A stretch of DNA of 64,000 nt, taken from Eubacteriaceae bacterium (lineage in GTDB: Bacteria; Bacillota; Clostridia; Lachnospirales; Lachnospiraceae). Both the position numbers and the translations under genes were made by a program. Below the pieces are notes generated by a model. The model searched no databases, was not told the DNA's origin, and worked only from the letters and a program-made list of their open reading frames with translations. The number at the start of each line of letters is the position of its first letter. Within the stretch, counting starts at the first letter, position 1. The DNA is taken from contig CAJTFB010000005.1 in assembly GCA_910575665.1 (NCBI GenBank), forward strand, positions 62,001-126,000. The letters run 5' to 3'. Shown piece by piece: positions 1 through 64,000 of the stretch.

Positions 1-1094
1 ACCGGCAGAATCTTTTCTACCAGCGAGATCAGTTCCGAACTGTCTGTAAACATTCTGGCAAATATCCCCGGTATCGCCATGATCGATATGGTGAGCAGAA
101 TGGTATAAGACATAACGATCCCCAGCATGGTAAAATACGTTTTCTTTACCCGTTCTATATTTCCAGCGCCAAAATTATAACTCATAATGGGCTGGACTCC
201 CTGGGTAAACCCGCTGACCGGAATACTCACAAACTGCATCACACTCTGCATGATGGTCAGCGTTCCCACATACATGTCTCCACCATAACGCTGCAGACCA
301 CTGTTCATCACGATAGAAATAAAACTCTCCGTCGCCTGCATGATAAAAGGCGCAACCCCAAGGGACATGATCTTTGCCACGATCTTTCCCCGTATTTTCA
401 AATAATTCTTCCGAATTCCCATCGCCCGTTCTTTTCTCGTCAAAAATCGGAGAACCCAAACTGCACTGACAAACTGTGAGATCACCGTAGCAAGTGCTGC
501 TCCACGAATTCCCATGCCAAACCCAAAGATAAACAGTGGATCCAGCGCGATATTCAGCACCGCTCCGATCAGCACTGACAGCATCGCCGTCCGGGAACAT
601 CCCTGGGCTGTGATATAGGGATTCATCCCCAGTGAGATCTGCACAAAGAGCGTACCAAATATATAAATGGTCATATATTCATCTGCAAAAGGAAAGGTGG
701 CGTCACTGGCTCCGATCAGGAACAAAACCGGTCTTTTTATGATAAAAAATAAAATCATTAAAAAAGCAGAAAAAACGAGAAGAAGGGAAAATCCATTTCC
801 CAGGATCCGTTCCGCTTCCTCTTTCTTTCCTCTTCCCAGCGCAATGGCAGAGAGCGGGGCTCCGCCCGCTCCCACAAATGCGCTGAAGGCTGATATGATT
901 ACGATCATGGGCAGCGCCAGCCCCACCCCGGTCAGAGCAGTTGCCCCCACTTCTGGAATATGACCGATATAAATCCGGTCTATGATATTGTACAAAAGAT
1001 TAATGATCTGAGCCACCAGGGTCGGAATCCCCATACTCATCATCAATCGAAACAGCGGGGCAGAGCCCAGTTTTTCTTCATTCGTCATAGTCAT
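1..1094 (-). CDS. MATE family multidrug/Na+ efflux transporter (3' part missing)
   Basis: The frame reads from an ATG at 1094 and stays open to the window edge, so about 364 N-terminal residues are present and the C-terminus is cut off. The protein is strongly hydrophobic. It shows the MATE pattern of an N-terminal helix with NLLYNIIDRIYIGHI, a glycine-rich GAGGAPLSAIALGRGK loop after it, and a second half containing GFTQGVQPIMSYNFGAGN. MATE proteins export drugs and metabolites using Na+ or H+ gradients. The start codon overlaps the leuS stop in a TGATG arrangement, which suggests translational coupling. A second ATG lies two codons downstream (1088). The substrate cannot be inferred. Confidence 0.9.
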   Translation of the reverse strand, partial: MTMTNEEKLGSAPLFRLMMSMGIPTLVAQIINLLYNIIDRIYIGHIPEVGATALTGVGLALPMIVIISAFSAFVGAGGAPLSAIALGRGKKEEAERILGNGFSLLLVFSAFLMILFFIIKRPVLFLIGASDATFPFADEYMTIYIFGTLFVQISLGMNPYITAQGCSRTAMLSVLIGAVLNIALDPLFIFGFGMGIRGAALATVISQFVSAVWVLRFLTRKERAMGIRKNYLKIRGKIVAKIMSLGVAPFIMQATESFISIVMNSGLQRYGGDMYVGTLTIMQSVMQFVSIPVSGFTQGVQPIMSYNFGAGNIERVKKTYFTMLGIVMSYTILLTISIMAIPGIFARMFTDSSELISLVEKILP

Positions 1095-3505
1095 CAGCCT
1101 TTCACTACGATATTTATAATCCTTCCCGGCACATAGATTTCTTTTACGATATTCATACCGTCGATCTTTTCTGCCACCGCTTCTTTCCCAGCAGCAATCG
1201 CTGTATCCTTGTCAGCGTCGATGGCAAGTTTCACCGCAGCTCTCACCTTTCCGTTGACCTGGACAGCGATCTCCTGCATTTTTTCCACGGTCTTCTCTTC
1301 CTCATATTCCGGCCAGGAGTTTTCAAACAGATGCTTTTCGTATCCCATGATCTCCCAGAGCTCCTCCGTCATATGAGGCGCCACCGGATTCAACAGTTGA
1401 AGCAGCGTCCTAAAATCGTCTCTCGTCAGCTTCTCCGCTTTATAGAACTCATTGATTAGTGCCATCATCGCCGCGATCGCTGTATTGTATTTGAGTGTCT
1501 CAAAGTCATTGCTTACCTTTTTGATCGTCTGATGGATCTTCGTCTCCAGGTCTTTGGAATAGCCTTGCTCATCCACAACCATATCCTGAAGCTTCCACAC
1601 ACGGTCAAGAAAACGCCGGCAGCCCTTGACTCCGTCATCGGACCATGCCGCAGCCGCATCAAAAGTACCAATAAACATCTCATAAGTACGAAGGGTATCC
1701 GCACCATAAGTATTAACAATATCATCGGGATTTACTACATTTCCCCTGGATTTACTCATCTTCTCCCCATTTTCCCCAAGGATCATACCATGAGAAGTTC
1801 TTTTCTGATAAGGCTCCTTTGTAGGTACTACTCCCTGGTCATACAAAAACTTATGCCAGAAGCGGGAATACAGAAGATGAAGGGTTGTGTGCTCCATACC
1901 GCCGTTGTACCAGTCCACTGGAAGCCAATAATCCATCGCCTCGCGACTGGCCAGCGCCTCAGAGTTTTTCGGATCGATATATCTCAGGAAATACCAGGAA
2001 GATCCCGCCCACTGGGGCATAGTATCCGTCTCCCTTTCTGCTTTTCCGCCACAGCACGGGCAGGTGGTCTCTACCCAGGAACGGATATTTGCGATAGGGG
2101 ACTCCCCATTGTCGGTAGGCATATAGTTATCCACCTCCGGCAGTTCCAGAGGAAGCTGGTCTTCTGGAACTGGCACGTATCCGCATTTCTCACATTTTAC
2201 GATAGGGATCGGCTCTCCCCAGTAACGCTGTCTCGAAAATACCCAGTCCCGAAGCTTAAAGTTTGTCTTCGCGGTACCGACGCCTTCTTTTTCCAGCCAC
2301 TCAACGATGGCCTGTTTCGCCTCCGCTACGGATTTGCCGCTTAAAAAGCCGGAATTCACGAGAGTGCCTGTGGCCACATCCGTATAAGCTGCTTCTTCCA
2401 CATTTCCTCCCTGGATGACTTCGATGATCGGAAGTTCAAATTTTTTAGCAAATTCCCAGTCTCGCTCGTCGTGAGCAGGTACTGCCATGATGGCACCAGT
2501 ACCATAACTCATAAGAACATAATCCGACACCCACACTGGAATCTCTTTTCCATTAACCGGATTGACTGCTGACAATCCATCTATGGCCACACCCGTCTTT
2601 TCTTTGGCAAGCTCTGTCCTCTCAAAATCGGATTTTCTCGCTGCCATCTCTCGGTATGCCAGGATTTCATCCCAGTTTTTGATCTGATCTTTGTACTTGT
2701 CCAGATAGGGGTGCTCTGGGGACACCACCATATAGGTGACACCAAAAAGCGTGTCTGGACGTGTCGTGTAGATCCTCAGCTTCTCTTCCTTATCCTTCAA
2801 CTGAAAATCTACCTCAGCACCATTGGAACGACCGATCCAGTTTTTCTGAGAAACCTTCACTCTCTCGATGTAATCTACGTCATCCAGATCATCGATAAGT
2901 TTATCTGCATACTTCGTAATCTTTAACATCCACTGGCTCTTTACCCTGCGGACAACTTCACTGCCACAGCGCTCACAGACACCATTTACAACCTCCTCAT
3001 TAGCAAGACCGCATTTACAGGAGGTACACCAGTTGATGGGCATCTCCGATTTGTAAGCCAGCCCTGCCTTAAATAATTTAAGGAAAATCCACTGGGTCCA
3101 TTTAAAATAATCCGGATCTGTTGTATTTACCTCACGCTCCCAGTCAAAAGAATAGCCCAGTGACTGTAGCTGTGCCTTAAATTTAGCTACATTATTTTTA
3201 GTTACTTCCTTTGGATGAACCTTATTCTTGATCGCATAATTTTCGGTGGGAAGCCCAAAGGCATCCCAGCCCATAGGATAAAGTACATTGTAGCCCTGCA
3301 TTCTCTTTTTGCGTGCCACAATATCCAGTGCTGTATAGGGGCGCGGATGTCCTACATGAAGTCCCTGTCCCGATGGATAAGGGAACTCTACCAGAGCATA
3401 GTATTTTGGCTTGGAAAAATCATTTGTCGCCACAAATGCCTTCTCATCCTCCCATATTTTCTGCCATTTCTTCTCAATCTCTTTTGGATTGTACGATGAT
3501 TTCAT
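1094..3505 (-). CDS. leuS: leucyl-tRNA synthetase
   Basis: The cytoplasmic class I synthetase charges tRNA-Leu. The 803-residue length matches Bacillus-type LeuRS. Visible are the HIGH motif as HVGH at residues 50-53, the CP1 editing domain with TTRPDTLFG, a zinc-type cysteine cluster (CTSCKCG, later CERCG), and KMSKS in [10 protein letters not shown]. The start at 3505 is chosen because GGAGGAGG lies 8 nt upstream. A longer frame from 3562 is rejected because that ATG falls inside the promoter spacer. No T-box leader fits in the short upstream region. Confidence 0.98.
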
Positions 3506-3541
3506 AAAGAATTCCTCCTCCATTCTTTGCATATAAATTTT

Positions 3542-3570
3542 ATTATACCAAGTTAATTTCACTTCGTCAA
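3542..3570 (-). promoter_or_regulatory. leuS promoter, sigma-A type
   Basis: On the minus strand TTGACG (3565-3570) and TATAAT (3542-3547) are separated by 17 bp. The predicted transcript begins about 30 nt before the leuS ATG, so the leader is too short for a T-box. Confidence 0.8.
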
Positions 3571-3684
3571 CGCAGGTGCCCTTATTTCTTCGGAAACCAT
3601 TAGCATTTTTGCCGGTCCGCCTCCATATATATTAATAACGATGTAATTACGCGCACGCCTTCCCTGTGCGCAGAATGAGGTACT

Positions 3685-4281
3685 ATGGATCAGCTGTTAC
3701 AATGGATCGAATCCTATGGCACACCGGCCATCATCCTTCTAATCGCATTGGAATACGCATGCTTTCCCATCTCCAGCGAACTCGTCCTCCCCTTTGCTGG
3801 CGCCTTTGGAGCAGGTATTGGACTTTCCCTCCCCCTTCTTATCCTCTATAGCAGCGCCGCCGGTCTAGCGGGTACCAGTCTCACTTATGCTATCGGCCGC
3901 TACGGCGGTTCTCCCCTGCTGGAAAAGATCATGGCCCGGTTTCCTTCCAGCAAGAAGCCAATTCTGGCATCCTACCGCACCTTTGGCGACCGGGGCAGAC
4001 TAGCAGTCTGTGTGGGTAGAGTCATCCCTATCTGTCGGACTTACATAGCCTTCGTGGCTGGAGCATGCGGACAGAGCTATCCCGCTTATGTGATCTTCTC
4101 TTCCATCGGCATCACCATATGGAACACACTGCTCATCTGCCTAGGTTACTATTTTTATAATTACCGGGATGTCTTTTTTCACTATTTCGATAAATACAAG
4201 ACCTTCATTTTAATTATTGGACTTCTTTTGATCCTTTTGCTGTTGTTCTCCCGAAAGACAGAGGCAGAAGAAGAGATTTAA
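3685..4281 (+). CDS. DedA/SNARE-associated (VTT domain) membrane protein
   Basis: This 198-residue integral membrane protein has the DedA pattern: N-terminal ALEYACFPISSELVLPFAG, a central GTSLTYAIGRYGG region, a loop with FGDRGRLAVCVGRVIPICRTYIAFVAG, and a C-terminal helix. DedA proteins act in lipid recycling and membrane homeostasis, including undecaprenyl-phosphate or phosphatidylethanolamine transport, and need conserved acidic and Arg residues like the E and R seen here. The ATG at 3685 follows GAGGT at short spacing. A 6-bp hairpin (GCGCAC/GTGCGC, 3651-3671) lies just before the ribosome-binding site and could modulate translation; that is inference. The gene is divergent from leuS. 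Confidence 0.9.
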   Translation: MDQLLQWIESYGTPAIILLIALEYACFPISSELVLPFAGAFGAGIGLSLPLLILYSSAAGLAGTSLTYAIGRYGGSPLLEKIMARFPSSKKPILASYRTFGDRGRLAVCVGRVIPICRTYIAFVAGACGQSYPAYVIFSSIGITIWNTLLICLGYYFYNYRDVFFHYFDKYKTFILIIGLLLILLLLFSRKTEAEEEI

Positions 4282-4291
4282 AGGATACAAA

Positions 4292-4330
4292 AAAATGCTT
4301 TCATTTGTATGATACAAATGAAAGCATTTT
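4292..4330. terminator. Bidirectional terminator between dedA and tRNA genes
   Basis: A perfect 18-bp stem (4292-4309 with 4313-4330) and a 3-nt loop are flanked by A-rich sequence on the left and T-rich sequence on the right. It can end dedA on the plus strand and the tRNA transcript on the minus strand. Confidence 0.85.
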
Positions 4331-4338
4331 CTTTACCA

Positions 4339-4409
4339 AGGCGACAACCAGATTCGAACTGGTGATCAGGGTGTTGCAGACCCACGCCTTACCACTTGGC
4401 TATGTCGCC
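4339..4409 (-). tRNA. tRNA-Cys (GCA)
   Basis: The reverse complement folds as a 71-nt tRNA. Acceptor GGCGACA pairs with TGTCGCC, the D-arm is GCCAAGTGGTAAGGC, the anticodon loop CTGCAAC gives GCA, and the T-arm is CCAGTTCGAATCTGG. The 3' CCA is not encoded. Confidence 0.95.
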
Positions 4410-4476
4410 ATACACTAATAATATACCATAAAACCCAGATTTATGCAAGTCCTCCTGCAAATTCCATGAATTTTTA

Positions 4477-4548
4477 TGACTCCTACGGGAATCGAACCCG
4501 TGTTACCGCCGTGAAAGGGCGATGTCTTAACCGCTTGACCAAGGAGCC
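4477..4548 (-). tRNA. tRNA-Glu (TTC)
   Basis: This is a 72-nt tRNA on the minus strand. The acceptor GGCTCCT pairs with AGGAGTC, the anticodon loop CTTTCAC gives TTC, and the T-arm is CGGGTTCGATTCCCG. CCA is not encoded. It lies 67 nt upstream of tRNA-Cys in the same transcript. Confidence 0.95.
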
Positions 4549-4619
4549 AGATCTTTGCTAACGCAAAGCTTATTAGGTTCAATTCGCAATTACACGCTAT
4601 ATGAAGCCTAACAACAAAT

Positions 4620-4648
4620 ATACTATCATACTTCTTTTTATATTGCAA
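4620..4648 (-). promoter_or_regulatory. Likely promoter of the tRNA-Glu/tRNA-Cys unit
   Basis: On the minus strand TTGCAA (4643-4648) and TAGTAT (4620-4625) are 17 bp apart, about 70 bp upstream of tRNA-Glu. Confidence 0.5.
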
Positions 4649-4804
4649 GCAATTTTTTTATTTTTTAGTATCGAACGTATGATCCCAAATAAAACCGACG
4701 ATAAATACTCCACCGCCGTGGGTATATTGACAAAACCGAGAAAACATGTGAAAATAGGATGGTAGTCCGACGGCGGGCTATTCCAAATAATAAGGAGGTA
4801 TGAC

Positions 4805-6892
4805 ATGAAAGAGAAACTACATATTATCAGACACCTTTTTACGTTATCAGCAGCACTGCTTCTTATGCTGGGTCTCATTTCACACCCAGCACAGGCAGCC
4901 GGACAGAAAGCAAGCGTATCCGCAAACCGTTCTGCCGGAATCTGCACCTACACGGTACAGGGACTGGATCTTGGAACTAATAATTCCATGACACTACAGG
5001 TATCCCGCAAGAATAATCCAGCGGTCGCTTACCAAGAAACCATAGCACTTACCGCTGAAAATTGCACAAACGGCACCTATACAGGTAACTTTTCTTTAAA
5101 ATCCCTGAACGGTGTATTCGATGAATATAACGTCAATATACTGGTGGGAGATTCCACAATTTCTGCCGGAACCTGTGATTTTTCCGTTCACACTGGAAAT
5201 CTTTCCATGAAAACAGGGGGCAGCAATGCAAGTACGACCCGCACGATCACAGTTACTTCTTCTGTTCCAGCCGGCGATGTGGTTATTCCTGGAGAGGACA
5301 AGCAGGTATATGTTACTGCCTGGCCGGATGGTACTAGTGAGAACAACGCAAAAACTATTGCACTTAAGACACCTTTTGTTGAGGGAAATATGACATTCAG
5401 CGCCAACATTGCTCAGGCGGGCACCGCTTATGGAAAATGGAATGTAAAACTGGTTCTGGATAACGGAAACTCCGGAACTCCCCTCACCCTGGCGACAAGC
5501 TCCTACCATATCGCCCCCACCCAGAAAACTTTTCTGATTCAAAAGTCAAAATCTCTGGAGAAGAAAAAATCCTTCGGTATCTCTCTGGATGGATTAAAAA
5601 ATGTGTATGGGGTAAAAAAAGTTCGTTTCCAGATCTATACCAGCAAGGGCAAAAAAATGACCACTGTCACAGGAACCAGCAAAAAGTCTGACGGAAGTAA
5701 ATATTATGCAGAAGTTTCGCTGAAAAAGCTGGATTATCTTTTGGACCTTTATACCATTAAGGCAGTCCTTACTGATCATAACAACAACACTCATACACTG
5801 GACATGACAGCGTTGGCAGATGAACGGGTCCAGAGCGGAACCCTTTCTGTTTCCAGGAAGAAAAATGCCACCTGTCTTTATAAGCTTACCAACCCATATA
5901 TACCTGGCAACATAAAGAAAGTTCGTTTTGTTTTATATCAGGTAAATGGAAAGAAGCTGAAAAAACAAGGTTCTTATGTCGTAACCGGAACTTCCGGTAA
6001 GAAAAAAATATCCCTAAAGGTACCGAATGAAGAAAAGGGCAAGTACAAGCTTCAGGTTTATGGTTACACCAGCTGGGGTAAGAAAGTTTTACTGAACGAA
6101 GAAACTTACCGTCTCAGAAAAAAAGATTTAGGTAAGAACGGCTGGTTTTATGAAAAATATGCCGGAAAGACCTATAAGTTCTACTATGTAAACAATAAAA
6201 AGCAGACTGATCTCACAGATATTGTAAATCTGAAGAAAAGCAGTTCTTCCAATACAAATCGTCTGTATATTGAATTAAACCGGGCTGCCTGCGCAGTAAC
6301 GATCTACTTATATAATGAAGAGACGAAGAAGTACGATATTCCAATCAAGACCTGTTCCGTATCTGTGGGACGTGATACATGGACAAATGCCGGAACCAGT
6401 GGATTGAACGAAGACTCATCCTACACCCCGCTGGGTACTTACTCCATCTGCACCAACGGCCAGTCTGTAAAATATACCTTAAAAACAATGGTTGAACCAG
6501 ATGACAGCATTGTCTATGCAAGATGGGCTTCCCACATCGTGGGGAATGTGTATTTCCACGCCATCGCTGTAAGCGCCCAGTCACACTATGCTCTGCCATC
6601 CTCTACCTATAACCGTCTCGGATCTCCCGCTTCTGCAGGCTGTGTCCGTATGACCGTGGCAGACGCCAAATGGATCTATGACTATGCTTCTACCGGAACA
6701 ACCGTAAAAATCGTTAAAGGCAACGCTTCAAAACCAGGACCTCTTGGCAAGTCGCCTGTTATAAAAACCACCAGCGGAATCAATTATGATCCTACTGATC
6801 CAGAAGTACCAGACTCTCGCAAAAAGGCGGACTATAAAGCAAAAAGAATCACCGGATACATGACGAAAAAAGGAAAGAAGGTCGGCTACTGA
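4805..6892 (+). CDS. Secreted L,D-transpeptidase (YkuD domain) with N-terminal repeat domains
   Basis: The 695-residue precursor has a signal peptide (hydrophobic core AALLLMLGLI, cleavage near AQAA). Residues about 35-440 form beta-rich repeats resembling GBS_Bsp-like modules (the CTYTVQGLDLG and GVYxxxYNVNIL type), an uncertain assignment. Residues about 475-640 are the YkuD catalytic domain. It carries a conserved His (VYFHAIAV) and the signature SPASAGCVRM, with C613 as the predicted nucleophile. Such enzymes make 3-3 peptidoglycan cross-links or attach proteins to the wall. AAGGAGG precedes the ATG. The C-terminal tail is Lys-rich. An inverted repeat upstream (4713-4719 with 4770-4776) surrounds a TTGACA at 4727. 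Confidence 0.9.
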   Translation: MKEKLHIIRHLFTLSAALLLMLGLISHPAQAAGQKASVSANRSAGICTYTVQGLDLGTNNSMTLQVSRKNNPAVAYQETIALTAENCTNGTYTGNFSLKSLNGVFDEYNVNILVGDSTISAGTCDFSVHTGNLSMKTGGSNASTTRTITVTSSVPAGDVVIPGEDKQVYVTAWPDGTSENNAKTIALKTPFVEGNMTFSANIAQAGTAYGKWNVKLVLDNGNSGTPLTLATSSYHIAPTQKTFLIQKSKSLEKKKSFGISLDGLKNVYGVKKVRFQIYTSKGKKMTTVTGTSKKSDGSKYYAEVSLKKLDYLLDLYTIKAVLTDHNNNTHTLDMTALADERVQSGTLSVSRKKNATCLYKLTNPYIPGNIKKVRFVLYQVNGKKLKKQGSYVVTGTSGKKKISLKVPNEEKGKYKLQVYGYTSWGKKVLLNEETYRLRKKDLGKNGWFYEKYAGKTYKFYYVNNKKQTDLTDIVNLKKSSSSNTNRLYIELNRAACAVTIYLYNEETKKYDIPIKTCSVSVGRDTWTNAGTSGLNEDSSYTPLGTYSICTNGQSVKYTLKTMVEPDDSIVYARWASHIVGNVYFHAIAVSAQSHYALPSSTYNRLGSPASAGCVRMTVADAKWIYDYASTGTTVKIVKGNASKPGPLGKSPVIKTTSGINYDPTDPEVPDSRKKADYKAKRITGYMTKKGKKVGY

Positions 6893-6921
6893 TCCCTCTC
6901 CTGTCATTAAAAATTTCCAAC

Positions 6922-6962
6922 ACAAAACCCCATGTCACCTATGAAGTGACATGGGGTTTTGT
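6922..6962. terminator. Convergent terminator, L,D-transpeptidase and HD-GYP gene
   Basis: A perfect 17-bp stem (6922-6938 with 6946-6962) ends in A/T runs on both sides. It sits between two genes whose 3' ends face each other. Confidence 0.85.
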
Positions 6963-6992
6963 ATATACAGCCTCTGGCTGATTCCTAATTCT

Positions 6993-8051
6993 TTATTGTC
7001 TCATTTCTTCCTCATTTTTCTTAAGCTTATCTTTAACCTTTTCAAAGACCTCTAGTATCTTTGGATTAAAGGTACCGCACTCTCCATCATAAATCATCTG
7101 TACAGCCTTTTCATGACTAAATGCGTCCTTATACACTCTCTTGGCAGTAAGGGCATCGTAGACGTCAGCCACAGATACTACCTGGGCCCATACAGAAATA
7201 TCATCTCCGCTCAGGCCATCGGGATATCCCTTCCCGTCCCATCGCTCATGATGATGCCGACAAATATCATAACTGTAATTATACAGACCCTCATCCATAA
7301 TGTTCGGAATATTCTGTAGAATCTCACATCCCTTTACGGTGTGCCCTTTCATGATCTCAAACTCTTCTTTCGTGAGCCTTCCCGGCTTATTCAGGATCAT
7401 GTCCGGAATGGATATCTTTCCAACATCATGGAGAACCGACGAAGCTGCAATCTTGTCAATCTCTTTCTGGGAAAGATGATACTCTGGATAGGCATCGCTT
7501 ACTTCCTTCATCAATATTCTCGTCAGTTCACTGATCCTCTTAACGTGCTCACCGGACTCACAATCACGAAACTCAATGACCGTAGCCAACGTCTCGATCA
7601 TGTTCTGATTGATATAATTCAGTCGGCGCACCTGTTCTTCCACGACACTTTCCAGCTCATTCCGATGGGCATACAGTTCAATCACATTGCCGATCCTACA
7701 TTTAAGGAAATGTGTCATAAATGGCTTTCTGATAACATCAATAGCACCGAGATGATATCCCTCTAGCAGCATTTCCTGACTATCCGCCGCCGTTATAAGA
7801 AATACTGGAACACTCTGAATCTTTCCACTCTCATTCATCCTCTTTAGCACATCAAGCCCATTTATGCCAGGCATAAGCAGATCCAAAAGAACCGCGGATA
7901 TCTCAAAATGTTCACTTTCGTTTAAGATCTCAATAGCCCTTTCACCGCCGTCAGCTTCAACGATCGTGTAGTCATCCCGGAAAATCTCCGCCAGGATCAT
8001 ACGGTTAATCTCAACATCATCAACAATCAATATACTTTTCTTTTTTTTCAT
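6993..8051 (-). CDS. Response regulator with HD-GYP output (c-di-GMP phosphodiesterase)
   Basis: The 352-residue cytosolic protein has an N-terminal receiver domain (DD at 11-12, phospho-acceptor D57 in LLDLLMP, Lys in IRKPF). After a short coiled linker comes an HD-GYP domain (about 150-345) with HDVGK, HHERWDGKGYPDGLSGDDI and VADVYDALT. HD-GYP enzymes hydrolyse c-di-GMP. The start at 8051 is used because GGGGAGG lies 6 nt upstream; a longer frame from 8072 has none. It is 35 nt downstream of an Hpt gene, so a phosphorelay from Hpt to this receiver is likely. The input kinase is not in the window. Confidence 0.93.
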   Translation of the reverse strand: MKKKKSILIVDDVEINRMILAEIFRDDYTIVEADGGERAIEILNESEHFEISAVLLDLLMPGINGLDVLKRMNESGKIQSVPVFLITAADSQEMLLEGYHLGAIDVIRKPFMTHFLKCRIGNVIELYAHRNELESVVEEQVRRLNYINQNMIETLATVIEFRDCESGEHVKRISELTRILMKEVSDAYPEYHLSQKEIDKIAASSVLHDVGKISIPDMILNKPGRLTKEEFEIMKGHTVKGCEILQNIPNIMDEGLYNYSYDICRHHHERWDGKGYPDGLSGDDISVWAQVVSVADVYDALTAKRVYKDAFSHEKAVQMIYDGECGTFNPKILEVFEKVKDKLKKNEEEMRQ

Positions 8052-8086
8052 CTCTGACCTCCCCAAAGGCATTTGCTTAAATCCGA

Positions 8087-8437
8087 TCAGGCATATTTCT
8101 CAATACACGCCACGATCTTCTCCTGAACAGGAAGGATCTGCTGCAAAACTTCTTTTGCCTGCTGCGGCTGATCTGCCCTTAAGAGTGCCACAATCTCGTC
8201 ATATGCTTGAAAAAGCGGTGTCAGAGACAAATTTCCTGTAGCGCCCTTGATGGCATGTGCCAGTTCAATCACTTCCCCATAATCGTTACAATCAAAATCC
8301 GGATCTACAGATGACTTAGCAAGCATTTCCGGAAATCGAAAAAGCATCTTCTCATAAAATGCAGGATTCCCTGTAAGACGCGCTATCCCTTCGTCTACAT
8401 CAACACCCAATCCCTTTAATTCATCCAGCATGTTCAT
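8087..8437 (-). CDS. Hpt domain phosphotransfer protein
   Basis: This 116-residue all-helical protein contains AHAIKGATGNLSL, the Hpt signature in which the His after AHA is phosphorylated. It carries no other domain. Hpt proteins relay phosphate between receivers. The immediate downstream partner is the REC-HD-GYP gene in the same orientation. AGGAGG lies 10 nt before the ATG, with a second ATG two codons in. Confidence 0.88.
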   Translation of the reverse strand: MNMLDELKGLGVDVDEGIARLTGNPAFYEKMLFRFPEMLAKSSVDPDFDCNDYGEVIELAHAIKGATGNLSLTPLFQAYDEIVALLRADQPQQAKEVLQQILPVQEKIVACIEKYA

Positions 8438-8558
8438 CTATTTTTATCCTCCTTTAATATAAAACACACCTGCATTATAACATACAATCGTATATGGCAC
8501 AATAAATCTTTTTTGATGAAATATAAAAGAAATATTAATTTTTTAAAACAAAAAAATT

Positions 8559-8590
8559 AGACCGGCTGATCTATTTATGACAGCCGGTCT
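8559..8590 (-). terminator. Terminator of the FIST/cytosolic MCP unit
   Basis: A 10-bp stem AGACCGGCTG/CAGCCGGTCT begins a few nt after the MCP stop and is followed by a T run on the minus strand. Confidence 0.85.
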
Positions 8591-8594
8591 CTGT

Positions 8595-9509
8595 TTATGC
8601 CTCATATTCTTCTATCATCGGAGCAATCTGGGACAGCATGTTATCCACGTCCTCAAACATCGCGCTTTTCGTCGTCCCCAGTTTGCTGGCATGGTTAATA
8701 TGCTTCATAACTTCCTGGTACTGATCTTTCGTCTTATCAAAGAAAGTATTGACGTTCTGCAGCGCTCTTTTTGAGTCGTCAATGACATTAGAGATCTCGG
8801 ATTGAACGGCAGTGGCTCCCTCCGCGGCCTCTGTGATCTGATCAAACCTCTCATAGGTCTGATTCACCTTCTCAAGACTTTGTCCCAAAGCCTGCTGGGA
8901 GGTGTCGATATCGGAGTGCAGTTTATCTGTATCTTCCTCTACATCAGCAATACTTGCCTCTACCGCTGCCACCATATTTTTAACTTCATCTGCCAGGCTC
9001 TTGACCTCTTCAGCTACCACTTCAAAACCTTTTCCATGCTCTCCCGCTTTTGCTGCTTCAATGGAAGCGTTCAATGCAAGAATATTGGTCTGTTCCGCAA
9101 TCGAAGTAATTTTGTTCGTACATTTTTTTATTTGCTGCACTGCCGCCTTGAAATCATCAAAGGTGCCTTTCATCTCTTCAAAATGGGTTTCTACCTGCTG
9201 GGAACTGGCCTTGAGCTCCTCCACCTCATCCTGTGCCTGGTTTACCGATTGGGCAATCTCACTTTTTATTGTCTCAAACTGACCGGATATCTGATTTATA
9301 TCAGAAAAAGTACCCTCGAAGTCCTGTAAGGTCTGCTGAAAATTTTCTGCCTGATCAAGAACCCCAAGGAAAGATTGGTTTACCATGCCCAGCTGATTCA
9401 GAGAGTCTACTTCCTTTTGCACAAGATCCTTTTGATAGTCTTTCAGGCTTCCCATCACGTGCAAAATGGGATGGGAATCTAAATTATGTTCTTTCTTCTT
9501 GAATCGCAT
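8595..9509 (-). CDS. Cytosolic methyl-accepting chemotaxis protein
   Basis: This 304-residue protein has no signal peptide or transmembrane segment. Long coiled-coil heptads flank the MCP hairpin tip, residues about 145-185, with [20 protein letters not shown] then [18 protein letters not shown]. The tip binds CheA and CheW. The N-terminal 100 residues carry no recognised sensor, so the signal probably comes from a partner. The FIST gene ends 17 nt upstream in the same direction and is the obvious candidate. Confidence 0.92.
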
Positions 9510-9526
9510 ATTTCCTTCATCCTCCT

Positions 9527-10582
9527 TTATTCGAATACCACACAGGTCATGGACTGGTTCACGAACTGGTTGTTATAGTGCTCTCCATATCCCACAAAAC
9601 CTGCATGATTACCTAAAGCCCCCATTTCCCTCAGATATTCCTGCATATAATTATTCTCAGTAAATAATAAATACCGGAACAGACAGTTTACTGAAAATAC
9701 GGCAGAGTTCTTCGGAAAATCCTGATAGATTTTACGGATGGTATTCTTCACGATTTCCCTGTAGTCTCCCAACTCCAGCAGGATAAGCACATCAGAATCG
9801 TTTACCTGCCGAAAGCATGTCAGGCCATTTTTGCATATGTCCTTAATCGAAATAATACAGGTTTCATTTCCATTGATCTTTCCAAAAGGATTTTTAAAAG
9901 TCTGTGTTAATATTTCTTCTTCTGTCACATGGAGAATCTGCTGATACACCTGTTTGGCAGGTTTGCCGTTTAGCTCTCCCAGTATGTATTCTGATTTCTT
10001 TGTCTTGGAGGCGATAAAACGGTAATTCCCCATCTGACGATAGATATTTTCCTTGTAAGCTTTTACCCTGCCGTTATTATTTCTGACCAGAGCATAAGCC
10101 ACCGCATCCTCATAGACCTTACCATTGGCTGAAACTTTGCCGGCGTCTCCGGTTCCTCCTACCAGCGAAATGTTCTTTCGTTTCAACACACTGTGGATCG
10201 TTGTCAGAACACAGGCATCATTTCCAGAACAAAAATCAATACATATGGTATCTTTTTGTGAAGCATTAACTTCTGCCACATCCTTCTCTAACCGTTCAAT
10301 ATATTTTACCGGCATCGTGGAAGCCTGCTCCAGTACATTCACTGCTACGCTGACACCATCCGAAAATGCAAGGATTCCCACACCTTTTTCAACTACTTTG
10401 CTGTCGTAGCTCATACCGATGCATCCGATACTAGGAATATTGGGAAAAAGCGCCTCTAACTTTTTCACATGGTCCTCAAACTGATCACCGTTGGAAAACA
10501 GCATAATTAGCTGAGGATTGCTCACTCCGCGGACTGCCTCCTGCAGATCTCCGCTCTGGCTCATACCAAAAAATTGTTTCAC
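9527..10582 (-). CDS. FIST domain sensory protein
   Basis: The 351-residue soluble protein shows FIST N features ([36 protein letters not shown], then [18 protein letters not shown]) and a FIST C half ([62 protein letters not shown]). FIST proteins are proposed small-ligand sensors, possibly for amino acids, often tied to chemotaxis or c-di-GMP proteins. The start is a GTG at 10582 with GAGGAGG 8 nt upstream; an ATG 23 codons earlier lies near the promoter and lacks a ribosome-binding site. It is in one unit with the cytosolic MCP. Confidence 0.88.
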
Positions 10583-10619
10583 GGTAACGTCCTCCTCTAT
10601 ATCAAAAACTATTATTACC

Positions 10620-10648
10620 ATTTTAACATAGATTTCTAAACTCAACAA
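10620..10648 (-). promoter_or_regulatory. Likely promoter of the FIST/MCP unit
   Basis: TTGTTG (10643-10648) and TAAAAT (10620-10625) are separated by 17 bp on the minus strand, about 38 bp before the GTG start. Confidence 0.55.
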
Positions 10649-10689
10649 CAAAAAACTGATCTTATCGACGTATTTCTAAACCCCACACA

Positions 10690-10727
10690 TTTTTAGAGCC
10701 GAACACTTATCAGCTCGGCTCTAAAAA
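10690..10727. terminator. Terminator after membrane MCP gene
   Basis: A 13-bp stem TTTTTAGAGCCGA (10690-10702) pairs with 10715-10727. The T/A runs at its base allow termination on the minus strand, ending the membrane MCP transcript before the FIST promoter. Confidence 0.8.
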
Positions 10728-10762
10728 TGTTTATGTTCATATCTGACTATAACGTTACCGTT

Positions 10763-12787
10763 CTATTCATTTATATACTGGAATCTTCCCACCAGTTCCT
10801 TCAGCATATTTGCCTGGGTTGACAGTTCTTCCGACGCCGCAGCACTTTCCTCCGAGGTAGCCGTATTGGACTCGATAACGCCTGCGATCTGATTGATCCC
10901 CTCTGTGATCTGAGCCACTGCCAGCGCCTGATTGTCAGAGGCCTCAGCGATCTCTGCCATGGAGTTATTTACCAGTTTGACATTATCCACTACAGAAAGT
11001 AACGATTCCGCTGTAGAATTTGCCAGCTCCATTCCATCTTCCACTGCCTCGATGGCATTCTGGATAAGATCCTTTGTGTTTCTTGCTGCCTCGGAGCTCT
11101 GATCTGCCAACACTCCAACCTGTGTCGCTACCACAGCAAATCCTCTTCCATTCTCTCCCGCTCTTGCCGCCTCTATAGACGCATTCAACGCCAGGAGTGC
11201 CGTCTGGCTGGCAATCTCTTCTATACTGCTGATGATCTCAGCGATCTTATTAGAAGCTTCCTTGATATTGTTCATGGCTTCCGTATTTTTCTTCATGTGC
11301 TCATTGCTTTCTAGGATCTGCTCTCCCATACCTGCAACAATTGTTTTAGCTTGGACAGCATTTCTGGCATTCACTGTTATTTTCTCTGATACCTCTGTGA
11401 TTGTTGCTGTCAGCTCTTCAATAGCACTTGCCTGATCGGTAGCACCCTCTGCCAGAAGCTGTGCCGCCCCAGACAAGTCAGTTGCTCCATTTTGCACATA
11501 CTCTGCATTGCTGTCGATCTCCCTCATGGCGTCGCTCAGAGAAGCCACGATTCCCCGGAAAGATTCACTGATCTGTACAAAATCCCCCTTATAGCTGCTG
11601 TCCACATTGATCAGGAAGTTTCCATCGGACAGATTTGCGAGATGATCGTCAATATCTGTAATAACCCTTTTCAAATCCTCCACCGTCTCGGATAAACAAT
11701 TCATCAGTGTTGCCGTCTCATCGTTTGTCTCCGGAATCGGAGTATCTGCATGAAGATCTCCTTCTGCCAGAAGCTTAAGACGCTCCACCACTTCTGCGAT
11801 CGGTCTGACCACCTTTTTCCCAAGCTGCACACCGCTTCTGATGCCCAAAAATGTAAAGGCTATAACAAAGATAATTGTAACGATCAATGACAGGAAAAAC
11901 ATACCTAAAAATTCATTCCTCACGGCGGCGACACCGATACTCCATCCGTTCATATCTTTGATTGGGGAATAAGCGACTACTTTCGTCTTTCCTCCATAAG
12001 AATAGGTACCAGTTCCATTTTCCCCGGCTACCATTTTTTTACAGATCTCGCTGTACTTTTTCAGTTTAGAATTCTCCTGACCCAGGTTAACGCTGTCCTC
12101 GATGCCAACAACTTCCGAATTAATATCGGCAATCGTAATCCCTTTGGCATCAAGCATAAATGCAGTACCTCCCTCCCCAACCTTGATGGAGCGCATAACA
12201 TCATTCAAAAATTCACCGTCCGGGACATAAACAACAGCGCCGACCGGCGTTGTACCAGGAATGCCGTCCTTCCATAACGGCGCGGAAACCGCATAAAATA
12301 TTGATTTCGTGTCCTCATCGTATGTAGGTGTGGAGACAAAGGTTTCCCCTTTCATAGCTTCCTTAAAATAATCCTGAGCCGAAAAATCTTTTCCAGAGAT
12401 CACATCAACTCCCTTGTCGTCCAAAAGATAACCACCTTGAAAATTGTGGTCCTTGATTCTCTGGTTCAGAATCTCCTCTTTCTCCTGTACTGACTTTTCC
12501 ACATCAGCAAGACGGGCGATACTTCCTGTCTCATAGGCGATCGCCGTGTACTGTTTCAGTGATGCCGCCACATAATCCGCCGCTATGTCCGAAGTACTGT
12601 CGATCGTATCATTCACTGCACTGATCGAAGAAATATAGCTTAAAACTGAGGCTACCACTCCAAGAAGAACACAACAAAACAGAATCGTCTGCGCAAAACG
12701 TTTAGAAATCTTTTTTTCTATACTGACAAACTGACCATCCTTTTCGTTCCTTCCCTGCTTTCCAAATTTCCTATTTTCCCTCTGCAT
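10763..12787 (-). CDS. Membrane MCP with dCache sensor
   Basis: The 674-residue receptor has a cytoplasmic N-terminus, a transmembrane helix (about 32-55), and an extracellular dCache-type domain (DYFKEAMKGETFVSTPTYDEDTKSIFYAVSAPL, later GGTAFMLDAKGITIADIN and GWSIGVAA). A second helix (about 295-317) is followed by HAMP (RPIAEVVERLKLLAEGDLH) and the MCP signalling domain with [30 protein letters not shown]. It steers swimming via CheA/CheW. GAGGATATTAT precedes the ATG. The region 12788-13026 upstream is AT-rich and without a gene; it has a TATAAT-like box near 12940 but no clear -35. Confidence 0.95.
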   Translation of the reverse strand: MQRENRKFGKQGRNEKDGQFVSIEKKISKRFAQTILFCCVLLGVVASVLSYISSISAVNDTIDSTSDIAADYVAASLKQYTAIAYETGSIARLADVEKSVQEKEEILNQRIKDHNFQGGYLLDDKGVDVISGKDFSAQDYFKEAMKGETFVSTPTYDEDTKSIFYAVSAPLWKDGIPGTTPVGAVVYVPDGEFLNDVMRSIKVGEGGTAFMLDAKGITIADINSEVVGIEDSVNLGQENSKLKKYSEICKKMVAGENGTGTYSYGGKTKVVAYSPIKDMNGWSIGVAAVRNEFLGMFFLSLIVTIIFVIAFTFLGIRSGVQLGKKVVRPIAEVVERLKLLAEGDLHADTPIPETNDETATLMNCLSETVEDLKRVITDIDDHLANLSDGNFLINVDSSYKGDFVQISESFRGIVASLSDAMREIDSNAEYVQNGATDLSGAAQLLAEGATDQASAIEELTATITEVSEKITVNARNAVQAKTIVAGMGEQILESNEHMKKNTEAMNNIKEASNKIAEIISSIEEIASQTALLALNASIEAARAGENGRGFAVVATQVGVLADQSSEAARNTKDLIQNAIEAVEDGMELANSTAESLLSVVDNVKLVNNSMAEIAEASDNQALAVAQITEGINQIAGVIESNTATSEESAAASEELSTQANMLKELVGRFQYINE

Positions 12788-13026
12788 ATAATATCCTCAT
12801 TTCTGTACCGCCCTTTACACGCTGAAATACATACCATGTCTAACGAAACCCGGAAGAATTGTGAGGAAACCACCAGATCGTGATGAATATCAACCAGAAT
12901 ATGTGCCGAGCAGCACATTAACACATATCTTGAAATTATTATATCAAATTTATTAAAAATTTTCTAGCATTTTATAAAAAATATATAAATATTTCTATAA
13001 AAAATGTAATTTCCTATAAAGAAAAA

Positions 13027-13053
13027 AGAGGGTGTTATAGAACAACACCCTCT
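13027..13053 (-). terminator. Terminator after GH10 xylanase
   Basis: A 10-bp stem AGAGGGTGTT/AACACCCTCT is followed by TTTTTTC on the minus strand. A 16-bp perfect palindrome (13058-13073) lies between it and the xylanase stop. Confidence 0.85.
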
Positions 13054-13095
13054 AAAAATAGGCAGCTGCCTATTAAATTATATGTTGTGCATAAA

Positions 13096-14724
13096 TCAGC
13101 AAGCTTCAAAAATCCATTTCTGGCAGGAGTTTGCATAATATGTCCACTGGCATACATTGGAACCATCCGCTGTACCAAAATTATATACATCCAGTGACTT
13201 TTTATCGCCTGTCACTTTTGTGACAATGCCATATACATTTGCCTCAGACGTTTTCACAACTTTAAATTTCTGGGCATCGGCGCCATTTGCAGAATATGTC
13301 TGTACATTGACTCCATCCTCTTTTGCCCCATACTGGATATCCAACATATAGCCATTTCCATTTTTCAATGTAAAATAACCGTCTCCCTGATTGGATAAAT
13401 ACCATTTCTGACCTTTCACGCCTGTTCCCGTGCCGATCTCCACATTTACGCTGTTCCCTCCAGCATTATTCTTTACCTGAAGATATTTCTGTGCGTTAAT
13501 GTTCTTGATATAATACCATCCATTTGGTAAGGTCTGGCTGCTTCCCAATTGATTTCCACCTGTAAAACCGGTATCTTTGTATGCCTGTAATACATTATAA
13601 TAGGAACTCTTTGGAACACTGAGATAGGAAAACAGCAATGGTTTTTCTCCTTTTATCCATGTCACATGATCCGAGATCCCCCACCATGTAAGTCCGGTGA
13701 TCTTACCGCCCGCCTTTTTTATCCTTAACACATTTTTCATCAGGTCATACAAATACCCTGCCTGGTCCGCATCGGACTTATTTGTAACGTCAAGTTCCGT
13801 AATCTGAACCTCAAAACCGGCATTTACAAATGCCTGAAGCGCCGCAGTATAGTATGATACACTAGGGAACGTCGTGCCAAGATGCGACTGCATGCCCACA
13901 CCGTTACAGATCTTTTTCTCCGCATTGATATAACGGATCATCGTAATGATATTGTCCACTTCCATATAGGTATTGAAATCGTTATACATCAAGCTTACCG
14001 AATCTGTAAGTTTAAAATAGTTAATACAATCGTATGCATATTGGAATGCACGTTTTACAAAAGCTGGTTTATTTCCACAATTTCCATAAATCTTACTCCA
14101 GCCAGAAGGTGTCGCATGTAAATATTCATTGACAACATCCCACGTGTAAACAACGCTTCCGTATTTACTCGTGTAAACATGGTTCATTATTGTCTTAATA
14201 TAATATTCCATACGGTTGTTCATCTGTGACTCCGAAACATAGCCATAGTTTGTGGAGTATCCAACCCGGAAAAACCAGTCCGGCGTCTGACTGTGCCAGA
14301 TCAACGTATGGGCACGAACCCCGATTCCGTTCTCATAACAGATTTTCAGCACCTGGTCAATCGTGTCAAAATTAATTTTAGGAACATACGTTTCCTGCAT
14401 CGAAGATGGTATATAATAACCTAAATCCCTCGCCGCATTCTGACTGATCAGACTTGGCTGCCAGCCCAGCATCGCATCCGGCTTCATCTCATTTTCTAAA
14501 GTAATACTGTTATAATGAGATTTAATGTGAGACAATGTAGCAGGATCCCTTAACTGATTTAACGTTACACAGTTTCCCGAACGCCCCATAACATTTCCAT
14601 AAGTGTTCAGTAAAGTTTCATTTGCTGCTTTCGTTTCAGTTTTCGGCACCATGATACTCCCCAATACCAGCACGCCGATTAGAATTGCGGAAAACAGACG
14701 TTTCCCTTTTTGCATCGCTTTCAT
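13096..14724 (-). CDS. Secreted GH10 endo-1,4-beta-xylanase with C-terminal ricin-type CBM13
   Basis: The 542-residue precursor has a signal peptide (FSAILIGVLVLGSIM). The GH10 barrel (about 35-385) shows NEMKPD, RAHTLIWHSQTP, acid/base Glu in WDVVNEYL and nucleophile Glu in ITELDVT, with LTWWGISDHVTW at the end. Residues about 400-542 form a beta-trefoil with QKWYLSN, QKFKV and QKWIFEAC repeats, typical of CBM13 xylan or galactose binding. It cleaves xylan outside the cell. The gene is monocistronic, between a chemoreceptor and purB, with its own promoter and terminator. GGAGG lies 12 nt before the ATG. Confidence 0.96.
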   Translation of the reverse strand: MKAMQKGKRLFSAILIGVLVLGSIMVPKTETKAANETLLNTYGNVMGRSGNCVTLNQLRDPATLSHIKSHYNSITLENEMKPDAMLGWQPSLISQNAARDLGYYIPSSMQETYVPKINFDTIDQVLKICYENGIGVRAHTLIWHSQTPDWFFRVGYSTNYGYVSESQMNNRMEYYIKTIMNHVYTSKYGSVVYTWDVVNEYLHATPSGWSKIYGNCGNKPAFVKRAFQYAYDCINYFKLTDSVSLMYNDFNTYMEVDNIITMIRYINAEKKICNGVGMQSHLGTTFPSVSYYTAALQAFVNAGFEVQITELDVTNKSDADQAGYLYDLMKNVLRIKKAGGKITGLTWWGISDHVTWIKGEKPLLFSYLSVPKSSYYNVLQAYKDTGFTGGNQLGSSQTLPNGWYYIKNINAQKYLQVKNNAGGNSVNVEIGTGTGVKGQKWYLSNQGDGYFTLKNGNGYMLDIQYGAKEDGVNVQTYSANGADAQKFKVVKTSEANVYGIVTKVTGDKKSLDVYNFGTADGSNVCQWTYYANSCQKWIFEAC

Positions 14725-14831
14725 AACGAATTAAAACCTCCAATATTTTATTTAATAGTTTTGCCTGACCCCATATGTAACAAATATACCTCCTTTCCCA
14801 AAGATTTATCTTGGCAAAACCTATTATCATA

Positions 14832-14861
14832 AGTATAGCATTGCCTTATTTTTTCTGTCAA
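14832..14861 (-). promoter_or_regulatory. Xylanase promoter
   Basis: On the minus strand TTGACA (14856-14861) and TATACT (14832-14837) are 18 bp apart, directly downstream of the purB stop. The leader is about 100 nt. Confidence 0.75.
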
Positions 14862-14877
14862 TAAAATACCTTAACTG

Positions 14878-16332
14878 TTATACATTTATCTCGGCTTTTA
14901 CACCCAATAACTCTTTGTTTTCGACCAAAATCGGCTTTACCACCTCTTCTACAAATTCTGTCACCTGACTCGGCGCTCTTCCCACATAACGGCTCGGGTC
15001 CATCGTTTTCTGTAACTCTTCCAGCGACATCGGGAACTCCTCATCAGAAGCGATCAATTCCAGCAGATTGTTATCCAATCCCTTTTCTTTCACATTCTTT
15101 CCTGCCTCCATCGAAAGGGTACGGATCTTCTCATGAAGCTCCTGGCGATTTCCACCCGCCTTTACCGCATCCATCATAATATTTTCTGTCGCCATAAATG
15201 GCAGCTCTGACATCAGGCGCTTTGTAATCACCTTATCATATACTACGAGACCATCTACAACATTCAAAAACAGATCAAGAATTCCATCAATCGTCAGGAA
15301 TGCTTCCGCCACACTGAGACGTTTATTTGCTGAGTCATCCAGAGTTCTTTCAAACCACTGTGTCGCTGATGTGATCGCCGGATTCAACGCATCGATCATC
15401 ACATAGCGGGAGAGAGAGGCGATACGCTCACTGCGCATGGGATTTCTCTTGTACGCCATCGCAGAGGAACCGATCTGGCTCTTCTCGAAGGGCTCCTCAA
15501 TCTCTTTGAGATGTTGAAGAAGACGGATGTCATTGGAGAATTTGTGGGCGCTGGCAGCGATGCCCGCCAGGACATTGCACACCCTTGTGTCCAGTTTCCG
15601 TGAATATGTCTGTCCCGACACCGGAAAACATGAATCAAATCCCATTTTCGCCGCAATCATTTTATCTGCTTTCTTACATGCCTCCTCGTCTCCCTCAAAA
15701 AGCTCCAGAAAACTGGCCTGGGTTCCCGTCGTCCCCTTTGAGCCAAGTAGCTTCATATGAGATAGTACATGCTCCAAATCTTCCAGGTCCATCACCAGTT
15801 CTTCCATCCACAGCGTGGCGCGTTTCCCCACCGTCGTGGGCTGGGCTGGCTGAAAATGGGTAAATGCCAGCGTCGGAAGATCCTTATATTTCATGGCAAA
15901 GTCTGAGAGTTCGTGAATTACATTCACCAGTTTTTTCTTAACTAATTTTAAGCCTTCTGTCATAATGATGACATCGGTATTATCCCCCACATAACAGGAA
16001 GTAGCCCCCAGATGAATGATCTCTGCCGCCTTCGGACACTGCTTTCCATAGGCATAGACATGACTCATCACATCATGGCGCACCTCTTTTTCACGGGCCT
16101 TCGCCACATCATAGTTGATGTCCTCTGCGTGTGACTTCAGTTCTTCAATCTGCTCCTCTGTAATCCGGGGATTCCCCTGGGCATCCTTTAATCCCAATTC
16201 CTTTTCTGTCTCCGCCAGTGCGATCCACAGCTTTCTCCATGTGCGAAATTTCATATCAGGAGAAAAAATATACTGCATCTCTTTACTGGCGTATCTCTCT
16301 GATAACGGGCTTACATAACAATCTGTGCTCAT
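14878..16332 (-). CDS. purB: adenylosuccinate lyase
   Basis: The 484-residue cytosolic enzyme splits SAICAR to AICAR and adenylosuccinate to AMP, each time releasing fumarate. The fumarase-superfamily signature is SSAMAYKRNPMRSE, and the region around HLGATSCYVGDNTD contains the active-site His/Thr. The length and the SSAMAYKRNP variant resemble the longer eukaryote-like PurB class rather than the 430-residue Bacillus form. AAAGGA precedes the ATG. It follows purF by 45 nt in a purC-purF-purB series. Confidence 0.96.
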   Translation of the reverse strand: MSTDCYVSPLSERYASKEMQYIFSPDMKFRTWRKLWIALAETEKELGLKDAQGNPRITEEQIEELKSHAEDINYDVAKAREKEVRHDVMSHVYAYGKQCPKAAEIIHLGATSCYVGDNTDVIIMTEGLKLVKKKLVNVIHELSDFAMKYKDLPTLAFTHFQPAQPTTVGKRATLWMEELVMDLEDLEHVLSHMKLLGSKGTTGTQASFLELFEGDEEACKKADKMIAAKMGFDSCFPVSGQTYSRKLDTRVCNVLAGIAASAHKFSNDIRLLQHLKEIEEPFEKSQIGSSAMAYKRNPMRSERIASLSRYVMIDALNPAITSATQWFERTLDDSANKRLSVAEAFLTIDGILDLFLNVVDGLVVYDKVITKRLMSELPFMATENIMMDAVKAGGNRQELHEKIRTLSMEAGKNVKEKGLDNNLLELIASDEEFPMSLEELQKTMDPSRYVGRAPSQVTEFVEEVVKPILVENKELLGVKAEINV

Positions 16333-16377
16333 TGTACCGTTCCTTTCTAAAATGACATGCCGCTTTCAGCGGCACTT

Positions 16378-17805
16378 CTATATACCTCGAATATCCTCCT
16401 CCGGGGGCGCCACCGGATATTTCCCGGAAAAGCATGCATCGCAATACCCCATGTCGCCCCCGATCAGCTCATGGAGCCTCTCACCGTCCAGATACCCCAA
16501 TGAATCGGCACCGATCATGTTGCAGATCTCATCTACCGTATTATTGTGGGCGATCAGTTGGTCACAGCTTGGCACATCTGTTCCAAAATAACAGGGATGC
16601 AAAAACGGAGGCGAGCTAATGCGCACATGTACCTCCGTGGCCCCTGCTGCTTTCAGCATACGCACAATCCGCTCACTGGTGGTTCCTCTAACAATTGAGT
16701 CATCCACCATAACAACACGTTTGCCGCGAACCACTTCCTTTATAACATTCAGTTTGATCTTTACGCTGCTTTCCCTCGCCGACTGTTTGGGCTTGATAAA
16801 GGTCCGTCCCACATAGCTGTTTTTCATAAAAGCAGTTCCATAGGGAATTCCCGATTGGGCAGAAAATCCCATCGCTGCCACATTACCGGACTCCGGCACG
16901 CCCACAACGATATCGGCATCCGCCGGATGCATCTGGGCAAGAATTTTTCCCGCCATGATTCTGCTGTTGTAAACACTCACGCCGTCCAGATAGCTGTCTG
17001 GTCTAGCAAAATAAATATACTCGAAAATACATTTTGCCGGTGTGGTATGACACAACGTCTCGTCCGACTGAATACCGTCTGCATCCAGCATCACAATCTC
17101 CCCGGGCTTTACATCCCGAACATATTCCGCATCCACAGCATCCAGGGCACAGGTCTCGGAGGCCAGGATATAACTGTTGTCCCTTTTTCCGATCACCAGT
17201 GGCCGAAATCCATAGGGATCTCTGGCGCCGATAAGCTTACGAGGACTGGAAATAATGATGGAATACGCCCCCTGAAGCTTCTTCATGGCACATTTCACTG
17301 CCTCCTCCGCCGTCGGCACTTTCAGGCGCTCCCTGGCGATCAGATAGGCGATCACCTCGGTGTCAATGGTGGTATGGAAAATCGCCCCCGTATACTCCAT
17401 TTCCTCCCGCAGTTTATTGGCATTCACTAAGTTCCCGTTATGGGCTAGCATCAGCGTACCTTTTACATAGTTTAAAACCAACGGCTGCACATTCTGGCTA
17501 TTGCTGGCTCCCGTCGTCGAATAACGAACATGTCCTACCCCGATATTTCCTTTGAGTTTTTCTAACCCCTCCGCATGAAACACCTCATTGACAAGTCCCA
17601 TTCCTTTCTGGGAAAGCACCTTTCCCTTGGGACCTTCTGTATCACTTACTGCAATCCCGCAGCTCTCCTGACCGCGGTGCTGCAGAGCGAATAAACCATA
17701 ATAGATGGAAGACGCCACATCGCCTCCATCCAAATCATACATTCCAAATACTCCACATTCCTCATGGAGTTCTACGTCAAAGTGTTCACTCAATTCGGAT
17801 TCCAT
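16378..17805 (-). CDS. purF: amidophosphoribosyltransferase
   Basis: The 475-residue enzyme makes 5-phosphoribosylamine from PRPP and glutamine, the first committed step of purine synthesis. It has a 16-residue propeptide before Cys17, the N-terminal nucleophile of the glutaminase domain. The PRPP loop is VVMVDDSIVRGTTS. Cysteines in CYFGTDVPSC and near the C-terminus (MGYCDACFSG) match the Bacillus-type 4Fe-4S enzyme, which is oxygen sensitive. It lies 20 nt downstream of purC. Confidence 0.97.
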   Translation of the reverse strand: MESELSEHFDVELHEECGVFGMYDLDGGDVASSIYYGLFALQHRGQESCGIAVSDTEGPKGKVLSQKGMGLVNEVFHAEGLEKLKGNIGVGHVRYSTTGASNSQNVQPLVLNYVKGTLMLAHNGNLVNANKLREEMEYTGAIFHTTIDTEVIAYLIARERLKVPTAEEAVKCAMKKLQGAYSIIISSPRKLIGARDPYGFRPLVIGKRDNSYILASETCALDAVDAEYVRDVKPGEIVMLDADGIQSDETLCHTTPAKCIFEYIYFARPDSYLDGVSVYNSRIMAGKILAQMHPADADIVVGVPESGNVAAMGFSAQSGIPYGTAFMKNSYVGRTFIKPKQSARESSVKIKLNVIKEVVRGKRVVMVDDSIVRGTTSERIVRMLKAAGATEVHVRISSPPFLHPCYFGTDVPSCDQLIAHNNTVDEICNMIGADSLGYLDGERLHELIGGDMGYCDACFSGKYPVAPPEEDIRGI

Positions 17806-17825
17806 TTGCGTCTGTCCTTTCTCGG

Positions 17826-18539
17826 TTAGTCTGTCAGTCCAATCCTCTTTGCCACCTCATTATAGGCATCCTCTACACCACCGAGATCACGGCGGAAACG
17901 GTCCTTATCCAGTTTTTCTCTCGTCTTGATATCCCAGAAACGACATGTATCCGGTGATATCTCGTCGGCAAGAATAATCGTTCCATCCGACGTCTTTCCA
18001 AACTCAATCTTGAAATCGATGAGTTCGATGCCGCACTCTTCAAAAAATTCTACCAGGAAATCATTTACCATAAAAGCGTATTTTGTGATCGTATCAATAT
18101 CTTCCTGGGTCGCGATCCCGATCGCTTTTGCAAAATAATCATTGATCAATGGATCTCCCAAATCATCGTCTTTATAACTAAATTCAAGCGTCGGGCAAAG
18201 AAGCTTTCTTCCCTCTTCAATCCCAAGACGCTTGGAAAAACTTCCTGCAGCAGTATTACGGATAATAACTTCAAGTGGTACAATAGATACTTTTTTTACT
18301 GCGGTCTCACGGTCACTGAGTTCCTCCACAAAATGAGTTGGAACACCGGCCTTCTCAAGCTTCTGGAACAAAAAGTTTGTCATACGGTTATTGATGACGC
18401 CTTTTCCAACGATCGTCCCCTTCTTTTCACCATTAAATGCGGTGGCATCGTCCTTGTAATCAACGATACATACACCTTCTACATCTGTAGCATATACCTT
18501 CTTGGCTTTTCCCTCATAGAGCATCTCTTTTTTTTCCAC
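17826..18539 (-). CDS. purC: phosphoribosylaminoimidazole-succinocarboxamide synthase
   Basis: The 237-residue SAICAR synthetase joins CAIR and aspartate using ATP. It shows the N-terminal YEGKAKKVY, the signature LPVE-like stretch [23 protein letters not shown], and the C-terminal [14 protein letters not shown]. The start codon is GTG, with AGGAGG 8 nt upstream. It begins the purC-purF-purB run. No purine riboswitch is visible in the leader. Confidence 0.97.
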
Positions 18540-18580
18540 TTTTAAGTCCTCCTTATTTGATTATGCGTAATATATATGAT

Positions 18581-18611
18581 GTTGGGGGATAAAAAGTATT
18601 TTATTCCCAAC
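18581..18611. other. Imperfect hairpin in the purC upstream region
   Basis: GTTGGGGGATAAAA pairs with TTTTATTCCCAAC with one bulge. It lies between the GH3-like gene and purC and lacks a T run, so it could be a weak terminator for the former or a leader structure for purC. Its role is open. Confidence 0.35.
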
Positions 18612-18678
18612 TGATACAACAAACTATTAAGAGCTTTCTAAAACATCTACAACTCCAGCTCCTGGACTCTTTATCATG

Positions 18679-20079
18679 TTATTCTCCAGGCATCGGATAT
18701 ACTTCCCGAAGGATTTTATTCTGCAATATTCGCAACACCGCCTGATCAATAACTTTTTCATCGATCTCTTCCGTCAGGACAGCTTGATGCAGTGCAGAGA
18801 CAGCTTCCTGAATATTTTTCGGATTATAAATCATATCGGCACCAGATACAATTGCTTTGACTGCCACCTCGCTGGTGGTATATCTGGTGGTGATCACTGG
18901 CAGATCCATCTGTTCTGTCATAATGATCCCCCGAAAGCCAAGTTCTTTCCGAAGCAGATCAGACATAATGATACTGGACATGGAACAAGGAACCTGGGGA
19001 TCAATTTTATTCAATGACACATGACTAACCATGACCACATCCGTCCCCGCATCGATTCCCGCGGCAAAGGGTTCAAAGTTGACTCTTCTCAGCCGCGACA
19101 ACCCCGTATCAATGCCTACGGGTGCCAGCTTATGATATTTCGCCACGGAACATATCCCTGGAAACATCTTCAATACGGTGCACAAGTTTCCGCCTTCCTC
19201 TGTGTGGCATGCATGCATGCCCTGAATCATTGCCGCTGCTGCCTCACTGACTTTTTCCTCGTCCGTACCAAAGCAACTGGCACAATAGCTATCCTCCAGG
19301 AAAGAATCAACAAAACGCTCGTATCTACTCTGATACGCCTGCAACTTTTTCTTGTAAGCTCTGCGTCTTTTCTTCCGTTTCGCTTTTGAGACTTTTTTGG
19401 CCGGCGGGATGTATTCTGGCTCTTTTCCCAGAATAGCCACAACACTTTCATCTATCGCTGAGGTATCCATTGATTTTTCTTCTTCGACCACATCCGCCAC
19501 AGGTGCTAAATTCATATTGAATCCCAAATTAAGGAGTTCTTCTCCAATGATCTCTCCGGTATCCTCCAACTGCTCTACGGTCATATTCTTCCCCATTTCA
19601 GAAGGACTGACATAACCCGTGGATTTGATCTCCCCATTTTGAGCCGCTATGGAGTTCTGTCCGCCACCTTCCTCCTGGGTAGCTAGATACAAAGGGATTC
19701 GTATTTGCGAACTTACCGCCACATACTCCTTAATCTCTCTTAGCATTGTCTGGATTTGCTTGACTCCTTTTATATTTTGATTATAAAAAACCAAGCCACC
19801 GACCTTATACTTGTCCAATGCTTCTAAAAGCTCTGGAATCGCTTCCTCTACTGGCTTCTTACCATTTACCAGCTTGTCGACATCAATGATAAAAAGTTGA
19901 CCAATCTTTTCTTCCAGCGTCATCGTCTTGAGTAATTCGGCAGCGGCTTCCAGAGCACTATCCTCTGTCTGGGCACTGTTCACAGGATCTGTATTCTCTG
20001 TAGACTCAGGTTCACTTCCACAGCCTGTCATCGAAAAACAAAGACAAAACACCAAAAATAAACATAATATCTTTTTCAT
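18679..20079 (-). CDS. GH3-fold lipoprotein (NagZ-like), probably catalytically impaired
   Basis: The 466-residue protein has a lipoprotein signal with Cys20 in FSMTGC and an acidic Ser/Thr/Glu linker. Its GH3 N-domain is recognisable by MTLEEKIGQLFIIDVD, VGGLVFYNQNI, NLGFNMNLAPVADV and GTDVVMVSHV. Key sites deviate. NagZ-like KHFPGHG is KMFPGIC, the usual DQEGG is TQEEGG, and the nucleophile position in VITDxLxM reads IMTEQMDL, with Glu389 replacing Asp. A very basic insert (about 225-250, KAKRKKRRRAYKKK) interrupts the barrel. It may bind rather than cleave N-acetylglucosamine or muropeptides. It sits 139 nt upstream of purC. Confidence 0.8.
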   Translation of the reverse strand: MKKILCLFLVFCLCFSMTGCGSEPESTENTDPVNSAQTEDSALEAAAELLKTMTLEEKIGQLFIIDVDKLVNGKKPVEEAIPELLEALDKYKVGGLVFYNQNIKGVKQIQTMLREIKEYVAVSSQIRIPLYLATQEEGGGQNSIAAQNGEIKSTGYVSPSEMGKNMTVEQLEDTGEIIGEELLNLGFNMNLAPVADVVEEEKSMDTSAIDESVVAILGKEPEYIPPAKKVSKAKRKKRRRAYKKKLQAYQSRYERFVDSFLEDSYCASCFGTDEEKVSEAAAAMIQGMHACHTEEGGNLCTVLKMFPGICSVAKYHKLAPVGIDTGLSRLRRVNFEPFAAGIDAGTDVVMVSHVSLNKIDPQVPCSMSSIIMSDLLRKELGFRGIIMTEQMDLPVITTRYTTSEVAVKAIVSGADMIYNPKNIQEAVSALHQAVLTEEIDEKVIDQAVLRILQNKILREVYPMPGE

Positions 20080-20200
20080 CTACCTTCTCCTTGGTTCAGT
20101 CACACATGATTCGGGCTCATGTCATGGATCAAAATCCTTTTTGCACCAAAGTCTTCGAGCTTCCCAAAAAGAACCATATTTCGTATAACTATCCGAATGT

Positions 20201-20229
20201 ATTATATCAGATAATCCCTCATTATACAA
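20201..20229 (-). promoter_or_regulatory. Promoter of the GH3-like lipoprotein gene
   Basis: TTGTAT (20224-20229) and TATAAT (20201-20206) are separated by 17 bp on the minus strand. The rest of 20080-20343 holds no gene. Confidence 0.7.
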
Positions 20230-20343
20230 ATAAATATTTCACAAAAATAAGGGAAACATTCAAATTTTTTCATAATATTTGTAAATCAGTCAAGCAGTCA
20301 TTCATATGATATCAATGTAAATTAATTTAGGAGGAACTTAAAT

Positions 20344-20595
20344 ATGAGTGATTTATCAGCAACAAACTGCGGTGGCGGATGCTCCTGCAATGAGGGACAC
20401 AATGGCGGATGCTCTTGGATTATCATCATCCTTCTTCTGTGCTGCTGCGGCGGCGGCAACGGTGGCTGCGGTGGCGGCGGCAGCTGGGGCGGCTTCGGCG
20501 GAGACTGCAGCTGCATCATCTGGATCCTGCTGCTTCTGTGCTGCTGCGGCGGCAACGGTGGCTGGGGCGGATGCGGCGGTGGCGGATTCTGCTAA
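20344..20595 (+). CDS. Gly/Cys-rich hydrophobic miniprotein
   Basis: This 83-residue product has 15 cysteines and is rich in Gly. It is built from two similar units: a CSC turn, a hydrophobic run (WIIIILLLCCC, then IIWILLLLCCC), and a Gly/Asn/Trp tail. Both units end in a CCCGG block. AGGAGG precedes the ATG and a strong terminator follows, so this looks like a real gene. Similar proteins in Clostridia are sometimes labelled chorion-class high-cysteine, a name that implies no function. Possible roles are a surface or spore-coat component or a membrane peptide. A CATATGATAT box at 20303 resembles a late sporulation sigma -10 element but has no convincing -35. Confidence 0.75.
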   Translation: MSDLSATNCGGGCSCNEGHNGGCSWIIIILLLCCCGGGNGGCGGGGSWGGFGGDCSCIIWILLLLCCCGGNGGWGGCGGGGFC

Positions 20596-20607
20596 TTCCT
20601 TCCAGCA

Positions 20608-20641
20608 AAAAGGTGTCGGGGTTTCAACCCCGGCACCTTTT
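20608..20641. terminator. Strong terminator after the Gly/Cys-rich gene
   Basis: A 14-bp GC-rich stem (20608-20621 with 20628-20641) is followed by a T run on the plus strand. The stop codon of the opposing small gene lies inside the loop region. Confidence 0.9.
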
Positions 20642-20758
20642 TTCTTTTGTTTTATCCGATTCGTTTTTCTTTACCTTCCTGCATTCTGCACACTCCAGAT
20701 CGATTTCATAAATCGTCGTCTCGTCGATGACAATCTCTGTCCGCTCTTTCTCGGTCAT
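20624..20758 (-). CDS. Small 44-residue protein, unknown
   Basis: The frame starts at an ATG (20758) with AGGAGAATGGC before it and ends at TGA (20624-20626). The product begins MTEKERTEIVIDETTIYEIDLE, split here by a CAEC pair and a Lys/Arg-rich tail ending KRCRG. It is charged, soluble and has three cysteines. Support comes from the ribosome-binding site and a balanced, protein-like composition. No family is recognised. It converges on the Gly/Cys-rich gene, and its last codons overlap that gene's terminator. Confidence 0.5.
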   Translation of the reverse strand: MTEKERTEIVIDETTIYEIDLECAECRKVKKNESDKTKEKRCRG

Positions 20759-20860
20759 GCCATTCTCCTGTTAAACTTTACTTACTATTTATTCTATGAA
20801 AATAGAAATCATAGTTTATCATAATTTTTGTGCATGGTTTCTGCATATACCGATTTCACT

Positions 20861-20882
20861 AATAAGTTCATCCGAACTTATT
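20861..20882. terminator. Small hairpin at the aroC 3' end
   Basis: AATAAGTTC (20861-20869) pairs with GAACTTATT (20874-20882), overlapping the aroC stop codon. The T-rich side lies in the plus direction, so its value as an aroC terminator is doubtful. Confidence 0.35.
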
Positions 20883-21987
20883 TTATTTTATCATAAAATC
20901 TGGCGATCCGATCCATTCTCGAAGACATACCCACAAACATTCTGTCCACTATAGTCAGCGCCGCCATAGCCTCTACCACCACGACAGCACGGGGAACAAT
21001 AATCGGATCGTGCCTGCCTTTAATCTGAACCTTGATCTCTTCCCCAGACTGGTTCACTGTGCTCTGTTCCGTAAAAATAGATGGTGTGGGCTTAAAAGCT
21101 GCCCGCAATACAATCGGGCTCCCGTCACTGATGCCTCCCAGTATCCCTCCGGCAAAGTTGGTCTTTTTACCGACTTTTCCATCCTTATCGATACAAAATT
21201 CATCATTGTTTTGAGATCCGCTTTTTTTTGCCGCCGCAAAACCACTGCCGATCTCAACGCCCTTCACCGCCCCGATGGACATGACCGCCTGTGCCAGTGC
21301 CGCATCCAGCTTGCCAAACACCGGATCTCCAATCCCCGCCGGAACTCCTGAGATCACACACTCTATCACCCCTCCCGCCGAATCATGATTCCTCATCTGA
21401 TCCGCCAGAAATTCTTCTGCCCGTTCCGAAGCTTCCAGATCCGGCATACGAAGCGGGCTTTTTTCAATGTCTTCCAATTTCATTTTCTCTGGATCAACTT
21501 CGATGTCTCCGATAGATTTGACATAAGAACTGATCTCAATCCCCAATTCGGCCAGAATCTTTGAGGCAACCGCGCCACCGGCAACACGCCCAATCGTCTC
21601 TCTCCCGGAAGATCTCCCGCCTCCCCGATAATCCCGGAACCCATACTTTTCATCAAAGGTATAATCCGCATGTCCCGGCCTGTAATAAGAAGCAATCTCG
21701 GAATAATCCCTGGATTTCTGGGACGTATTCAAAACAATCATGGAAATTGGCGTACCTGTAGTTTTGCCCTCGAATACCCCCGATAAAATCTCCACCTTAT
21801 CTCCTTCTTTTCTCGGCGTGGAATATCTGGTCTCCCCAGGCTTTCTCCGATCTAGATATCGCTGAACATCCTCTTCCATCAGCGGCACCCCCGCCGGACA
21901 CCCATCTACAACGACTCCAAGCCCTTTTCCATGGGATTCTCCCCACGTAGCAACCGAAAATATTTCACCAAAGATTGAACCAGCCAT
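20878..21987 (-). CDS. aroC: chorismate synthase
   Basis: The 369-residue FMN-dependent enzyme converts EPSP to chorismate, the last shared step of aromatic amino acid synthesis. Signatures are [18 protein letters not shown] near the N-terminus, [30 protein letters not shown] in the middle, and [20 protein letters not shown] near the end. The start at 21987 has GGAGGGTAAA directly upstream; the longer frame from 22014 would add nine unconserved residues. It is monocistronic here and divergent from the CheX-like gene. Confidence 0.97.
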
Positions 21988-22136
21988 TTTACCCTCCATA
22001 CTCGAAAATTCCAAAATTTTGTTTCTTTTTTTCTCCTAATATAGTATAATAAAATTAGCTTTTTTACAATGATATTTTTTAAAGGGAATATTGAAAACGG
22101 TTTCCGCCGTAGAAACAAGAAAGGAGAAAGCACTTT

Positions 22137-23003
22137 ATGTTTAGTCAGTTTTTTGGAAATTATCTTTTGAATAAAGGAAAGATTACCAAAGCTCAATTCA
22201 CCTCATGTATGGAATATATGAGGGCGAATCGGGTAAAACTTGGTCTGATCGCAGAATCCGAAGGGCTTCTTACCCGCGATCAGGCAGACGAACTGAATCA
22301 TCTCCAGATGCAGAGCGATAAACGTTTCGGTGATCTGGCGATCGAAAAGGGATATCTCACCAACGTAGACATTTCGCATCTGCTCCAGCTTCAGGGAAAT
22401 CCTTATCTGATTTTTGTTCAGGCATTGGAAGAAAATAAGATCATGAACCGGGATGAGGTCAACAAACTGGTTGCAGAATTCCAGAAGGAGGAAAGTTTCA
22501 CAAATACAACGCTGGAAGCAATCAAATTTGGAGATTTTGACCGCCTTTTGCCTGCTTTTGTAACAACCAAAAACGAAGGTTATCTCAATCTTATGGCGCT
22601 TGCCCTAAGAAATATCGTACGTTTTGTAAGTTCTTACATACGGATCGGCAAAGCTGAAAATGTGACTGACTATTCCGCCAAATACATAGCATACCAAAAA
22701 ACAACCGGTGCGTATGAAGGATTTCTCGGCTTCGCTAGCGACGATAATTCGATTTTAACAGTGGCAGATGGTTATGCCGGAGAATATTTTGAAAAGCCAG
22801 ACGAAGATGCTTTAGATTCCGTCTGCGAATTTACAAATTGTATCAATGGTCTTCATGCCACTGAACTGAGCTATCAGGAAGTTATCATTGATATGCTGCC
22901 GCCAGAATACATGTTTGATGGCACAATAAAAACATCAGAAGAATTTTTCGTGCTTCCCCTGTACATTACAGGAAAAAGGGTTGATATGATTGTAAAAATG
23001 TAG
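22137..23003 (+). CDS. MshEN-like / CheX-like fusion (putative c-di-GMP-responsive CheY-P phosphatase)
   Basis: The 288-residue cytosolic protein has two parts. Residues 34-57 and 63-86 form two 24-residue motifs of the type RLGxxL..xGxLxxxxLxxxLxxQ (KLGLIAESEGLLT ending LQ, and RFGDLAIEKGYLT ending LQ) separated by exactly 5 residues. This is the spacing of MshEN c-di-GMP-binding domains. A further LLNKGKITKAQF segment precedes them. The C-terminal half resembles CheX. It has E231 and N234 in CEFTNCING, the E-x2-N phosphatase pair, and a terminal FFVLPLYITGKRVDMIVKM strand. The next gene is a CheY, the natural substrate. Ligand binding is inference. AAGGAG precedes the ATG. Confidence 0.75.
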   Translation: MFSQFFGNYLLNKGKITKAQFTSCMEYMRANRVKLGLIAESEGLLTRDQADELNHLQMQSDKRFGDLAIEKGYLTNVDISHLLQLQGNPYLIFVQALEENKIMNRDEVNKLVAEFQKEESFTNTTLEAIKFGDFDRLLPAFVTTKNEGYLNLMALALRNIVRFVSSYIRIGKAENVTDYSAKYIAYQKTTGAYEGFLGFASDDNSILTVADGYAGEYFEKPDEDALDSVCEFTNCINGLHATELSYQEVIIDMLPPEYMFDGTIKTSEEFFVLPLYITGKRVDMIVKM

Positions 23004-23079
23004 TAGTTATGCGTTCTTTTCAATTATAATCATAACAAAACACATTTTGATGCAGATTTCACATAAGGGAGGTTGTTTT

Positions 23080-23436
23080 ATGGCAACAGTATTGATCGTG
23101 GATGACTCCAAAACATCCCGCAGAATATTAAAGAACATTTTGATAGAAAACGGTTACGAAATTATAGGAGAGGCAACGGACGGACAGATCGGTTATGAAA
23201 AGTACATAGAATTTCGGCCAGATCTTGTGACATTAGACATCACCATGCCGATTCTAGACGGACTCGGTTGTCTGGAGAAGATCATGCAACTTGACAAAAA
23301 TGCGAACGTGATCATGGTAACTGCCGCCGGACAGAAATCAAAGATGGTGGAAGCGATAAAACTTGGCGCAGCAGAATTTATCCAGAAACCATTTGAACCA
23401 GAACAAATCCTATCCGTAATCAAAACCGTCATATGA
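23080..23436 (+). CDS. CheY-like single-domain response regulator
   Basis: The 118-residue receiver has DD at 8-9, phospho-acceptor D53 (VTLDITMP), Thr in MVTAAGQ, and Lys in IQKPF. It contains no output domain. The start at 23080 has GGGAGG 7 nt upstream. It lies 76 nt downstream of the CheX-like phosphatase and probably shares its transcript. Together they could form a small adaptation module that acts on the flagellar motor or another target. Confidence 0.93.
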   Translation: MATVLIVDDSKTSRRILKNILIENGYEIIGEATDGQIGYEKYIEFRPDLVTLDITMPILDGLGCLEKIMQLDKNANVIMVTAAGQKSKMVEAIKLGAAEFIQKPFEPEQILSVIKTVI

Positions 23437-23454
23437 TTTTGCTACGAGCCATGC

Positions 23455-23515
23455 AAAAATAAACACAATCCCCTGTTGGGAGCTTGCTCACAAAAAGGGG
23501 ATTGTGTTTATTTTT
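23455..23515 (+). terminator. Terminator of the CheX-like/CheY unit (part of repeat copy 1)
   Basis: A perfect 19-bp stem (23455-23473 with 23497-23515) has a 23-nt loop and ends in T5. The right arm, the loop and the inner part of the left arm belong to the 170-bp repeat. Copies 2 and 3 keep a shorter stem. Confidence 0.85.
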
Positions 23516-23970
23516 ATACGGCGACAGCCGTTCAGCGAGATGTAGCGAAGCGGAATCGAGCTGAGCATGGCGACGTATGGGCTCGCGAACTACCGCGCAG
23601 CGGCAGTGAGATGAGCATGGCGGCAGGACTGGTGGCAATCCCCTGTTGGGAGCTTGCTCACAAAAAGGGGATTGTGTTTATTTTTATACGGCGACAGCCG
23701 TTCAGCGAGATGTAGCGAAGCGGAATCGAGCTGAGCATGGCGACGTATGGGCTCGCGAACTACCGCGCAGCGGCAGTGAGATGAGCATGGCGGCAGGACT
23801 GGTGGCAATCCCCTGTTGGGAGCTTGCTCACAAAAAGGGGATTGTGTTTATTTTTATACGGCGACAGCCGTTCAGCGAGATGTAGCGAAGCGGAATCGAG
23901 CTGAGCATGGCGACGTATGGGCTCGCGAACTACCGCGCAGCGGTAGTGAGATGAGCATGGCGGCAGGACT
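23466..23970. repeat. Three tandem copies of a 170-bp repeat
   Basis: Copies span 23466-23635, 23636-23805 and 23806-23970, the last about 5 bp short. They are identical by eye except one C-to-T change at 23944. Each has a terminator-like hairpin (AATCCCC to GGGGATT) followed by a GC-rich block in which TGAGCATGGCG occurs twice, about 50 bp apart. The open frames across it shift between copies because 170 is not a multiple of three, so coding is unlikely. No gene lies in 23437-24069 outside the repeat. Confidence 0.95.
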
Positions 23971-24069
23971 AGAACATTGCCCCCTCATCCTCCCCCCTTG
24001 ACAACCACTTCCCCCCTATTATAAAATTATCTCGACGGCAACAAATCTCACTAGAAAGAAGGGTGTTAG

Positions 24070-24255
24070 ATGTCAGAAGAATATAGCATAAAGAAAAAAA
24101 TTTCAGATATTATCAACGGAGAATCCGACTCCGAAAGGGCCAGAAAAGAGAGCATGAAGGGAAAAATTGACCGAGCTGATGATATATTTCAATTTTTCTT
24201 ACTTTTATTTGGACTTGGTTTCTGGGTCATCATGATCCTTAAAATGTTTTTATAA
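24070..24255 (+). CDS. Small single-span membrane protein, unknown
   Basis: The 61-residue product has a charged N-terminal 40 residues (SIKKKISDIINGESDSERARK) and one C-terminal transmembrane helix (IFQFFLLLFGLGFWVIMIL). AAGGG lies upstream of the ATG. It is 39 nt before the DUF951 gene and probably co-transcribed. No family is recognised. Confidence 0.6.
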   Translation: MSEEYSIKKKISDIINGESDSERARKESMKGKIDRADDIFQFFLLLFGLGFWVIMILKMFL

Positions 24256-24294
24256 GTATAAAATAACCAGCGCAATGAAAGGAGTTCACAAAGA

Positions 24295-24468
24295 ATGGAT
24301 TTTGAATTAGGGCAAATTATAAAAATGAAAAAAGCACATCCATGTGGCGAAAACCGCTGGGAGATTTTACGAGTAGGCATGGACTTTCGCCTCAAATGCA
24401 TGGGCTGTGGCAGGCAGGTCATGGTGCCAAGAAAACTGGTAGAAAAAAACTTCAAAGGCTTTTTATAA
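24295..24468 (+). CDS. DUF951 family protein
   Basis: The 57-residue basic protein is too short for most gene callers. It shows the family pattern HPCGENRWEILRVGMDFRLKC followed at once by MGCGR, with three cysteines that may bind zinc. DUF951 genes commonly sit near rpsF in Firmicutes, as here. AAAGGAG precedes the ATG. The function is not known; a nucleic-acid-binding role fits the fold and charge. Confidence 0.9.
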   Translation: MDFELGQIIKMKKAHPCGENRWEILRVGMDFRLKCMGCGRQVMVPRKLVEKNFKGFL

Positions 24469-24479
24469 AAACTTAGCTG

Positions 24480-24519
24480 GGCGGCGCCAATCTGAACCTT
24501 GTTTCAGATTGACGCCGCC
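24480..24519. other. Long hairpin between DUF951 and rpsF
   Basis: GGCGGCG plus CAATCTGAA (24480-24496) pair with TTTCAGATTG plus CGCCGCC (24502-24519), with one mismatch. There is no T run, so it may be a processing or weak termination site ahead of the rpsF promoter. Confidence 0.5.
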
Positions 24520-24543
24520 TGGTAAATTCACATCACTTTTTCC

Positions 24544-24572
24544 TTGCATTTCCAACTTATCCATGCTATAAT
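24544..24572 (+). promoter_or_regulatory. rpsF-ssb-rpsR promoter
   Basis: TTGCAT (24544-24549) and TATAAT (24567-24572) are 17 bp apart. The predicted leader of about 105 nt is long enough for control by a ribosomal protein. Confidence 0.8.
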
Positions 24573-24607
24573 GATATTCCGTGATGTTAAAAATCATATT
24601 CCTTGTT

Positions 24608-24654
24608 CTTCCCTAAGAAAGTTCTACATCAGAACCACATTTCTTTTAAGGAAG
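24608..24654 (+). promoter_or_regulatory. Structured rpsF leader (possible S6:S18 autoregulatory RNA)
   Basis: Three nested pairings, CTTCC/GGAAG, TAAGAAA/TTTCTTTTA and GTTCT/AGAAC, form one long stem with internal loops just upstream of the rpsF ribosome-binding site. rpsF operons in many bacteria carry an S6:S18-binding leader; matching this one to that family needs a covariance model. Confidence 0.5.
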
Positions 24655-24685
24655 AGCCAGAGACCAAAAGGAGGTGCAGGCAACT

Positions 24686-24973
24686 ATGAATAAGTATGAA
24701 TTAGCTTTAGTTGTTAGTGCAAAAGTTGATGACGAAGTAAGAAATGCCACTGTCGAAAAAGCAAAAGAAGTTATTACTACTTTCGGCGGTACAATCACAA
24801 ACGTCGATGAATGGGGCAAGAAAAAACTTGCTTATGAGATTCAGAAGATGGGCGAAGGCTTTTATTACTTTATTCAGTTCGACTCTGAGCCAGATACACC
24901 AGGCGAGATTGAACAGCGACTTCGCATTATGGACAACGTGCTTCGATACTTATGCGTAAAACAGGAAGCATAA
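24686..24973 (+). CDS. rpsF: 30S ribosomal protein S6
   Basis: The 95-residue product (MNKYELALVVSAKVDDE, IQKMGEGFYYFIQF, DNVLRYLCVK) is a normal bacterial S6, which binds S18 on the platform of the small subunit. The ATG at 24686 is used. A GTG at 24674 overlaps the Shine-Dalgarno AGGAGGTG and cannot serve. It is first in rpsF-ssb-rpsR. Confidence 0.97.
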   Translation: MNKYELALVVSAKVDDEVRNATVEKAKEVITTFGGTITNVDEWGKKKLAYEIQKMGEGFYYFIQFDSEPDTPGEIEQRLRIMDNVLRYLCVKQEA

Positions 24974-24992
24974 GAATAGGAGGAATCCTTCC

Positions 24993-25445
24993 ATGAATAA
25001 AGTAATTTTAATGGGTAATTTGACAAGAGACCCTGAGATCAGATATTCCCAGGGTGAAAATTCGTTGGCAATTGCTAGATTTAGTATTGCAGTAAACCGC
25101 AGATTCGCTCGTCAGGGTGATACTGACACAGATTTCTTCAACTGTACTGCTTTTGGCAGACAGGCTGAGTTTGTAGAAAAATATTTCAAGCAGGGATCCC
25201 GTATGCTGCTCACTGGGCGCGTTCAGAACGACAACTACACCAATAAAAACGGTGAAAAAGTGTACAGTGTACAGATCATTGCAGAAGAAGTTGAATTTGC
25301 CGAGAGAAAGAGTACTGCTGATGCCAATGCAGCCACAAGAAACAACGGTGGTTTTGGCGGCGGAGCTCCGGAACCAGCTATGGCGGCGGATGATGACTTT
25401 ATGAACATTCCAGATGGCATAGAAGATGGTTTACCATTTAACTAA
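24993..25445 (+). CDS. ssb: single-stranded DNA-binding protein
   Basis: The 150-residue SSB has an OB fold (MNKVILMGNLTRDPEIRYSQG to about 105), an acidic Gly-rich linker, and the C-terminal tip MNIPDGIEDGLPFN, an acidic variant of the DDDLPF partner-binding peptide. It coats ssDNA during replication and repair. AGGAGG precedes the ATG. Confidence 0.97.
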   Translation: MNKVILMGNLTRDPEIRYSQGENSLAIARFSIAVNRRFARQGDTDTDFFNCTAFGRQAEFVEKYFKQGSRMLLTGRVQNDNYTNKNGEKVYSVQIIAEEVEFAERKSTADANAATRNNGGFGGGAPEPAMAADDDFMNIPDGIEDGLPFN

Positions 25446-25487
25446 ATCCTTTGACAACTCATATTCGTTTATAAGGAGGCAATCAAA

Positions 25488-25754
25488 ATGGCTTATAACA
25501 AGGGAAACGGTTCAGATTCTCCAATGAGAAGAAGAGGCCCTCGCAGAAGAAAAAAAGTATGTGCATTTTGTGCTGACAAAGAGCACGATTATATCGATTA
25601 CAAAGATACAAACAAGCTGAAAAGATACATGTCCGAGAGAGGTAAGATTCTTCCTAGAAGAATTACCGGTACATGTGCAAAACATCAGCGCGCTCTTACA
25701 GCAGCGATTAAGCGTTCACGTCACGTAGCATTGATGCCATATACATTAGACTGA
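25488..25754 (+). CDS. rpsR: 30S ribosomal protein S18
   Basis: The 88-residue product has a basic N-terminus, [30 protein letters not shown] and [11 protein letters not shown]. The CxxC plus a later Cys indicates the zinc-binding form. It ends the operon. Confidence 0.97.
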
Positions 25755-25777
25755 TTTGAATAATAGCTGATTTAACA

Positions 25778-25802
25778 AAGGGACACCGACAGGATGTCCC
25801 TT
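25778..25802 (+). terminator. rpsF-ssb-rpsR terminator
   Basis: AAGGGACA (25778-25785) pairs with TGTCCCTT (25795-25802), followed by T's. Confidence 0.85.
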
Positions 25803-25871
25803 TTTCTGTGCCCAGTTTTCTGTGCCGATTTCACGATCTTCTTTCCCCAAAAAGCACACCAATATAAAACA

Positions 25872-25900
25872 AGGGAGATCCTTTGAAAAAGAATCTCCCT
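25872..25900 (-). terminator. GH43 gene terminator
   Basis: A 13-bp stem (25872-25884 with 25888-25900) containing one mismatch is followed on the minus strand by GTTTTATA, directly after the GH43 stop. Confidence 0.75.
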
Positions 25901-25922
25901 CTAAATTTATCCTATCCGTTCA

Positions 25923-28916
25923 CTATACGGCAGGACCTGGTACTATTTCTTTGCTAAATCTCCATGTATCAACCAGAATATCCTCTGCTTTGAATACAAA
26001 GAACAATCTGTGTGTTCCTGTGATCGGAGCTGCGAAATTCACTGACATGTCGGCGAATGTTGTATCACTTCCAGTTGATGTAACGGTAAGTTCGCCAACC
26101 TTATTTTCCACTTCCATATTATCTATATAAACTTCAACCGTTCCTGTTTCACCAGCATTCGCTATACTCATTGTAAGAGACTGTGCTCCATCCGCGCCAA
26201 ATGCCACTTTCTCAAGACCAACATAATCACCAGAGTCAATAGAAGAAAGAACACGGTTGTTGCGGTTGTTGTCCTGCTTTGGTCCTACAATCGTAGATGT
26301 TCCAACTGACCAGGCAAAGGTTTCAGCCTCTACCATAGCATACGGATTAAAGTCAAGAGTCGACGCCACACCAGTTGTTGTCATCTCAGAGGTAAGGTTT
26401 CCATCCTCATCGATCGTCACCATATCTACTCCTGATGTACGGTATCCCTGTGTAAGTCCCATATCCACACCCGGTTTCTGGGAATGATAGAACATATAGA
26501 GCTTATCACCTCTCTGCAGTATGCAGTGATGGTTGTTGTTAAATTCATTGCTTGGCACCTCCGGGAAGAAATATGTAGGATTCTTCAGCACTACTTTTGC
26601 CTCAGACCACGGTCCCATCGGGTTGTCACTTACCATATAAGCAATGTTGGCAATACCAAGCTTGTTTGTATCCGGACGCTTATCTGCACCATCCCAGTTT
26701 GTACAGTAACTGTAATAGTATTTACCGTTGATCTTATTGATTCCAGAGTCCTCAAACATAGCCGGTGCGTTGATCTCTACCGGATCACCCTTCAGGCTGA
26801 TCATATCGTCACCAAGTTTTACTACTCTCGCACATTTTGGATGGTCTCTGTCTTTTGCTTCACCAATTCCACCAAAATACAGATACCCCTGTCCGTCGTC
26901 ATCTACAAATACCGCTGGGTCAAACAGCCAAGGTACTTCTGCACCTCCGCAGTTCGGCGTCTCACGGCTGATCAGCTGTTTTCCAATCGGATCACGCCAT
27001 GGACCTGTCGGGCTGTCTCCCTCAAGTACACCGATTCCGCTTCCATTGTCTGCAAAGTAGATAAAGAACTTATCTTTTCCATTGATCTTTTTATATGTTA
27101 CCGCAGGTGCCCAGCTGTTTGTCGCCCATTTTGCAGGACCATTCTTACCAGCCACCTGGATGATTCCCTCATCGGTCCAGTTCACCATATCTTTAGATGA
27201 ATAGCAGTTCAGTGTTTTCACGTGGGAATAGCTGTTCTTCGGAATCTCTCCGTCCTCGCCAATGATCATTGCCTGGCTGTCATTGGTTCCATATACATAA
27301 ACTGTTCCCTCGTATTCGATGGCAAATGGATCTGCCATAAAGCGCTGAGCTGCAATTGGATTGTTGTTTCCAACCGGCTTATTCGCCTCAGTCACTCCGT
27401 CTGTATTGATCGGGGCGTCTCCGCCCTTTAATGTAATTGAAGAAAGATTAAAGTTCACCGTTGGTCCCTCACTTCCCTTTGTACCAAGAATTAGAAAATA
27501 TGCATAACCGGATCCGTCAAAGGTCACTTCACCTTTTCCTTCAAATGCCGATGGATATTTCCACTCATCTGGCTTTTCTGGACTGGTTATAAAGAATGTT
27601 CCAGCATTATCCTTAAAGCACATACGATAGTCACCGGATATGGTTCCCTCAAACTGAATGCTTGAGAATTTCGACAAATCGACTGGATGATCAAACGCGA
27701 TGGCATAATATTTCCAGCCGGATTCCACATCCACACTTCCGTCATCTTTTAAAGTCCCGGAAGCATTACCATCTTTATCGGATGGCTTGAGCTGATCACC
27801 TGTCATGGTAAATGTCTCAGTCAGAGCATCCTCCGGAGCTGGTTCTTCAATCTCCGGTGTCATCACTGGCTCCTGCTCCCCATCCTTCAATATTCTGGCT
27901 TCCATCTTATCAATGCCAAAATCAGCTGCCGTACAGATCACACGCACTTCACGGAATTTACCAGCAGGAACGGTGATCACTTTGAGGATCTGCTCCCACT
28001 CTGTATTCAGCTTGCGGCTGACAATCGTATCATACTTCTCTGCGAGGTAAGCACTGTCGTCGTATGTATTTCCTCCATAGAAAATCGCCTTTTTATATTT
28101 ATCTGCTTCACTTTCTGCTTTTACATAAGCAGAAACCACATATTTCACAGATGACTTGCCAAGACGGTTATCCAGGAATACTACTGGACCGCTCCACTGG
28201 CTCTGTTTGATCACCGCATAACCGCTGTTGTCAAGTCCGCCTTCTGGCATGTAAATCGTCTTTCCTTCTGCTGTATCGCTATTTTTGATCACCGCATCTT
28301 CAGCGCTCTCAAAATTCTCGATCAGCGGCAGATCTGGCCACGTCACACCGAAAGTTGAGTCGTTTGGATCAATCGCCGGTTTCTCTGTCGGGCTTGTCGT
28401 CGGTTTTGATGAAGTTCCTGGGGAATCTGTCTTATCTGCCGGCGGATTTGTCTGTGTTCCCGGTTGGTCTGTCGTACCTGCCGGCGGATTTGCCGATACT
28501 CCTGGCTGAGTCGAAGGAGCCGGCGGATTTGTTACAGGTGGTTTTTGTGTAACAACAGGAACCTTCTTCTTTGTCACTGTAACCTTAACATTACCCACCT
28601 TACGTTTTTTCTTACCTTTTTTCTCTGTAACAACAATGGTAGTCTTTCCAGCCTTAACGCCTTTTACAACACCCTTCTTGGTAACAGATGCCACCTTTTT
28701 CTTCTTACTTTTGAAGGTGTATTTTGCTTTTTTCACCTTGTTTTTAATGACAATCTTTTTCTTTTTGCCAACTTGCACAGAAATCTTTTTCGTCTTCAGC
28801 TTGGCTTTTTTAGCCGCCTCAGCCGTCTGACCATTTCCCGGTGCGAATACACTGACACACATCAGTGCAGCAGCTGACAAAAGGGAAATTGCTCGCATTC
28901 CCGTTCGCCTCGTCAT
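25923..28916 (-). CDS. Secreted multidomain GH43 glycosidase with Big_2-like and carbohydrate-binding modules
   Basis: The 997-residue precursor starts with a signal peptide. A Lys-rich Big_2-like domain follows (about 38-115: KLKTKKISVQVGKKKK, VASVTKKGVVKGVKAG), then a Pro/Thr linker (115-190). Two beta-sandwich modules resembling CBMs occupy about 195-510. The GH43 five-blade propeller (about 515-830) has the base Asp in RFMADPFAIEYEG, a second Asp in WLFDPAVFVDDDGQGYLYFGG, and Glu in PAMFEDSGINK. A CBM6-like module ends the protein. It likely acts on arabinoxylan or xylo-oligosaccharides; the linkage is uncertain. It is divergent from the AraC gene. AGGAGG precedes the ATG. Confidence 0.92.
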   Translation of the reverse strand: MTRRTGMRAISLLSAAALMCVSVFAPGNGQTAEAAKKAKLKTKKISVQVGKKKKIVIKNKVKKAKYTFKSKKKKVASVTKKGVVKGVKAGKTTIVVTEKKGKKKRKVGNVKVTVTKKKVPVVTQKPPVTNPPAPSTQPGVSANPPAGTTDQPGTQTNPPADKTDSPGTSSKPTTSPTEKPAIDPNDSTFGVTWPDLPLIENFESAEDAVIKNSDTAEGKTIYMPEGGLDNSGYAVIKQSQWSGPVVFLDNRLGKSSVKYVVSAYVKAESEADKYKKAIFYGGNTYDDSAYLAEKYDTIVSRKLNTEWEQILKVITVPAGKFREVRVICTAADFGIDKMEARILKDGEQEPVMTPEIEEPAPEDALTETFTMTGDQLKPSDKDGNASGTLKDDGSVDVESGWKYYAIAFDHPVDLSKFSSIQFEGTISGDYRMCFKDNAGTFFITSPEKPDEWKYPSAFEGKGEVTFDGSGYAYFLILGTKGSEGPTVNFNLSSITLKGGDAPINTDGVTEANKPVGNNNPIAAQRFMADPFAIEYEGTVYVYGTNDSQAMIIGEDGEIPKNSYSHVKTLNCYSSKDMVNWTDEGIIQVAGKNGPAKWATNSWAPAVTYKKINGKDKFFIYFADNGSGIGVLEGDSPTGPWRDPIGKQLISRETPNCGGAEVPWLFDPAVFVDDDGQGYLYFGGIGEAKDRDHPKCARVVKLGDDMISLKGDPVEINAPAMFEDSGINKINGKYYYSYCTNWDGADKRPDTNKLGIANIAYMVSDNPMGPWSEAKVVLKNPTYFFPEVPSNEFNNNHHCILQRGDKLYMFYHSQKPGVDMGLTQGYRTSGVDMVTIDEDGNLTSEMTTTGVASTLDFNPYAMVEAETFAWSVGTSTIVGPKQDNNRNNRVLSSIDSGDYVGLEKVAFGADGAQSLTMSIANAGETGTVEVYIDNMEVENKVGELTVTSTGSDTTFADMSVNFAAPITGTHRLFFVFKAEDILVDTWRFSKEIVPGPAV

Positions 28917-29126
28917 AAAAAATACCTCCTTTAGGTTTGTGTTTTATATATCAAAAGAAACAAAAAAGAAAACTCTTTCTTGATATATATGTGATTAATT
29001 TATATAATTTTAATAATATATGGCAAGCACTGTTTTTTCAATGATTTATCCCGAAACAAACTTGATTTATTCCGCAACTTGGTGTATAATTTTTGATATA
29101 TTATCATCTTGAAAGGGGGAGGAATT

Positions 29127-29915
29127 ATGATCAAAATTATTTATGCCATGATGGAAGACCATAAAGATGAAGACTTTGAGGATAATTTGGTTTTCGGTCC
29201 GGGGGAGTACGAAATTATGCTTTTTGAAGTTCCTGTGAAGATAGAGGTGAACGGGGTCATGGAACATTGTCCAGAATATACCTGTATCCTGTATAAACCC
29301 GGCCAGCGCGTCCACTACTATGCCGCTTCCGGTGAACTGATCTATAACTGGATTCGCTTTAACTGCAATGAAGCCCTCTATACAGAATATTTCCTGCCAT
29401 ATGGTATCCCCATCGTATGTCCGGACTTTGGCTGCTATGTCACTTACTGGCAGATGGTGGCCAACGAGAACTACTGGCAGTACAACAGTTCCAATTATGT
29501 GAATGAACAGTTGATGCACATCATTTTCCATCGTCTGCATGATTACGCCATGTCCTCTGACCCTTTTGTTTACCGGGATGTATTTATCAAATTGAGAAAT
29601 TTGATCTATCAATGCCCAGAAGAAGCTTGGACCCTCGAAAAAATGGCTTCTATTGTAAATCTAAGCACCCGCTCCCTGCAAAAATTTTACAAAGAATTTT
29701 TTCACACCACATGTATTAACGAAGTGATCAACAGCCGAATCAACCAGGCAAAATTTCTTTTGGCACATACCAGCAGCAGTATACAAGAGATCAGTGAACA
29801 CTGTGGCTATAACAGCATTGAGCACTTTTGCCGTCAGTTTAAAAAAAGTGAGGGAATGTCCCCTTCTGTCTACCGGAAACAGCCAGAGATTCTGGATCAG
29901 GCCGACGAATGTTAG
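29127..29915 (+). CDS. AraC family transcriptional regulator
   Basis: The 262-residue protein has an N-terminal cupin-like ligand domain and a C-terminal double HTH (about 170-255) with LEKMASIVNLSTRSLQKFYKEF and IQEISEHCGYNSIEHFCRQFKKSEGMSPSVYR. It is divergent from the GH43 gene and followed by a CE1 esterase, so it probably controls this hemicellulose cassette in response to a sugar. The ATG at 29127 is chosen because GGGGGAGG lies 4 nt upstream; a TTG at 29109 runs through that site. Confidence 0.93.
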   Translation: MIKIIYAMMEDHKDEDFEDNLVFGPGEYEIMLFEVPVKIEVNGVMEHCPEYTCILYKPGQRVHYYAASGELIYNWIRFNCNEALYTEYFLPYGIPIVCPDFGCYVTYWQMVANENYWQYNSSNYVNEQLMHIIFHRLHDYAMSSDPFVYRDVFIKLRNLIYQCPEEAWTLEKMASIVNLSTRSLQKFYKEFFHTTCINEVINSRINQAKFLLAHTSSSIQEISEHCGYNSIEHFCRQFKKSEGMSPSVYRKQPEILDQADEC

Positions 29916-30029
29916 CTAGACATAAATAATAGCCGGCATGCACCATCATACCAGACGGAAAATGCACTGGCACAACGGGCTCCCGGATCTTCACTGCCAC
30001 ATATGTCAAGTTTTTGGCGCAATTAATCA

Positions 30030-30058
30030 TTGAGCCCTTGTCTGGTGTTTTGTATAAT
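30030..30058 (+). promoter_or_regulatory. CE1 esterase promoter
   Basis: TTGAGC (30030-30035) and TATAAT (30053-30058) are 17 bp apart, 50 bp before the ATG. The gap between the AraC gene and this gene (29916-30107) holds nothing else. Confidence 0.75.
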
Positions 30059-30107
30059 GATCTTTAAAGATTGATAAATAAGAAAAACGTCCATAGGAGG
30101 ATTACAT

Positions 30108-31409
30108 ATGATTAAACACACACAATCATCCCGGGTTTTATCAGGTCTGGTACTTGGTTCCCTTGTCATAGGACTTATTAGTGCGCCAGTTTCTGACGCT
30201 GCTAAAAAAGCATCCTTGAAAACAAAAAAAATTACTTTAACCGTTGGACAAAAGAAACAAATTCAAATAAAAAACAAAAAGAAAAAAGCGGTATACAGCT
30301 TTAAATCTAACAAAAAAGCCATGGCAGCCGTTTCCAAAAAAGGCATTGTTCAGGCAAAAAAGGCGGGAAATGTTAAAATCACCGTAAAAGAAAAATACAA
30401 AAAGAAAACGAGATCTCTGGGGACGGTGCAGATTCAGATCAAACAAAAAACAAAACCGGTCCAATCCTCAAATCCGACGCCGGCGGTGCCAGCGACTTCG
30501 ACTCCAGCAGTCACGAATACTCCACCGGCAAATGTCACGGCATCCCCTGAACCTACGATTACTCCAACTCCGGAGCCGACTCCGACGCCGATCGCAACTC
30601 TTCCCCCAAGAGAAGAGGATGACAATTACGACACACCGAAGGGGTTTGATCAGAAAAAAAGTGGTGTGACCTATGGCAGCCTACGTCAGATCAGTTATAA
30701 TTCCACCACAACGGGAAAGAAACGTATTGCCAACATAATTCTCCCCGCTAATTATTCCGAAGAGAAAGAATACCCTGTTCTTTACCTTCTTCACGGAATC
30801 GGCGGCGACCACACCGAGTGGCTCGGCAGCAATCCAGTCCAGGTAATTGGTAACCTGATCGCCGAGGAGATGGCACCTGAAATGATCGTTGTTATGCCGA
30901 ATGTCCGTGCCCGCGCCGACGATAAGAAAGATCCAAGCGACATATATACAACAGAACATTTTAAAGCATTTGACAACTTCATCAATGACCTGAGGGACGA
31001 TTTAATGCCTTACATGAAGGAGAATTATCCTATTGCCGAGGGACGGACTAACACTGCCATTGCCGGACTTTCTATGGGAGGCCGTGAATCACTGTACATC
31101 GGACTTTCCATGCCGGATACCTTTGGCTATATTGGCGCCTTTGAACCCGCTGTCGGTGTACTTCCATATGACAGGGAGGATGGTCTTTTCACAGAGGACA
31201 CCTTAAAACTTCCAGATGGTTATAACGATAGAACTTATATTTTGATCTGCAAAGGCACAAAGGATACTACGGTAGGCGATGCTCCATTAAACTACCACAA
31301 TGCCCTTACCAATAACGGAACACCCCATGCTTATTATACCGTTGATTTCGGTCACGACCATTCAGCATGGAAAAATGGTTTGTACAACTTTGTAAGACGA
31401 ATATTCTAA
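30108..31409 (+). CDS. Secreted CE1 (feruloyl/acetylxylan) esterase with Big_2-like domain
   Basis: The 433-residue precursor has a signal peptide, a Lys-rich Big_2-like domain (about 35-115), a Pro/Thr linker with repeated TPTPE, and an alpha/beta hydrolase (about 175-433). The catalytic triad is Ser in GLSMGG, Asp in CKGTKDTTVGD, and His in GHDHSAW; the oxyanion region is LLHGIGGD. Such enzymes remove ferulate or acetate from xylan. It shares its design with the esterase at 51.3-52.7 kb. AGGAGG precedes the ATG. Confidence 0.92.
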   Translation: MIKHTQSSRVLSGLVLGSLVIGLISAPVSDAAKKASLKTKKITLTVGQKKQIQIKNKKKKAVYSFKSNKKAMAAVSKKGIVQAKKAGNVKITVKEKYKKKTRSLGTVQIQIKQKTKPVQSSNPTPAVPATSTPAVTNTPPANVTASPEPTITPTPEPTPTPIATLPPREEDDNYDTPKGFDQKKSGVTYGSLRQISYNSTTTGKKRIANIILPANYSEEKEYPVLYLLHGIGGDHTEWLGSNPVQVIGNLIAEEMAPEMIVVMPNVRARADDKKDPSDIYTTEHFKAFDNFINDLRDDLMPYMKENYPIAEGRTNTAIAGLSMGGRESLYIGLSMPDTFGYIGAFEPAVGVLPYDREDGLFTEDTLKLPDGYNDRTYILICKGTKDTTVGDAPLNYHNALTNNGTPHAYYTVDFGHDHSAWKNGLYNFVRRIF

Positions 31410-31429
31410 ATACTCTTTACAGTAAACGG

Positions 31430-31541
31430 TTATATGAAAATACCACTACACACTAGAAAACAAACCTACATAAAAGATTTTCTAAAAACTCTTTCAACTA
31501 ATTTTTATATGAAAATACCACTGCGTGCTGGAAAGCAGATC
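31430..31541 (+). repeat. Diverged 37-bp direct duplication in the esterase 3' region
   Basis: TTATATGAAAATACCACT occurs at 31430 and at 31505, 75 bp apart, with weaker similarity continuing about 20 bp. The second copy is the left arm of the terminator; the first lacks a pairing partner. Confidence 0.6.
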
Positions 31542-31558
31542 TGTGCAGTGGTATTTTT
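31512..31558 (+). terminator. CE1 esterase terminator
   Basis: AAAATACCACTGC (31512-31524) pairs with GCAGTGGTATTTT (31545-31557), followed by T's. Confidence 0.85.
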
Positions 31559-31606
31559 CTGTACTTCAACAAATTTATTTTTCTTTCCTTTTCCTTTAAA
31601 TGATGG

Positions 31607-31612
31607 TATAAT
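31607..31612 (+). promoter_or_regulatory. Likely -10 box of the gdpP-rplI-dnaB operon
   Basis: A TATAAT lies about 48 bp upstream of the gdpP start. The -35 is T-rich and not a good match. Confidence 0.4.
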
Positions 31613-31659
31613 GACTTTATATAGCTCGACGGCGCCAATTTGGGAATGGAGGGAAAGGA

Positions 31660-33714
31660 TTGAAGGGAAATAGAATTCAGGGAACATTACGTTCCTACCT
31701 GAGATGGCCGCTGCTTCTTTCACCACTGCTGCTCGCCATGAACATTCATATTTATACGATGAGCATAAAAGCCGGTGCTCTGATGACCGGATATGTTCTT
31801 CTTTATATTATATTAGCATTCTTGCTATTTTACTTTAAACGCCGGGAACTTCTTCGGGACATCGTACAGTACGCCGTTCGTTTTAATCAGACTGCCGAGC
31901 GGTTAGCAGGCGATCTGGCGATTCCCCTTGTGATCACCGATTGGGCTGGTTCCTGTCTCTGGTGTAACAAGCGTTTTCTTTCTACGTTTTACCCGGAAGG
32001 TGCAAAAAAACGATTTGCGATAGATTCTGTGATCTCAAATCTCACCGTTGACACCTTTCCAAAAAGTACCACACAAAACTCAGAAATTCACTTTCATACA
32101 GAAAATGAATATTTTAAGGCGGTGATCCAGAAAGTAAATGTGGCTGACACCACAAAAAATATTGCAGAAGATGCCGCTACCATGGGACTGGGAGACAACT
32201 TCTTTGTGTTCTATATTTTTGACGAGACTGAGATCATCCGTTATATGAAGGAAAATAACGAACAGCGACTGGATGTAGGTCTACTGTATATTGATAACTA
32301 CGATGAATCCCTAGAGCCGGTGGATGAAGTCCGCCGCGCCCTTTTGGTAGCACTGATCGACCGTAAGATCAATAAATATATGATGCGCATCGATGCCATT
32401 ACGAAAAAACTGGAAAAGGACAAATATATTTTTCTGTTCCGCCACAAATACCTGTCAGAGCTTCAAAATGATAAATTTTCTCTTTTAGATGAGATCCGGA
32501 ACGTAAATGTGGGGGATGATGTTTCCATCACCATAAGCATGGGAATCGGCATTCAAGCAGACACCTATAAGAAGCGCCAGGAATACTCCCGCAGTGCCAT
32601 TGACCTGGCTCTTGCCAGAGGCGGTGATCAGGTTGTGATAAAAACAAAGGATAACATTCTCTATTATGGCGGAAAAAGTATCCAAAAGGAAAAAAATACC
32701 CGAGTCAAGGCGAGAGTCAAAGCACATGCTCTCCGGGAATCCATCGAAGCGGCGGAACAAATCATCATTATGGGACATCAGCTGCCGGATGTGGACGCCA
32801 TGGGAAGTGCCATCGGTATTTACCGTATCGCCAATGCACTTGGAAAAAAAGCTCATATCGTCACTAATAAAGTGACTTCCTCTCTGCGTCCTGTCCTCAC
32901 AATGCTCATGAAGAATGGGGATTACGATGACGATCTGTTCATCACCGGAGACAGCGCCAAAGGACTGATGACCAGCGGAACTCTTCTGGTAATCGTGGAT
33001 GTAAATGTTCCATCCTATACAGACGAGCCAGAACTGGTACATCTCGCCTCTTCCCTGGTGGTTTTCGACCATCATCGTCAGGCAGGCGAATCTTTTGAAA
33101 ACCCTACTCTGTCCTATGTTGAACCCTTCGCCTCATCTACCTGTGAAATGGTGGCAGAAATTCTACAGTATGTAGGGGAAGAAGTACGACTCAAATCCTA
33201 CGAAGCCGATGTATTGTATTCGGGTATCATGGTGGACACAAATAATTTCATGAACAAACCTGGTGTGAGAACTTTTGAAGCCGTGGCATTCCTGCGCCGT
33301 TCTGGAGCAGATATCACGAGGATCCGTAAACTTTTCCGCGCCGATCTGGACGAATATAAGGTGAAAGCAGAGGCGATCCAGAACACAGAAATATTCATGA
33401 AAAGCTATGCCATTGCGCTCTGCAATGCAAACCAGTGTGAATCTCCAACGATCGTCGGGGCAAAGATCGCCAACGAACTTCTCGATATCGACGGTATCAA
33501 GGCTTCTTTTGTCCTGACAGAATTTGAAGGAAAAATATATATTAGCGCCCGTTCCATCGATGAACTTAATGTACAAGTCGTCATGGAAAAGCTAGGTGGC
33601 GGCGGACATATCACTAGTGCCGGTGCACAGTTGGAGGGACGGACCCTTCAAGAGGGCCGGACCGTGATCCGAGATATATTGACTAAAATGAAAGAAGAAG
33701 GTGAACTCCAATGA
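31660..33714 (+). CDS. gdpP: cyclic-di-AMP phosphodiesterase GdpP (DHH/DHHA1)
   Basis: The 684-residue membrane protein has two N-terminal helices (about 15-60), a PAS-like domain, a degenerate GGDEF domain (about 175-300), and DHH-DHHA1 catalytic domains. Metal-site motifs include [24 protein letters not shown] and [13 protein letters not shown]. It hydrolyses c-di-AMP and so affects wall and osmotic homeostasis. The start is TTG at 31660 with GGAGGG 7 nt upstream; no ATG fits. Its last bases overlap the rplI start (ATGA), and rplI and dnaB follow as in many Firmicutes. Confidence 0.96.
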
Positions 33715-34157
33715 AAGTAATACTTTTAGAAGATGTAAAATCCCTTGGAAAAAAAGGTGAAGTTGTAAATGTAAGTGATGGCTATGCCAGAAACTTTATT
33801 TTCAAGAAAAATCTTGGTCTAGAAGCTACTCCGAAAGCACTCAATGATCTGAAGCTCCAGAAGCAGAACGATGAAAAAATCGCTGCTGAGAACCTGGAAA
33901 AAGCAAAAGTACTTGCTGGAGAGCTTTCCGGTAAATCGGTAACCCTTTCTATCAAGGCTGGTTCTGACGGACGTGCTTTCGGTTCTGTCTCCACAAAAGA
34001 GATTTCCGCTGCCGCAAAGGAGCAGCTTGGCTATGATCTGGATAAAAAGAAAATGCATCTCGCAGAACCGATCAAAAACGTGGGCAGCTTTACGGTTCCG
34101 GTAAAGTTGCATCCGAAAGTAACAGCAGAACTAAAAGTAATTGTAAAAGAGAAATGA
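33711..34157 (+). CDS. rplI: 50S ribosomal protein L9
   Basis: The 148-residue L9 has the N-terminal [19 protein letters not shown] and [11 protein letters not shown], a long connecting helix, and the C-terminal domain with [15 protein letters not shown]. It begins inside the gdpP stop region, implying coupled translation. Confidence 0.97.
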
Positions 34158-34164
34158 GACCAGC

Positions 34165-35502
34165 ATGGAAGAACAAATGATCAAACGAATCCTTCCCCAC
34201 AGCACAGAAGCAGAACAATCTGTGATCGGAGCCATGCTTCTGGACCAGGAAGCCATCATCACCGCATCTGAGATCTTAGTGGCGGAAGATTTCTATAATC
34301 CTCAATTCAAAACACTGTATCATGCCATGATCACTCTGTATCAGGAAGGCAAACCAGCAGACCTGGTTACTCTTCAGAATAAATTGAAGGAGCAGGAAGT
34401 TCCAGCTGAGTTATGCAGTGTCGAGTTTATCAGCGGCATTATTTCCTCTGTTCCTACCTCAGCCAATATCAAGTATTATGCAGATATCGTAAAGGAAAAA
34501 GCCGTGCTCAGAAGACTGATACGGGTATCCGAATCCATCACCAATGAATGTTATCAGGATACAGAAAACCTGGATCAACTTCTCGAACAGACAGAAAAAC
34601 AGATTTTTGACGTGGTGCAGAATCGTTCCACGAGTGATTTTGTACCCATTCGCCAAGTGGCGTTGGAGACTCTCGAAAGCATCCAGAATGCCGCCAAAAC
34701 GGTGGGAGCTGTAACTGGCATATCCACAGGCTTTTATGATCTGGATGCCAGGACTGCGGGACTGCAAAAATCCGATCTAATTCTAATCGCCGCCCGTCCT
34801 TCCATGGGAAAGACGGCATTTGTCCTGAATATCGCAGAGACCGTCGCCATAAAAAACAACGTTTCCACAGCTATTTTCAGTCTAGAGATGTCAAGAGTCC
34901 AGCTGGCAAAACGTCTGATCTCCATGAATTCAAAGGTAGATTCCCAGCACATCCGTGTGGGAAACTTGGCAGATGAGGAGTGGGGAAAGCTTACAGAAAG
35001 TACGATTCTTCTCGGAGAATCCCCTCTTGTTATCGACGATACACCTGGCATCAGTATTGCACAGTTGCGTTCAAAATGCCGGAAGCTTAAACTCGAAAAC
35101 AATCTCGGATTGGTGATTATCGACTACCTGCAGCTTATGTCAGGCTCAGGAAGTCGGAAAAATGAATCCCGTCAACAAGAGATCTCAGATATCTCCCGTT
35201 CTCTCAAGGCACTGGCAAGGGAGATTGACTGTCCGGTCATCGCCCTCTCCCAGTTGAGCCGAGCAGTAGAGAGCCGGGAAGACAAACGCCCCATGCTTTC
35301 CGATCTACGTGAGTCCGGCGCCATCGAGCAGGACGCCGACGTCGTTATGTTTATTTATCGAGATGAATATTACCACAAAGATTCTGAAGAAAAAGGTGTG
35401 ACGGAGATCATCATTGGAAAACAACGAAACGGTCCCACCTGCACCATCAAACTGAAATGGCTGGCAGAATACACGAAATTTGCCAATCTTGAGACAAATT
35501 AG
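34165..35502 (+). CDS. dnaB: replicative DNA helicase
   Basis: The 445-residue hexameric helicase unwinds the fork. The N-terminal domain begins RILPHSTEAEQSVIGAMLLD. The RecA-like C-terminal domain has Walker A ARPSMGKTAF, Walker B LVIIDYLQLM, and LSQLSRAVE with SDLRESGAIEQDADVVMFIYRDEYY. It starts 7 nt after rplI with only a weak GAGACC-type ribosome site, so coupling is likely. Confidence 0.97.
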   Translation: MEEQMIKRILPHSTEAEQSVIGAMLLDQEAIITASEILVAEDFYNPQFKTLYHAMITLYQEGKPADLVTLQNKLKEQEVPAELCSVEFISGIISSVPTSANIKYYADIVKEKAVLRRLIRVSESITNECYQDTENLDQLLEQTEKQIFDVVQNRSTSDFVPIRQVALETLESIQNAAKTVGAVTGISTGFYDLDARTAGLQKSDLILIAARPSMGKTAFVLNIAETVAIKNNVSTAIFSLEMSRVQLAKRLISMNSKVDSQHIRVGNLADEEWGKLTESTILLGESPLVIDDTPGISIAQLRSKCRKLKLENNLGLVIIDYLQLMSGSGSRKNESRQQEISDISRSLKALAREIDCPVIALSQLSRAVESREDKRPMLSDLRESGAIEQDADVVMFIYRDEYYHKDSEEKGVTEIIIGKQRNGPTCTIKLKWLAEYTKFANLETN

Positions 35503-35576
35503 CTGTTTTTTTCCCTATTTTGTCACTTCGGGGCGAAAGCCGTCGGACGAATCTCGCAAAATATGTGGACCACTAC

Positions 35577-35629
35577 TTGAAGTCCTTATCCTTAATGCTA
35601 TACTTAAATAGAACATTAAGGAAAGGACT
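35577..35629 (+). promoter_or_regulatory. Promoter embedded in a large dyad, upstream of the MerR/RacA-like gene
   Basis: TTGAAG (35577-35582), a 16-bp spacer and TATACT (35599-35604) form a promoter. An inverted repeat of 16 bp with one bulge (35581-35597 with 35614-35629) places the -10 in its loop. Since the left arm is upstream of the expected start, this is a DNA dyad rather than an mRNA hairpin. Confidence 0.7.
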
Positions 35630-35640
35630 GATTTTATTTT

Positions 35641-36231
35641 ATGAAAGAACCAGTACAGTTATGCTACTCCATATCGGAAGCCGCTAAGCTCATGAAGGTG
35701 GAACCCCATGTACTACGCTACTGGGAGGACGAGCTTTGCCTTAACATTCCCCGCAACTCCATGGGACACCGCATATATACAGACGACGACCTGAAGATCT
35801 TTAAATCCATACAAAATCTCAAGGCAAATCATATCTCTCTCAAAGATATCAAAAGCCAAATTCCATCTTCGGGACAAGCCTCTGACACAGCAGTCAGTCC
35901 CTCCGGACAAAGCGGAATAAAAACAAATGAAAATGCACAACATGGCGACAAAATGACACAATTTAAGTCTATACTTACTAATATCATAAAAGATGCCATG
36001 AGTGAAAATTCAAGAGAGCTTAGCGATCATATCAGCTCGAGGGTTTCTGAGGATGTGCGCAAGGAAATTGACTATCTGGTCAGACAGCGTGAAGAGTCAG
36101 AAGAGGCCCGGTTCAAACAGCTGGATGAGACTATACGGAATTTTCAGAAGGCGAGACAAGAAGCTGCCGTAGCTAAAGTGAATGAAAAAAATAAGGGAAA
36201 AAAGAAACACATATTCCATAAGAAGAAGTAA
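35641..36231 (+). CDS. MerR-type HTH protein with coiled coil (RacA-like)
   Basis: The 196-residue protein has an N-terminal MerR winged helix (YSISEAAKLMKVEPHVLRYWEDE, MGHRIYTDDDLKIFKSIQ). A 40-residue polar linker, a long coiled coil (about 105-180) and a very basic end (KGKKKHIFHKKK) follow. The layout resembles RacA, which anchors the chromosome at the pole during sporulation, more than a small-molecule MerR. It follows dnaB but has its own promoter with a strong dyad, suggesting self-control. Confidence 0.8.
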   Translation: MKEPVQLCYSISEAAKLMKVEPHVLRYWEDELCLNIPRNSMGHRIYTDDDLKIFKSIQNLKANHISLKDIKSQIPSSGQASDTAVSPSGQSGIKTNENAQHGDKMTQFKSILTNIIKDAMSENSRELSDHISSRVSEDVRKEIDYLVRQREESEEARFKQLDETIRNFQKARQEAAVAKVNEKNKGKKKHIFHKKK

Positions 36232-36260
36232 AAATTCCCATATTTATTTTCCATTAGTAC

Positions 36261-36289
36261 TTGCATTCCCTTTATGAAAATGTTATAAT
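36261..36289 (+). promoter_or_regulatory. Strong promoter of the secreted Big_2-like protein
   Basis: TTGCAT (36261-36266) and TATAAT (36284-36289) are 17 bp apart. Confidence 0.8.
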
Positions 36290-36364
36290 GTCTTCAGAAT
36301 ATCGCTTTGCCTATTAGTGATTTTTCACAATATGGAAGCAAAATAAAAAGGAGGAAGAATGTTT

Positions 36365-37288
36365 ATGTTCTCAAAAGTTTCAAAGAAAATCGTAGCAGGA
36401 ACATTAATTATGGCAGTGGCTGTATCCTGCGCAAGCGTTTCTGCACCGGAAGCTTCCGCAGCTCCTAAGTTGAACAAGAAGAAACTTACTCTTGCAGTAG
36501 GTGGAAAAGATGCTAAACTTACAGCAGGCGCTAAAGCAAAATGGTCAACCAGCAATAAGAAGGTAGCTAATGTTAAAGGAAAAGGGAAATCTGCTACTGT
36601 AACAGCAACAGGAGCAGGAAGCTGTACCATTACAGCTAAAGTGGGAAGTAAGAAACTTAATTGTAAAGTAACAGTTAAAGCAGCTAAATCTGGTACTGTT
36701 ATTTATGATCTTGCAAAAGAGACTGGATCCAACTCTGAGACTGGTGAGTCTTTTGCAGCACCGGTAAAATGTCCTTACAGCACATTCAAGTATGACAGTT
36801 TCAGTATGTGGCTCTGCCGCGCTATATTCTATGATCCGGCAAACGGCGGAAAAGACTTTAGAGGAAAGAAGATTAAAATCTCTGTGACAGTTAAGAACTC
36901 TGGTAAGAACGATCTTGCTGAGCTTGGATTCTGCTTCAACTACACATCTGGAGGAGCTGCTTCTTATCCATTTGCTTATCATGTAATCGATTCTAAGCTT
37001 CGTGCTCAGATTGCAAAGAAATCCAATCAGAAATGGAGCCTCGCTTCTGTAAAGAAGAACAAGGAGCATAAAGGTGCTGTAGTTAAAGAAGGTAAGATTA
37101 AGAAGGGTAAGACCTATACATACAACTTTAGCTACACCATTCCTAAGAACGCTATGAACGGCGACAAGGATCCTGATACCAACATCAACTACCCAATCAT
37201 GTTCTACATCCCGAACCTGAAAGACAATTGTCCATATCAGACAGGTGATGAAATTACAGTATTAAAAGCGAAATTCACTGTAGCATAA
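36365..37288 (+). CDS. Secreted protein with N-terminal Big_2-like domain, unknown C-terminal domain
   Basis: The 307-residue precursor has a signal peptide ending near ASAAP. A Big_2-like Ig domain spans about 33-112 (KLTLAVGGKDAKL, KWSTSNKKVANVKGKG, CTITAKVGSKK). The following 195-residue beta-rich region (VIYDLAKETGSNSETG, FRGKKIKISVTVKNSGKNDLAELGF, TYTYNFSYTIP) looks like a carbohydrate-binding-type sandwich, but no family is recognised. The second ATG (36365) gives better spacing to AGGAGG than the first (36359). A good promoter and terminator suggest high expression as a single gene. Confidence 0.8.
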   Translation: MFSKVSKKIVAGTLIMAVAVSCASVSAPEASAAPKLNKKKLTLAVGGKDAKLTAGAKAKWSTSNKKVANVKGKGKSATVTATGAGSCTITAKVGSKKLNCKVTVKAAKSGTVIYDLAKETGSNSETGESFAAPVKCPYSTFKYDSFSMWLCRAIFYDPANGGKDFRGKKIKISVTVKNSGKNDLAELGFCFNYTSGGAASYPFAYHVIDSKLRAQIAKKSNQKWSLASVKKNKEHKGAVVKEGKIKKGKTYTYNFSYTIPKNAMNGDKDPDTNINYPIMFYIPNLKDNCPYQTGDEITVLKAKFTVA

Positions 37289-37308
37289 TTTGTTATGATT
37301 GAGTTTTT

Positions 37309-37338
37309 AACAGACATCTTCTTTGGAAGGTGTCTGTT
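37309..37338 (+). terminator. Terminator of the secreted Big_2-like protein gene
   Basis: AACAGACATCTTC (37309-37321) pairs with GAAGGTGTCTGTT (37326-37338), followed by T's. The gap 37339-37536 has no gene, only this and the dnaJ terminator. Confidence 0.85.
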
Positions 37339-37432
37339 TTTTTCTAAACAAAAGAGATGAGCCGGTTGACTATGTGCCCCCAAGCACTCTGCGCAGCGCG
37401 ACGCTGGTAGTTTTTCCCTTCTTCATATAAAA

Positions 37433-37468
37433 AACCGCGTATTTGCTTTTCACAACAAATACACGGTT
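37433..37468 (-). terminator. dnaJ (heat-shock operon) terminator
   Basis: A 13-bp stem (37433-37445 with 37456-37468) is followed on the minus strand by TTTTTTAT. Confidence 0.85.
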
Positions 37469-37536
37469 CATTCACTGACTCAACGGTGCCAGCGATACAA
37501 GTATTCCTCTACAACATATTTATCTCATCGACGTAT

Positions 37537-38640
37537 TCAACGTTTCTTATGCTTTTTCCCTTCCTTTTCGTTGAAACTATCTTCTAGCTGCTGTAAAAGC
37601 TTCTTCTGCTCTTTATTGACCGTCGTGGGAACATCAACCACAATATCTACATAGTGATTTCCTCGAAGCTTTTTGTTTCTGAGAGAAGGAACTCCCTTGC
37701 CTCTCAGCCTTACTCTCGTTCCGTTCTGGGTTCCTGCTTTCACAGTATAAGCCACTTCACCATCGATGGTTTTTACTACGATCTCTCCTCCCAGCACCGC
37801 CTTAGGATAAGATATCTTAACAGTAGAGAAAATATCATAATCACGTCTCTCAAAGTCCGGATTACGCTCCACAAATACCTCTACCAGCAAATCTCCTCTT
37901 GCTCCACCATTGGTTCCAGGTTCTCCCTTCCCGCGGATACGGACGCTCTGGCCATGATCAATTCCTGCTGGTATGGATACCTGAATTTTTTTGCGGCTTG
38001 ATGTATAACCGGTACCATGGCATTCTCCACATTTATCTTTGATCACCTTTCCGGAACCATGACAATGAGGACATGTCGTCACATTCTGTACCATTCCAAA
38101 CAGGGATTTCTGCGTTGTAACCACCTGTCCCTTACCACCGCAGGTAGCACATGTCTCCGGCGTAGTCCCTGGTTTAGCCCCTGTTCCATGACAAGTGTTA
38201 CACTCATCCTTTAAATTCAGCTCCAGTTCCTTATCCACACCAAAACAGGCTTCCTCCAGAGTAATCCTGACCTGGGCCCTAAGATTGGCTCCCCTGGTAG
38301 GTGCATTGGGATCACGACGCCTTCCACCGCCAAAAAAATCTCCAAAGATATCCCCAAAGATATCTCCCATATCCATACCAGAAAAGTCAAAACCGCCAGC
38401 TCCTCCACCATTTTCAAATGCCGCGTGTCCAAACTGATCATACTGCCTTCTCTTTTCCGAATCACTCAGTACCGCATATGCTTCCGAAGCCTCCTTGAAC
38501 TTTGCCTCTGCCTCGGCATTCCCTGGATTGGTATCAGGATGATATTTTTTCGCTAGCTTACGATAAGCACTTTTTAACTCGCCGTCGCCAGCATTCCGGT
38601 CGACGCCCAGCACTTCATAGTAATCACGTTTCTCAACCAT
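37537..38640 (-). CDS. dnaJ: chaperone DnaJ
   Basis: The 367-residue Hsp40 stimulates DnaK ATPase and delivers substrates. It has a J domain with HPD ([10 protein letters not shown]), a Gly/Phe region, four CxxCxGxG zinc motifs (first CNTCHGTG), and a C-terminal substrate domain. The start at 38640 has GGAGGAGAAA upstream; the frame extends to 38679 without support. It is the last gene of hrcA-grpE-dnaK-dnaJ. Confidence 0.98.
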
Positions 38641-38720
38641 TTTCTCTCCTCCAAAACAAAGAACTTTGACTCGTGCCAATACAACAGCACGAGCCCCAGT
38701 TCCATATTATCAGCCCAATT

Positions 38721-40622
<1,902 letters not shown>

Positions 40623-40667
40623 TTAAAATTTATATAAATAATATAAAATAACTCTTTTGATTGTGAT

Positions 40668-41318
40668 CTAATTAACCACCTTAACCATGGAATGTCTTAC
40701 CACACTATCCTTGTACATATATCCCTTCTGGAATTCTTCAGAAATAATGTTGGCTTCCATGGAGTCATCCTCATCATGCATCACTGCATTGTGTAAATTT
40801 GGATCAAATTCTTTTCCCACTGCTTCGATGGGAACAACCCCAATCTCTTCGAGCACCGTAGAAAACTGCTTATATACCGCCTCCATGCCTTTGACAAAGG
40901 CATTTTCTTTTTCCTCTTCCGTAACTGCCCCCAGGCCTCGTTCAAAATTATCCACCACTTGAAGAATCTTTTCAACCACGGACTTGGCGCCGATCTCAAA
41001 CATCAATGCCTTTTCCTTTTCTGAGCGGTTTCTAAAATTCTCAAATTCTGCCATATTGCGTAGAAGCCGGTCATTTAATTCTTCGATTTTTTCATCTTTT
41101 TTATCTTTTCTCTTTTTCTTCTTTTCTTTTGTAGTCGCCTTGGAACCTTCTTTTTTCTCCGATTCCTGCGCCGCTTCTTCATTCGAAGCCATATTCTCTT
41201 CCTCCTGGATATCCTCTGCCTTTTCTTCCGCAGCGATCTCCTCTGCATCGTTCTCGTTGTCTATCTGCTCGTTTAGCTTTTCTTCTTCCACGTTCTCTAC
41301 CGCCTTTCCATCTATCAT
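40668..41318 (-). CDS. grpE: nucleotide exchange factor GrpE
   Basis: The 216-residue protein begins with a long Glu/Lys-rich unstructured stretch (1-80). A coiled coil and the GrpE head follow (FENFRNRSEKEK, VVDNFERGLGA, GVVPIEAVGKEFDPNLHNAVMH, GYMYKDSVVRHSMVKVV). It releases ADP from DnaK. Its ATG overlaps the hrcA stop (ATGA). Confidence 0.97.
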   Translation of the reverse strand: MIDGKAVENVEEEKLNEQIDNENDAEEIAAEEKAEDIQEEENMASNEEAAQESEKKEGSKATTKEKKKKRKDKKDEKIEELNDRLLRNMAEFENFRNRSEKEKALMFEIGAKSVVEKILQVVDNFERGLGAVTEEEKENAFVKGMEAVYKQFSTVLEEIGVVPIEAVGKEFDPNLHNAVMHDEDDSMEANIISEEFQKGYMYKDSVVRHSMVKVVN

Positions 41319-42343
41319 TCCTTGGATTTAAAAATATCATCCAACTGCTGCATACAGTTCTCCAGAGTCCCGACCACCTTCTCATAATCCATACGTTTCG
41401 GTCCAACGATTCCGATCTTTCCATAAACACCTTCTTTGATCTTATAAGTAGCGGTCACCACAGAACAATTCTTCATAGCTTCCACCGGCGATTCGTCGCC
41501 AATGTACACCTGAATCCCATGTTCTTCTGGATCTGCCTCATCGTTGACCCACGCTTCCAGTCTCTGTTTTTCCTCAAAGGTAGATAATAATTCTACCATC
41601 TTCTCTTTATCACTGAGTTCCGGATATTTTAAAATATTAGTAGCACCAGAGGTATAAATCTCTGATGTTTCCTCATCCTTCAGCGCCTCTCCGATGCAGT
41701 CGAGAATACTAGAAGCAAGATCCCCGTATTCACCGGCCTTCTCTTTGATGTCCTGCATGATCGCCAGATTGATCTCCGTCACATCCAGACCGTTTAAGGC
41801 TGCATTTATCAGGAAATTCAACTGTGAGACAATATTATCGTCAATCGGGTATGCCAGATCAATAAACTTGTTATTTACATGGTTATTATCCAGAACAACA
41901 ATGACCAGAAGCTGTACGTCAGATATCTGATTCAGCTGAATAAACTTAATCTTCTTATGTTCATATCTCGGTTTGGAAACCATGGTGGTATAATTCGTAT
42001 TCTCAGCAAGCAGCTTCGCCACCTGTTTCAAAAGCAGATCAATCTTATCCGCCTTCTCAATCAGCACTCCCTTCATATCGTCTACTTCTTTTTCTTTATT
42101 TTTCAGAACTGTGTCTACATATAGACGATATGCTTTATCCGAGGGAATCCTTCCCGCTGAAGTATGGGGCTGGAGAATATATCCCATTTCCTCCAGATCT
42201 GCCATCTCATTTCGGATCGTCGCGGAACTCAGATTCAGATCTGTATACTTGGAAACAGTACGTGAACCAACCGGCTCCCCGCTCTCCATGTAATTATGGA
42301 TGATCGCTTCCAGAATCTTCTGCTTCCGCTCATCCAATACCAT
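41315..42343 (-). CDS. hrcA: heat-inducible transcription repressor HrcA
   Basis: The 342-residue repressor binds CIRCE and depends on GroEL for folding. It has the N-terminal winged helix (KILEAIIHNYMESGEPVGSRTV, SSATIRNEMADLEEMGYI, PHTSAGRIPSDKAYRLYVD) and the GAF-like core. The start at 42343 follows AAGGAAG. A longer frame from 42373 would begin inside the CIRCE operator and is rejected. Confidence 0.97.
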   Translation of the reverse strand: MVLDERKQKILEAIIHNYMESGEPVGSRTVSKYTDLNLSSATIRNEMADLEEMGYILQPHTSAGRIPSDKAYRLYVDTVLKNKEKEVDDMKGVLIEKADKIDLLLKQVAKLLAENTNYTTMVSKPRYEHKKIKFIQLNQISDVQLLVIVVLDNNHVNNKFIDLAYPIDDNIVSQLNFLINAALNGLDVTEINLAIMQDIKEKAGEYGDLASSILDCIGEALKDEETSEIYTSGATNILKYPELSDKEKMVELLSTFEEKQRLEAWVNDEADPEEHGIQVYIGDESPVEAMKNCSVVTATYKIKEGVYGKIGIVGPKRMDYEKVVGTLENCMQQLDDIFKSKE

Positions 42344-42359
42344 GTAATCACTTCCTTTG

Positions 42360-42386
42360 TTAGCACTCAGCAATATCGAGTGCTAA
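42360..42386 (-). promoter_or_regulatory. CIRCE operator
   Basis: TTAGCACTC, nine bases, GAGTGCTAA: an exact match to the consensus, between promoter and hrcA start. It makes the heat-shock operon HrcA-controlled. Confidence 0.98.
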
Positions 42387-42401
42387 TCATTGACTAAAAT
42401 A

Positions 42402-42437
42402 AAGATAACACCCTTGCACGCGTTTGTCAAGGGTGTT
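42402..42437 (-). promoter_or_regulatory. hrcA promoter overlapping a terminator-like hairpin
   Basis: On the minus strand TTGACA (42425-42430) and TATCTT (42402-42407) are 17 bp apart. The same bases form a 10-bp stem AACACCCTTG (42407-42416) with CAAGGGTGTT (42428-42437), which may stop transcripts from cvpA just as the hrcA promoter begins. Confidence 0.75.
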
Positions 42438-42462
42438 TTTTAGATTTATGATGAAATTTCCA

Positions 42463-42966
42463 TTATATCATCGGGAAATCAAACTGTTTCAAAAAATTTG
42501 GAATCGGGTTGCAGTTCTGAAACCACATCACCCTTTCGCTGCCTCTGGCTGCCTTGACAATCTCTCCAGCCCATTCATATTCCTGTAACACTCCCAGGAT
42601 CGCCAGTATACTCCAAACGACAAAAAACCCTGTGATAATACCAAAGATCGCTCCCCCCAACCTGTTCAGCCCTCCAAGAATGGGTGTATCACCAATAATC
42701 TGTAGCAAATGACCAACGATATTGAATACGATAATGGCCACCAAAAGCGCTATGATATATCCAATCCCTTCCCTCGCTGTTAGCGTGTCGGGAAGCCGCT
42801 TCGCAACAACCGGCGCTATACCAATAGTCGCGGCGATAATGAGCAGATTTTTAATTACATGGTACAGGCTGAGAAGCAATCCATGTTTGGCTCCGATCAA
42901 AATACAGCAAAGTATGACCACCAATAAACATATTTCTAGTACCTGTCCTAGTAATTCTCCTGACAT
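42463..42966 (-). CDS. CvpA family membrane protein
   Basis: The 167-residue protein has four hydrophobic helices and the CvpA pattern (LLVVILCCILIGAKHGLLLSL, IIALLVAIIVFNIVGHLL, GGLNRLGGAIFGIITGFFVVWSIL). CvpA relatives affect envelope stress, colicin V export or purF-linked growth, without a settled mechanism. It lies 32 nt after the DUF5711 gene and before the heat-shock operon. Confidence 0.85.
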   Translation of the reverse strand: MSGELLGQVLEICLLVVILCCILIGAKHGLLLSLYHVIKNLLIIAATIGIAPVVAKRLPDTLTAREGIGYIIALLVAIIVFNIVGHLLQIIGDTPILGGLNRLGGAIFGIITGFFVVWSILAILGVLQEYEWAGEIVKAARGSERVMWFQNCNPIPNFLKQFDFPMI

Positions 42967-42998
42967 ATGCCCTTTCTCCTTTCATTTCCCCGCAGCGA

Positions 42999-44174
42999 TC
43001 AGCCGATTTTTATCTTCTTGATCGTTGTCCCATCCAGAAGAAAGTACTGATTGTCTCTCTGCGCTGGAAAAAAGTATTCATATTTTTTTCCAAAATCAAA
43101 GGAAAATTTTTCTTTTCCGTTTTTCCTTAATATATGACAACTCTGATCATCTGTGAAAATAATTTCCTGATCTGTCATTATAATATTCGTATATTTATAG
43201 CCAATCTTTTCTGACATCTCTTCCTTCCCCCGAAAAGAAAACAGATGTGCATACTGGTCTTCTGTGCTTCCGACATTTCCCGTAAGCACCAAAATATGAT
43301 CTTCATCGTATGTCAGGCTTTTGATGTCTTTATCAAAGTTTTTTTCAAATACCATCTCCGGCTTTTTCATATTTTCAAAAAAGGAAAAACCATTTTCATA
43401 AAAGATAGCTACCTCATCCTCGGTGATAAATTTGATACCGGATATCATATTTTTTTCAAAAGATTTACCACCTACAAGAGTATTCTGGTCCTGACCGACT
43501 TCAGTAAAATTATAAAAACAGACTTTATTTTCCATGCCTCCGTCAGCAAGCATATAAGCAGCCACCAAGCTGTCACCATCTGGAGAAATGTCAAAATCCA
43601 GCGGATAACCATTGTCTGTCACATTGGTGGGCACCTCTACCATCAATGGTTCTACCGTATTGTAGGGATCGTATATATTGATCACATCCGAATCCTCGTC
43701 GTGAAGCAGTACCGCAACCTTTCCGTTGGCAGCCACCTTCAGACGCCCAATGGGAAAAGCCATCTCCATATCCACCCCCGGATCCTTACCATTGTACACA
43801 TAAAATTTCTTGGCGCCGATATCTGCCACAGCCACATATTCCCCACATACATCTACCATGGGATTTTCCATCTCATATCCGCCGTTCCACAATGTCTTTC
43901 CACTTCCGTCGAGAAGGGAGATCCCATCACGGCTATACTTCAAAAGCTTATTTTGAAAGGAACGATAGGTCACATTGTTGCTGTCTGCTCTGGTAACCTC
44001 ACTCACCACATCATACCCAGAAAAAGATCGGTTCATGTAATAATAGGATACGGTAACGATCGCAGCAATTCCTATAATCAGCGCCGCCCCTATGGAAATA
44101 ACCAGCAACCGGAAACGGCGTCTCTTTTTTTTCTTTCTCTCATCATCAAAATCCTTCTCCGAAAAATCATACAT
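42999..44174 (-). CDS. DUF5711 family membrane-anchored beta-propeller protein
   Basis: The 391-residue product has a basic cytoplasmic start (KKKKRRRFR), one transmembrane helix (about 24-46) and a large extracellular beta-rich domain. Repeated segments such as GKVAVLLHDEDSDVINIYD, PDGDSLVAAYML and EDHILVLTGNVGS suggest WD-like blades. The family is common in Lachnospiraceae and of unknown function. It is co-oriented with the JAMM-like membrane protein gene upstream and cvpA downstream, which suggests an envelope-related operon. Confidence 0.75.
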   Translation of the reverse strand: MYDFSEKDFDDERKKKKRRRFRLLVISIGAALIIGIAAIVTVSYYYMNRSFSGYDVVSEVTRADSNNVTYRSFQNKLLKYSRDGISLLDGSGKTLWNGGYEMENPMVDVCGEYVAVADIGAKKFYVYNGKDPGVDMEMAFPIGRLKVAANGKVAVLLHDEDSDVINIYDPYNTVEPLMVEVPTNVTDNGYPLDFDISPDGDSLVAAYMLADGGMENKVCFYNFTEVGQDQNTLVGGKSFEKNMISGIKFITEDEVAIFYENGFSFFENMKKPEMVFEKNFDKDIKSLTYDEDHILVLTGNVGSTEDQYAHLFSFRGKEEMSEKIGYKYTNIIMTDQEIIFTDDQSCHILRKNGKEKFSFDFGKKYEYFFPAQRDNQYFLLDGTTIKKIKIG

Positions 44175-44271
44175 CTGCCAGCTTCACCCCGTTCCCGAAA
44201 TCCAAAACATCATCTATTCGACAGTATACCATATGAAATCTTTTTTTTCAATTGCATTCTTCTAGATACGG

Positions 44272-45207
44272 TTATTGTGGCGGCTGGCCTCCTATGCCAC
44301 CCTGAGAGACTGCGGCGGCTGGCACCTCCGGAACAGCTGCTGCTCCAGAAACTGCAGCACTGCTCGTCCCCGCTACCGCATTGCCACTAACTACACCACT
44401 GCCTATGGTCTCTACTGTCGTCTTTTTATCCTTATCTTTGCCCCCCAGCACAGCGGTTTGAAGCCCCGTGATCTGATTTTTTAATTCGGTCAGACCGTTT
44501 TTATTTCCCCATGCTACAACGCCAAGAGCCAGTCCCAGCACAACCACCATCGCTGCCAGCCCATAGGTCCATTTTCCCTCTTCTTGTTTTTTCTTCTCCT
44601 CATTTTCCCGGAGAACTCCCCGAATGTTTCGAAGCACCCGGTCATCCTCCTGTTCCACGATATGTACAAACCGATTTGCCTCTTCCATCATATAATTGCG
44701 CATCTCAGGATTTTTTTCATAATATATGTAATATCCCTCCTGGCGGCAAAAGCTGCTGTTTTCATAGAGGTAAAAATCATCCCCCGATCCATTTTCTTCA
44801 TATATATAGAGAAGCTTATCTCCCTCTGAAAAATTCCGCCGGTGTATCTCCAGAAGCCTGTCCATTCCATCCCTGCTCTGTCCTTTTCCCGAAAAGTACC
44901 AGCCCACTATGTCCAGATCTGTGAAATTTTCTTTGATATCCGTATAGATGCCTGTCCACATTTCCTGTGAGAACGTATCACTATCCCGCTTATGAAAGTC
45001 CTTGATGGAGACCATTCCCGATATCAGAAATACCTTTTCTCTGGCATGATAAAAACGATGTCCCAGAAGCACACCGCCCAACTCTGTGCCTTTTCTCTCC
45101 TTAGACATCCTTCTGGCAAAAGACATCACATAGTCCTCTACATATATCTTCGTCTTCCCTTTTGTATCACCTATCTGACGTACGCTTTTTGGTGCTTTCC
45201 AGTCCAT
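44272..45207 (-). CDS. Membrane protein with inactive JAMM/MPN-like domain
   Basis: The 311-residue protein has an N-terminal cytosolic domain (1-190). E42 in ELGGVLLGH and the block IVGWYFSGKGQSRDGMD match a JAMM metalloprotease core (E, then GWYHSHP and S/D). However, both zinc His positions are replaced (F105 and G107) and Pro by K108. A basic/acidic stretch, one transmembrane helix (about 219-240) and a Gly/Ala/Ser/Val-rich tail ending GGQPPQ follow. A binding rather than protease role is inferred. GGAGGG precedes the ATG. Confidence 0.6.
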   Translation of the reverse strand: MDWKAPKSVRQIGDTKGKTKIYVEDYVMSFARRMSKERKGTELGGVLLGHRFYHAREKVFLISGMVSIKDFHKRDSDTFSQEMWTGIYTDIKENFTDLDIVGWYFSGKGQSRDGMDRLLEIHRRNFSEGDKLLYIYEENGSGDDFYLYENSSFCRQEGYYIYYEKNPEMRNYMMEEANRFVHIVEQEDDRVLRNIRGVLRENEEKKKQEEGKWTYGLAAMVVVLGLALGVVAWGNKNGLTELKNQITGLQTAVLGGKDKDKKTTVETIGSGVVSGNAVAGTSSAAVSGAAAVPEVPAAAVSQGGIGGQPPQ

Positions 45208-45404
45208 GATTTCCCTCCGTTTTATTCATTTTGCTCTCATTATAAAACAAGGAAAATAAAATTTTTGTCGCATTCTGAAAAGAAAATCAGATTTTTTATT
45301 TTTCATGAGTATTTTTCGTTTATCTGCCAATACTTTTCTTAGATAAGCAGTTATCATGGTAGTGCCGTCGTAGCGGCATGTCCATTTAGAAAGGAAGTAC
45401 GCAA

Positions 45405-45995
45405 ATGATTTATTATTTTAATCCTGCCGACCGGCACGCATTAAGTGAATTTTCTAGAACTTTATCTATTTTAATGAGAAAACATGATATTTCAAATAGA
45501 GAAACTGTAATTGTATGTATCGGCTCCGACCGGGCAACCGGAGATTCGCTGGGACCTATCGTCGGACATTTTCTTGCTATGCACCAAAAAAACTTCCATC
45601 TTTATGGCACTCTGGAAAATCCAGTTCATGCCAAAAATCTGGAAGATGCTCTTGAATTTATAAGAAAAAATCACAGAAATCCCGTAATCATCGCCGTTGA
45701 TGCCTCTCTTGGCATAGCGGAGCACGTCGGTTACATCACCGTGGGGGAGGGATCTCTCGCCCCTGGTGTGGGAGTCTCCAAAGAACTTCCCTCCGTGGGA
45801 GATCTGTTTATCACCGGCATCGTCAACCTATCGGGGTTTGGCGGACAGATGCTTCTGCAGACCACCAGGCTAAATCTAGTCATGCGCCTGGCAGATTTTA
45901 TCTACCGCGGACTGAACCGCAGCCTGATTCGAGAATACGCCTCGTCCTCTTCAAGCCATTCAAAGCTCAGTCCTGCCCTGCAGCGCGCGGAATAA
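45405..45995 (+). CDS. yyaC: YyaC family spore protein (DUF1256)
   Basis: The 196-residue protein has the YyaC core: [60 protein letters not shown] and [23 protein letters not shown]. The fold resembles germination or hydrogenase-maturation proteases. In Bacillus YyaC is a sporulation gene. AAAGGAAG precedes the ATG. Its 3' end overlaps the recR 3' end on the other strand by 36 bp. Confidence 0.9.
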
Positions 45996-46556
45996 TGTCA
46001 CTTCATCAATATATTCCAAATCACCGCCCACCGGCACTCCGCTGGCAATTCGGGTCACCTTGATACCAGCCGGTTTCAAAAGCTTACTGATATACATCGC
46101 CGTAGCCTCTCCCTCCAAAGATGAATTGGTGGCGATGATAACTTCATCCACATCCGTCTGAAGGCGCTGCATCAGTTCCTTTAGGCGGATATCTGCCGGT
46201 GTCACCCCCAGCGTCGGATTGATGGCTCCATGAAGCACATGATATACCCCCTCATATTGCCCAGTCTTCTCATAAGCGATAAGATCTCTGGTATCCTCTA
46301 CCACCATAATGGTCTTCTTATCCCGCTTCGAATTTGCACATATAGGACAGATTTCACTGTCAGTCAGGGTAAAACACTCTTTACAATACCGTACATTTTT
46401 TTTCGCTGAGAGAATAACAGAAGATAGCCTCTCGGCCCGTTCCTCCGGCATGTTTATGATATGAAAAGCGAGGCGTTGCGCCGATTTGGCACCTATACTT
46501 GGCAGCTGCGCCAATTCTTCAATCAACTGATTGATTGACTCCGAGTAGTAATTCAT
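45960..46556 (-). CDS. recR: recombination protein RecR
   Basis: The 198-residue repair protein has an HhH start ([16 protein letters not shown]), a zinc finger ([16 protein letters not shown]) and a Toprim domain ([14 protein letters not shown], then GVTPADI and [18 protein letters not shown]). It acts with RecF/RecO in gap repair. The start overlaps the ybaB stop (TGATG). Confidence 0.97.
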
Positions 46557-46906
46557 CAGAATGGAAATCCTCCGCCCAGATTCAGACCGCCGGTCAGTGC
46601 TTCCATCGCCTTGGCATTATCTGTTTCCATCTTACGCAGAGCCTCATTGGTGGCTGCCACGATCAAATCTTCTAACATCTCAATATCATCTGGATCCACA
46701 ACCTCCTCCGAGAGTTTCACAGAAAGAACCTCCTTTTTTCCGGAGACTTTTACAGTCACAGCGCCACCGCCGGCAGTCGCCTCAAATTCTTTATCTTCCA
46801 TTTCTTTCTGTTGCTCTTCCATCTGGCGCTGCATTTTCTGCGCCTGTTTCATAAGATTGTTCATATTTCCAGGCATTCCCCCCTGGAATCCACCACGTCT
46901 TGCCAT
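46556..46906 (-). CDS. YbaB/EbfC family nucleoid-associated protein
   Basis: The 116-residue protein has a Gly/Met-rich start, [54 protein letters not shown] and an amphipathic end. It binds DNA. It stands between dnaX and recR as in most bacteria. Confidence 0.96.
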
Positions 46907-46941
46907 TGTTGTCTTCCTTTCAATTTTATATCTATTATTTT

Positions 46942-48516
46942 TTAGTCCATAGACTCGATCTCAATATCACTGTTCGCAAACAGCCCCCTTAATTCAGGAA
47001 GCGCATCATATTCTCTCTGATCTGCCACCAGACGAAATTCAATGTTTATCTTCTTTCCGATAAGTTCCTCTGCCACATGACACAGCTTCTCTTTTTGGTC
47101 CCCTTCTCCTGAGAAATACGCATATGCTGTATCTTCAGAAAAGGCAATTACCAACGCGCCGGCCTCATCCACTGTCAAAGTCACATGATTCAGCATATTC
47201 TTGCTGACCGGATCCAGTTGATTCAGCACCTGATGCCAGTTTCCCGCCAGAGATTTTACCTCGCCAGGAACCGCACTCTCCAGAATCTGCTTCGAAGGGA
47301 CTTCAACCACGTCTTTGTCAGATGTTGGTTGTAAGTTCTGTACCGTCTGTGTCGCCTCAAGCCCATTTTCTAGCTTCTCTTCTATATTATGAATCCGATT
47401 CACGATGGATTCATAATCTTTCTCCATCTCTGGCCGACTCAGCCGAATCAGCGCCACCTCAAACAGTACTCTTTTCTGATCGGAGTATTTCATCTGATTT
47501 TCCACTTCAGACAGTACCCGGATGTAGCGGAAGATCATATCCAGTTCCAGCTCCTTCGCCGTCCCGATCAGGGTGTCTAGATTCTCCTGAGACATATCTA
47601 TAATATCCTCCGGATGCTCTGTACTCTTTACTATCATCAGATTTCTCATATACCAGATCAGCTCGTCACAAAACCGTGCCAGATCCTTTCCCGCGGATAT
47701 GATCTCGTCGATGATCTGCATCATCTCAGCCACGTTTCCCGCCGCCAACGCTTTCGTAAAGGAGGCATATACCTCATTGTCCACAGCCCCCAACACTTTG
47801 AGGACTTTCTCATAAGTCAGTTCCTCACCAAAATAAAAGGAGATGCACTGCTCCAGAAGACTCAGACCATCTCGCAGGGCGCCGTCAGCAAGTTTGGCGA
47901 TATACGTCAGCGCCCGTTCCTCCGCTGCGATCCCCTCCTGATCCAACAGCTCTCTCAGTCTCGCGGCGATGGTCTCCACTGAAATCCTCTTAAAATCATA
48001 TCTCTGACACCGAGACAAAATAGTCATGGGAATTTTATGGACTTCCGTCGTTGCCAGTATAAAGATCAGATAAGAAGGCGGCTCCTCCAATGTCTTTAAG
48101 AGCGCATTAAATGCACTTGTGGTAAGCATATGCACTTCGTCGATAATATATACTTTATACCTGCCCTGCGCCGGAGAATACTGAACCTCTTCGATCACCT
48201 GGCGGATATCGTCTACTTTATTGTTGGATGCCGCATCCATCTCCACCACATTCATGGAATTTCCCGCCGCGATCGCCTGACACATCTCGCACTCACCACA
48301 GGGACCCTTTTCTCCAGGTTTTTCACAGTTGACTGCCCTGGCAAATATCTTTGCCACCGTTGTCTTTCCGGTTCCCCGAGTTCCACAGAACAGATAGGCA
48401 TGTCCAACATGGTCGGATCGGATCTGGTTCTTTAGAGTGGTCACGATATGATCCTGTCCCCTTACCTCCTCGAAATTGTCCGGTCTGAATTTACGGTACA
48501 GCGCCTGATAAGACAT
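46942..48516 (-). CDS. dnaX: DNA polymerase III subunit gamma/tau
   Basis: The 524-residue clamp-loader ATPase has Walker [10 protein letters not shown], a zinc site ([16 protein letters not shown]), Walker [11 protein letters not shown] and sensor 1 [11 protein letters not shown], then domain III and a tau-like C-terminal region. GGAGGAG precedes the ATG. It lies 33 nt after pfkA, so it may be transcribed with it. Confidence 0.97.
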
Positions 48517-48549
48517 GCCTAGTCTCCTCCTAACATTATTCCAGTCTGT

Positions 48550-49623
48550 TTAATCACCAAAACAGATACCAAGATTTTTTGCTTCTTGAATGATCGACGA
48601 ATCTGGATCTACCATTTTCAATTTCCCCGCCACCTCACTCAAGGGCACAGGAACGATCTCATTTCCTTTGAAACCTACCATATAACCATATTTTCCCTTA
48701 AGAATAAGATCTGCTGCCGCTGCTCCGAGACGGCTGGAAATCACCCGGTCATAAGCACATGGACTTCCCCCTCGCTGGGTATGTCCTGGCACCGTAATCC
48801 GGATCTCCTGCCCGGTTCGTTCCTGAATCTCCGCTCCGATCTTGTAGGAAATACTTGGATATGGATTATTCTTTAATTTCTCTTTATATTCTTTTTTGGA
48901 AAGAGTAGCATCCTCTTTGGAAATAGCTCCCTCTGCCACGGCGAGAATGGAAAATCGTTTTCCCGCCTCTGTTCTCTTTTCGATGGCTGATATAACGGAA
49001 TCAATGTCATAGGGAATCTCTGGAATCAAGATCACATCTGCCCCGCCTGCGATGCCAGCATGAAGCGTGAGCCAGCCCACCTTATGTCCCATAACTTCCA
49101 CAATAAACACCCTGCCATGAGAATACGCCGTAGTATGAATACAATCAATGCAGTTTGTCGCTATATCCACTGCACTCTGGAAACCAAAGGTCATATCCGT
49201 ACCCCAGATATCGTTGTCAATGGTCTTAGGCAGTCCCACAACATTCAGCCCTTCTTCCCGCAGAAGGTTTGCTGTCTTCTGTGTTCCATTGCCACCCAAT
49301 ATGACAAGACAATCCAATTTTAGCTTTTGATAAGTATTTTTCATAGCAAGTACTTTATCCATGCCATTAGCATCTGGCTTTCTCATATGTTTAAAAGGCT
49401 GTCTGGAAGATCCGAGAATCGTCCCGCCTTCCGTTAGAATACCCGAGAAATCAGAGGGTTTCATTTTCACGTATTTTTCATACATAAGACCCTTGTACCC
49501 TTCCAATATACCGAGAATTTCCACATCCTTATCCGCCTCATAAAGAGTCTTTGCCACTCCCCGCATCGTTGCGTTCAGTGCCTGACAGTCTCCGCCACTG
49601 GTCAAAAAAGCTACTCTTCTCAT
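48550..49623 (-). CDS. pfkA: 6-phosphofructokinase
   Basis: The 357-residue enzyme phosphorylates fructose 6-phosphate. It has LTSGGDCQALNATMRG, the cofactor loop LGGNGTQKTA and LPKTIDNDIWGTD, plus GHTQRGGSPCAYDR. G113 (E. coli G104) points to ATP use, but K133 in PKTIDND is typical of pyrophosphate enzymes, and N112 replaces the usual Asp of GGDG. The phosphoryl donor is therefore uncertain. The ATG at 49623 follows AGGAAGG; an upstream GTG overlaps that site. Confidence 0.93.
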   Translation of the reverse strand: MRRVAFLTSGGDCQALNATMRGVAKTLYEADKDVEILGILEGYKGLMYEKYVKMKPSDFSGILTEGGTILGSSRQPFKHMRKPDANGMDKVLAMKNTYQKLKLDCLVILGGNGTQKTANLLREEGLNVVGLPKTIDNDIWGTDMTFGFQSAVDIATNCIDCIHTTAYSHGRVFIVEVMGHKVGWLTLHAGIAGGADVILIPEIPYDIDSVISAIEKRTEAGKRFSILAVAEGAISKEDATLSKKEYKEKLKNNPYPSISYKIGAEIQERTGQEIRITVPGHTQRGGSPCAYDRVISSRLGAAAADLILKGKYGYMVGFKGNEIVPVPLSEVAGKLKMVDPDSSIIQEAKNLGICFGD

Positions 49624-49685
49624 ATGCACCTTCCTCTCATTGCCCTTTTACAAGCATTTTTTATGGTCTACAATGTCTGAACTAT

Positions 49686-49714
49686 ATGATACCATATTTG
49701 CAAATGGTTTTCAA
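49686..49714 (-). promoter_or_regulatory. pfkA promoter
   Basis: TTGAAA (49709-49714) and TATCAT (49686-49691) are 17 bp apart on the minus strand. Confidence 0.7.
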
Positions 49715-49742
49715 TTCATTTAACAGGGAGGACTCTGCTTTC

Positions 49743-51050
49743 TTATCCCAATGGCGCTTCCACTTTCACAAATCCCACCTGTACACGATCCCTGCCGCTT
49801 TCTTTTCCTTCATAAAGCGCCTGATCCGCCGCCTTGATTAATTCATCCATATTCCTTCGGGAATCTCCTTCAATAATGCCGATTGTAACCGTTACCCCCA
49901 GTTCCTTATCCTCATAAGAGATCCGGAGCCTTCTTATTTTATCAGCAATCCTCTGGGTTTCTTCCAGGGACTCCTCCAGCCCCTTGTCAGAAAAGACCAG
50001 AAGAAATTCCTCTCCGCCCCACCTGGCTGCACAGCCCTGTCTCTTCATATTTTTTCTTAAAATATTTGACACTTTCCGCAACACCAGATCCCCACAGTCA
50101 TGTCCATAATTATCATTAAATTTCTTGAAAAAATCGATATCTGCAATCGCCACAGAAAAGGCAGAATTCTTCTCTGCGGACTCCTCTATCACCTTTCTGA
50201 GCCAGATCTCTCCATAATGGCGGTTATATAATTTCGTAAGAGAATCCTGTTCTACCAGCTCCCGCAGTGCGCACTGCATCTGCACAGCAGATTTTCCAAT
50301 CCGGCCCAGTTCATCCTTCCGTTGTTCCACGACCTCTCCCAACTCTGCTGTAAAATCCCCTCGTTCCACCTTCATAAGAAAATTTTGAAGGTTCTTCATC
50401 GCCACAGTCAACCGCTCCGAATACTGCCACATGATCACACTCATAGCCAGGACCGCCAAAATAATAATCGTCACGATGGGAAGCACTCCCTGTAAAACAA
50501 TCTCGCTGACATAATTGGACGGTTTTCCTGCAAATATCATGCCGGTACACTTTTTCTGGGAATCATACAGGGGACAATAATACGCAAAATATTCCTGTCC
50601 ATTAATACTCGTCTCAGCATAAAAGCGCTCCGTTTCTCCTCTATATACGTCTCTGATGATCACGGCATTTGCTTTAGATCCTACAATCGGCTTATCCTCT
50701 TTGTTGAGTATCGTAGTAACTACACGAGTATCTTTATAAAAAATGCTTATATCTGAACCGGAAATCTCTTTTAATGTCTCCAGGATCTCTGCTGCCTCCT
50801 CTGTCTTCCTGTTCCCCTTAAATATCCCTGTACTCCCGGAATTTTGCTGGTACTCTCCCGGAAACTCTTTTTCGAATATATAGGCCGCTGACTGCGCCAC
50901 ATTCTTCAATCCAGATTCCACTTCTTGATGGACGGATCTTGCCAGTTGGTTGCAACTGCACAATATGATCACGATCCCGAATAAAATAATGGGAATTAAA
51001 GTAACGCCCAACAGTCTTTTTCTCAAACCTAAACCTGCCCTCTTCTTCAT
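49743..51050 (-). CDS. Membrane GGDEF diguanylate cyclase
   Basis: The 435-residue protein has a transmembrane helix (about 12-32) and an extracellular Cache-like domain (SDISIFYKDTRVVTTILN, GQEYFAYYCPLYDSQKKCTGMIFAG). A second helix (about 185-208), a HAMP-like linker and a GGDEF domain (about 270-425) follow. The domain has DSLTKLYNRHYGE, ADIDFFKKFNDNYGHDCGD and active-site WGGEEF, so it should synthesise c-di-GMP. No RxxD inhibitory site is evident just before GGEEF. Confidence 0.95.
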   Translation of the reverse strand: MKKRAGLGLRKRLLGVTLIPIILFGIVIILCSCNQLARSVHQEVESGLKNVAQSAAYIFEKEFPGEYQQNSGSTGIFKGNRKTEEAAEILETLKEISGSDISIFYKDTRVVTTILNKEDKPIVGSKANAVIIRDVYRGETERFYAETSINGQEYFAYYCPLYDSQKKCTGMIFAGKPSNYVSEIVLQGVLPIVTIIILAVLAMSVIMWQYSERLTVAMKNLQNFLMKVERGDFTAELGEVVEQRKDELGRIGKSAVQMQCALRELVEQDSLTKLYNRHYGEIWLRKVIEESAEKNSAFSVAIADIDFFKKFNDNYGHDCGDLVLRKVSNILRKNMKRQGCAARWGGEEFLLVFSDKGLEESLEETQRIADKIRRLRISYEDKELGVTVTIGIIEGDSRRNMDELIKAADQALYEGKESGRDRVQVGFVKVEAPLG

Positions 51051-51083
51051 AGTACCTCCCGATTTTATGTATATATATGTTTA

Positions 51084-51113
51084 ATTATACTATAATATAT
51101 GGAAAGATTTCAA
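51084..51113 (-). promoter_or_regulatory. Promoter of the GGDEF gene
   Basis: TTGAAA (51108-51113) and TATAAT (51084-51089) are 18 bp apart on the minus strand. Confidence 0.7.
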
Positions 51114-51220
51114 CAAAAAAAACATTCTGTCATTCCTCGATTCTATTCGACATATTTCGACAAAAAGTCACCATTTTACGGGAATTCTTGGCAGCCAGTT
51201 CCTATAAAAAAATCCACATA

Positions 51221-51256
51221 AAAACTGCTGCATCGACCATGCGATGCAGCAGTTTT
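51221..51256. terminator. Terminator downstream of the second CE1 esterase
   Basis: A perfect 15-bp stem (51221-51235 with 51242-51256) has A/T runs on both sides, 75 nt after the esterase stop. Confidence 0.85.
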
Positions 51257-51330
51257 TATCTGTTATAAATAATGATCCCAGGGTCCAAAAACCTTTTGTC
51301 CCCTACATCATAATATACCTTTTATGATCC

Positions 51331-52695
51331 CTAATTGCGGTGGAAAATGCGTCGAAGGAAATTATACATTCCCGGCTTATACACACTGCCATCATGCCCA
51401 CCCGGCAGTTCAAAGTAAAGGTGGGGAACCTGATTCGTAGTCAATGCATCCGTGTAATCTTTCGGGAAGTTCTTCACCGTCGTATCGTTTGTTCCTTTCA
51501 CGATCATCACAAGGGTATCGTTCATATACTTATCCTGCAGAGTAAATGTCTCAGGGGTAAACAATCCATCTTCGTGAACATTCATGTCATTGTGTTCAAA
51601 GATTCCTGGCGCTGGGCAAAAAGCCCCGACATAACGGAACGTATCCTGAAGGGTAAAGCCGATATGCAGGCTGACACGTCCTCCCATGGAAAATCCGCAT
51701 ACCGCAGTGTTATCACGCCCTGTCAGCGTGGAATAATGCTCATTAATATATGGCATCAGACATTCTTTTAGATCATTGATAAAATTATCAAATGCCGCAT
51801 AATGTTCCTTACTAAAGAATTCCAGCCCACTACTATTTCCCTTTTCATTGGCACAGCCATTCGGGAATACAACGATCATTTCCTCTGCGTCCTCGTTTGC
51901 AATAGCATTCCAGATGACATTCTGAACTTTATTTCCATAAAATGTCGTTTCATTCTCGCCGATGCCATGATTCATATATACCACCGGATATTTCTTATCC
52001 TCGGTATAACCCTTCGGCAGAACGACCTTTGCCTTTCTGGAAACAACAGCATCTTCCTTAATCACAGTGGAATCGTATGTAATATCCTCCACCGTTCCCG
52101 CCACCTCGTCATTCACTTTATCGAATCCATCAGGCACACTAGAATCCGTATCCTCGATATATGGACCGATCGGCTTCATGACAGGTGCTGGCGTCTCCGT
52201 CTCAAGGGGAGCTTCTGTCTGTTTCGGTTCCTCCGTTTGTTTTGGAACCTCGGTGTTCTGTGGCTGGCTGCTTGACTGTGGAACCGGTGTCACCACAGGC
52301 GTTGCGGCTGGACTTGATGAAGGAACTGCTGTAGGCAACGGTTTCTTCCCATCGTCTTTCTTTTTGATCGTAACTACCGTATTCCCAAGCTTTTTCGTTT
52401 TTTTCTTATAAGTTTCTTTTACCGTGATCGTAACCTTTCCTGCTTTTTTAGCTGTAACTACGCCGCTCTTAGACACACTCGCCTTAGCCTTTGAAGATGA
52501 AACAAAACGGTAAACTGCTTTTTTCTTTTTTCCATTGATAACAATCTTCTTTTTCTGGCCAACTTTCATCGTGATCTTTTTTGTCTTGAGCTTTGTCTTT
52601 TTTGCCGCCTGTGAAGCCACAGGTAACGTACTTGAAAAAGCAAGTCCGAGGATAAGCAGCATACAGACCACTCTCTTACTTGAACTTTTAACCAA
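51331..52695 (-). CDS. Secreted CE1 (feruloyl/acetylxylan) esterase with Big_2-like domain, second copy
   Basis: The 454-residue precursor has a signal peptide, a Lys-rich Big_2-like domain (about 35-115), a Pro/Thr/Gln linker with repeated PKQTE, and an alpha/beta hydrolase. It has GFSMGG, VKGTNDTTV and GGHDGSVY as the Ser, Asp and His sites, plus MNHGIGEN. It is a paralogue of the 30.1 kb esterase, with the same C-terminal MYNFLRRIF. The start is TTG at 52695 with AGGGAG 8 nt upstream; the ATG at 52713 contains that site. It follows nfnB by 47 nt, an unrelated neighbour. Confidence 0.9.
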   Translation of the reverse strand: MVKSSSKRVVCMLLILGLAFSSTLPVASQAAKKTKLKTKKITMKVGQKKKIVINGKKKKAVYRFVSSSKAKASVSKSGVVTAKKAGKVTITVKETYKKKTKKLGNTVVTIKKKDDGKKPLPTAVPSSSPAATPVVTPVPQSSSQPQNTEVPKQTEEPKQTEAPLETETPAPVMKPIGPYIEDTDSSVPDGFDKVNDEVAGTVEDITYDSTVIKEDAVVSRKAKVVLPKGYTEDKKYPVVYMNHGIGENETTFYGNKVQNVIWNAIANEDAEEMIVVFPNGCANEKGNSSGLEFFSKEHYAAFDNFINDLKECLMPYINEHYSTLTGRDNTAVCGFSMGGRVSLHIGFTLQDTFRYVGAFCPAPGIFEHNDMNVHEDGLFTPETFTLQDKYMNDTLVMIVKGTNDTTVKNFPKDYTDALTTNQVPHLYFELPGGHDGSVYKPGMYNFLRRIFHRN

Positions 52696-52742
52696 TATAA
52701 ACACTCCCTTCATCTATACTTGCGCCGGCGTTCCGGCTATTA

Positions 52743-54137
52743 TTATTTGCTTTTAATATACTCATCAATTGCCTTGGCTGCTGATTTACCCGCTCCCATA
52801 GCAAGGATCACAGTAGCTGCGCCTGTCACAGCGTCTCCACCGGCATAAACGCCCTCACGGGTCGTCTCACCCTTTTCATCCTTTGTGATCAGACATCCAT
52901 GATTATTAGCATCCAACCCTGGCGTAGTAGAACGGATCAGCGGATTCGGACTGGTTCCGATGGACATGATTACAGAATCCACATCGAGAACAAACTCACT
53001 ACCTTCCTTCACGATCGGACGGCGGCGACCGCTCTCATCTGGCTCACCAAGTTCCATCTGCACACACTTCATACCGGATACCATGCCGTCCTCATTGCCG
53101 AGGATCTCCACTGGATTGTGCAGTGTCTTGAAGATAATTCCTTCCTCTTCTGCGTGCTCAACCTCTTCTTTTCTCGCTGGTAATTCTTCCATGCCACGAC
53201 GGTATACGATATACACTTCCTCTGCGCCGAGACGCTTTGCACTTCTTGCGGCATCCATCGCCACATTTCCACCACCCACGACAGCTACTTTCCTTGCATG
53301 TTGGATCGGTGTCTTAGAATCTTCTTTATATGCTTTCATTAGATTGATACGGGTCAAGAACTCATTGGCAGAGTATACGCCTTTCAGGCTCTCGCCCGGA
53401 ATATTCATAAAGCGTGGAAGCCCTGCTCCAGAACCTACAAATACTGCCTCATTTCCTATCTCAAACAACTCATCTATAGTAAGCACTTTACCGATGACCA
53501 TATTGGTCTCCACGTCAACTCCAATAGCTTTCAGATTGTCAATCTCCTTTTGAACGATCGCCTTGGGAAGACGGAACTCTGGAATACCATAAACCAGCAC
53601 TCCTCCGGCTAAATGAAGCGCTTCATAGATGGTTACTTTATATCCCATCTTAGCAAGGTCTCCCGCCACCGTAAGTCCACTTGGTCCTGCTCCGATCACA
53701 GCCACCTTATGTCCATTCTGCTCTGGCATCACTGGACTGTCGGTGCAGTGCTCTCTGTGATAATCCGCCACAAAACGCTCCAGACGGCCAATCCCTACTG
53801 GCTCACCTTTGATTCCCCGCACACATTTTCCCTCACACTGACTTTCCTGCGGGCACACACGTCCGCACACTGCTGGAAGGGAAGTAGACTTGGAAAGGAT
53901 TTCAAAAGCCCCCTCCATATCCTCATTTGCCACTCTCTCGATAAAAGCAGGGATATCAATCTGTACCGGGCAGGCACTGACACAAGGCTTTTTCGGACAA
54001 TTCAGACATCTTCTCGCCTCATTTACCGCCATGTCATAAGTATATCCCAGCGCTACCTCTTCAAAATTTTTATTTCTGACGTCCGCATCTTGTACCGGCA
54101 TCGGACATTTGTTCATATCCATATTACGTTCTGCCAT
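52743..54137 (-). CDS. NfnB-type large subunit (NADP-binding, GltD-like) of electron-bifurcating transhydrogenase
   Basis: The 464-residue flavoprotein has two N-terminal 4Fe-4S cysteine sets (CLNCPKKPCVSACP and CGRVCPQESQCEGKC), an FAD site VIGAGPSGLTVAGDLA and an NAD(P) site VVGGGNVAMDAAR, then GVYAGGDAVTGAATVILAMGAGK. Alone it could be glutamate synthase small chain, but its partner upstream is the NfnA-type FAD/2Fe-2S subunit, which indicates NADH-dependent ferredoxin:NADP oxidoreductase. That enzyme balances NADPH, NADH and ferredoxin in anaerobes. Confidence 0.88.
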   Translation of the reverse strand: MAERNMDMNKCPMPVQDADVRNKNFEEVALGYTYDMAVNEARRCLNCPKKPCVSACPVQIDIPAFIERVANEDMEGAFEILSKSTSLPAVCGRVCPQESQCEGKCVRGIKGEPVGIGRLERFVADYHREHCTDSPVMPEQNGHKVAVIGAGPSGLTVAGDLAKMGYKVTIYEALHLAGGVLVYGIPEFRLPKAIVQKEIDNLKAIGVDVETNMVIGKVLTIDELFEIGNEAVFVGSGAGLPRFMNIPGESLKGVYSANEFLTRINLMKAYKEDSKTPIQHARKVAVVGGGNVAMDAARSAKRLGAEEVYIVYRRGMEELPARKEEVEHAEEEGIIFKTLHNPVEILGNEDGMVSGMKCVQMELGEPDESGRRRPIVKEGSEFVLDVDSVIMSIGTSPNPLIRSTTPGLDANNHGCLITKDEKGETTREGVYAGGDAVTGAATVILAMGAGKSAAKAIDEYIKSK

Positions 54138-54138
54138 T

Positions 54139-54981
54139 TTACTCTGCTCCTTTCTTCAGCAAGTTGCAGGCTTCTTCGCGAGCATGCGTCTCAAATTCCT
54201 TGTACATAGTTCCGCGGTGCATCGCCTCATCAAAGTCTACCAGATGACCATCAAAGTCAGGGCCGTCCACACAGGCAAACTTCGTCTCGCCGCCCACAGT
54301 CAAACGGCAACCGCCGCACATACCGGTACCGTCGATCATAATCGGGTTCATGCTGACCATGGTCTTAATTCCATATTTTTTAGTTGTAAGGCATACAAAT
54401 TTCATCATGATCAATGGTCCAATGGCGATCACTTCATCGTATTCATTTCCTTCATTGATCAGCTTTTCAAGCGCATCGGTAACCAAGCCTTTTTCCCCAT
54501 AGCTTCCATCATCTGTCATCATCACAAGTTTATCACTTGCGTTCTTAAATTCTTCCTCTAGGATGACCAGATCCTGATTTCTAAATCCTACGATAGAATG
54601 CACTTCTGCACCCATTTCATGCAACTTTTTTGTCACCGGATAGGCAATGGCGCAGCCGACACCTCCGCCGACCACAGCAACCTTTTTCAATCCCTCTGTA
54701 TGAGTAGGAACCCCGAGAGGTCCCACAAAATCGTGAATATATCCCCCAGCTTCCAGAGTATCTAACTCCATGGTAGATCCTCCAACGATCTGATAAATAA
54801 TCGTAACCGTTCCTGCTTCCCTGTCATAATCCGCAATTGTCAACGGAATTCTTTCGCTGTCTTCTTTGGCGCGAAAGATGATAAACTGTCCCGGCTCAGC
54901 TTTCTTTGCAATTAGCGGAGCCTCCACTACCATTTTAGAAACGGTAGGATTGAGGGACGTTTTCTCTACAATTTTGAACAT
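54139..54981 (-). CDS. NfnA-type small subunit (FAD, 2Fe-2S)
   Basis: The 280-residue protein resembles dihydroorotate dehydrogenase electron-transfer subunits: FAD-binding RIPLTIADYD, NAD-binding VAVVGGGVGCAIAYPV, and a C-terminal cluster site DGTGMCGGCRLTVGG with a later FACVDGP. The Asp plus three Cys ligand set fits NfnA. It starts the unit, with AGGAGG before the ATG, and stops 1 nt before the nfnB start. Confidence 0.88.
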   Translation of the reverse strand: MFKIVEKTSLNPTVSKMVVEAPLIAKKAEPGQFIIFRAKEDSERIPLTIADYDREAGTVTIIYQIVGGSTMELDTLEAGGYIHDFVGPLGVPTHTEGLKKVAVVGGGVGCAIAYPVTKKLHEMGAEVHSIVGFRNQDLVILEEEFKNASDKLVMMTDDGSYGEKGLVTDALEKLINEGNEYDEVIAIGPLIMMKFVCLTTKKYGIKTMVSMNPIMIDGTGMCGGCRLTVGGETKFACVDGPDFDGHLVDFDEAMHRGTMYKEFETHAREEACNLLKKGAE

Positions 54982-55032
54982 AAAAATGCCTCCTGCCTTA
55001 TTTTTAGATAAAAATCGTCAATACTTCTACCT

Positions 55033-55061
55033 ATTTTATCATATTTTAAAACCTTAATCAA
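55033..55061 (-). promoter_or_regulatory. nfnAB promoter
   Basis: TTGATT (55056-55061) and TAAAAT (55033-55038) are 17 bp apart. The -35 overlaps the last codons of the upstream gene. Confidence 0.7.
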
Positions 55062-55549
55062 GAATTTCCTTCCTCCGCCGGGTCAAACAGCATATGATCC
55101 AAAATTTCACAAGCCTGCCCCACCAGTTCCGGGCAAGGTCTCTTTTTGTAATATTCGGAGCTTCGTGGTTCAGGAACAGCCCCTGTCCGATATTCTTCTG
55201 AAACCGTGGTCTGCCCGCCATCCAGTCCCAGCAGCTCCCGGCAGATAATACTGCCATTCTGTTTTTCAAACTCTTTTGTCAGCTTCTGTATCATCTCATA
55301 GTTTTCCTTTTTCTGTTCTTTATCCTTCGGATCTGAGGATGCCGTGATCATCCCCGCAACCATAGCCATACCAGATACGGTACCACACACATGGCGAAGT
55401 CTTCCCAAACCGCCCCCAAAGGAAGCAGACATTTTTGCCGCCATATCCCAGTCCAGCCCCAGTTCGTCCGCATATGCTAGCACCACCGACTGGGAGCAGT
55501 TATATCCCTTCTTAAATAATTCTATCGCTTTTTCTTTTCTGGATTCCAT
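55058..55549 (-). CDS. C_GCAxxG_C_C family redox protein
   Basis: The 163-residue protein has the spaced cysteines of this family: GYNCSQSV, HVCGTVSGMAMVAG (the CGxxxG site), IICRELLG, and RPCPELVGQACEIL. Members are small, probably metal- or cluster-binding proteins of anaerobes with unknown reactions. GGAGGAG precedes the ATG. It lies upstream of nfnAB in the same direction. Confidence 0.85.
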   Translation of the reverse strand: MESRKEKAIELFKKGYNCSQSVVLAYADELGLDWDMAAKMSASFGGGLGRLRHVCGTVSGMAMVAGMITASSDPKDKEQKKENYEMIQKLTKEFEKQNGSIICRELLGLDGGQTTVSEEYRTGAVPEPRSSEYYKKRPCPELVGQACEILDHMLFDPAEEGNS

Positions 55550-55659
55550 TTTTTCTCCTCCTTTTCAAGATCCATGAGACAAATTGACGCCCGGAGCTGT
55601 CTCAACAGCATCAGCAGGCATTCGCATTCTTTCTCTTCTTTTCATCCTGCCACATTTTA

Positions 55660-55688
55660 TTGACAAAATCAAGGTTTCGTAATAAAGT
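55660..55688 (+). promoter_or_regulatory. Promoter of the Mrp/NBP35 and thiN unit
   Basis: TTGACA (55660-55665) and TAAAGT (55683-55688) are 17 bp apart. Confidence 0.7.
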
Positions 55689-55747
55689 AAATTTATAACG
55701 GTTGTTGCACAACCATATATTCTGTGAAAGAGAGGCTTTATAGTACT

Positions 55748-56578
55748 ATGAGTGAATGCAATCATGATTGTTCCAGTTGCAGTTCAAACTGCGCGGACAG
55801 ATCGCCCGAATCTATGCTGGAAAAACCACATCCCGACAGCAGTGTTAAAAAAGTAATCGGCGTTGTCAGCGGTAAAGGCGGTGTGGGCAAGTCCATGGTC
55901 ACCGACCTTCTCGCAGTGGCATTTAGCAGGAAAGGATATCACTGTGGTATTCTGGATGCAGATATCACTGGTCCATCGATCCCGAAGGCCTTTGGGATCA
56001 CGGAAAAAGCCATGGGAAATGCCACGACTATTTTTCCGGTTAAATCAAAAACAAACATAGATATCATGTCCATCAATCTTCTACTGGAAGATGAGACCGA
56101 TCCTGTCATCTGGAGAGGACCTGTCATCGCCGGAACCGTAAAACAATTCTGGACCGATGTACTTTGGGAAAATGTAGACTATCTCTTTGTGGATATGCCT
56201 CCTGGTACGGGAGATGTTCCACTGACCGTTTTCCAATCTCTACCCTTGGACGGCATTGTCGTCGTAACCACCCCTCAGGATCTAGTATCCCTGATCGTGA
56301 GCAAAGCAGTAAAAATGGCAGAAATGATGAAGATACCAGTACTGGGAATTGTAGAAAACATGAGTTATGCCCTGTGTCCTGACTGTGGTAAACATATTTC
56401 TGTATTTGGAGAGAGCCATGTGAAAGAGATCGCTGACCAGTATGGATTAATTGTCCTCAGCCAGCTTCCCATCAATCCAGAACTTACCAAAGCCGTAGAT
56501 CAAGGAAATATTGAAGATTTTTCTTTTGATTACATGGATGACGCGGTAAAAATTATCGAAAACCTGGAGGTATCGTAA
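55748..56578 (+). CDS. Mrp/NBP35 family iron-sulfur cluster carrier ATPase
   Basis: The 276-residue P-loop protein has an N-terminal cysteine motif (CNHDCSSCSSNC) as in NBP35, deviant Walker A GKGGVGKS, ILDADITGPSIPK, MPPGTGD and a CPDC pair. It binds and transfers 4Fe-4S clusters to apoproteins, useful beside Fe-S-rich NfnAB. The ATG at 55748 has GAGAGG 12 nt upstream; a GTG eight codons earlier has no site. Confidence 0.93.
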   Translation: MSECNHDCSSCSSNCADRSPESMLEKPHPDSSVKKVIGVVSGKGGVGKSMVTDLLAVAFSRKGYHCGILDADITGPSIPKAFGITEKAMGNATTIFPVKSKTNIDIMSINLLLEDETDPVIWRGPVIAGTVKQFWTDVLWENVDYLFVDMPPGTGDVPLTVFQSLPLDGIVVVTTPQDLVSLIVSKAVKMAEMMKIPVLGIVENMSYALCPDCGKHISVFGESHVKEIADQYGLIVLSQLPINPELTKAVDQGNIEDFSFDYMDDAVKIIENLEVS

Positions 56579-56579
56579 C

Positions 56580-57218
56580 ATGGATACTCCTGTCTGTTAT
56601 ATATTTGGTGCAGGGGAATTTTCCTCCTGCGACATATCACTTATGGATGAAGATCTGGTCATTGCTGCCGATGGCGGCTATGACCACCTGATTCAAATCG
56701 GGCTTCGGGCAGATATTGCCCTGGGAGATTTTGATTCTATTCAATCCCATGAAATATGGGAGGATACGATCTGTGAAAAGTATACCTATCCTTCGGAAAA
56801 GGATGATACCGATATGATGCTTGCCATCAAACTGGGACTCTCCAAAGGCTACCATACTTTCGAGATCTATGGTGGATTGGGTGGACGATTGGACCACTCC
56901 ATAGCCAATATTCAGGCGTTGTCCTACCTTGCCGCCGAAGGGGCCCAAGGAGTTCTCCATCACGCTCAGTACGATTTGACCGTGATCCACAATTCCGGTT
57001 TTACAATCCCAAAGAATTTTATCGGTTATGTCTCAGTATTCTCCCTCAGTGACAAAAGTCAAAATGTAACAATCAAAGGCTTAAAGTATGAAATTGAAGG
57101 AAGCACCCTGACAAATCACTTCCCCTTGGGAATCAGCAACGAAGCTATTGGAAAAAAAGGAAGTATTAGCGTAGAAAAGGGAACCCTTCTAATCCTGTGG
57201 CAAGGTAAAGCAATGTAA
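56580..57218 (+). CDS. thiN: thiamine pyrophosphokinase
   Basis: The 212-residue enzyme makes thiamine diphosphate from thiamine and ATP. Visible are AADGGYDHLIQIGLRADIALGDFDSI, KDDTDMMLAIKLGL, YGGLGGRLDHSIANI and the C-terminal LTNHFPLGISNEAIG. The ribosome-binding site lies in the end of the Mrp gene, so the two are coupled. Confidence 0.95.
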   Translation: MDTPVCYIFGAGEFSSCDISLMDEDLVIAADGGYDHLIQIGLRADIALGDFDSIQSHEIWEDTICEKYTYPSEKDDTDMMLAIKLGLSKGYHTFEIYGGLGGRLDHSIANIQALSYLAAEGAQGVLHHAQYDLTVIHNSGFTIPKNFIGYVSVFSLSDKSQNVTIKGLKYEIEGSTLTNHFPLGISNEAIGKKGSISVEKGTLLILWQGKAM

Positions 57219-57228
57219 AAATTTATTT

Positions 57229-58179
57229 TTATAACTGATATATTTCCCTCTCTCTCTCAAGAAGCGCTTTATAATTATATACAAGCGTTTCCTGATCTGC
57301 AAAATCATACTCAAAACTACCTTTTAGAAAACGATATGACATTAGAGTCCAGTCATTGCAAAGCTGGTTCATTTTTATGTAATAATCCTGTTGTTTCTTA
57401 TCTGCAAACAAATTTATAAGCATCTTCAACTGAGGAACGTGGGTATCTGTCATAATATTATGGGCAATTTTACGAAGTTCAAATCCCCTCAGCGAAGACA
57501 AATCCGAGTAAAGATATTCACAATAATCTAAGCCTGTCCTCAGCCTGCTGCCCTGTTCTAATTTTATATTCTCTTCCATATGATTTTTCTTCGCCTGTAC
57601 CCAATTAGTCTCTTTCTCTTTTTTATCCCAGGTGACTTCCCCTTCTATGTAAGCAATGGGAATTGGTTGATGCTGACCAATTTCAAGAATGTTCTCAAAA
57701 GGAAGAATCCCCTTATGTGTCGTCGGCTGAGAAGATGAAGCACAAGCATCCACGATGTGTAGCCCCTCCTTATCAACTCCTGTCACCAGTGCGCAATGCT
57801 GTATCCCGTCATTGACAAAGGCCTTATAATATCCATAATCTCTCGAATTCAATGAAATCATAAATGCACCATGTTCCGACAGAATCTCATATGCCACTTC
57901 TCCAATGTGCTGTGGCAAAATCTCTCCCGTCTTATATGCAATCTGATTTTCTGAACAAAAATAATGTATGCCCTGAATAAAGTTAGCACTTAGACTGATT
58001 CCATCCTGATATGACAAACTGAGCCTGACACCAGCATAGGGAAGCTGTACCTCTAATTCACTTAACCTCACTCCCTTATAGCGCATCATTTGAAGAAATG
58101 ATCCCATAAAGCAATTATTGCATTCGCACATCGGGAAGTTCGCTTCCAATACCAGTTCCATACCTATTTCCATATCCAT
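57229..58179 (-). CDS. BtrH N-terminal domain-like protein (DUF4872 type)
   Basis: The 316-residue cytosolic protein resembles the BtrH N-terminal domain, a papain-like fold. It has C23 in NNCFMGSFLQMM, a His in DGIQHCALVTGVD, and Asp in HIVDA. The family includes acyltransferases of butirosin synthesis and proteins near peptide or quorum genes. Here it is divergent from agrB across a 265-bp region with a long hairpin. The C-terminal 120 residues are helical. GGAGG lies 8 nt before the ATG. Function is unknown; an acyl transfer or peptide-cleaving role is inference. Confidence 0.6.
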   Translation of the reverse strand: MDMEIGMELVLEANFPMCECNNCFMGSFLQMMRYKGVRLSELEVQLPYAGVRLSLSYQDGISLSANFIQGIHYFCSENQIAYKTGEILPQHIGEVAYEILSEHGAFMISLNSRDYGYYKAFVNDGIQHCALVTGVDKEGLHIVDACASSSQPTTHKGILPFENILEIGQHQPIPIAYIEGEVTWDKKEKETNWVQAKKNHMEENIKLEQGSRLRTGLDYCEYLYSDLSSLRGFELRKIAHNIMTDTHVPQLKMLINLFADKKQQDYYIKMNQLCNDWTLMSYRFLKGSFEYDFADQETLVYNYKALLEREREIYQL

Positions 58180-58253
58180 AATCAGTTCCTCCTTAAAAAT
58201 TCTTTTGTTCTTTTACTATTATACAGTAAATGGGGAAAAGATGGTATACTTTT

Positions 58254-58347
58254 GCGCGAATCGTGTTATTTCGTGTCTGAAATAACGATGCTTCGTCGTT
58301 TGTGGCCATTTTTTATGATTTCAGACACGAAATCGCACAGTTCGCGC
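58254..58347. ncRNA. Long imperfect inverted repeat, possible small RNA or operator upstream of agrB
   Basis: GCGCGAA (58254-58260) pairs with TTCGCGC (58341-58347), and a perfect 16-bp pair ATTTCGTGTCTGAAAT (58268-58283) with 58318-58333 lies inside. Between them are mostly pairable bases and a 34-nt loop. TATACT at 58246 would place a transcript start near the first arm, and a T run lies at 58366-58373. No open frame crosses it convincingly. Confidence 0.5.
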
Positions 58348-58355
58348 ATTCCCCC

Positions 58356-58383
58356 TTGTATTTGTCTTTTTTTCCGATATACT
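58356..58383 (+). promoter_or_regulatory. Likely agrBD promoter
   Basis: TTGTAT (58356-58361) and TATACT (58378-58383) are 16 bp apart, 61 bp upstream of agrB. A TGCACCGGTGCA palindrome (58399-58410) follows. Confidence 0.5.
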
Positions 58384-58444
58384 ATTACCCAAGTCGACTG
58401 CACCGGTGCATTGCATATTTTTCGTACAAGGAGGATACTGCAAT

Positions 58445-59029
58445 ATGGCAGTCATTCACACGGAACAGTTTCTAAATCAGATCCAGTCATCCTATCAGTT
58501 CACGGATCTTGAAATGAAGCGGTTAAAATACACACTGAAGGCTGTAAGTTCAGAACTGATCAAGACATTGATGCTTTCTGTTTTATTTTTCAAATTGGGA
58601 CACCTCCCCGAATTTTTTGTCGGTGTATTAGTTCTTATAACCATCCGGTGCAATTCAGGTGGCCTTCATATGGAACACTTTATTACCTGTCTTTTATTTA
58701 CGCTTACTTTTATGTTTTTGTCGGTTATTGTACTTCCGTCTTTTGTATCCGTCCCGTATCCGATCAAACCTGTGATTTTGGCACTATGTATCCTGATCAC
58801 ATTTCTGACGGCACCAGTAGCATCAAAAAAAAGGCCCTCGGCAACACCAGAGACAAAACGCCGGTACCGTAACAGGGCAACAGTGCTTTTGTTTATATTC
58901 TCTATTGCTATTATCATTTTGAAAACAACTCCAATCGCAGACATCTGCTTCTGGATTATTGTTTTACAGACATTACAACTACTTTGTGCCGCTGCCGCAC
59001 AGAAAGGAGGGAATTATGAAAAAATTTAA
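58445..59029 (+). CDS. agrB: AgrB-like accessory gene regulator protease
   Basis: The 194-residue membrane protein cleaves the AgrD precursor and cyclises the signal peptide. It has several transmembrane helices and the active site RCNSGGLHMEHFITC with H75 and C82. The 7-residue spacing equals that of staphylococcal AgrB. The ATG at 58445 follows AGGAGG by 10 nt; a frame from 58406 lacks such a site. Its end overlaps the agrD start by 14 nt. Confidence 0.93.
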   Translation: MAVIHTEQFLNQIQSSYQFTDLEMKRLKYTLKAVSSELIKTLMLSVLFFKLGHLPEFFVGVLVLITIRCNSGGLHMEHFITCLLFTLTFMFLSVIVLPSFVSVPYPIKPVILALCILITFLTAPVASKKRPSATPETKRRYRNRATVLLFIFSIAIIILKTTPIADICFWIIVLQTLQLLCAAAAQKGGNYEKI

Positions 59030-59144
59030 TAGCACTCTTTTATTTAAAATCTGCAGTTTATGCATCGCCATGGCTGCTATGATGACCACTAGTGTTATCA
59101 GCTACTGTTTCTGGGGCGAGCCAGAGTATCCGACAGAAGACTAA
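59016..59144 (+). CDS. agrD: AgrD-like autoinducer precursor peptide
   Basis: The 42-residue peptide has an amphipathic/hydrophobic leader (KKFNSTLLFKICSLCIAMAAM), a core around C31 (SYCFWG) and an acidic proline-containing tail EPEYPTED, the AgrD layout. AgrB would cut before the tail and form a thiolactone through C31. GGAGGG precedes the ATG at 59016, inside the agrB end. Alignment on EPEYP leaves only C-F-W-G for the ring; C-F-W-G-E is the alternative. The exact mature peptide cannot be read from sequence. Confidence 0.85.
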   Translation: MKKFNSTLLFKICSLCIAMAAMMTTSVISYCFWGEPEYPTED

Positions 59145-59191
59145 ACACAAAGCAGTAAAGGAAAACAAGTTAAACCAACCAGACACAAAAT

Positions 59192-59221
59192 AAAAAGGCT
59201 TATTTTCATGTAAGCCTTTTT
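59192..59221. terminator. Bidirectional terminator between agrBD and agrC
   Basis: An 11-bp stem AAAAAGGCTTA (59192-59202) pairs with 59211-59221, A-rich on one side and T-rich on the other. It covers the agrC stop and ends both converging transcripts. Confidence 0.85.
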
Positions 59222-60480
59222 ATTTTAATCCGCACTGAAAACCAATCCATTTCTTCCACCTTGTATTTATTCATGTACAATTCTCCCTTATAGTGGTTCA
59301 ACGTATCCAACACATTATGCAGGCCGAGTCCCCGCATCTCCCCATTTCCCTTTGTACTATATCCTTTCTTTGGAAAATTGGTGATCTCATGCATATCTGT
59401 GCTCCGGATCGGATTAGATATCATAAATTCATACCGGTCCCCCTCTTCATGCAAAGACAACCGGATCTCCTTTTTGAGATAGTTAGTCTCAACCTCTTCA
59501 ATGGCATTATCAATCAGATTGCCAAAGGTTCCGATCAACTCTGTAAGGGGAATATTAGTATTTATCTTCTTCACAGATATCTCCTGTGAAATATGTATGC
59601 CCCGGTTTACTGCCTCTGAAAATTTGACTCCAAGAAAACCTGACAACACCGGATCTTCCATCTTTATCAGACTGTAAAATGCATCCATCCTCTCAATCTT
59701 TGACATATAATCTATCAGCGTCGCCGCCAGACAATCGTAGGTATGACAACGATTGATTATTCCATAGATTGCCTGCAGATGGGCATCGAATTGATGCTGT
59801 TGCTGGCGGATTCTTGTGATCACATCCCGCATAGGTTTTTCAAATTTGCTCCGCTCCTTCAGTTCGACCTCGTTTTTGATAAACTGCGACATCATTGGAA
59901 ATATGATAACGATCAATAAAAGCAGAAAAATAAAGCTGTATATTGGCATGCTTTCCAAAACACGAAAATAGGTCACGGCAAAGAGCATGATACTCCCCAC
60001 CGCTGCACAGATATAGCACAGCATCTTATAACGGCATTTCACAAAATCCTGAACCATATTCCAGTTGATCCACCTCTTATAGCGGGCGATACACACCAGA
60101 AGCAGCGTGCCACCGGTTCCGATAAGCCCCGCCCGAAAATCTCCCACCATCTCCTTCCAGAAAAAAGCAAAGGGAATATAAAGCATAAGCTCGATGGCAC
60201 TTACCATCAGAAACGCAATAATGCAATACAGAATACAAATATTTATGTTCCCATGATAGATCAGCTTCGCACCAGCAATCATAGTGGCATATACTAAAAG
60301 CATCCACAATCCGGCCAGCTGATACATATTGAAAATACCTAATATCGTAATTTGCAGCAATATCAATCCCAATTTCTTTCCTATATCCTTTTTCACCCCA
60401 CCCCCAAACAGACTGTCAACAACCATTATATTAGCAACCTGTTCTATCCCTGCCATTAAAATATTACTAATCATGCTCAA
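59206..60480 (-). CDS. AgrC-like sensor histidine kinase
   Basis: The 424-residue HPK10-type kinase has about six transmembrane helices (1-205) and a cytosolic catalytic part. The His box is RQQQHQFDAHLQAIYG, the N box GNLIDNAIEEV, and the G box GNGEMRGLGLHNV. It should sense the AgrD-derived peptide. It overlaps the regulator gene by 14 bp and converges with agrBD. Confidence 0.9.
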   Translation of the reverse strand: MSMISNILMAGIEQVANIMVVDSLFGGGVKKDIGKKLGLILLQITILGIFNMYQLAGLWMLLVYATMIAGAKLIYHGNINICILYCIIAFLMVSAIELMLYIPFAFFWKEMVGDFRAGLIGTGGTLLLVCIARYKRWINWNMVQDFVKCRYKMLCYICAAVGSIMLFAVTYFRVLESMPIYSFIFLLLLIVIIFPMMSQFIKNEVELKERSKFEKPMRDVITRIRQQQHQFDAHLQAIYGIINRCHTYDCLAATLIDYMSKIERMDAFYSLIKMEDPVLSGFLGVKFSEAVNRGIHISQEISVKKINTNIPLTELIGTFGNLIDNAIEEVETNYLKKEIRLSLHEEGDRYEFMISNPIRSTDMHEITNFPKKGYSTKGNGEMRGLGLHNVLDTLNHYKGELYMNKYKVEEMDWFSVRIKIKRLT

Positions 60481-61213
60481 TTACTCCTTGTATTTCTGAA
60501 AACCATTTTGTTCTTCCAAAGTCGATCATTTGGTCTTCTTTGTATACTTTCAGATATTTATTAACTCTGTCGATATGTTCCACATGATCCAGATTCACCA
60601 GGATCCCGCGGCGACACTCCACAAAAGGATTGAATCCCATGGCATTTAATTCTTTCTGGATCTGTTTCAATGTCAGCTTATTCACATAAAATTTATCCGA
60701 TATCGTATGTATGAGCAATCTTCTATTAATACAGCGGATCGTTATAATTTCATCTATTTTTATAGGATAAAAGACAGAATCAACCTTAAAATAAAGATAT
60801 TGCTCTCTGCTGACAGACTTCCTGTCCCTGAGAAGCTTGTCTATTTCCTCGGCAAGCTGCTTCTGCTTCTTTTCATCAATCGGTTTTAAAATATAACTAT
60901 AACAGGAAACTTCACGATATGAATGGAGTTCGAGATTGGCAATAGATGTCACAAAGATAATCGGCGTAACCTCATAATAATCAATATTGCGAATCTGTTT
61001 GGCAAACTTTACGCCTGACACATCATTTCCCTGCAGGTCATGTAAGGAAATGTCGACAAGAAACAGATCCATATGACATTCAAGTGCAATCTGCATCGCC
61101 TCTCTTTCATCAAATGCCGGATAAACTGTTACACTTTCTTTGCTCGTAGTAACGATATCACATAACAACTGATTGCACTCAACTTCATCTTCAAGTACAA
61201 GAATGTTTTTCAA
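60467..61213 (-). CDS. AgrA-like response regulator (REC-LytTR)
   Basis: The 248-residue protein has a receiver domain (LEDEVECNQLL, FLVDISLHDLQG with the phospho-Asp, ILKPID) and a LytTR DNA-binding domain (KVDSVFYPIKIDEIITIRC, FVECRRGILVNLDHVEHID). LytTR regulators bind pairs of about 9-bp repeats. The start codon is TTG at 61213 with AGGTGAG 5 nt upstream. It is the first gene of the kinase unit. Confidence 0.92.
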   Translation of the reverse strand: MKNILVLEDEVECNQLLCDIVTTSKESVTVYPAFDEREAMQIALECHMDLFLVDISLHDLQGNDVSGVKFAKQIRNIDYYEVTPIIFVTSIANLELHSYREVSCYSYILKPIDEKKQKQLAEEIDKLLRDRKSVSREQYLYFKVDSVFYPIKIDEIITIRCINRRLLIHTISDKFYVNKLTLKQIQKELNAMGFNPFVECRRGILVNLDHVEHIDRVNKYLKVYKEDQMIDFGRTKWFSEIQGVIEHD

Positions 61214-61299
61214 TTTATCTCACCTAACACTTTCACTGAACGTATCAGCTAACGATCTCATCTCAAAAAGCGGACGGAGCGAGCTGTCCCCCTGACCAT

Positions 61300-61328
61300 A
61301 TTATACCTGTATTGCGATAAAATGTAAA
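61300..61328 (-). promoter_or_regulatory. Promoter of the agrA-agrC unit
   Basis: TTTACA (61323-61328) and TATAAT (61300-61305) are 17 bp apart. The leader (61214-61290) has a GC-rich imperfect palindrome, GGACGGAGCGAGCTGTCC. Confidence 0.65.
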
Positions 61329-61358
61329 CAAAGAGAACGGATATATTATCCACATTAT

Positions 61359-61712
61359 TTAGGACAATGTATCCGTTTCGTCGTTCCCCTGATATTTTTG
61401 CGCCTTCTGCGTCATTTCCAAAATATATTTCTTCATGTTCTCATTCAGTTTTGAATAATATTTTAACAACAGAATCTCTCTGTTTCCACGCACCAGACCC
61501 TCCATCTCTGCAAAAGGATTCTTTCTCGGGCTGATCTCCAGTACGTAATCCGCAGACACATCAAAATACGTAGCGTACTTTGTGATCTCGATAGAATTTG
61601 GATAACTTTTGCCTTGTTCCAGCAGACTAATGCGCTGTTGCGTCAAATCCAAAGCTTTGCCAAGTTCTTTCTGTGATAGTTTGTTTGAAATACGCAATTC
61701 CAATAATCTCAT
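61359..61712 (-). CDS. XRE family transcriptional regulator
   Basis: The 117-residue protein has an HTH_3 domain (LLELRISNKLSQKELGKALDLTQQRISLLEQGKSYPN, ATYFDVSADYVLEIS) and a short helical C-terminus. The ATG at 61712 follows AAAGGA; the longer frame to 61766 has no site. It lies just upstream of the agrA-agrC promoter, so it may set their level. Repeats upstream (61758-61835) are candidate operators. Confidence 0.88.
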   Translation of the reverse strand: MRLLELRISNKLSQKELGKALDLTQQRISLLEQGKSYPNSIEITKYATYFDVSADYVLEISPRKNPFAEMEGLVRGNREILLLKYYSKLNENMKKYILEMTQKAQKYQGNDETDTLS

Positions 61713-61757
61713 AAGCACACATCCTTTATACAATATAGCATAAATGTAAATATGAGA

Positions 61758-61800
61758 CTTTTTCACATTAAATATACGTAACCCGGTGCTTATTCACATT
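61758..61800 (-). promoter_or_regulatory. Direct repeats upstream of the XRE gene (candidate operator)
   Basis: On the minus strand AATGTGAATAAG (61789-61800) and AATGTGAAAAAG (61758-61769) are 31 bp apart, three helical turns. An inverted ATGTGAA half-site lies at 61829-61835. The region 61713-61960 has no gene. Confidence 0.45.
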
Positions 61801-61960
61801 GTTTCGAAGTAACTAATACTTTCTTTACATGTGAATCACTATTTTTTACCTTTTCTATATACAAAATAAACTCTTTCTGGAAAGCTTACAATAAGATATA
61901 AATAAAAGAGTCTGTCCCTGCTTCAGAACAAACTCTTAAAACCTACATTTCCCAGAAAAA

Positions 61961-62042
61961 TGCGGTTAACAGGACTTGAACCTGCACGGGATCCCCCACT
62001 AGAACCTAAATCTAGCGCGTCTGCCAATTCCGCCATAACCGC
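61961..62042 (-). tRNA. tRNA-Leu (TAG)
   Basis: This is an 82-nt class II tRNA. The acceptor GCGGTTA pairs with TAACCGC, the anticodon stem is CTAGA/TCTAG with loop TTTAGGT giving TAG, a variable arm follows, and the T-arm is CAGGTTCAAGTCCTG. The discriminator is A; CCA is not encoded. A T run follows directly. Confidence 0.95.
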
Positions 62043-62159
62043 AAGCATAAATATTATAACAGAAAAGATAAGATAATGTCAAACACAATCCTATTTTTTT
62101 TACTCAATAACACGATTAAGCCAGCTCAGCAACATCATCGAACTATTTACGCTCTATCA

Positions 62160-62999
62160 CTAAAGCCCCAGAAATCTCCGAATTCTCTTCATCTTTTCCT
62201 TTGTCATACGATATCCGTGCCAGTAGGCAGTCTCCAGCTTCTGTACATTGCTCTCAAAACTGTTCAGAAGATAATTTGGGCGCAGGATCATAACCTTTCC
62301 CTCCCGCTCCCACTGCTCACAGAGGCGCACGATCTTATTGTAGCGGTCCGGCCTGGACAGGATCGCCTCCCTGACAGCGGGGTACTTGTGGGCAAGGATC
62401 CTCGCCCCCAGCTTGTCGTATTTTCCAAGACGTTTGACGAACCCCTTCGGCTGGGTCAGTACCACTAAAAGCCTGTCACATCCATCCGCAAATGCTTTCT
62501 TCACTGGAATCGGATCCGCGATTCCACCATCGTAATATTTTTCACCATTCAACTCAATTGCCGGGAAAAACAGGGGCATGGCACAGGTGGCACGAAGCAT
62601 CGAATACCGATCATCCATATCCATCGCATCCATATACTGTGCTTCCCCAGTGTGCGCATTTGTTACGCCGACCAGACATGTCCCCTCATATTTCTTAAAT
62701 GTGTCCATATCAAAAGGAACCAGACTATTGGGAATCTCTCCAAATACAAAATCCAGGCCGAAGATGCTCCTATGCTTTCGGTAATTGGACCTGCCCATGT
62801 ATCTCTTATCATTTCTATATTTCTGTAAAATCTCCAGATTTCTTCCCTTTTGACGCGATATATAAGACACACCATCCGAAATCCCCGCAGACACCCCGAT
62901 ACAGTAGGGCATCATAATATCCTCAGACAGCAGTGCATCCATCACCCCGCAGCTAAACACCGGGCGAAATGTTCCACCCTCTAAAACCAAACCGTTCAT
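62160..62999 (-). CDS. Patatin-like phospholipase
   Basis: The 279-residue protein has an oxyanion loop (LEGGTFRPVFSCGV), nucleophile Ser in GVSAG and catalytic Asp in YDGGIADPIP. It is a short bacterial form without signal peptide, so it acts inside the cell or at the membrane face on lipids. AGGAGG precedes the ATG. The gaps 62043-62159 and 63000-63204 hold no further gene. Confidence 0.93.
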   Translation of the reverse strand: MNGLVLEGGTFRPVFSCGVMDALLSEDIMMPYCIGVSAGISDGVSYISRQKGRNLEILQKYRNDKRYMGRSNYRKHRSIFGLDFVFGEIPNSLVPFDMDTFKKYEGTCLVGVTNAHTGEAQYMDAMDMDDRYSMLRATCAMPLFFPAIELNGEKYYDGGIADPIPVKKAFADGCDRLLVVLTQPKGFVKRLGKYDKLGARILAHKYPAVREAILSRPDRYNKIVRLCEQWEREGKVMILRPNYLLNSFESNVQKLETAYWHGYRMTKEKMKRIRRFLGL

Positions 63000-63204
63000 A
63001 TCGCTTTCCTCCTAATCCGACATACCACTTACAACAGTATCACCATACATCATAGTATGAGAGTATCACAAACTTTTTATGATGTCAACTCAAATACTCC
63101 GAAACATAGTTTTCAATACCACATCCCACCTTTTTACATATCACTTGTTGTCTCTATACCGATAGCCTCAAAAACATGCACTTTGCCTTAGCGAAAAAAA
63201 ATAA

Positions 63205-63239
63205 AGCTACAAAGCCTTCCTCTTCAAGACTCTGCAGCT
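63205..63239 (-). terminator. Terminator of the last gene
   Basis: A 14-bp stem with G-T pairs (63205-63218 with 63226-63239) is followed on the minus strand by TTATTTTTTTC. Confidence 0.8.
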
Positions 63240-63289
63240 CAAACACAAACAATATCAATATCTATTTAGTACATAAATCAAAGAACCCA

Positions 63290-63913
63290 TTAACAATAGG
63301 AATTAAACAACATTCCGGTATACACAGACGAAGCATAGGCATACCCAATATCACTCCGGTGAAGGTGTGCATAACTAAATACTTTTTTCTCGACATACTC
63401 CATCGGATTCATACTCATATATTCACACTTATCCTTCAGCTCTTTCATAAACTTCACAGGAACCTGAAACTCTTTTTCCTTGTTAATGCTGAGAAATCCA
63501 TCTTCTTCGACAGTAAATCCTGCCGCCTCCAGGTCTTCTTTATTGGCAGCCACCAGATTCCGAAGCTCGCATCCCGGACGTGAAGGTTTGTTCTTCAAAT
63601 CCCCATACTCGTCACTTCTGGTCAGCAGTTTATTAAACAGCTCCAGTGTTTTCTCCGCATGTTCTTCTGCCTCTTCCGGTTTTCCATCCAGGGTATTCTG
63701 TGCTGCCTCCCCCATCTCCATAGAAATTTCCTTAACATCAAGAGCATAGATCTGTGTATCCGGGGAAAGCCGGATCATGGCAAGGGGATTTGCATTATTC
63801 AGCGAAACGATGCTCTTATATTTATTTTTCAGTTCTTTTCTATCATGTACATTGGTCTTTGGAGATACCTTCGGAATATATCCCCCTATAAAATAATTGT
63901 ATACTTCAACCAT
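63290..63913 (-). CDS. Conserved-looking protein of unknown function, weak FliD/hook-like pattern
   Basis: The 207-residue cytosolic-type protein has no signal peptide. It contains a coiled region (GKPEEAEEHAEKTLELFNKLL), then LEAAGFTVEEDGFLSINKEKEF. The last resembles the GIxxxxDGxLxID pattern of flagellar cap or hook proteins. The C-terminus YTGMLFNSYC is also reminiscent of short flagellar proteins. These similarities are weak. AGAGG precedes the ATG. The remainder to 64000 has no gene. Confidence 0.6.
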   Translation of the reverse strand: MVEVYNYFIGGYIPKVSPKTNVHDRKELKNKYKSIVSLNNANPLAMIRLSPDTQIYALDVKEISMEMGEAAQNTLDGKPEEAEEHAEKTLELFNKLLTRSDEYGDLKNKPSRPGCELRNLVAANKEDLEAAGFTVEEDGFLSINKEKEFQVPVKFMKELKDKCEYMSMNPMEYVEKKVFSYAHLHRSDIGYAYASSVYTGMLFNSYC

Positions 63914-64000
63914 GAAATCACCTCTTTACTTTTTAAATATCCTGAAGTAAAGTCCTACCTCCATGTAAAGTGAACTTAAAACTCTGGTTATACAAATTCA

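Follow-up and report, generated by a model that had tools for sequence, protein, structure and literature searches.

The N-terminal region of the protein described here is most akin to the MshEN domain, which is presented in Wang et al. 2016 (PMC5013675; structure 5htl) as two 24-residue motifs joined by a 5-residue spacer. In the same paper, residues R9, G11, Q32, R38, L39, G40, L58 and Q61 of MshE are named as ligand contacts, a single mutation at any conserved hydrophobic residue of MshE is given as lowering the affinity more than 10-fold, and one sentence states an association of MshEN with CheX. Association of MshEN with CheX is thus already in print, and no functional study of such a fusion is named in the titles and abstract openings returned by searches of the open-access literature. 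What is added here is a row of four repeats, a conserved and lopsided putative ligand site, a close linkage, in any of three arrangements, with a second CheY, and the apparent survival of the module without flagella.

The solved CheX chains (1xko/1squ and 3hzh) come from Thermotoga and Borrelia, 3hzh being a CheX-CheY complex. Our protein resembles CheX in scoring over the Pfam cut-off, in its E-x2-N pair and in a Pro-Pro located 21 residues after the Asn; unlike CheX, it carries an N-terminal sensor-like region and usually has its own CheY adjoining or fused. Compared with MshEN, the differences include the number of repeats and the partner, which is CheX and not an ATPase.

The locus was found in a stretch of 64,000 nucleotides (henceforth the window) from a 4.19-Mb draft genome of the Lachnospiraceae. 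Its features are the following:

22137..23003, + strand: MshEN-like/CheX fusion gene, 288 aa (ATG start, stop 23001-23003)
22149..22220, + strand: repeat 0, degenerate (residues 5-28), no Arg/Lys at position 1 and Met for Gln at position 24
22236..22307, + strand: repeat 1, putative first half-site for c-di-GMP (residues 34-57), conserved variant K34...A50...N54...Q57
22323..22394, + strand: repeat 2, putative second half-site (residues 63-86), near-canonical RFG...I...L...Q
22410..22481, + strand: repeat 3, degenerate (residues 92-115), Tyr/Phe at position 24 in 78/80 sequences
22686..22931, + strand: CheX phosphatase domain (residues 184-265; PF13690, E 1.1e-8, 35.5 bits, cut-off 27)
22827..22838, + strand: catalytic-type E231-x2-N234, aligned with ELGN of CheX 1xko
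23080..23436, + strand: CheY2, a CheY-type single receiver domain of 118 aa (ATG 23080, stop ends 23436)

The two genes are separated by 76 nt (23004-23079), exactly as the earlier note had it. The upstream neighbour, on the opposite strand, we take to be a chorismate synthase-like gene, and past a gap downstream of CheY2 lie what are presumably rpsF/ssb/rpsR-like genes. Given that the flanking genes on both strands look ordinary and that the flagellar operon of this genome is on a different contig, the fusion and CheY2 form a unit of two genes that is separate from that operon. The named relatives are uncultured Roseburia and Lachnoclostridium MAGs, with 95-98% identity in the fusion protein; no viral relatives were confirmed. 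An Rfam scan of the window at gathering scores returned three tRNAs and nothing else. Directly after the CheY gene (23466-23970), a 170-bp unit is repeated three times in tandem, the copies 99% alike and each containing what, judged by eye, looks like a terminator-type inverted repeat. Elsewhere in the window, an ORF of 83 aa (20344-20595) is Gly/Cys-rich and has two hydrophobic stretches.

The sensor region of the window protein displays two 24-residue MshEN-type motifs, at residues 34-57 (KLGLIAESEGLLTRDQADELNHLQ) and 63-86 (RFGDLAIEKGYLTNVDISHLLQLQ), with a spacer of exactly 5 residues (58-62), and in this respect the earlier description stands. Chance is ruled out as their origin, since the top two-motif score at the 29-residue offset (19/22) was reached by none of 20,000 shuffled versions of the protein, the shuffle maximum being 16. 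Overlooked by the earlier note were two further degenerate repeats, at residues 5-28 and 92-115, which continue the same 29-residue register with 5-residue spacers; no shuffle out of 5000 attained the four-repeat score. Profile-profile comparisons among the four repeats gave probabilities of 67.7-97.7%, versus at most 10.3% for control segments, and the mean family motif scores at residues 5, 34, 63 and 92 were 7.97, 8.62, 10.69 and 6.65, whereas beyond residue 120 the background was 2.3 (sd 0.78). Repeat 0, for example, matched repeat 2 at 96.8%, and its G7 and L10 are kept in 75 and 78 of 80 sequences. The basic residue at position 1 is absent from both outer repeats of the window protein, and we read repeats 0 and 3 as probable caps around one ligand site. 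A weak match to the sensor part (E 0.04) was also seen elsewhere in the genome, inside an 822-aa open frame (L003, 1501-1827).

Conservation was assessed in an alignment of 80 sequences, i.e. the window protein and 79 of the 80 fetched loci (L064 was omitted for a stop in frame). Motif 1 keeps K34 in 74, G36 in 79, A39 in all 80 and Q57 in 78; in motif 2, F64 and G65 are kept in 78 each, L83 in 74 and Q86 in 80, while residue 63 is Arg in 68 and Lys in 8 more. All six ligand-type residues (34, 36, 57, 63, 65 and 86) are intact in 73/80, and 72/80 have both these and the catalytic E/D and Asn. A search with the family profile retrieved MshE (5htl) at E 1.2e-5, pairing residues 29-86 with 4-61 of that chain. 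On it residues 34/36/57/63/64/65/83/86 align to R9/G11/Q32/R38/L39/G40/L58/Q61; the residues opposite these and opposite L10 are kept or conservatively changed.

The two halves of this putative site are not alike. Where MshEN has R...L...L, motif 1 of the fusion has a conserved K...A...N: position 17 is Ala in 53/80 and Val in 20/80, and position 21 (N54) is Asn in 64/80. In the window protein two hydrophobic positions of this motif are further occupied by Glu40 and Ala50, in addition to the Lys and Asn named in the earlier note. The published relaxed MshEN motif is fitted by motif 2 in 66/80 sequences and by motif 1 in only one, the other 79 failing (77 of the 80 at position 21); in the window protein only the motif at 63 satisfies it. 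The Pfam MshEN model (PF05157) did not match the window protein at E values up to 10, nor any of the 80 relatives at E 0.01, its sole match in this genome lying in an open frame of 567 aa (contig C20). The MshE-related NCBIfam model NF053729 (c-di-GMP motif) matches 80/80 relatives at E <=0.01; in the window protein (E 1.1e-9, best fit at residues 42-86) its 37.9 bits are just under the cut-off of 38. Other Pfam models that hit the 80 were FumaraseC_C (37) and DUF4388 (30). Given the misfit of motif 1 and the lack of a PF05157 match, we term the region MshEN-like and not a strict MshEN domain.

The earlier note had considered binding uncertain on account of the Lys and Asn in motif 1. The doubt over Lys for Arg is answered, because Lys is the norm among relatives, and the conservation of K34 and N54 rules out decay at these positions. 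The failure of motif 1 against the relaxed motif nevertheless makes canonical c-di-GMP binding weaker, and the first guanine pocket appears to be remodelled throughout the family. Dinucleotide binding by the repeats is, on balance, probable, though it should not be assumed. Alternatively, the repeats might have ceased to bind c-di-GMP and serve as a structural or dimerisation arm on a constitutive CheX. Consistent with this are the changes at positions 7, 17 and 21 of the window's motif 1, the absence of PF05157 matches in the family, and the existence of MshEN domains that have lost binding, e.g. XpsE (PMC5013675). A plain scaffold, however, would not need K34, G36, Q57, G65 and Q86, which rank with the best-conserved positions of the protein, and we regard such an arm as improbable.

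In the C-terminal output region, the Pfam CheX model matches 72/80 relatives at E 0.01, and the family profile matches the CheX chains 1xko and 1squ (alignments inspected) and 3hzh (match table only). The CheX-type E231-x2-N234 pair pointed out previously is indeed present and widely kept: residue 231 is Glu in 66 and Asp in 13 of 80, N234 is found in 79/80, and the combination of E/D with N likewise in 79/80. The Asp form is characteristic of one clade, that with the receiver gene upstream (12/12), and occurs besides in L107. We consider the domain assignments nearly certain, and at the level of sequence there is good support for a CheX-type phosphatase of CheY-P governed by a probable c-di-GMP sensor.

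CheY2 is a lone receiver domain of CheY type (Response_reg, E 1.6e-29) with the acidic pair and the phospho-accepting Asp (D8, D9 and D53, conserved in 80, 79 and 80 of 80 receivers). Counting the 80 fetched loci without the window, a receiver adjoins or is inside the fusion in 76 (downstream in 53, upstream in 12 and fused at the C-terminus in 11); in one more it is elsewhere, and in three none was found within the stretch examined. On a quick tree the upstream arrangement is a single clade and the fused state requires two changes, gain and loss not being told apart; most simply, these would be two separate fusions. The three copies without a receiver differ from each other: L109 has lost ligand-site residues, L132 the catalytic pair and L086 neither. 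Seven copies lack at least one of the six ligand-type residues and six of them (L098, L102, L110, L111, L127 and L129) still have the receiver, so the loss of these residues is not tied to the absence of a receiver.

The same linkage is seen beyond the family. A scan of 299 genomes of the phylum provided nine full-length fusions in seven other families. Of 19 new loci (L135-L153) we examined 12 (L137-L148), L135-L136 duplicating loci already counted and L149-L153 matching one domain only; a receiver was adjacent in all 12, of which 11 are from other families and two are without the first repeats. These last two (L147 and L148, 225 and 242 aa) match only from approximately repeat 3 onward, have the receiver gene upstream, and are possibly CheX versions devoid of the sensor. 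Both the fusion and its CheY neighbour, whose conservation the earlier note had left to be checked, are therefore conserved, and its central proposal, a fusion of an MshEN-type sensor region with a CheX-type phosphatase, linked to a CheY, is supported at the level of sequence. Nothing argues more strongly for the receiver as substrate than this steady adjacency; CheY2 is very probably what the CheX domain of the fusion acts upon, and a pair kept together in so many relatives is probably a real control unit.

To place the module in its cellular context, we surveyed 299 genomes from 298 genera of the family. The fusion was present in 95, FliM in 152 and both in 89. Matches were found in 103 genomes, from which eight with a single domain (G143, G109, G075, G271, G119, G086, G105 and G072) were not counted; G052, with a partial match, and G132, with a weak one, were kept in the count. 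The module tracks flagella, co-occurring strongly with FliM, which is found in 89/95 fusion genomes vs 63/204 others (Fisher p 1e-26; such tests, here and below, take the genomes to be independent, and they are not). Within the genus, 37/39 genomes have a match (26/26 of the better assemblies); in G006 it is only to a more distant paralogue. In four loci of the genus (L122, L124, L125 and L126), the opposite strand carries a lone gene that we take to be CheW-like, located 1.7-3.7 kb downstream of the fusion. GGDEF proteins are present in all 95 fusion genomes (at least 10 matches in the window's own) but in all 152 FliM genomes too, so their presence adds nothing specific. In five loci, all from a single clade of nine members, a GGDEF gene lies next to the fusion in divergent orientation, and the only one of these that was scanned is GGDEF-EAL; L057, a further member of this neighbour cluster, had no GGDEF match. 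As a general feature such a neighbour is ruled out, with a GGDEF-like ORF in just 6/80 loci, the sixth (L101) 2.8 kb away from the fusion. A sigma-D-type promoter is likewise rejected as a general feature, only 1/80 upstream regions fitting the consensus (background 0.0042 per 300 nt).

As to output, the fla/che operon of the window's genome has its own CheY (CheY1), next to a FliY that carries a CheC domain; CheY1 and CheY2 share 49% identity. A lone CheX is found elsewhere in this genome, as is a second, distant CheA (L174, 8798-10981; ~30% identical), surrounded by genes that are presumably of CheB, CheW and receiver type. The separate CheY1 and the location of CheY2 outside its operon fit a phosphate sink, in which CheY2 would not bind the motor and, together with the phosphatase, would drain CheA and lower CheY1-P, with c-di-GMP setting the drain. 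We hold this to be possible, if rather unlikely.

Six carriers have no FliM match (G172, G253, G073, G098, G148 and G100). Two of them, G172 and G253, have flagellin, and the absence of FliM there is probably an assembly gap. G100 matched neither flagellin nor CheA. The remaining three (G073, G098 and G148) occupy separate positions on the tree; they match neither FliM nor flagellin, have one CheA each, and retain the fusion and the receiver. Compared with the window's genome, their CheA shares 57% (G148), 51% (G073) and 54% (G098) identity with the flagellar CheA and ~30% with the second CheA, and it is near what we take to be topA- or codY-type genes, as at the flagellar operon of the window's genome. 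On these grounds, flagella seem to be gone from these three lineages while the module stayed. Their che clusters (L176, L177 and L175 for G073, G098 and G148) stand where the flagellar operon would be, and contain genes presumably of cheW and cheD type; that of G148 also has CheC and CheY, and that of G098 a YcgR-type PilZ gene.

These genomes, with CheA, the CheW- and CheD-type genes, fusion and receiver but neither FliM nor flagellin, raise the question of a non-flagellar output, CheY2-P acting on some other machine, e.g. type IV pili, switched by c-di-GMP. PilT-family matches (counted at E <=1e-70) are present in 4/4 carriers that lack both FliM and flagellin (E <=1e-138 in G098, G100 and G148; 2e-81 in G073), and among FliM-less genomes in 6/6 with the fusion vs 56/141 without it (p 0.005), although two of those six have flagellin. 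Among FliM genomes, on the other hand, PilT is equally common with the fusion (74/89) and without it (51/63; p 0.83), by which type IV pili are rejected as the main partner, and all 15 fusion genomes without PilT have FliM. We see a non-flagellar output as quite unlikely. The earlier step from CheY-P lifetime to swimming is in turn not supported as it was stated, considering the CheY1 of the fla/che operon, the rarity of the sigma-D pattern and the three relatives with module and CheA and neither FliM nor flagellin; set against this doubt is the strong co-occurrence with FliM.

The reading we prefer is that the fusion is a c-di-GMP-tuned phosphatase of CheY2-P, and for the whole chain we would give a probability of roughly 0.55. 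The input would be a rod of four MshEN-type repeats, the middle two (34-57 and 63-86) making up one dinucleotide site, whose first half is modified but conserved and whose second half is near-canonical, while repeats 0 and 3 cap that site and pass the signal on. The CheX domain would insert E231 and N234 into the active site of CheY2-P and remove the phosphate. Ligand binding may raise or lower this activity; that it regulates it at all is, if binding occurs, a reasonably good bet. By such means c-di-GMP would set how long CheY2 stays phosphorylated, presumably by CheA, and in flagellated hosts the flagellar switch would most likely be biased, directly or via the drain of phosphate from CheA.

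A bolder version, which we offer as speculation and think rather doubtful as a whole, is that repeats, CheX and CheY2 are a portable module in which c-di-GMP determines how long a second CheY keeps its phosphate and which can work apart from the flagellum, as its retention with CheA in flagella-less lineages would suggest. Its site would be lopsided by design, a near-canonical guanine pocket being paired with a Lys-Ala-Asn pocket that may change the affinity or the preferred ligand, e.g. cGAMP beside c-di-GMP. The altered half-site would also be a test of the tolerance of MshEN-type sites to change. The module is amenable to experiment, both of its proteins being small and soluble, and the MshEN-CheX-receiver versions that occur naturally as one chain are simpler still. 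If the proposed chain is true, c-di-GMP would be wired directly to the turnover of CheY-P in Lachnospiraceae of the gut and in further families of the phylum, a route distinct from braking by PilZ/YcgR.
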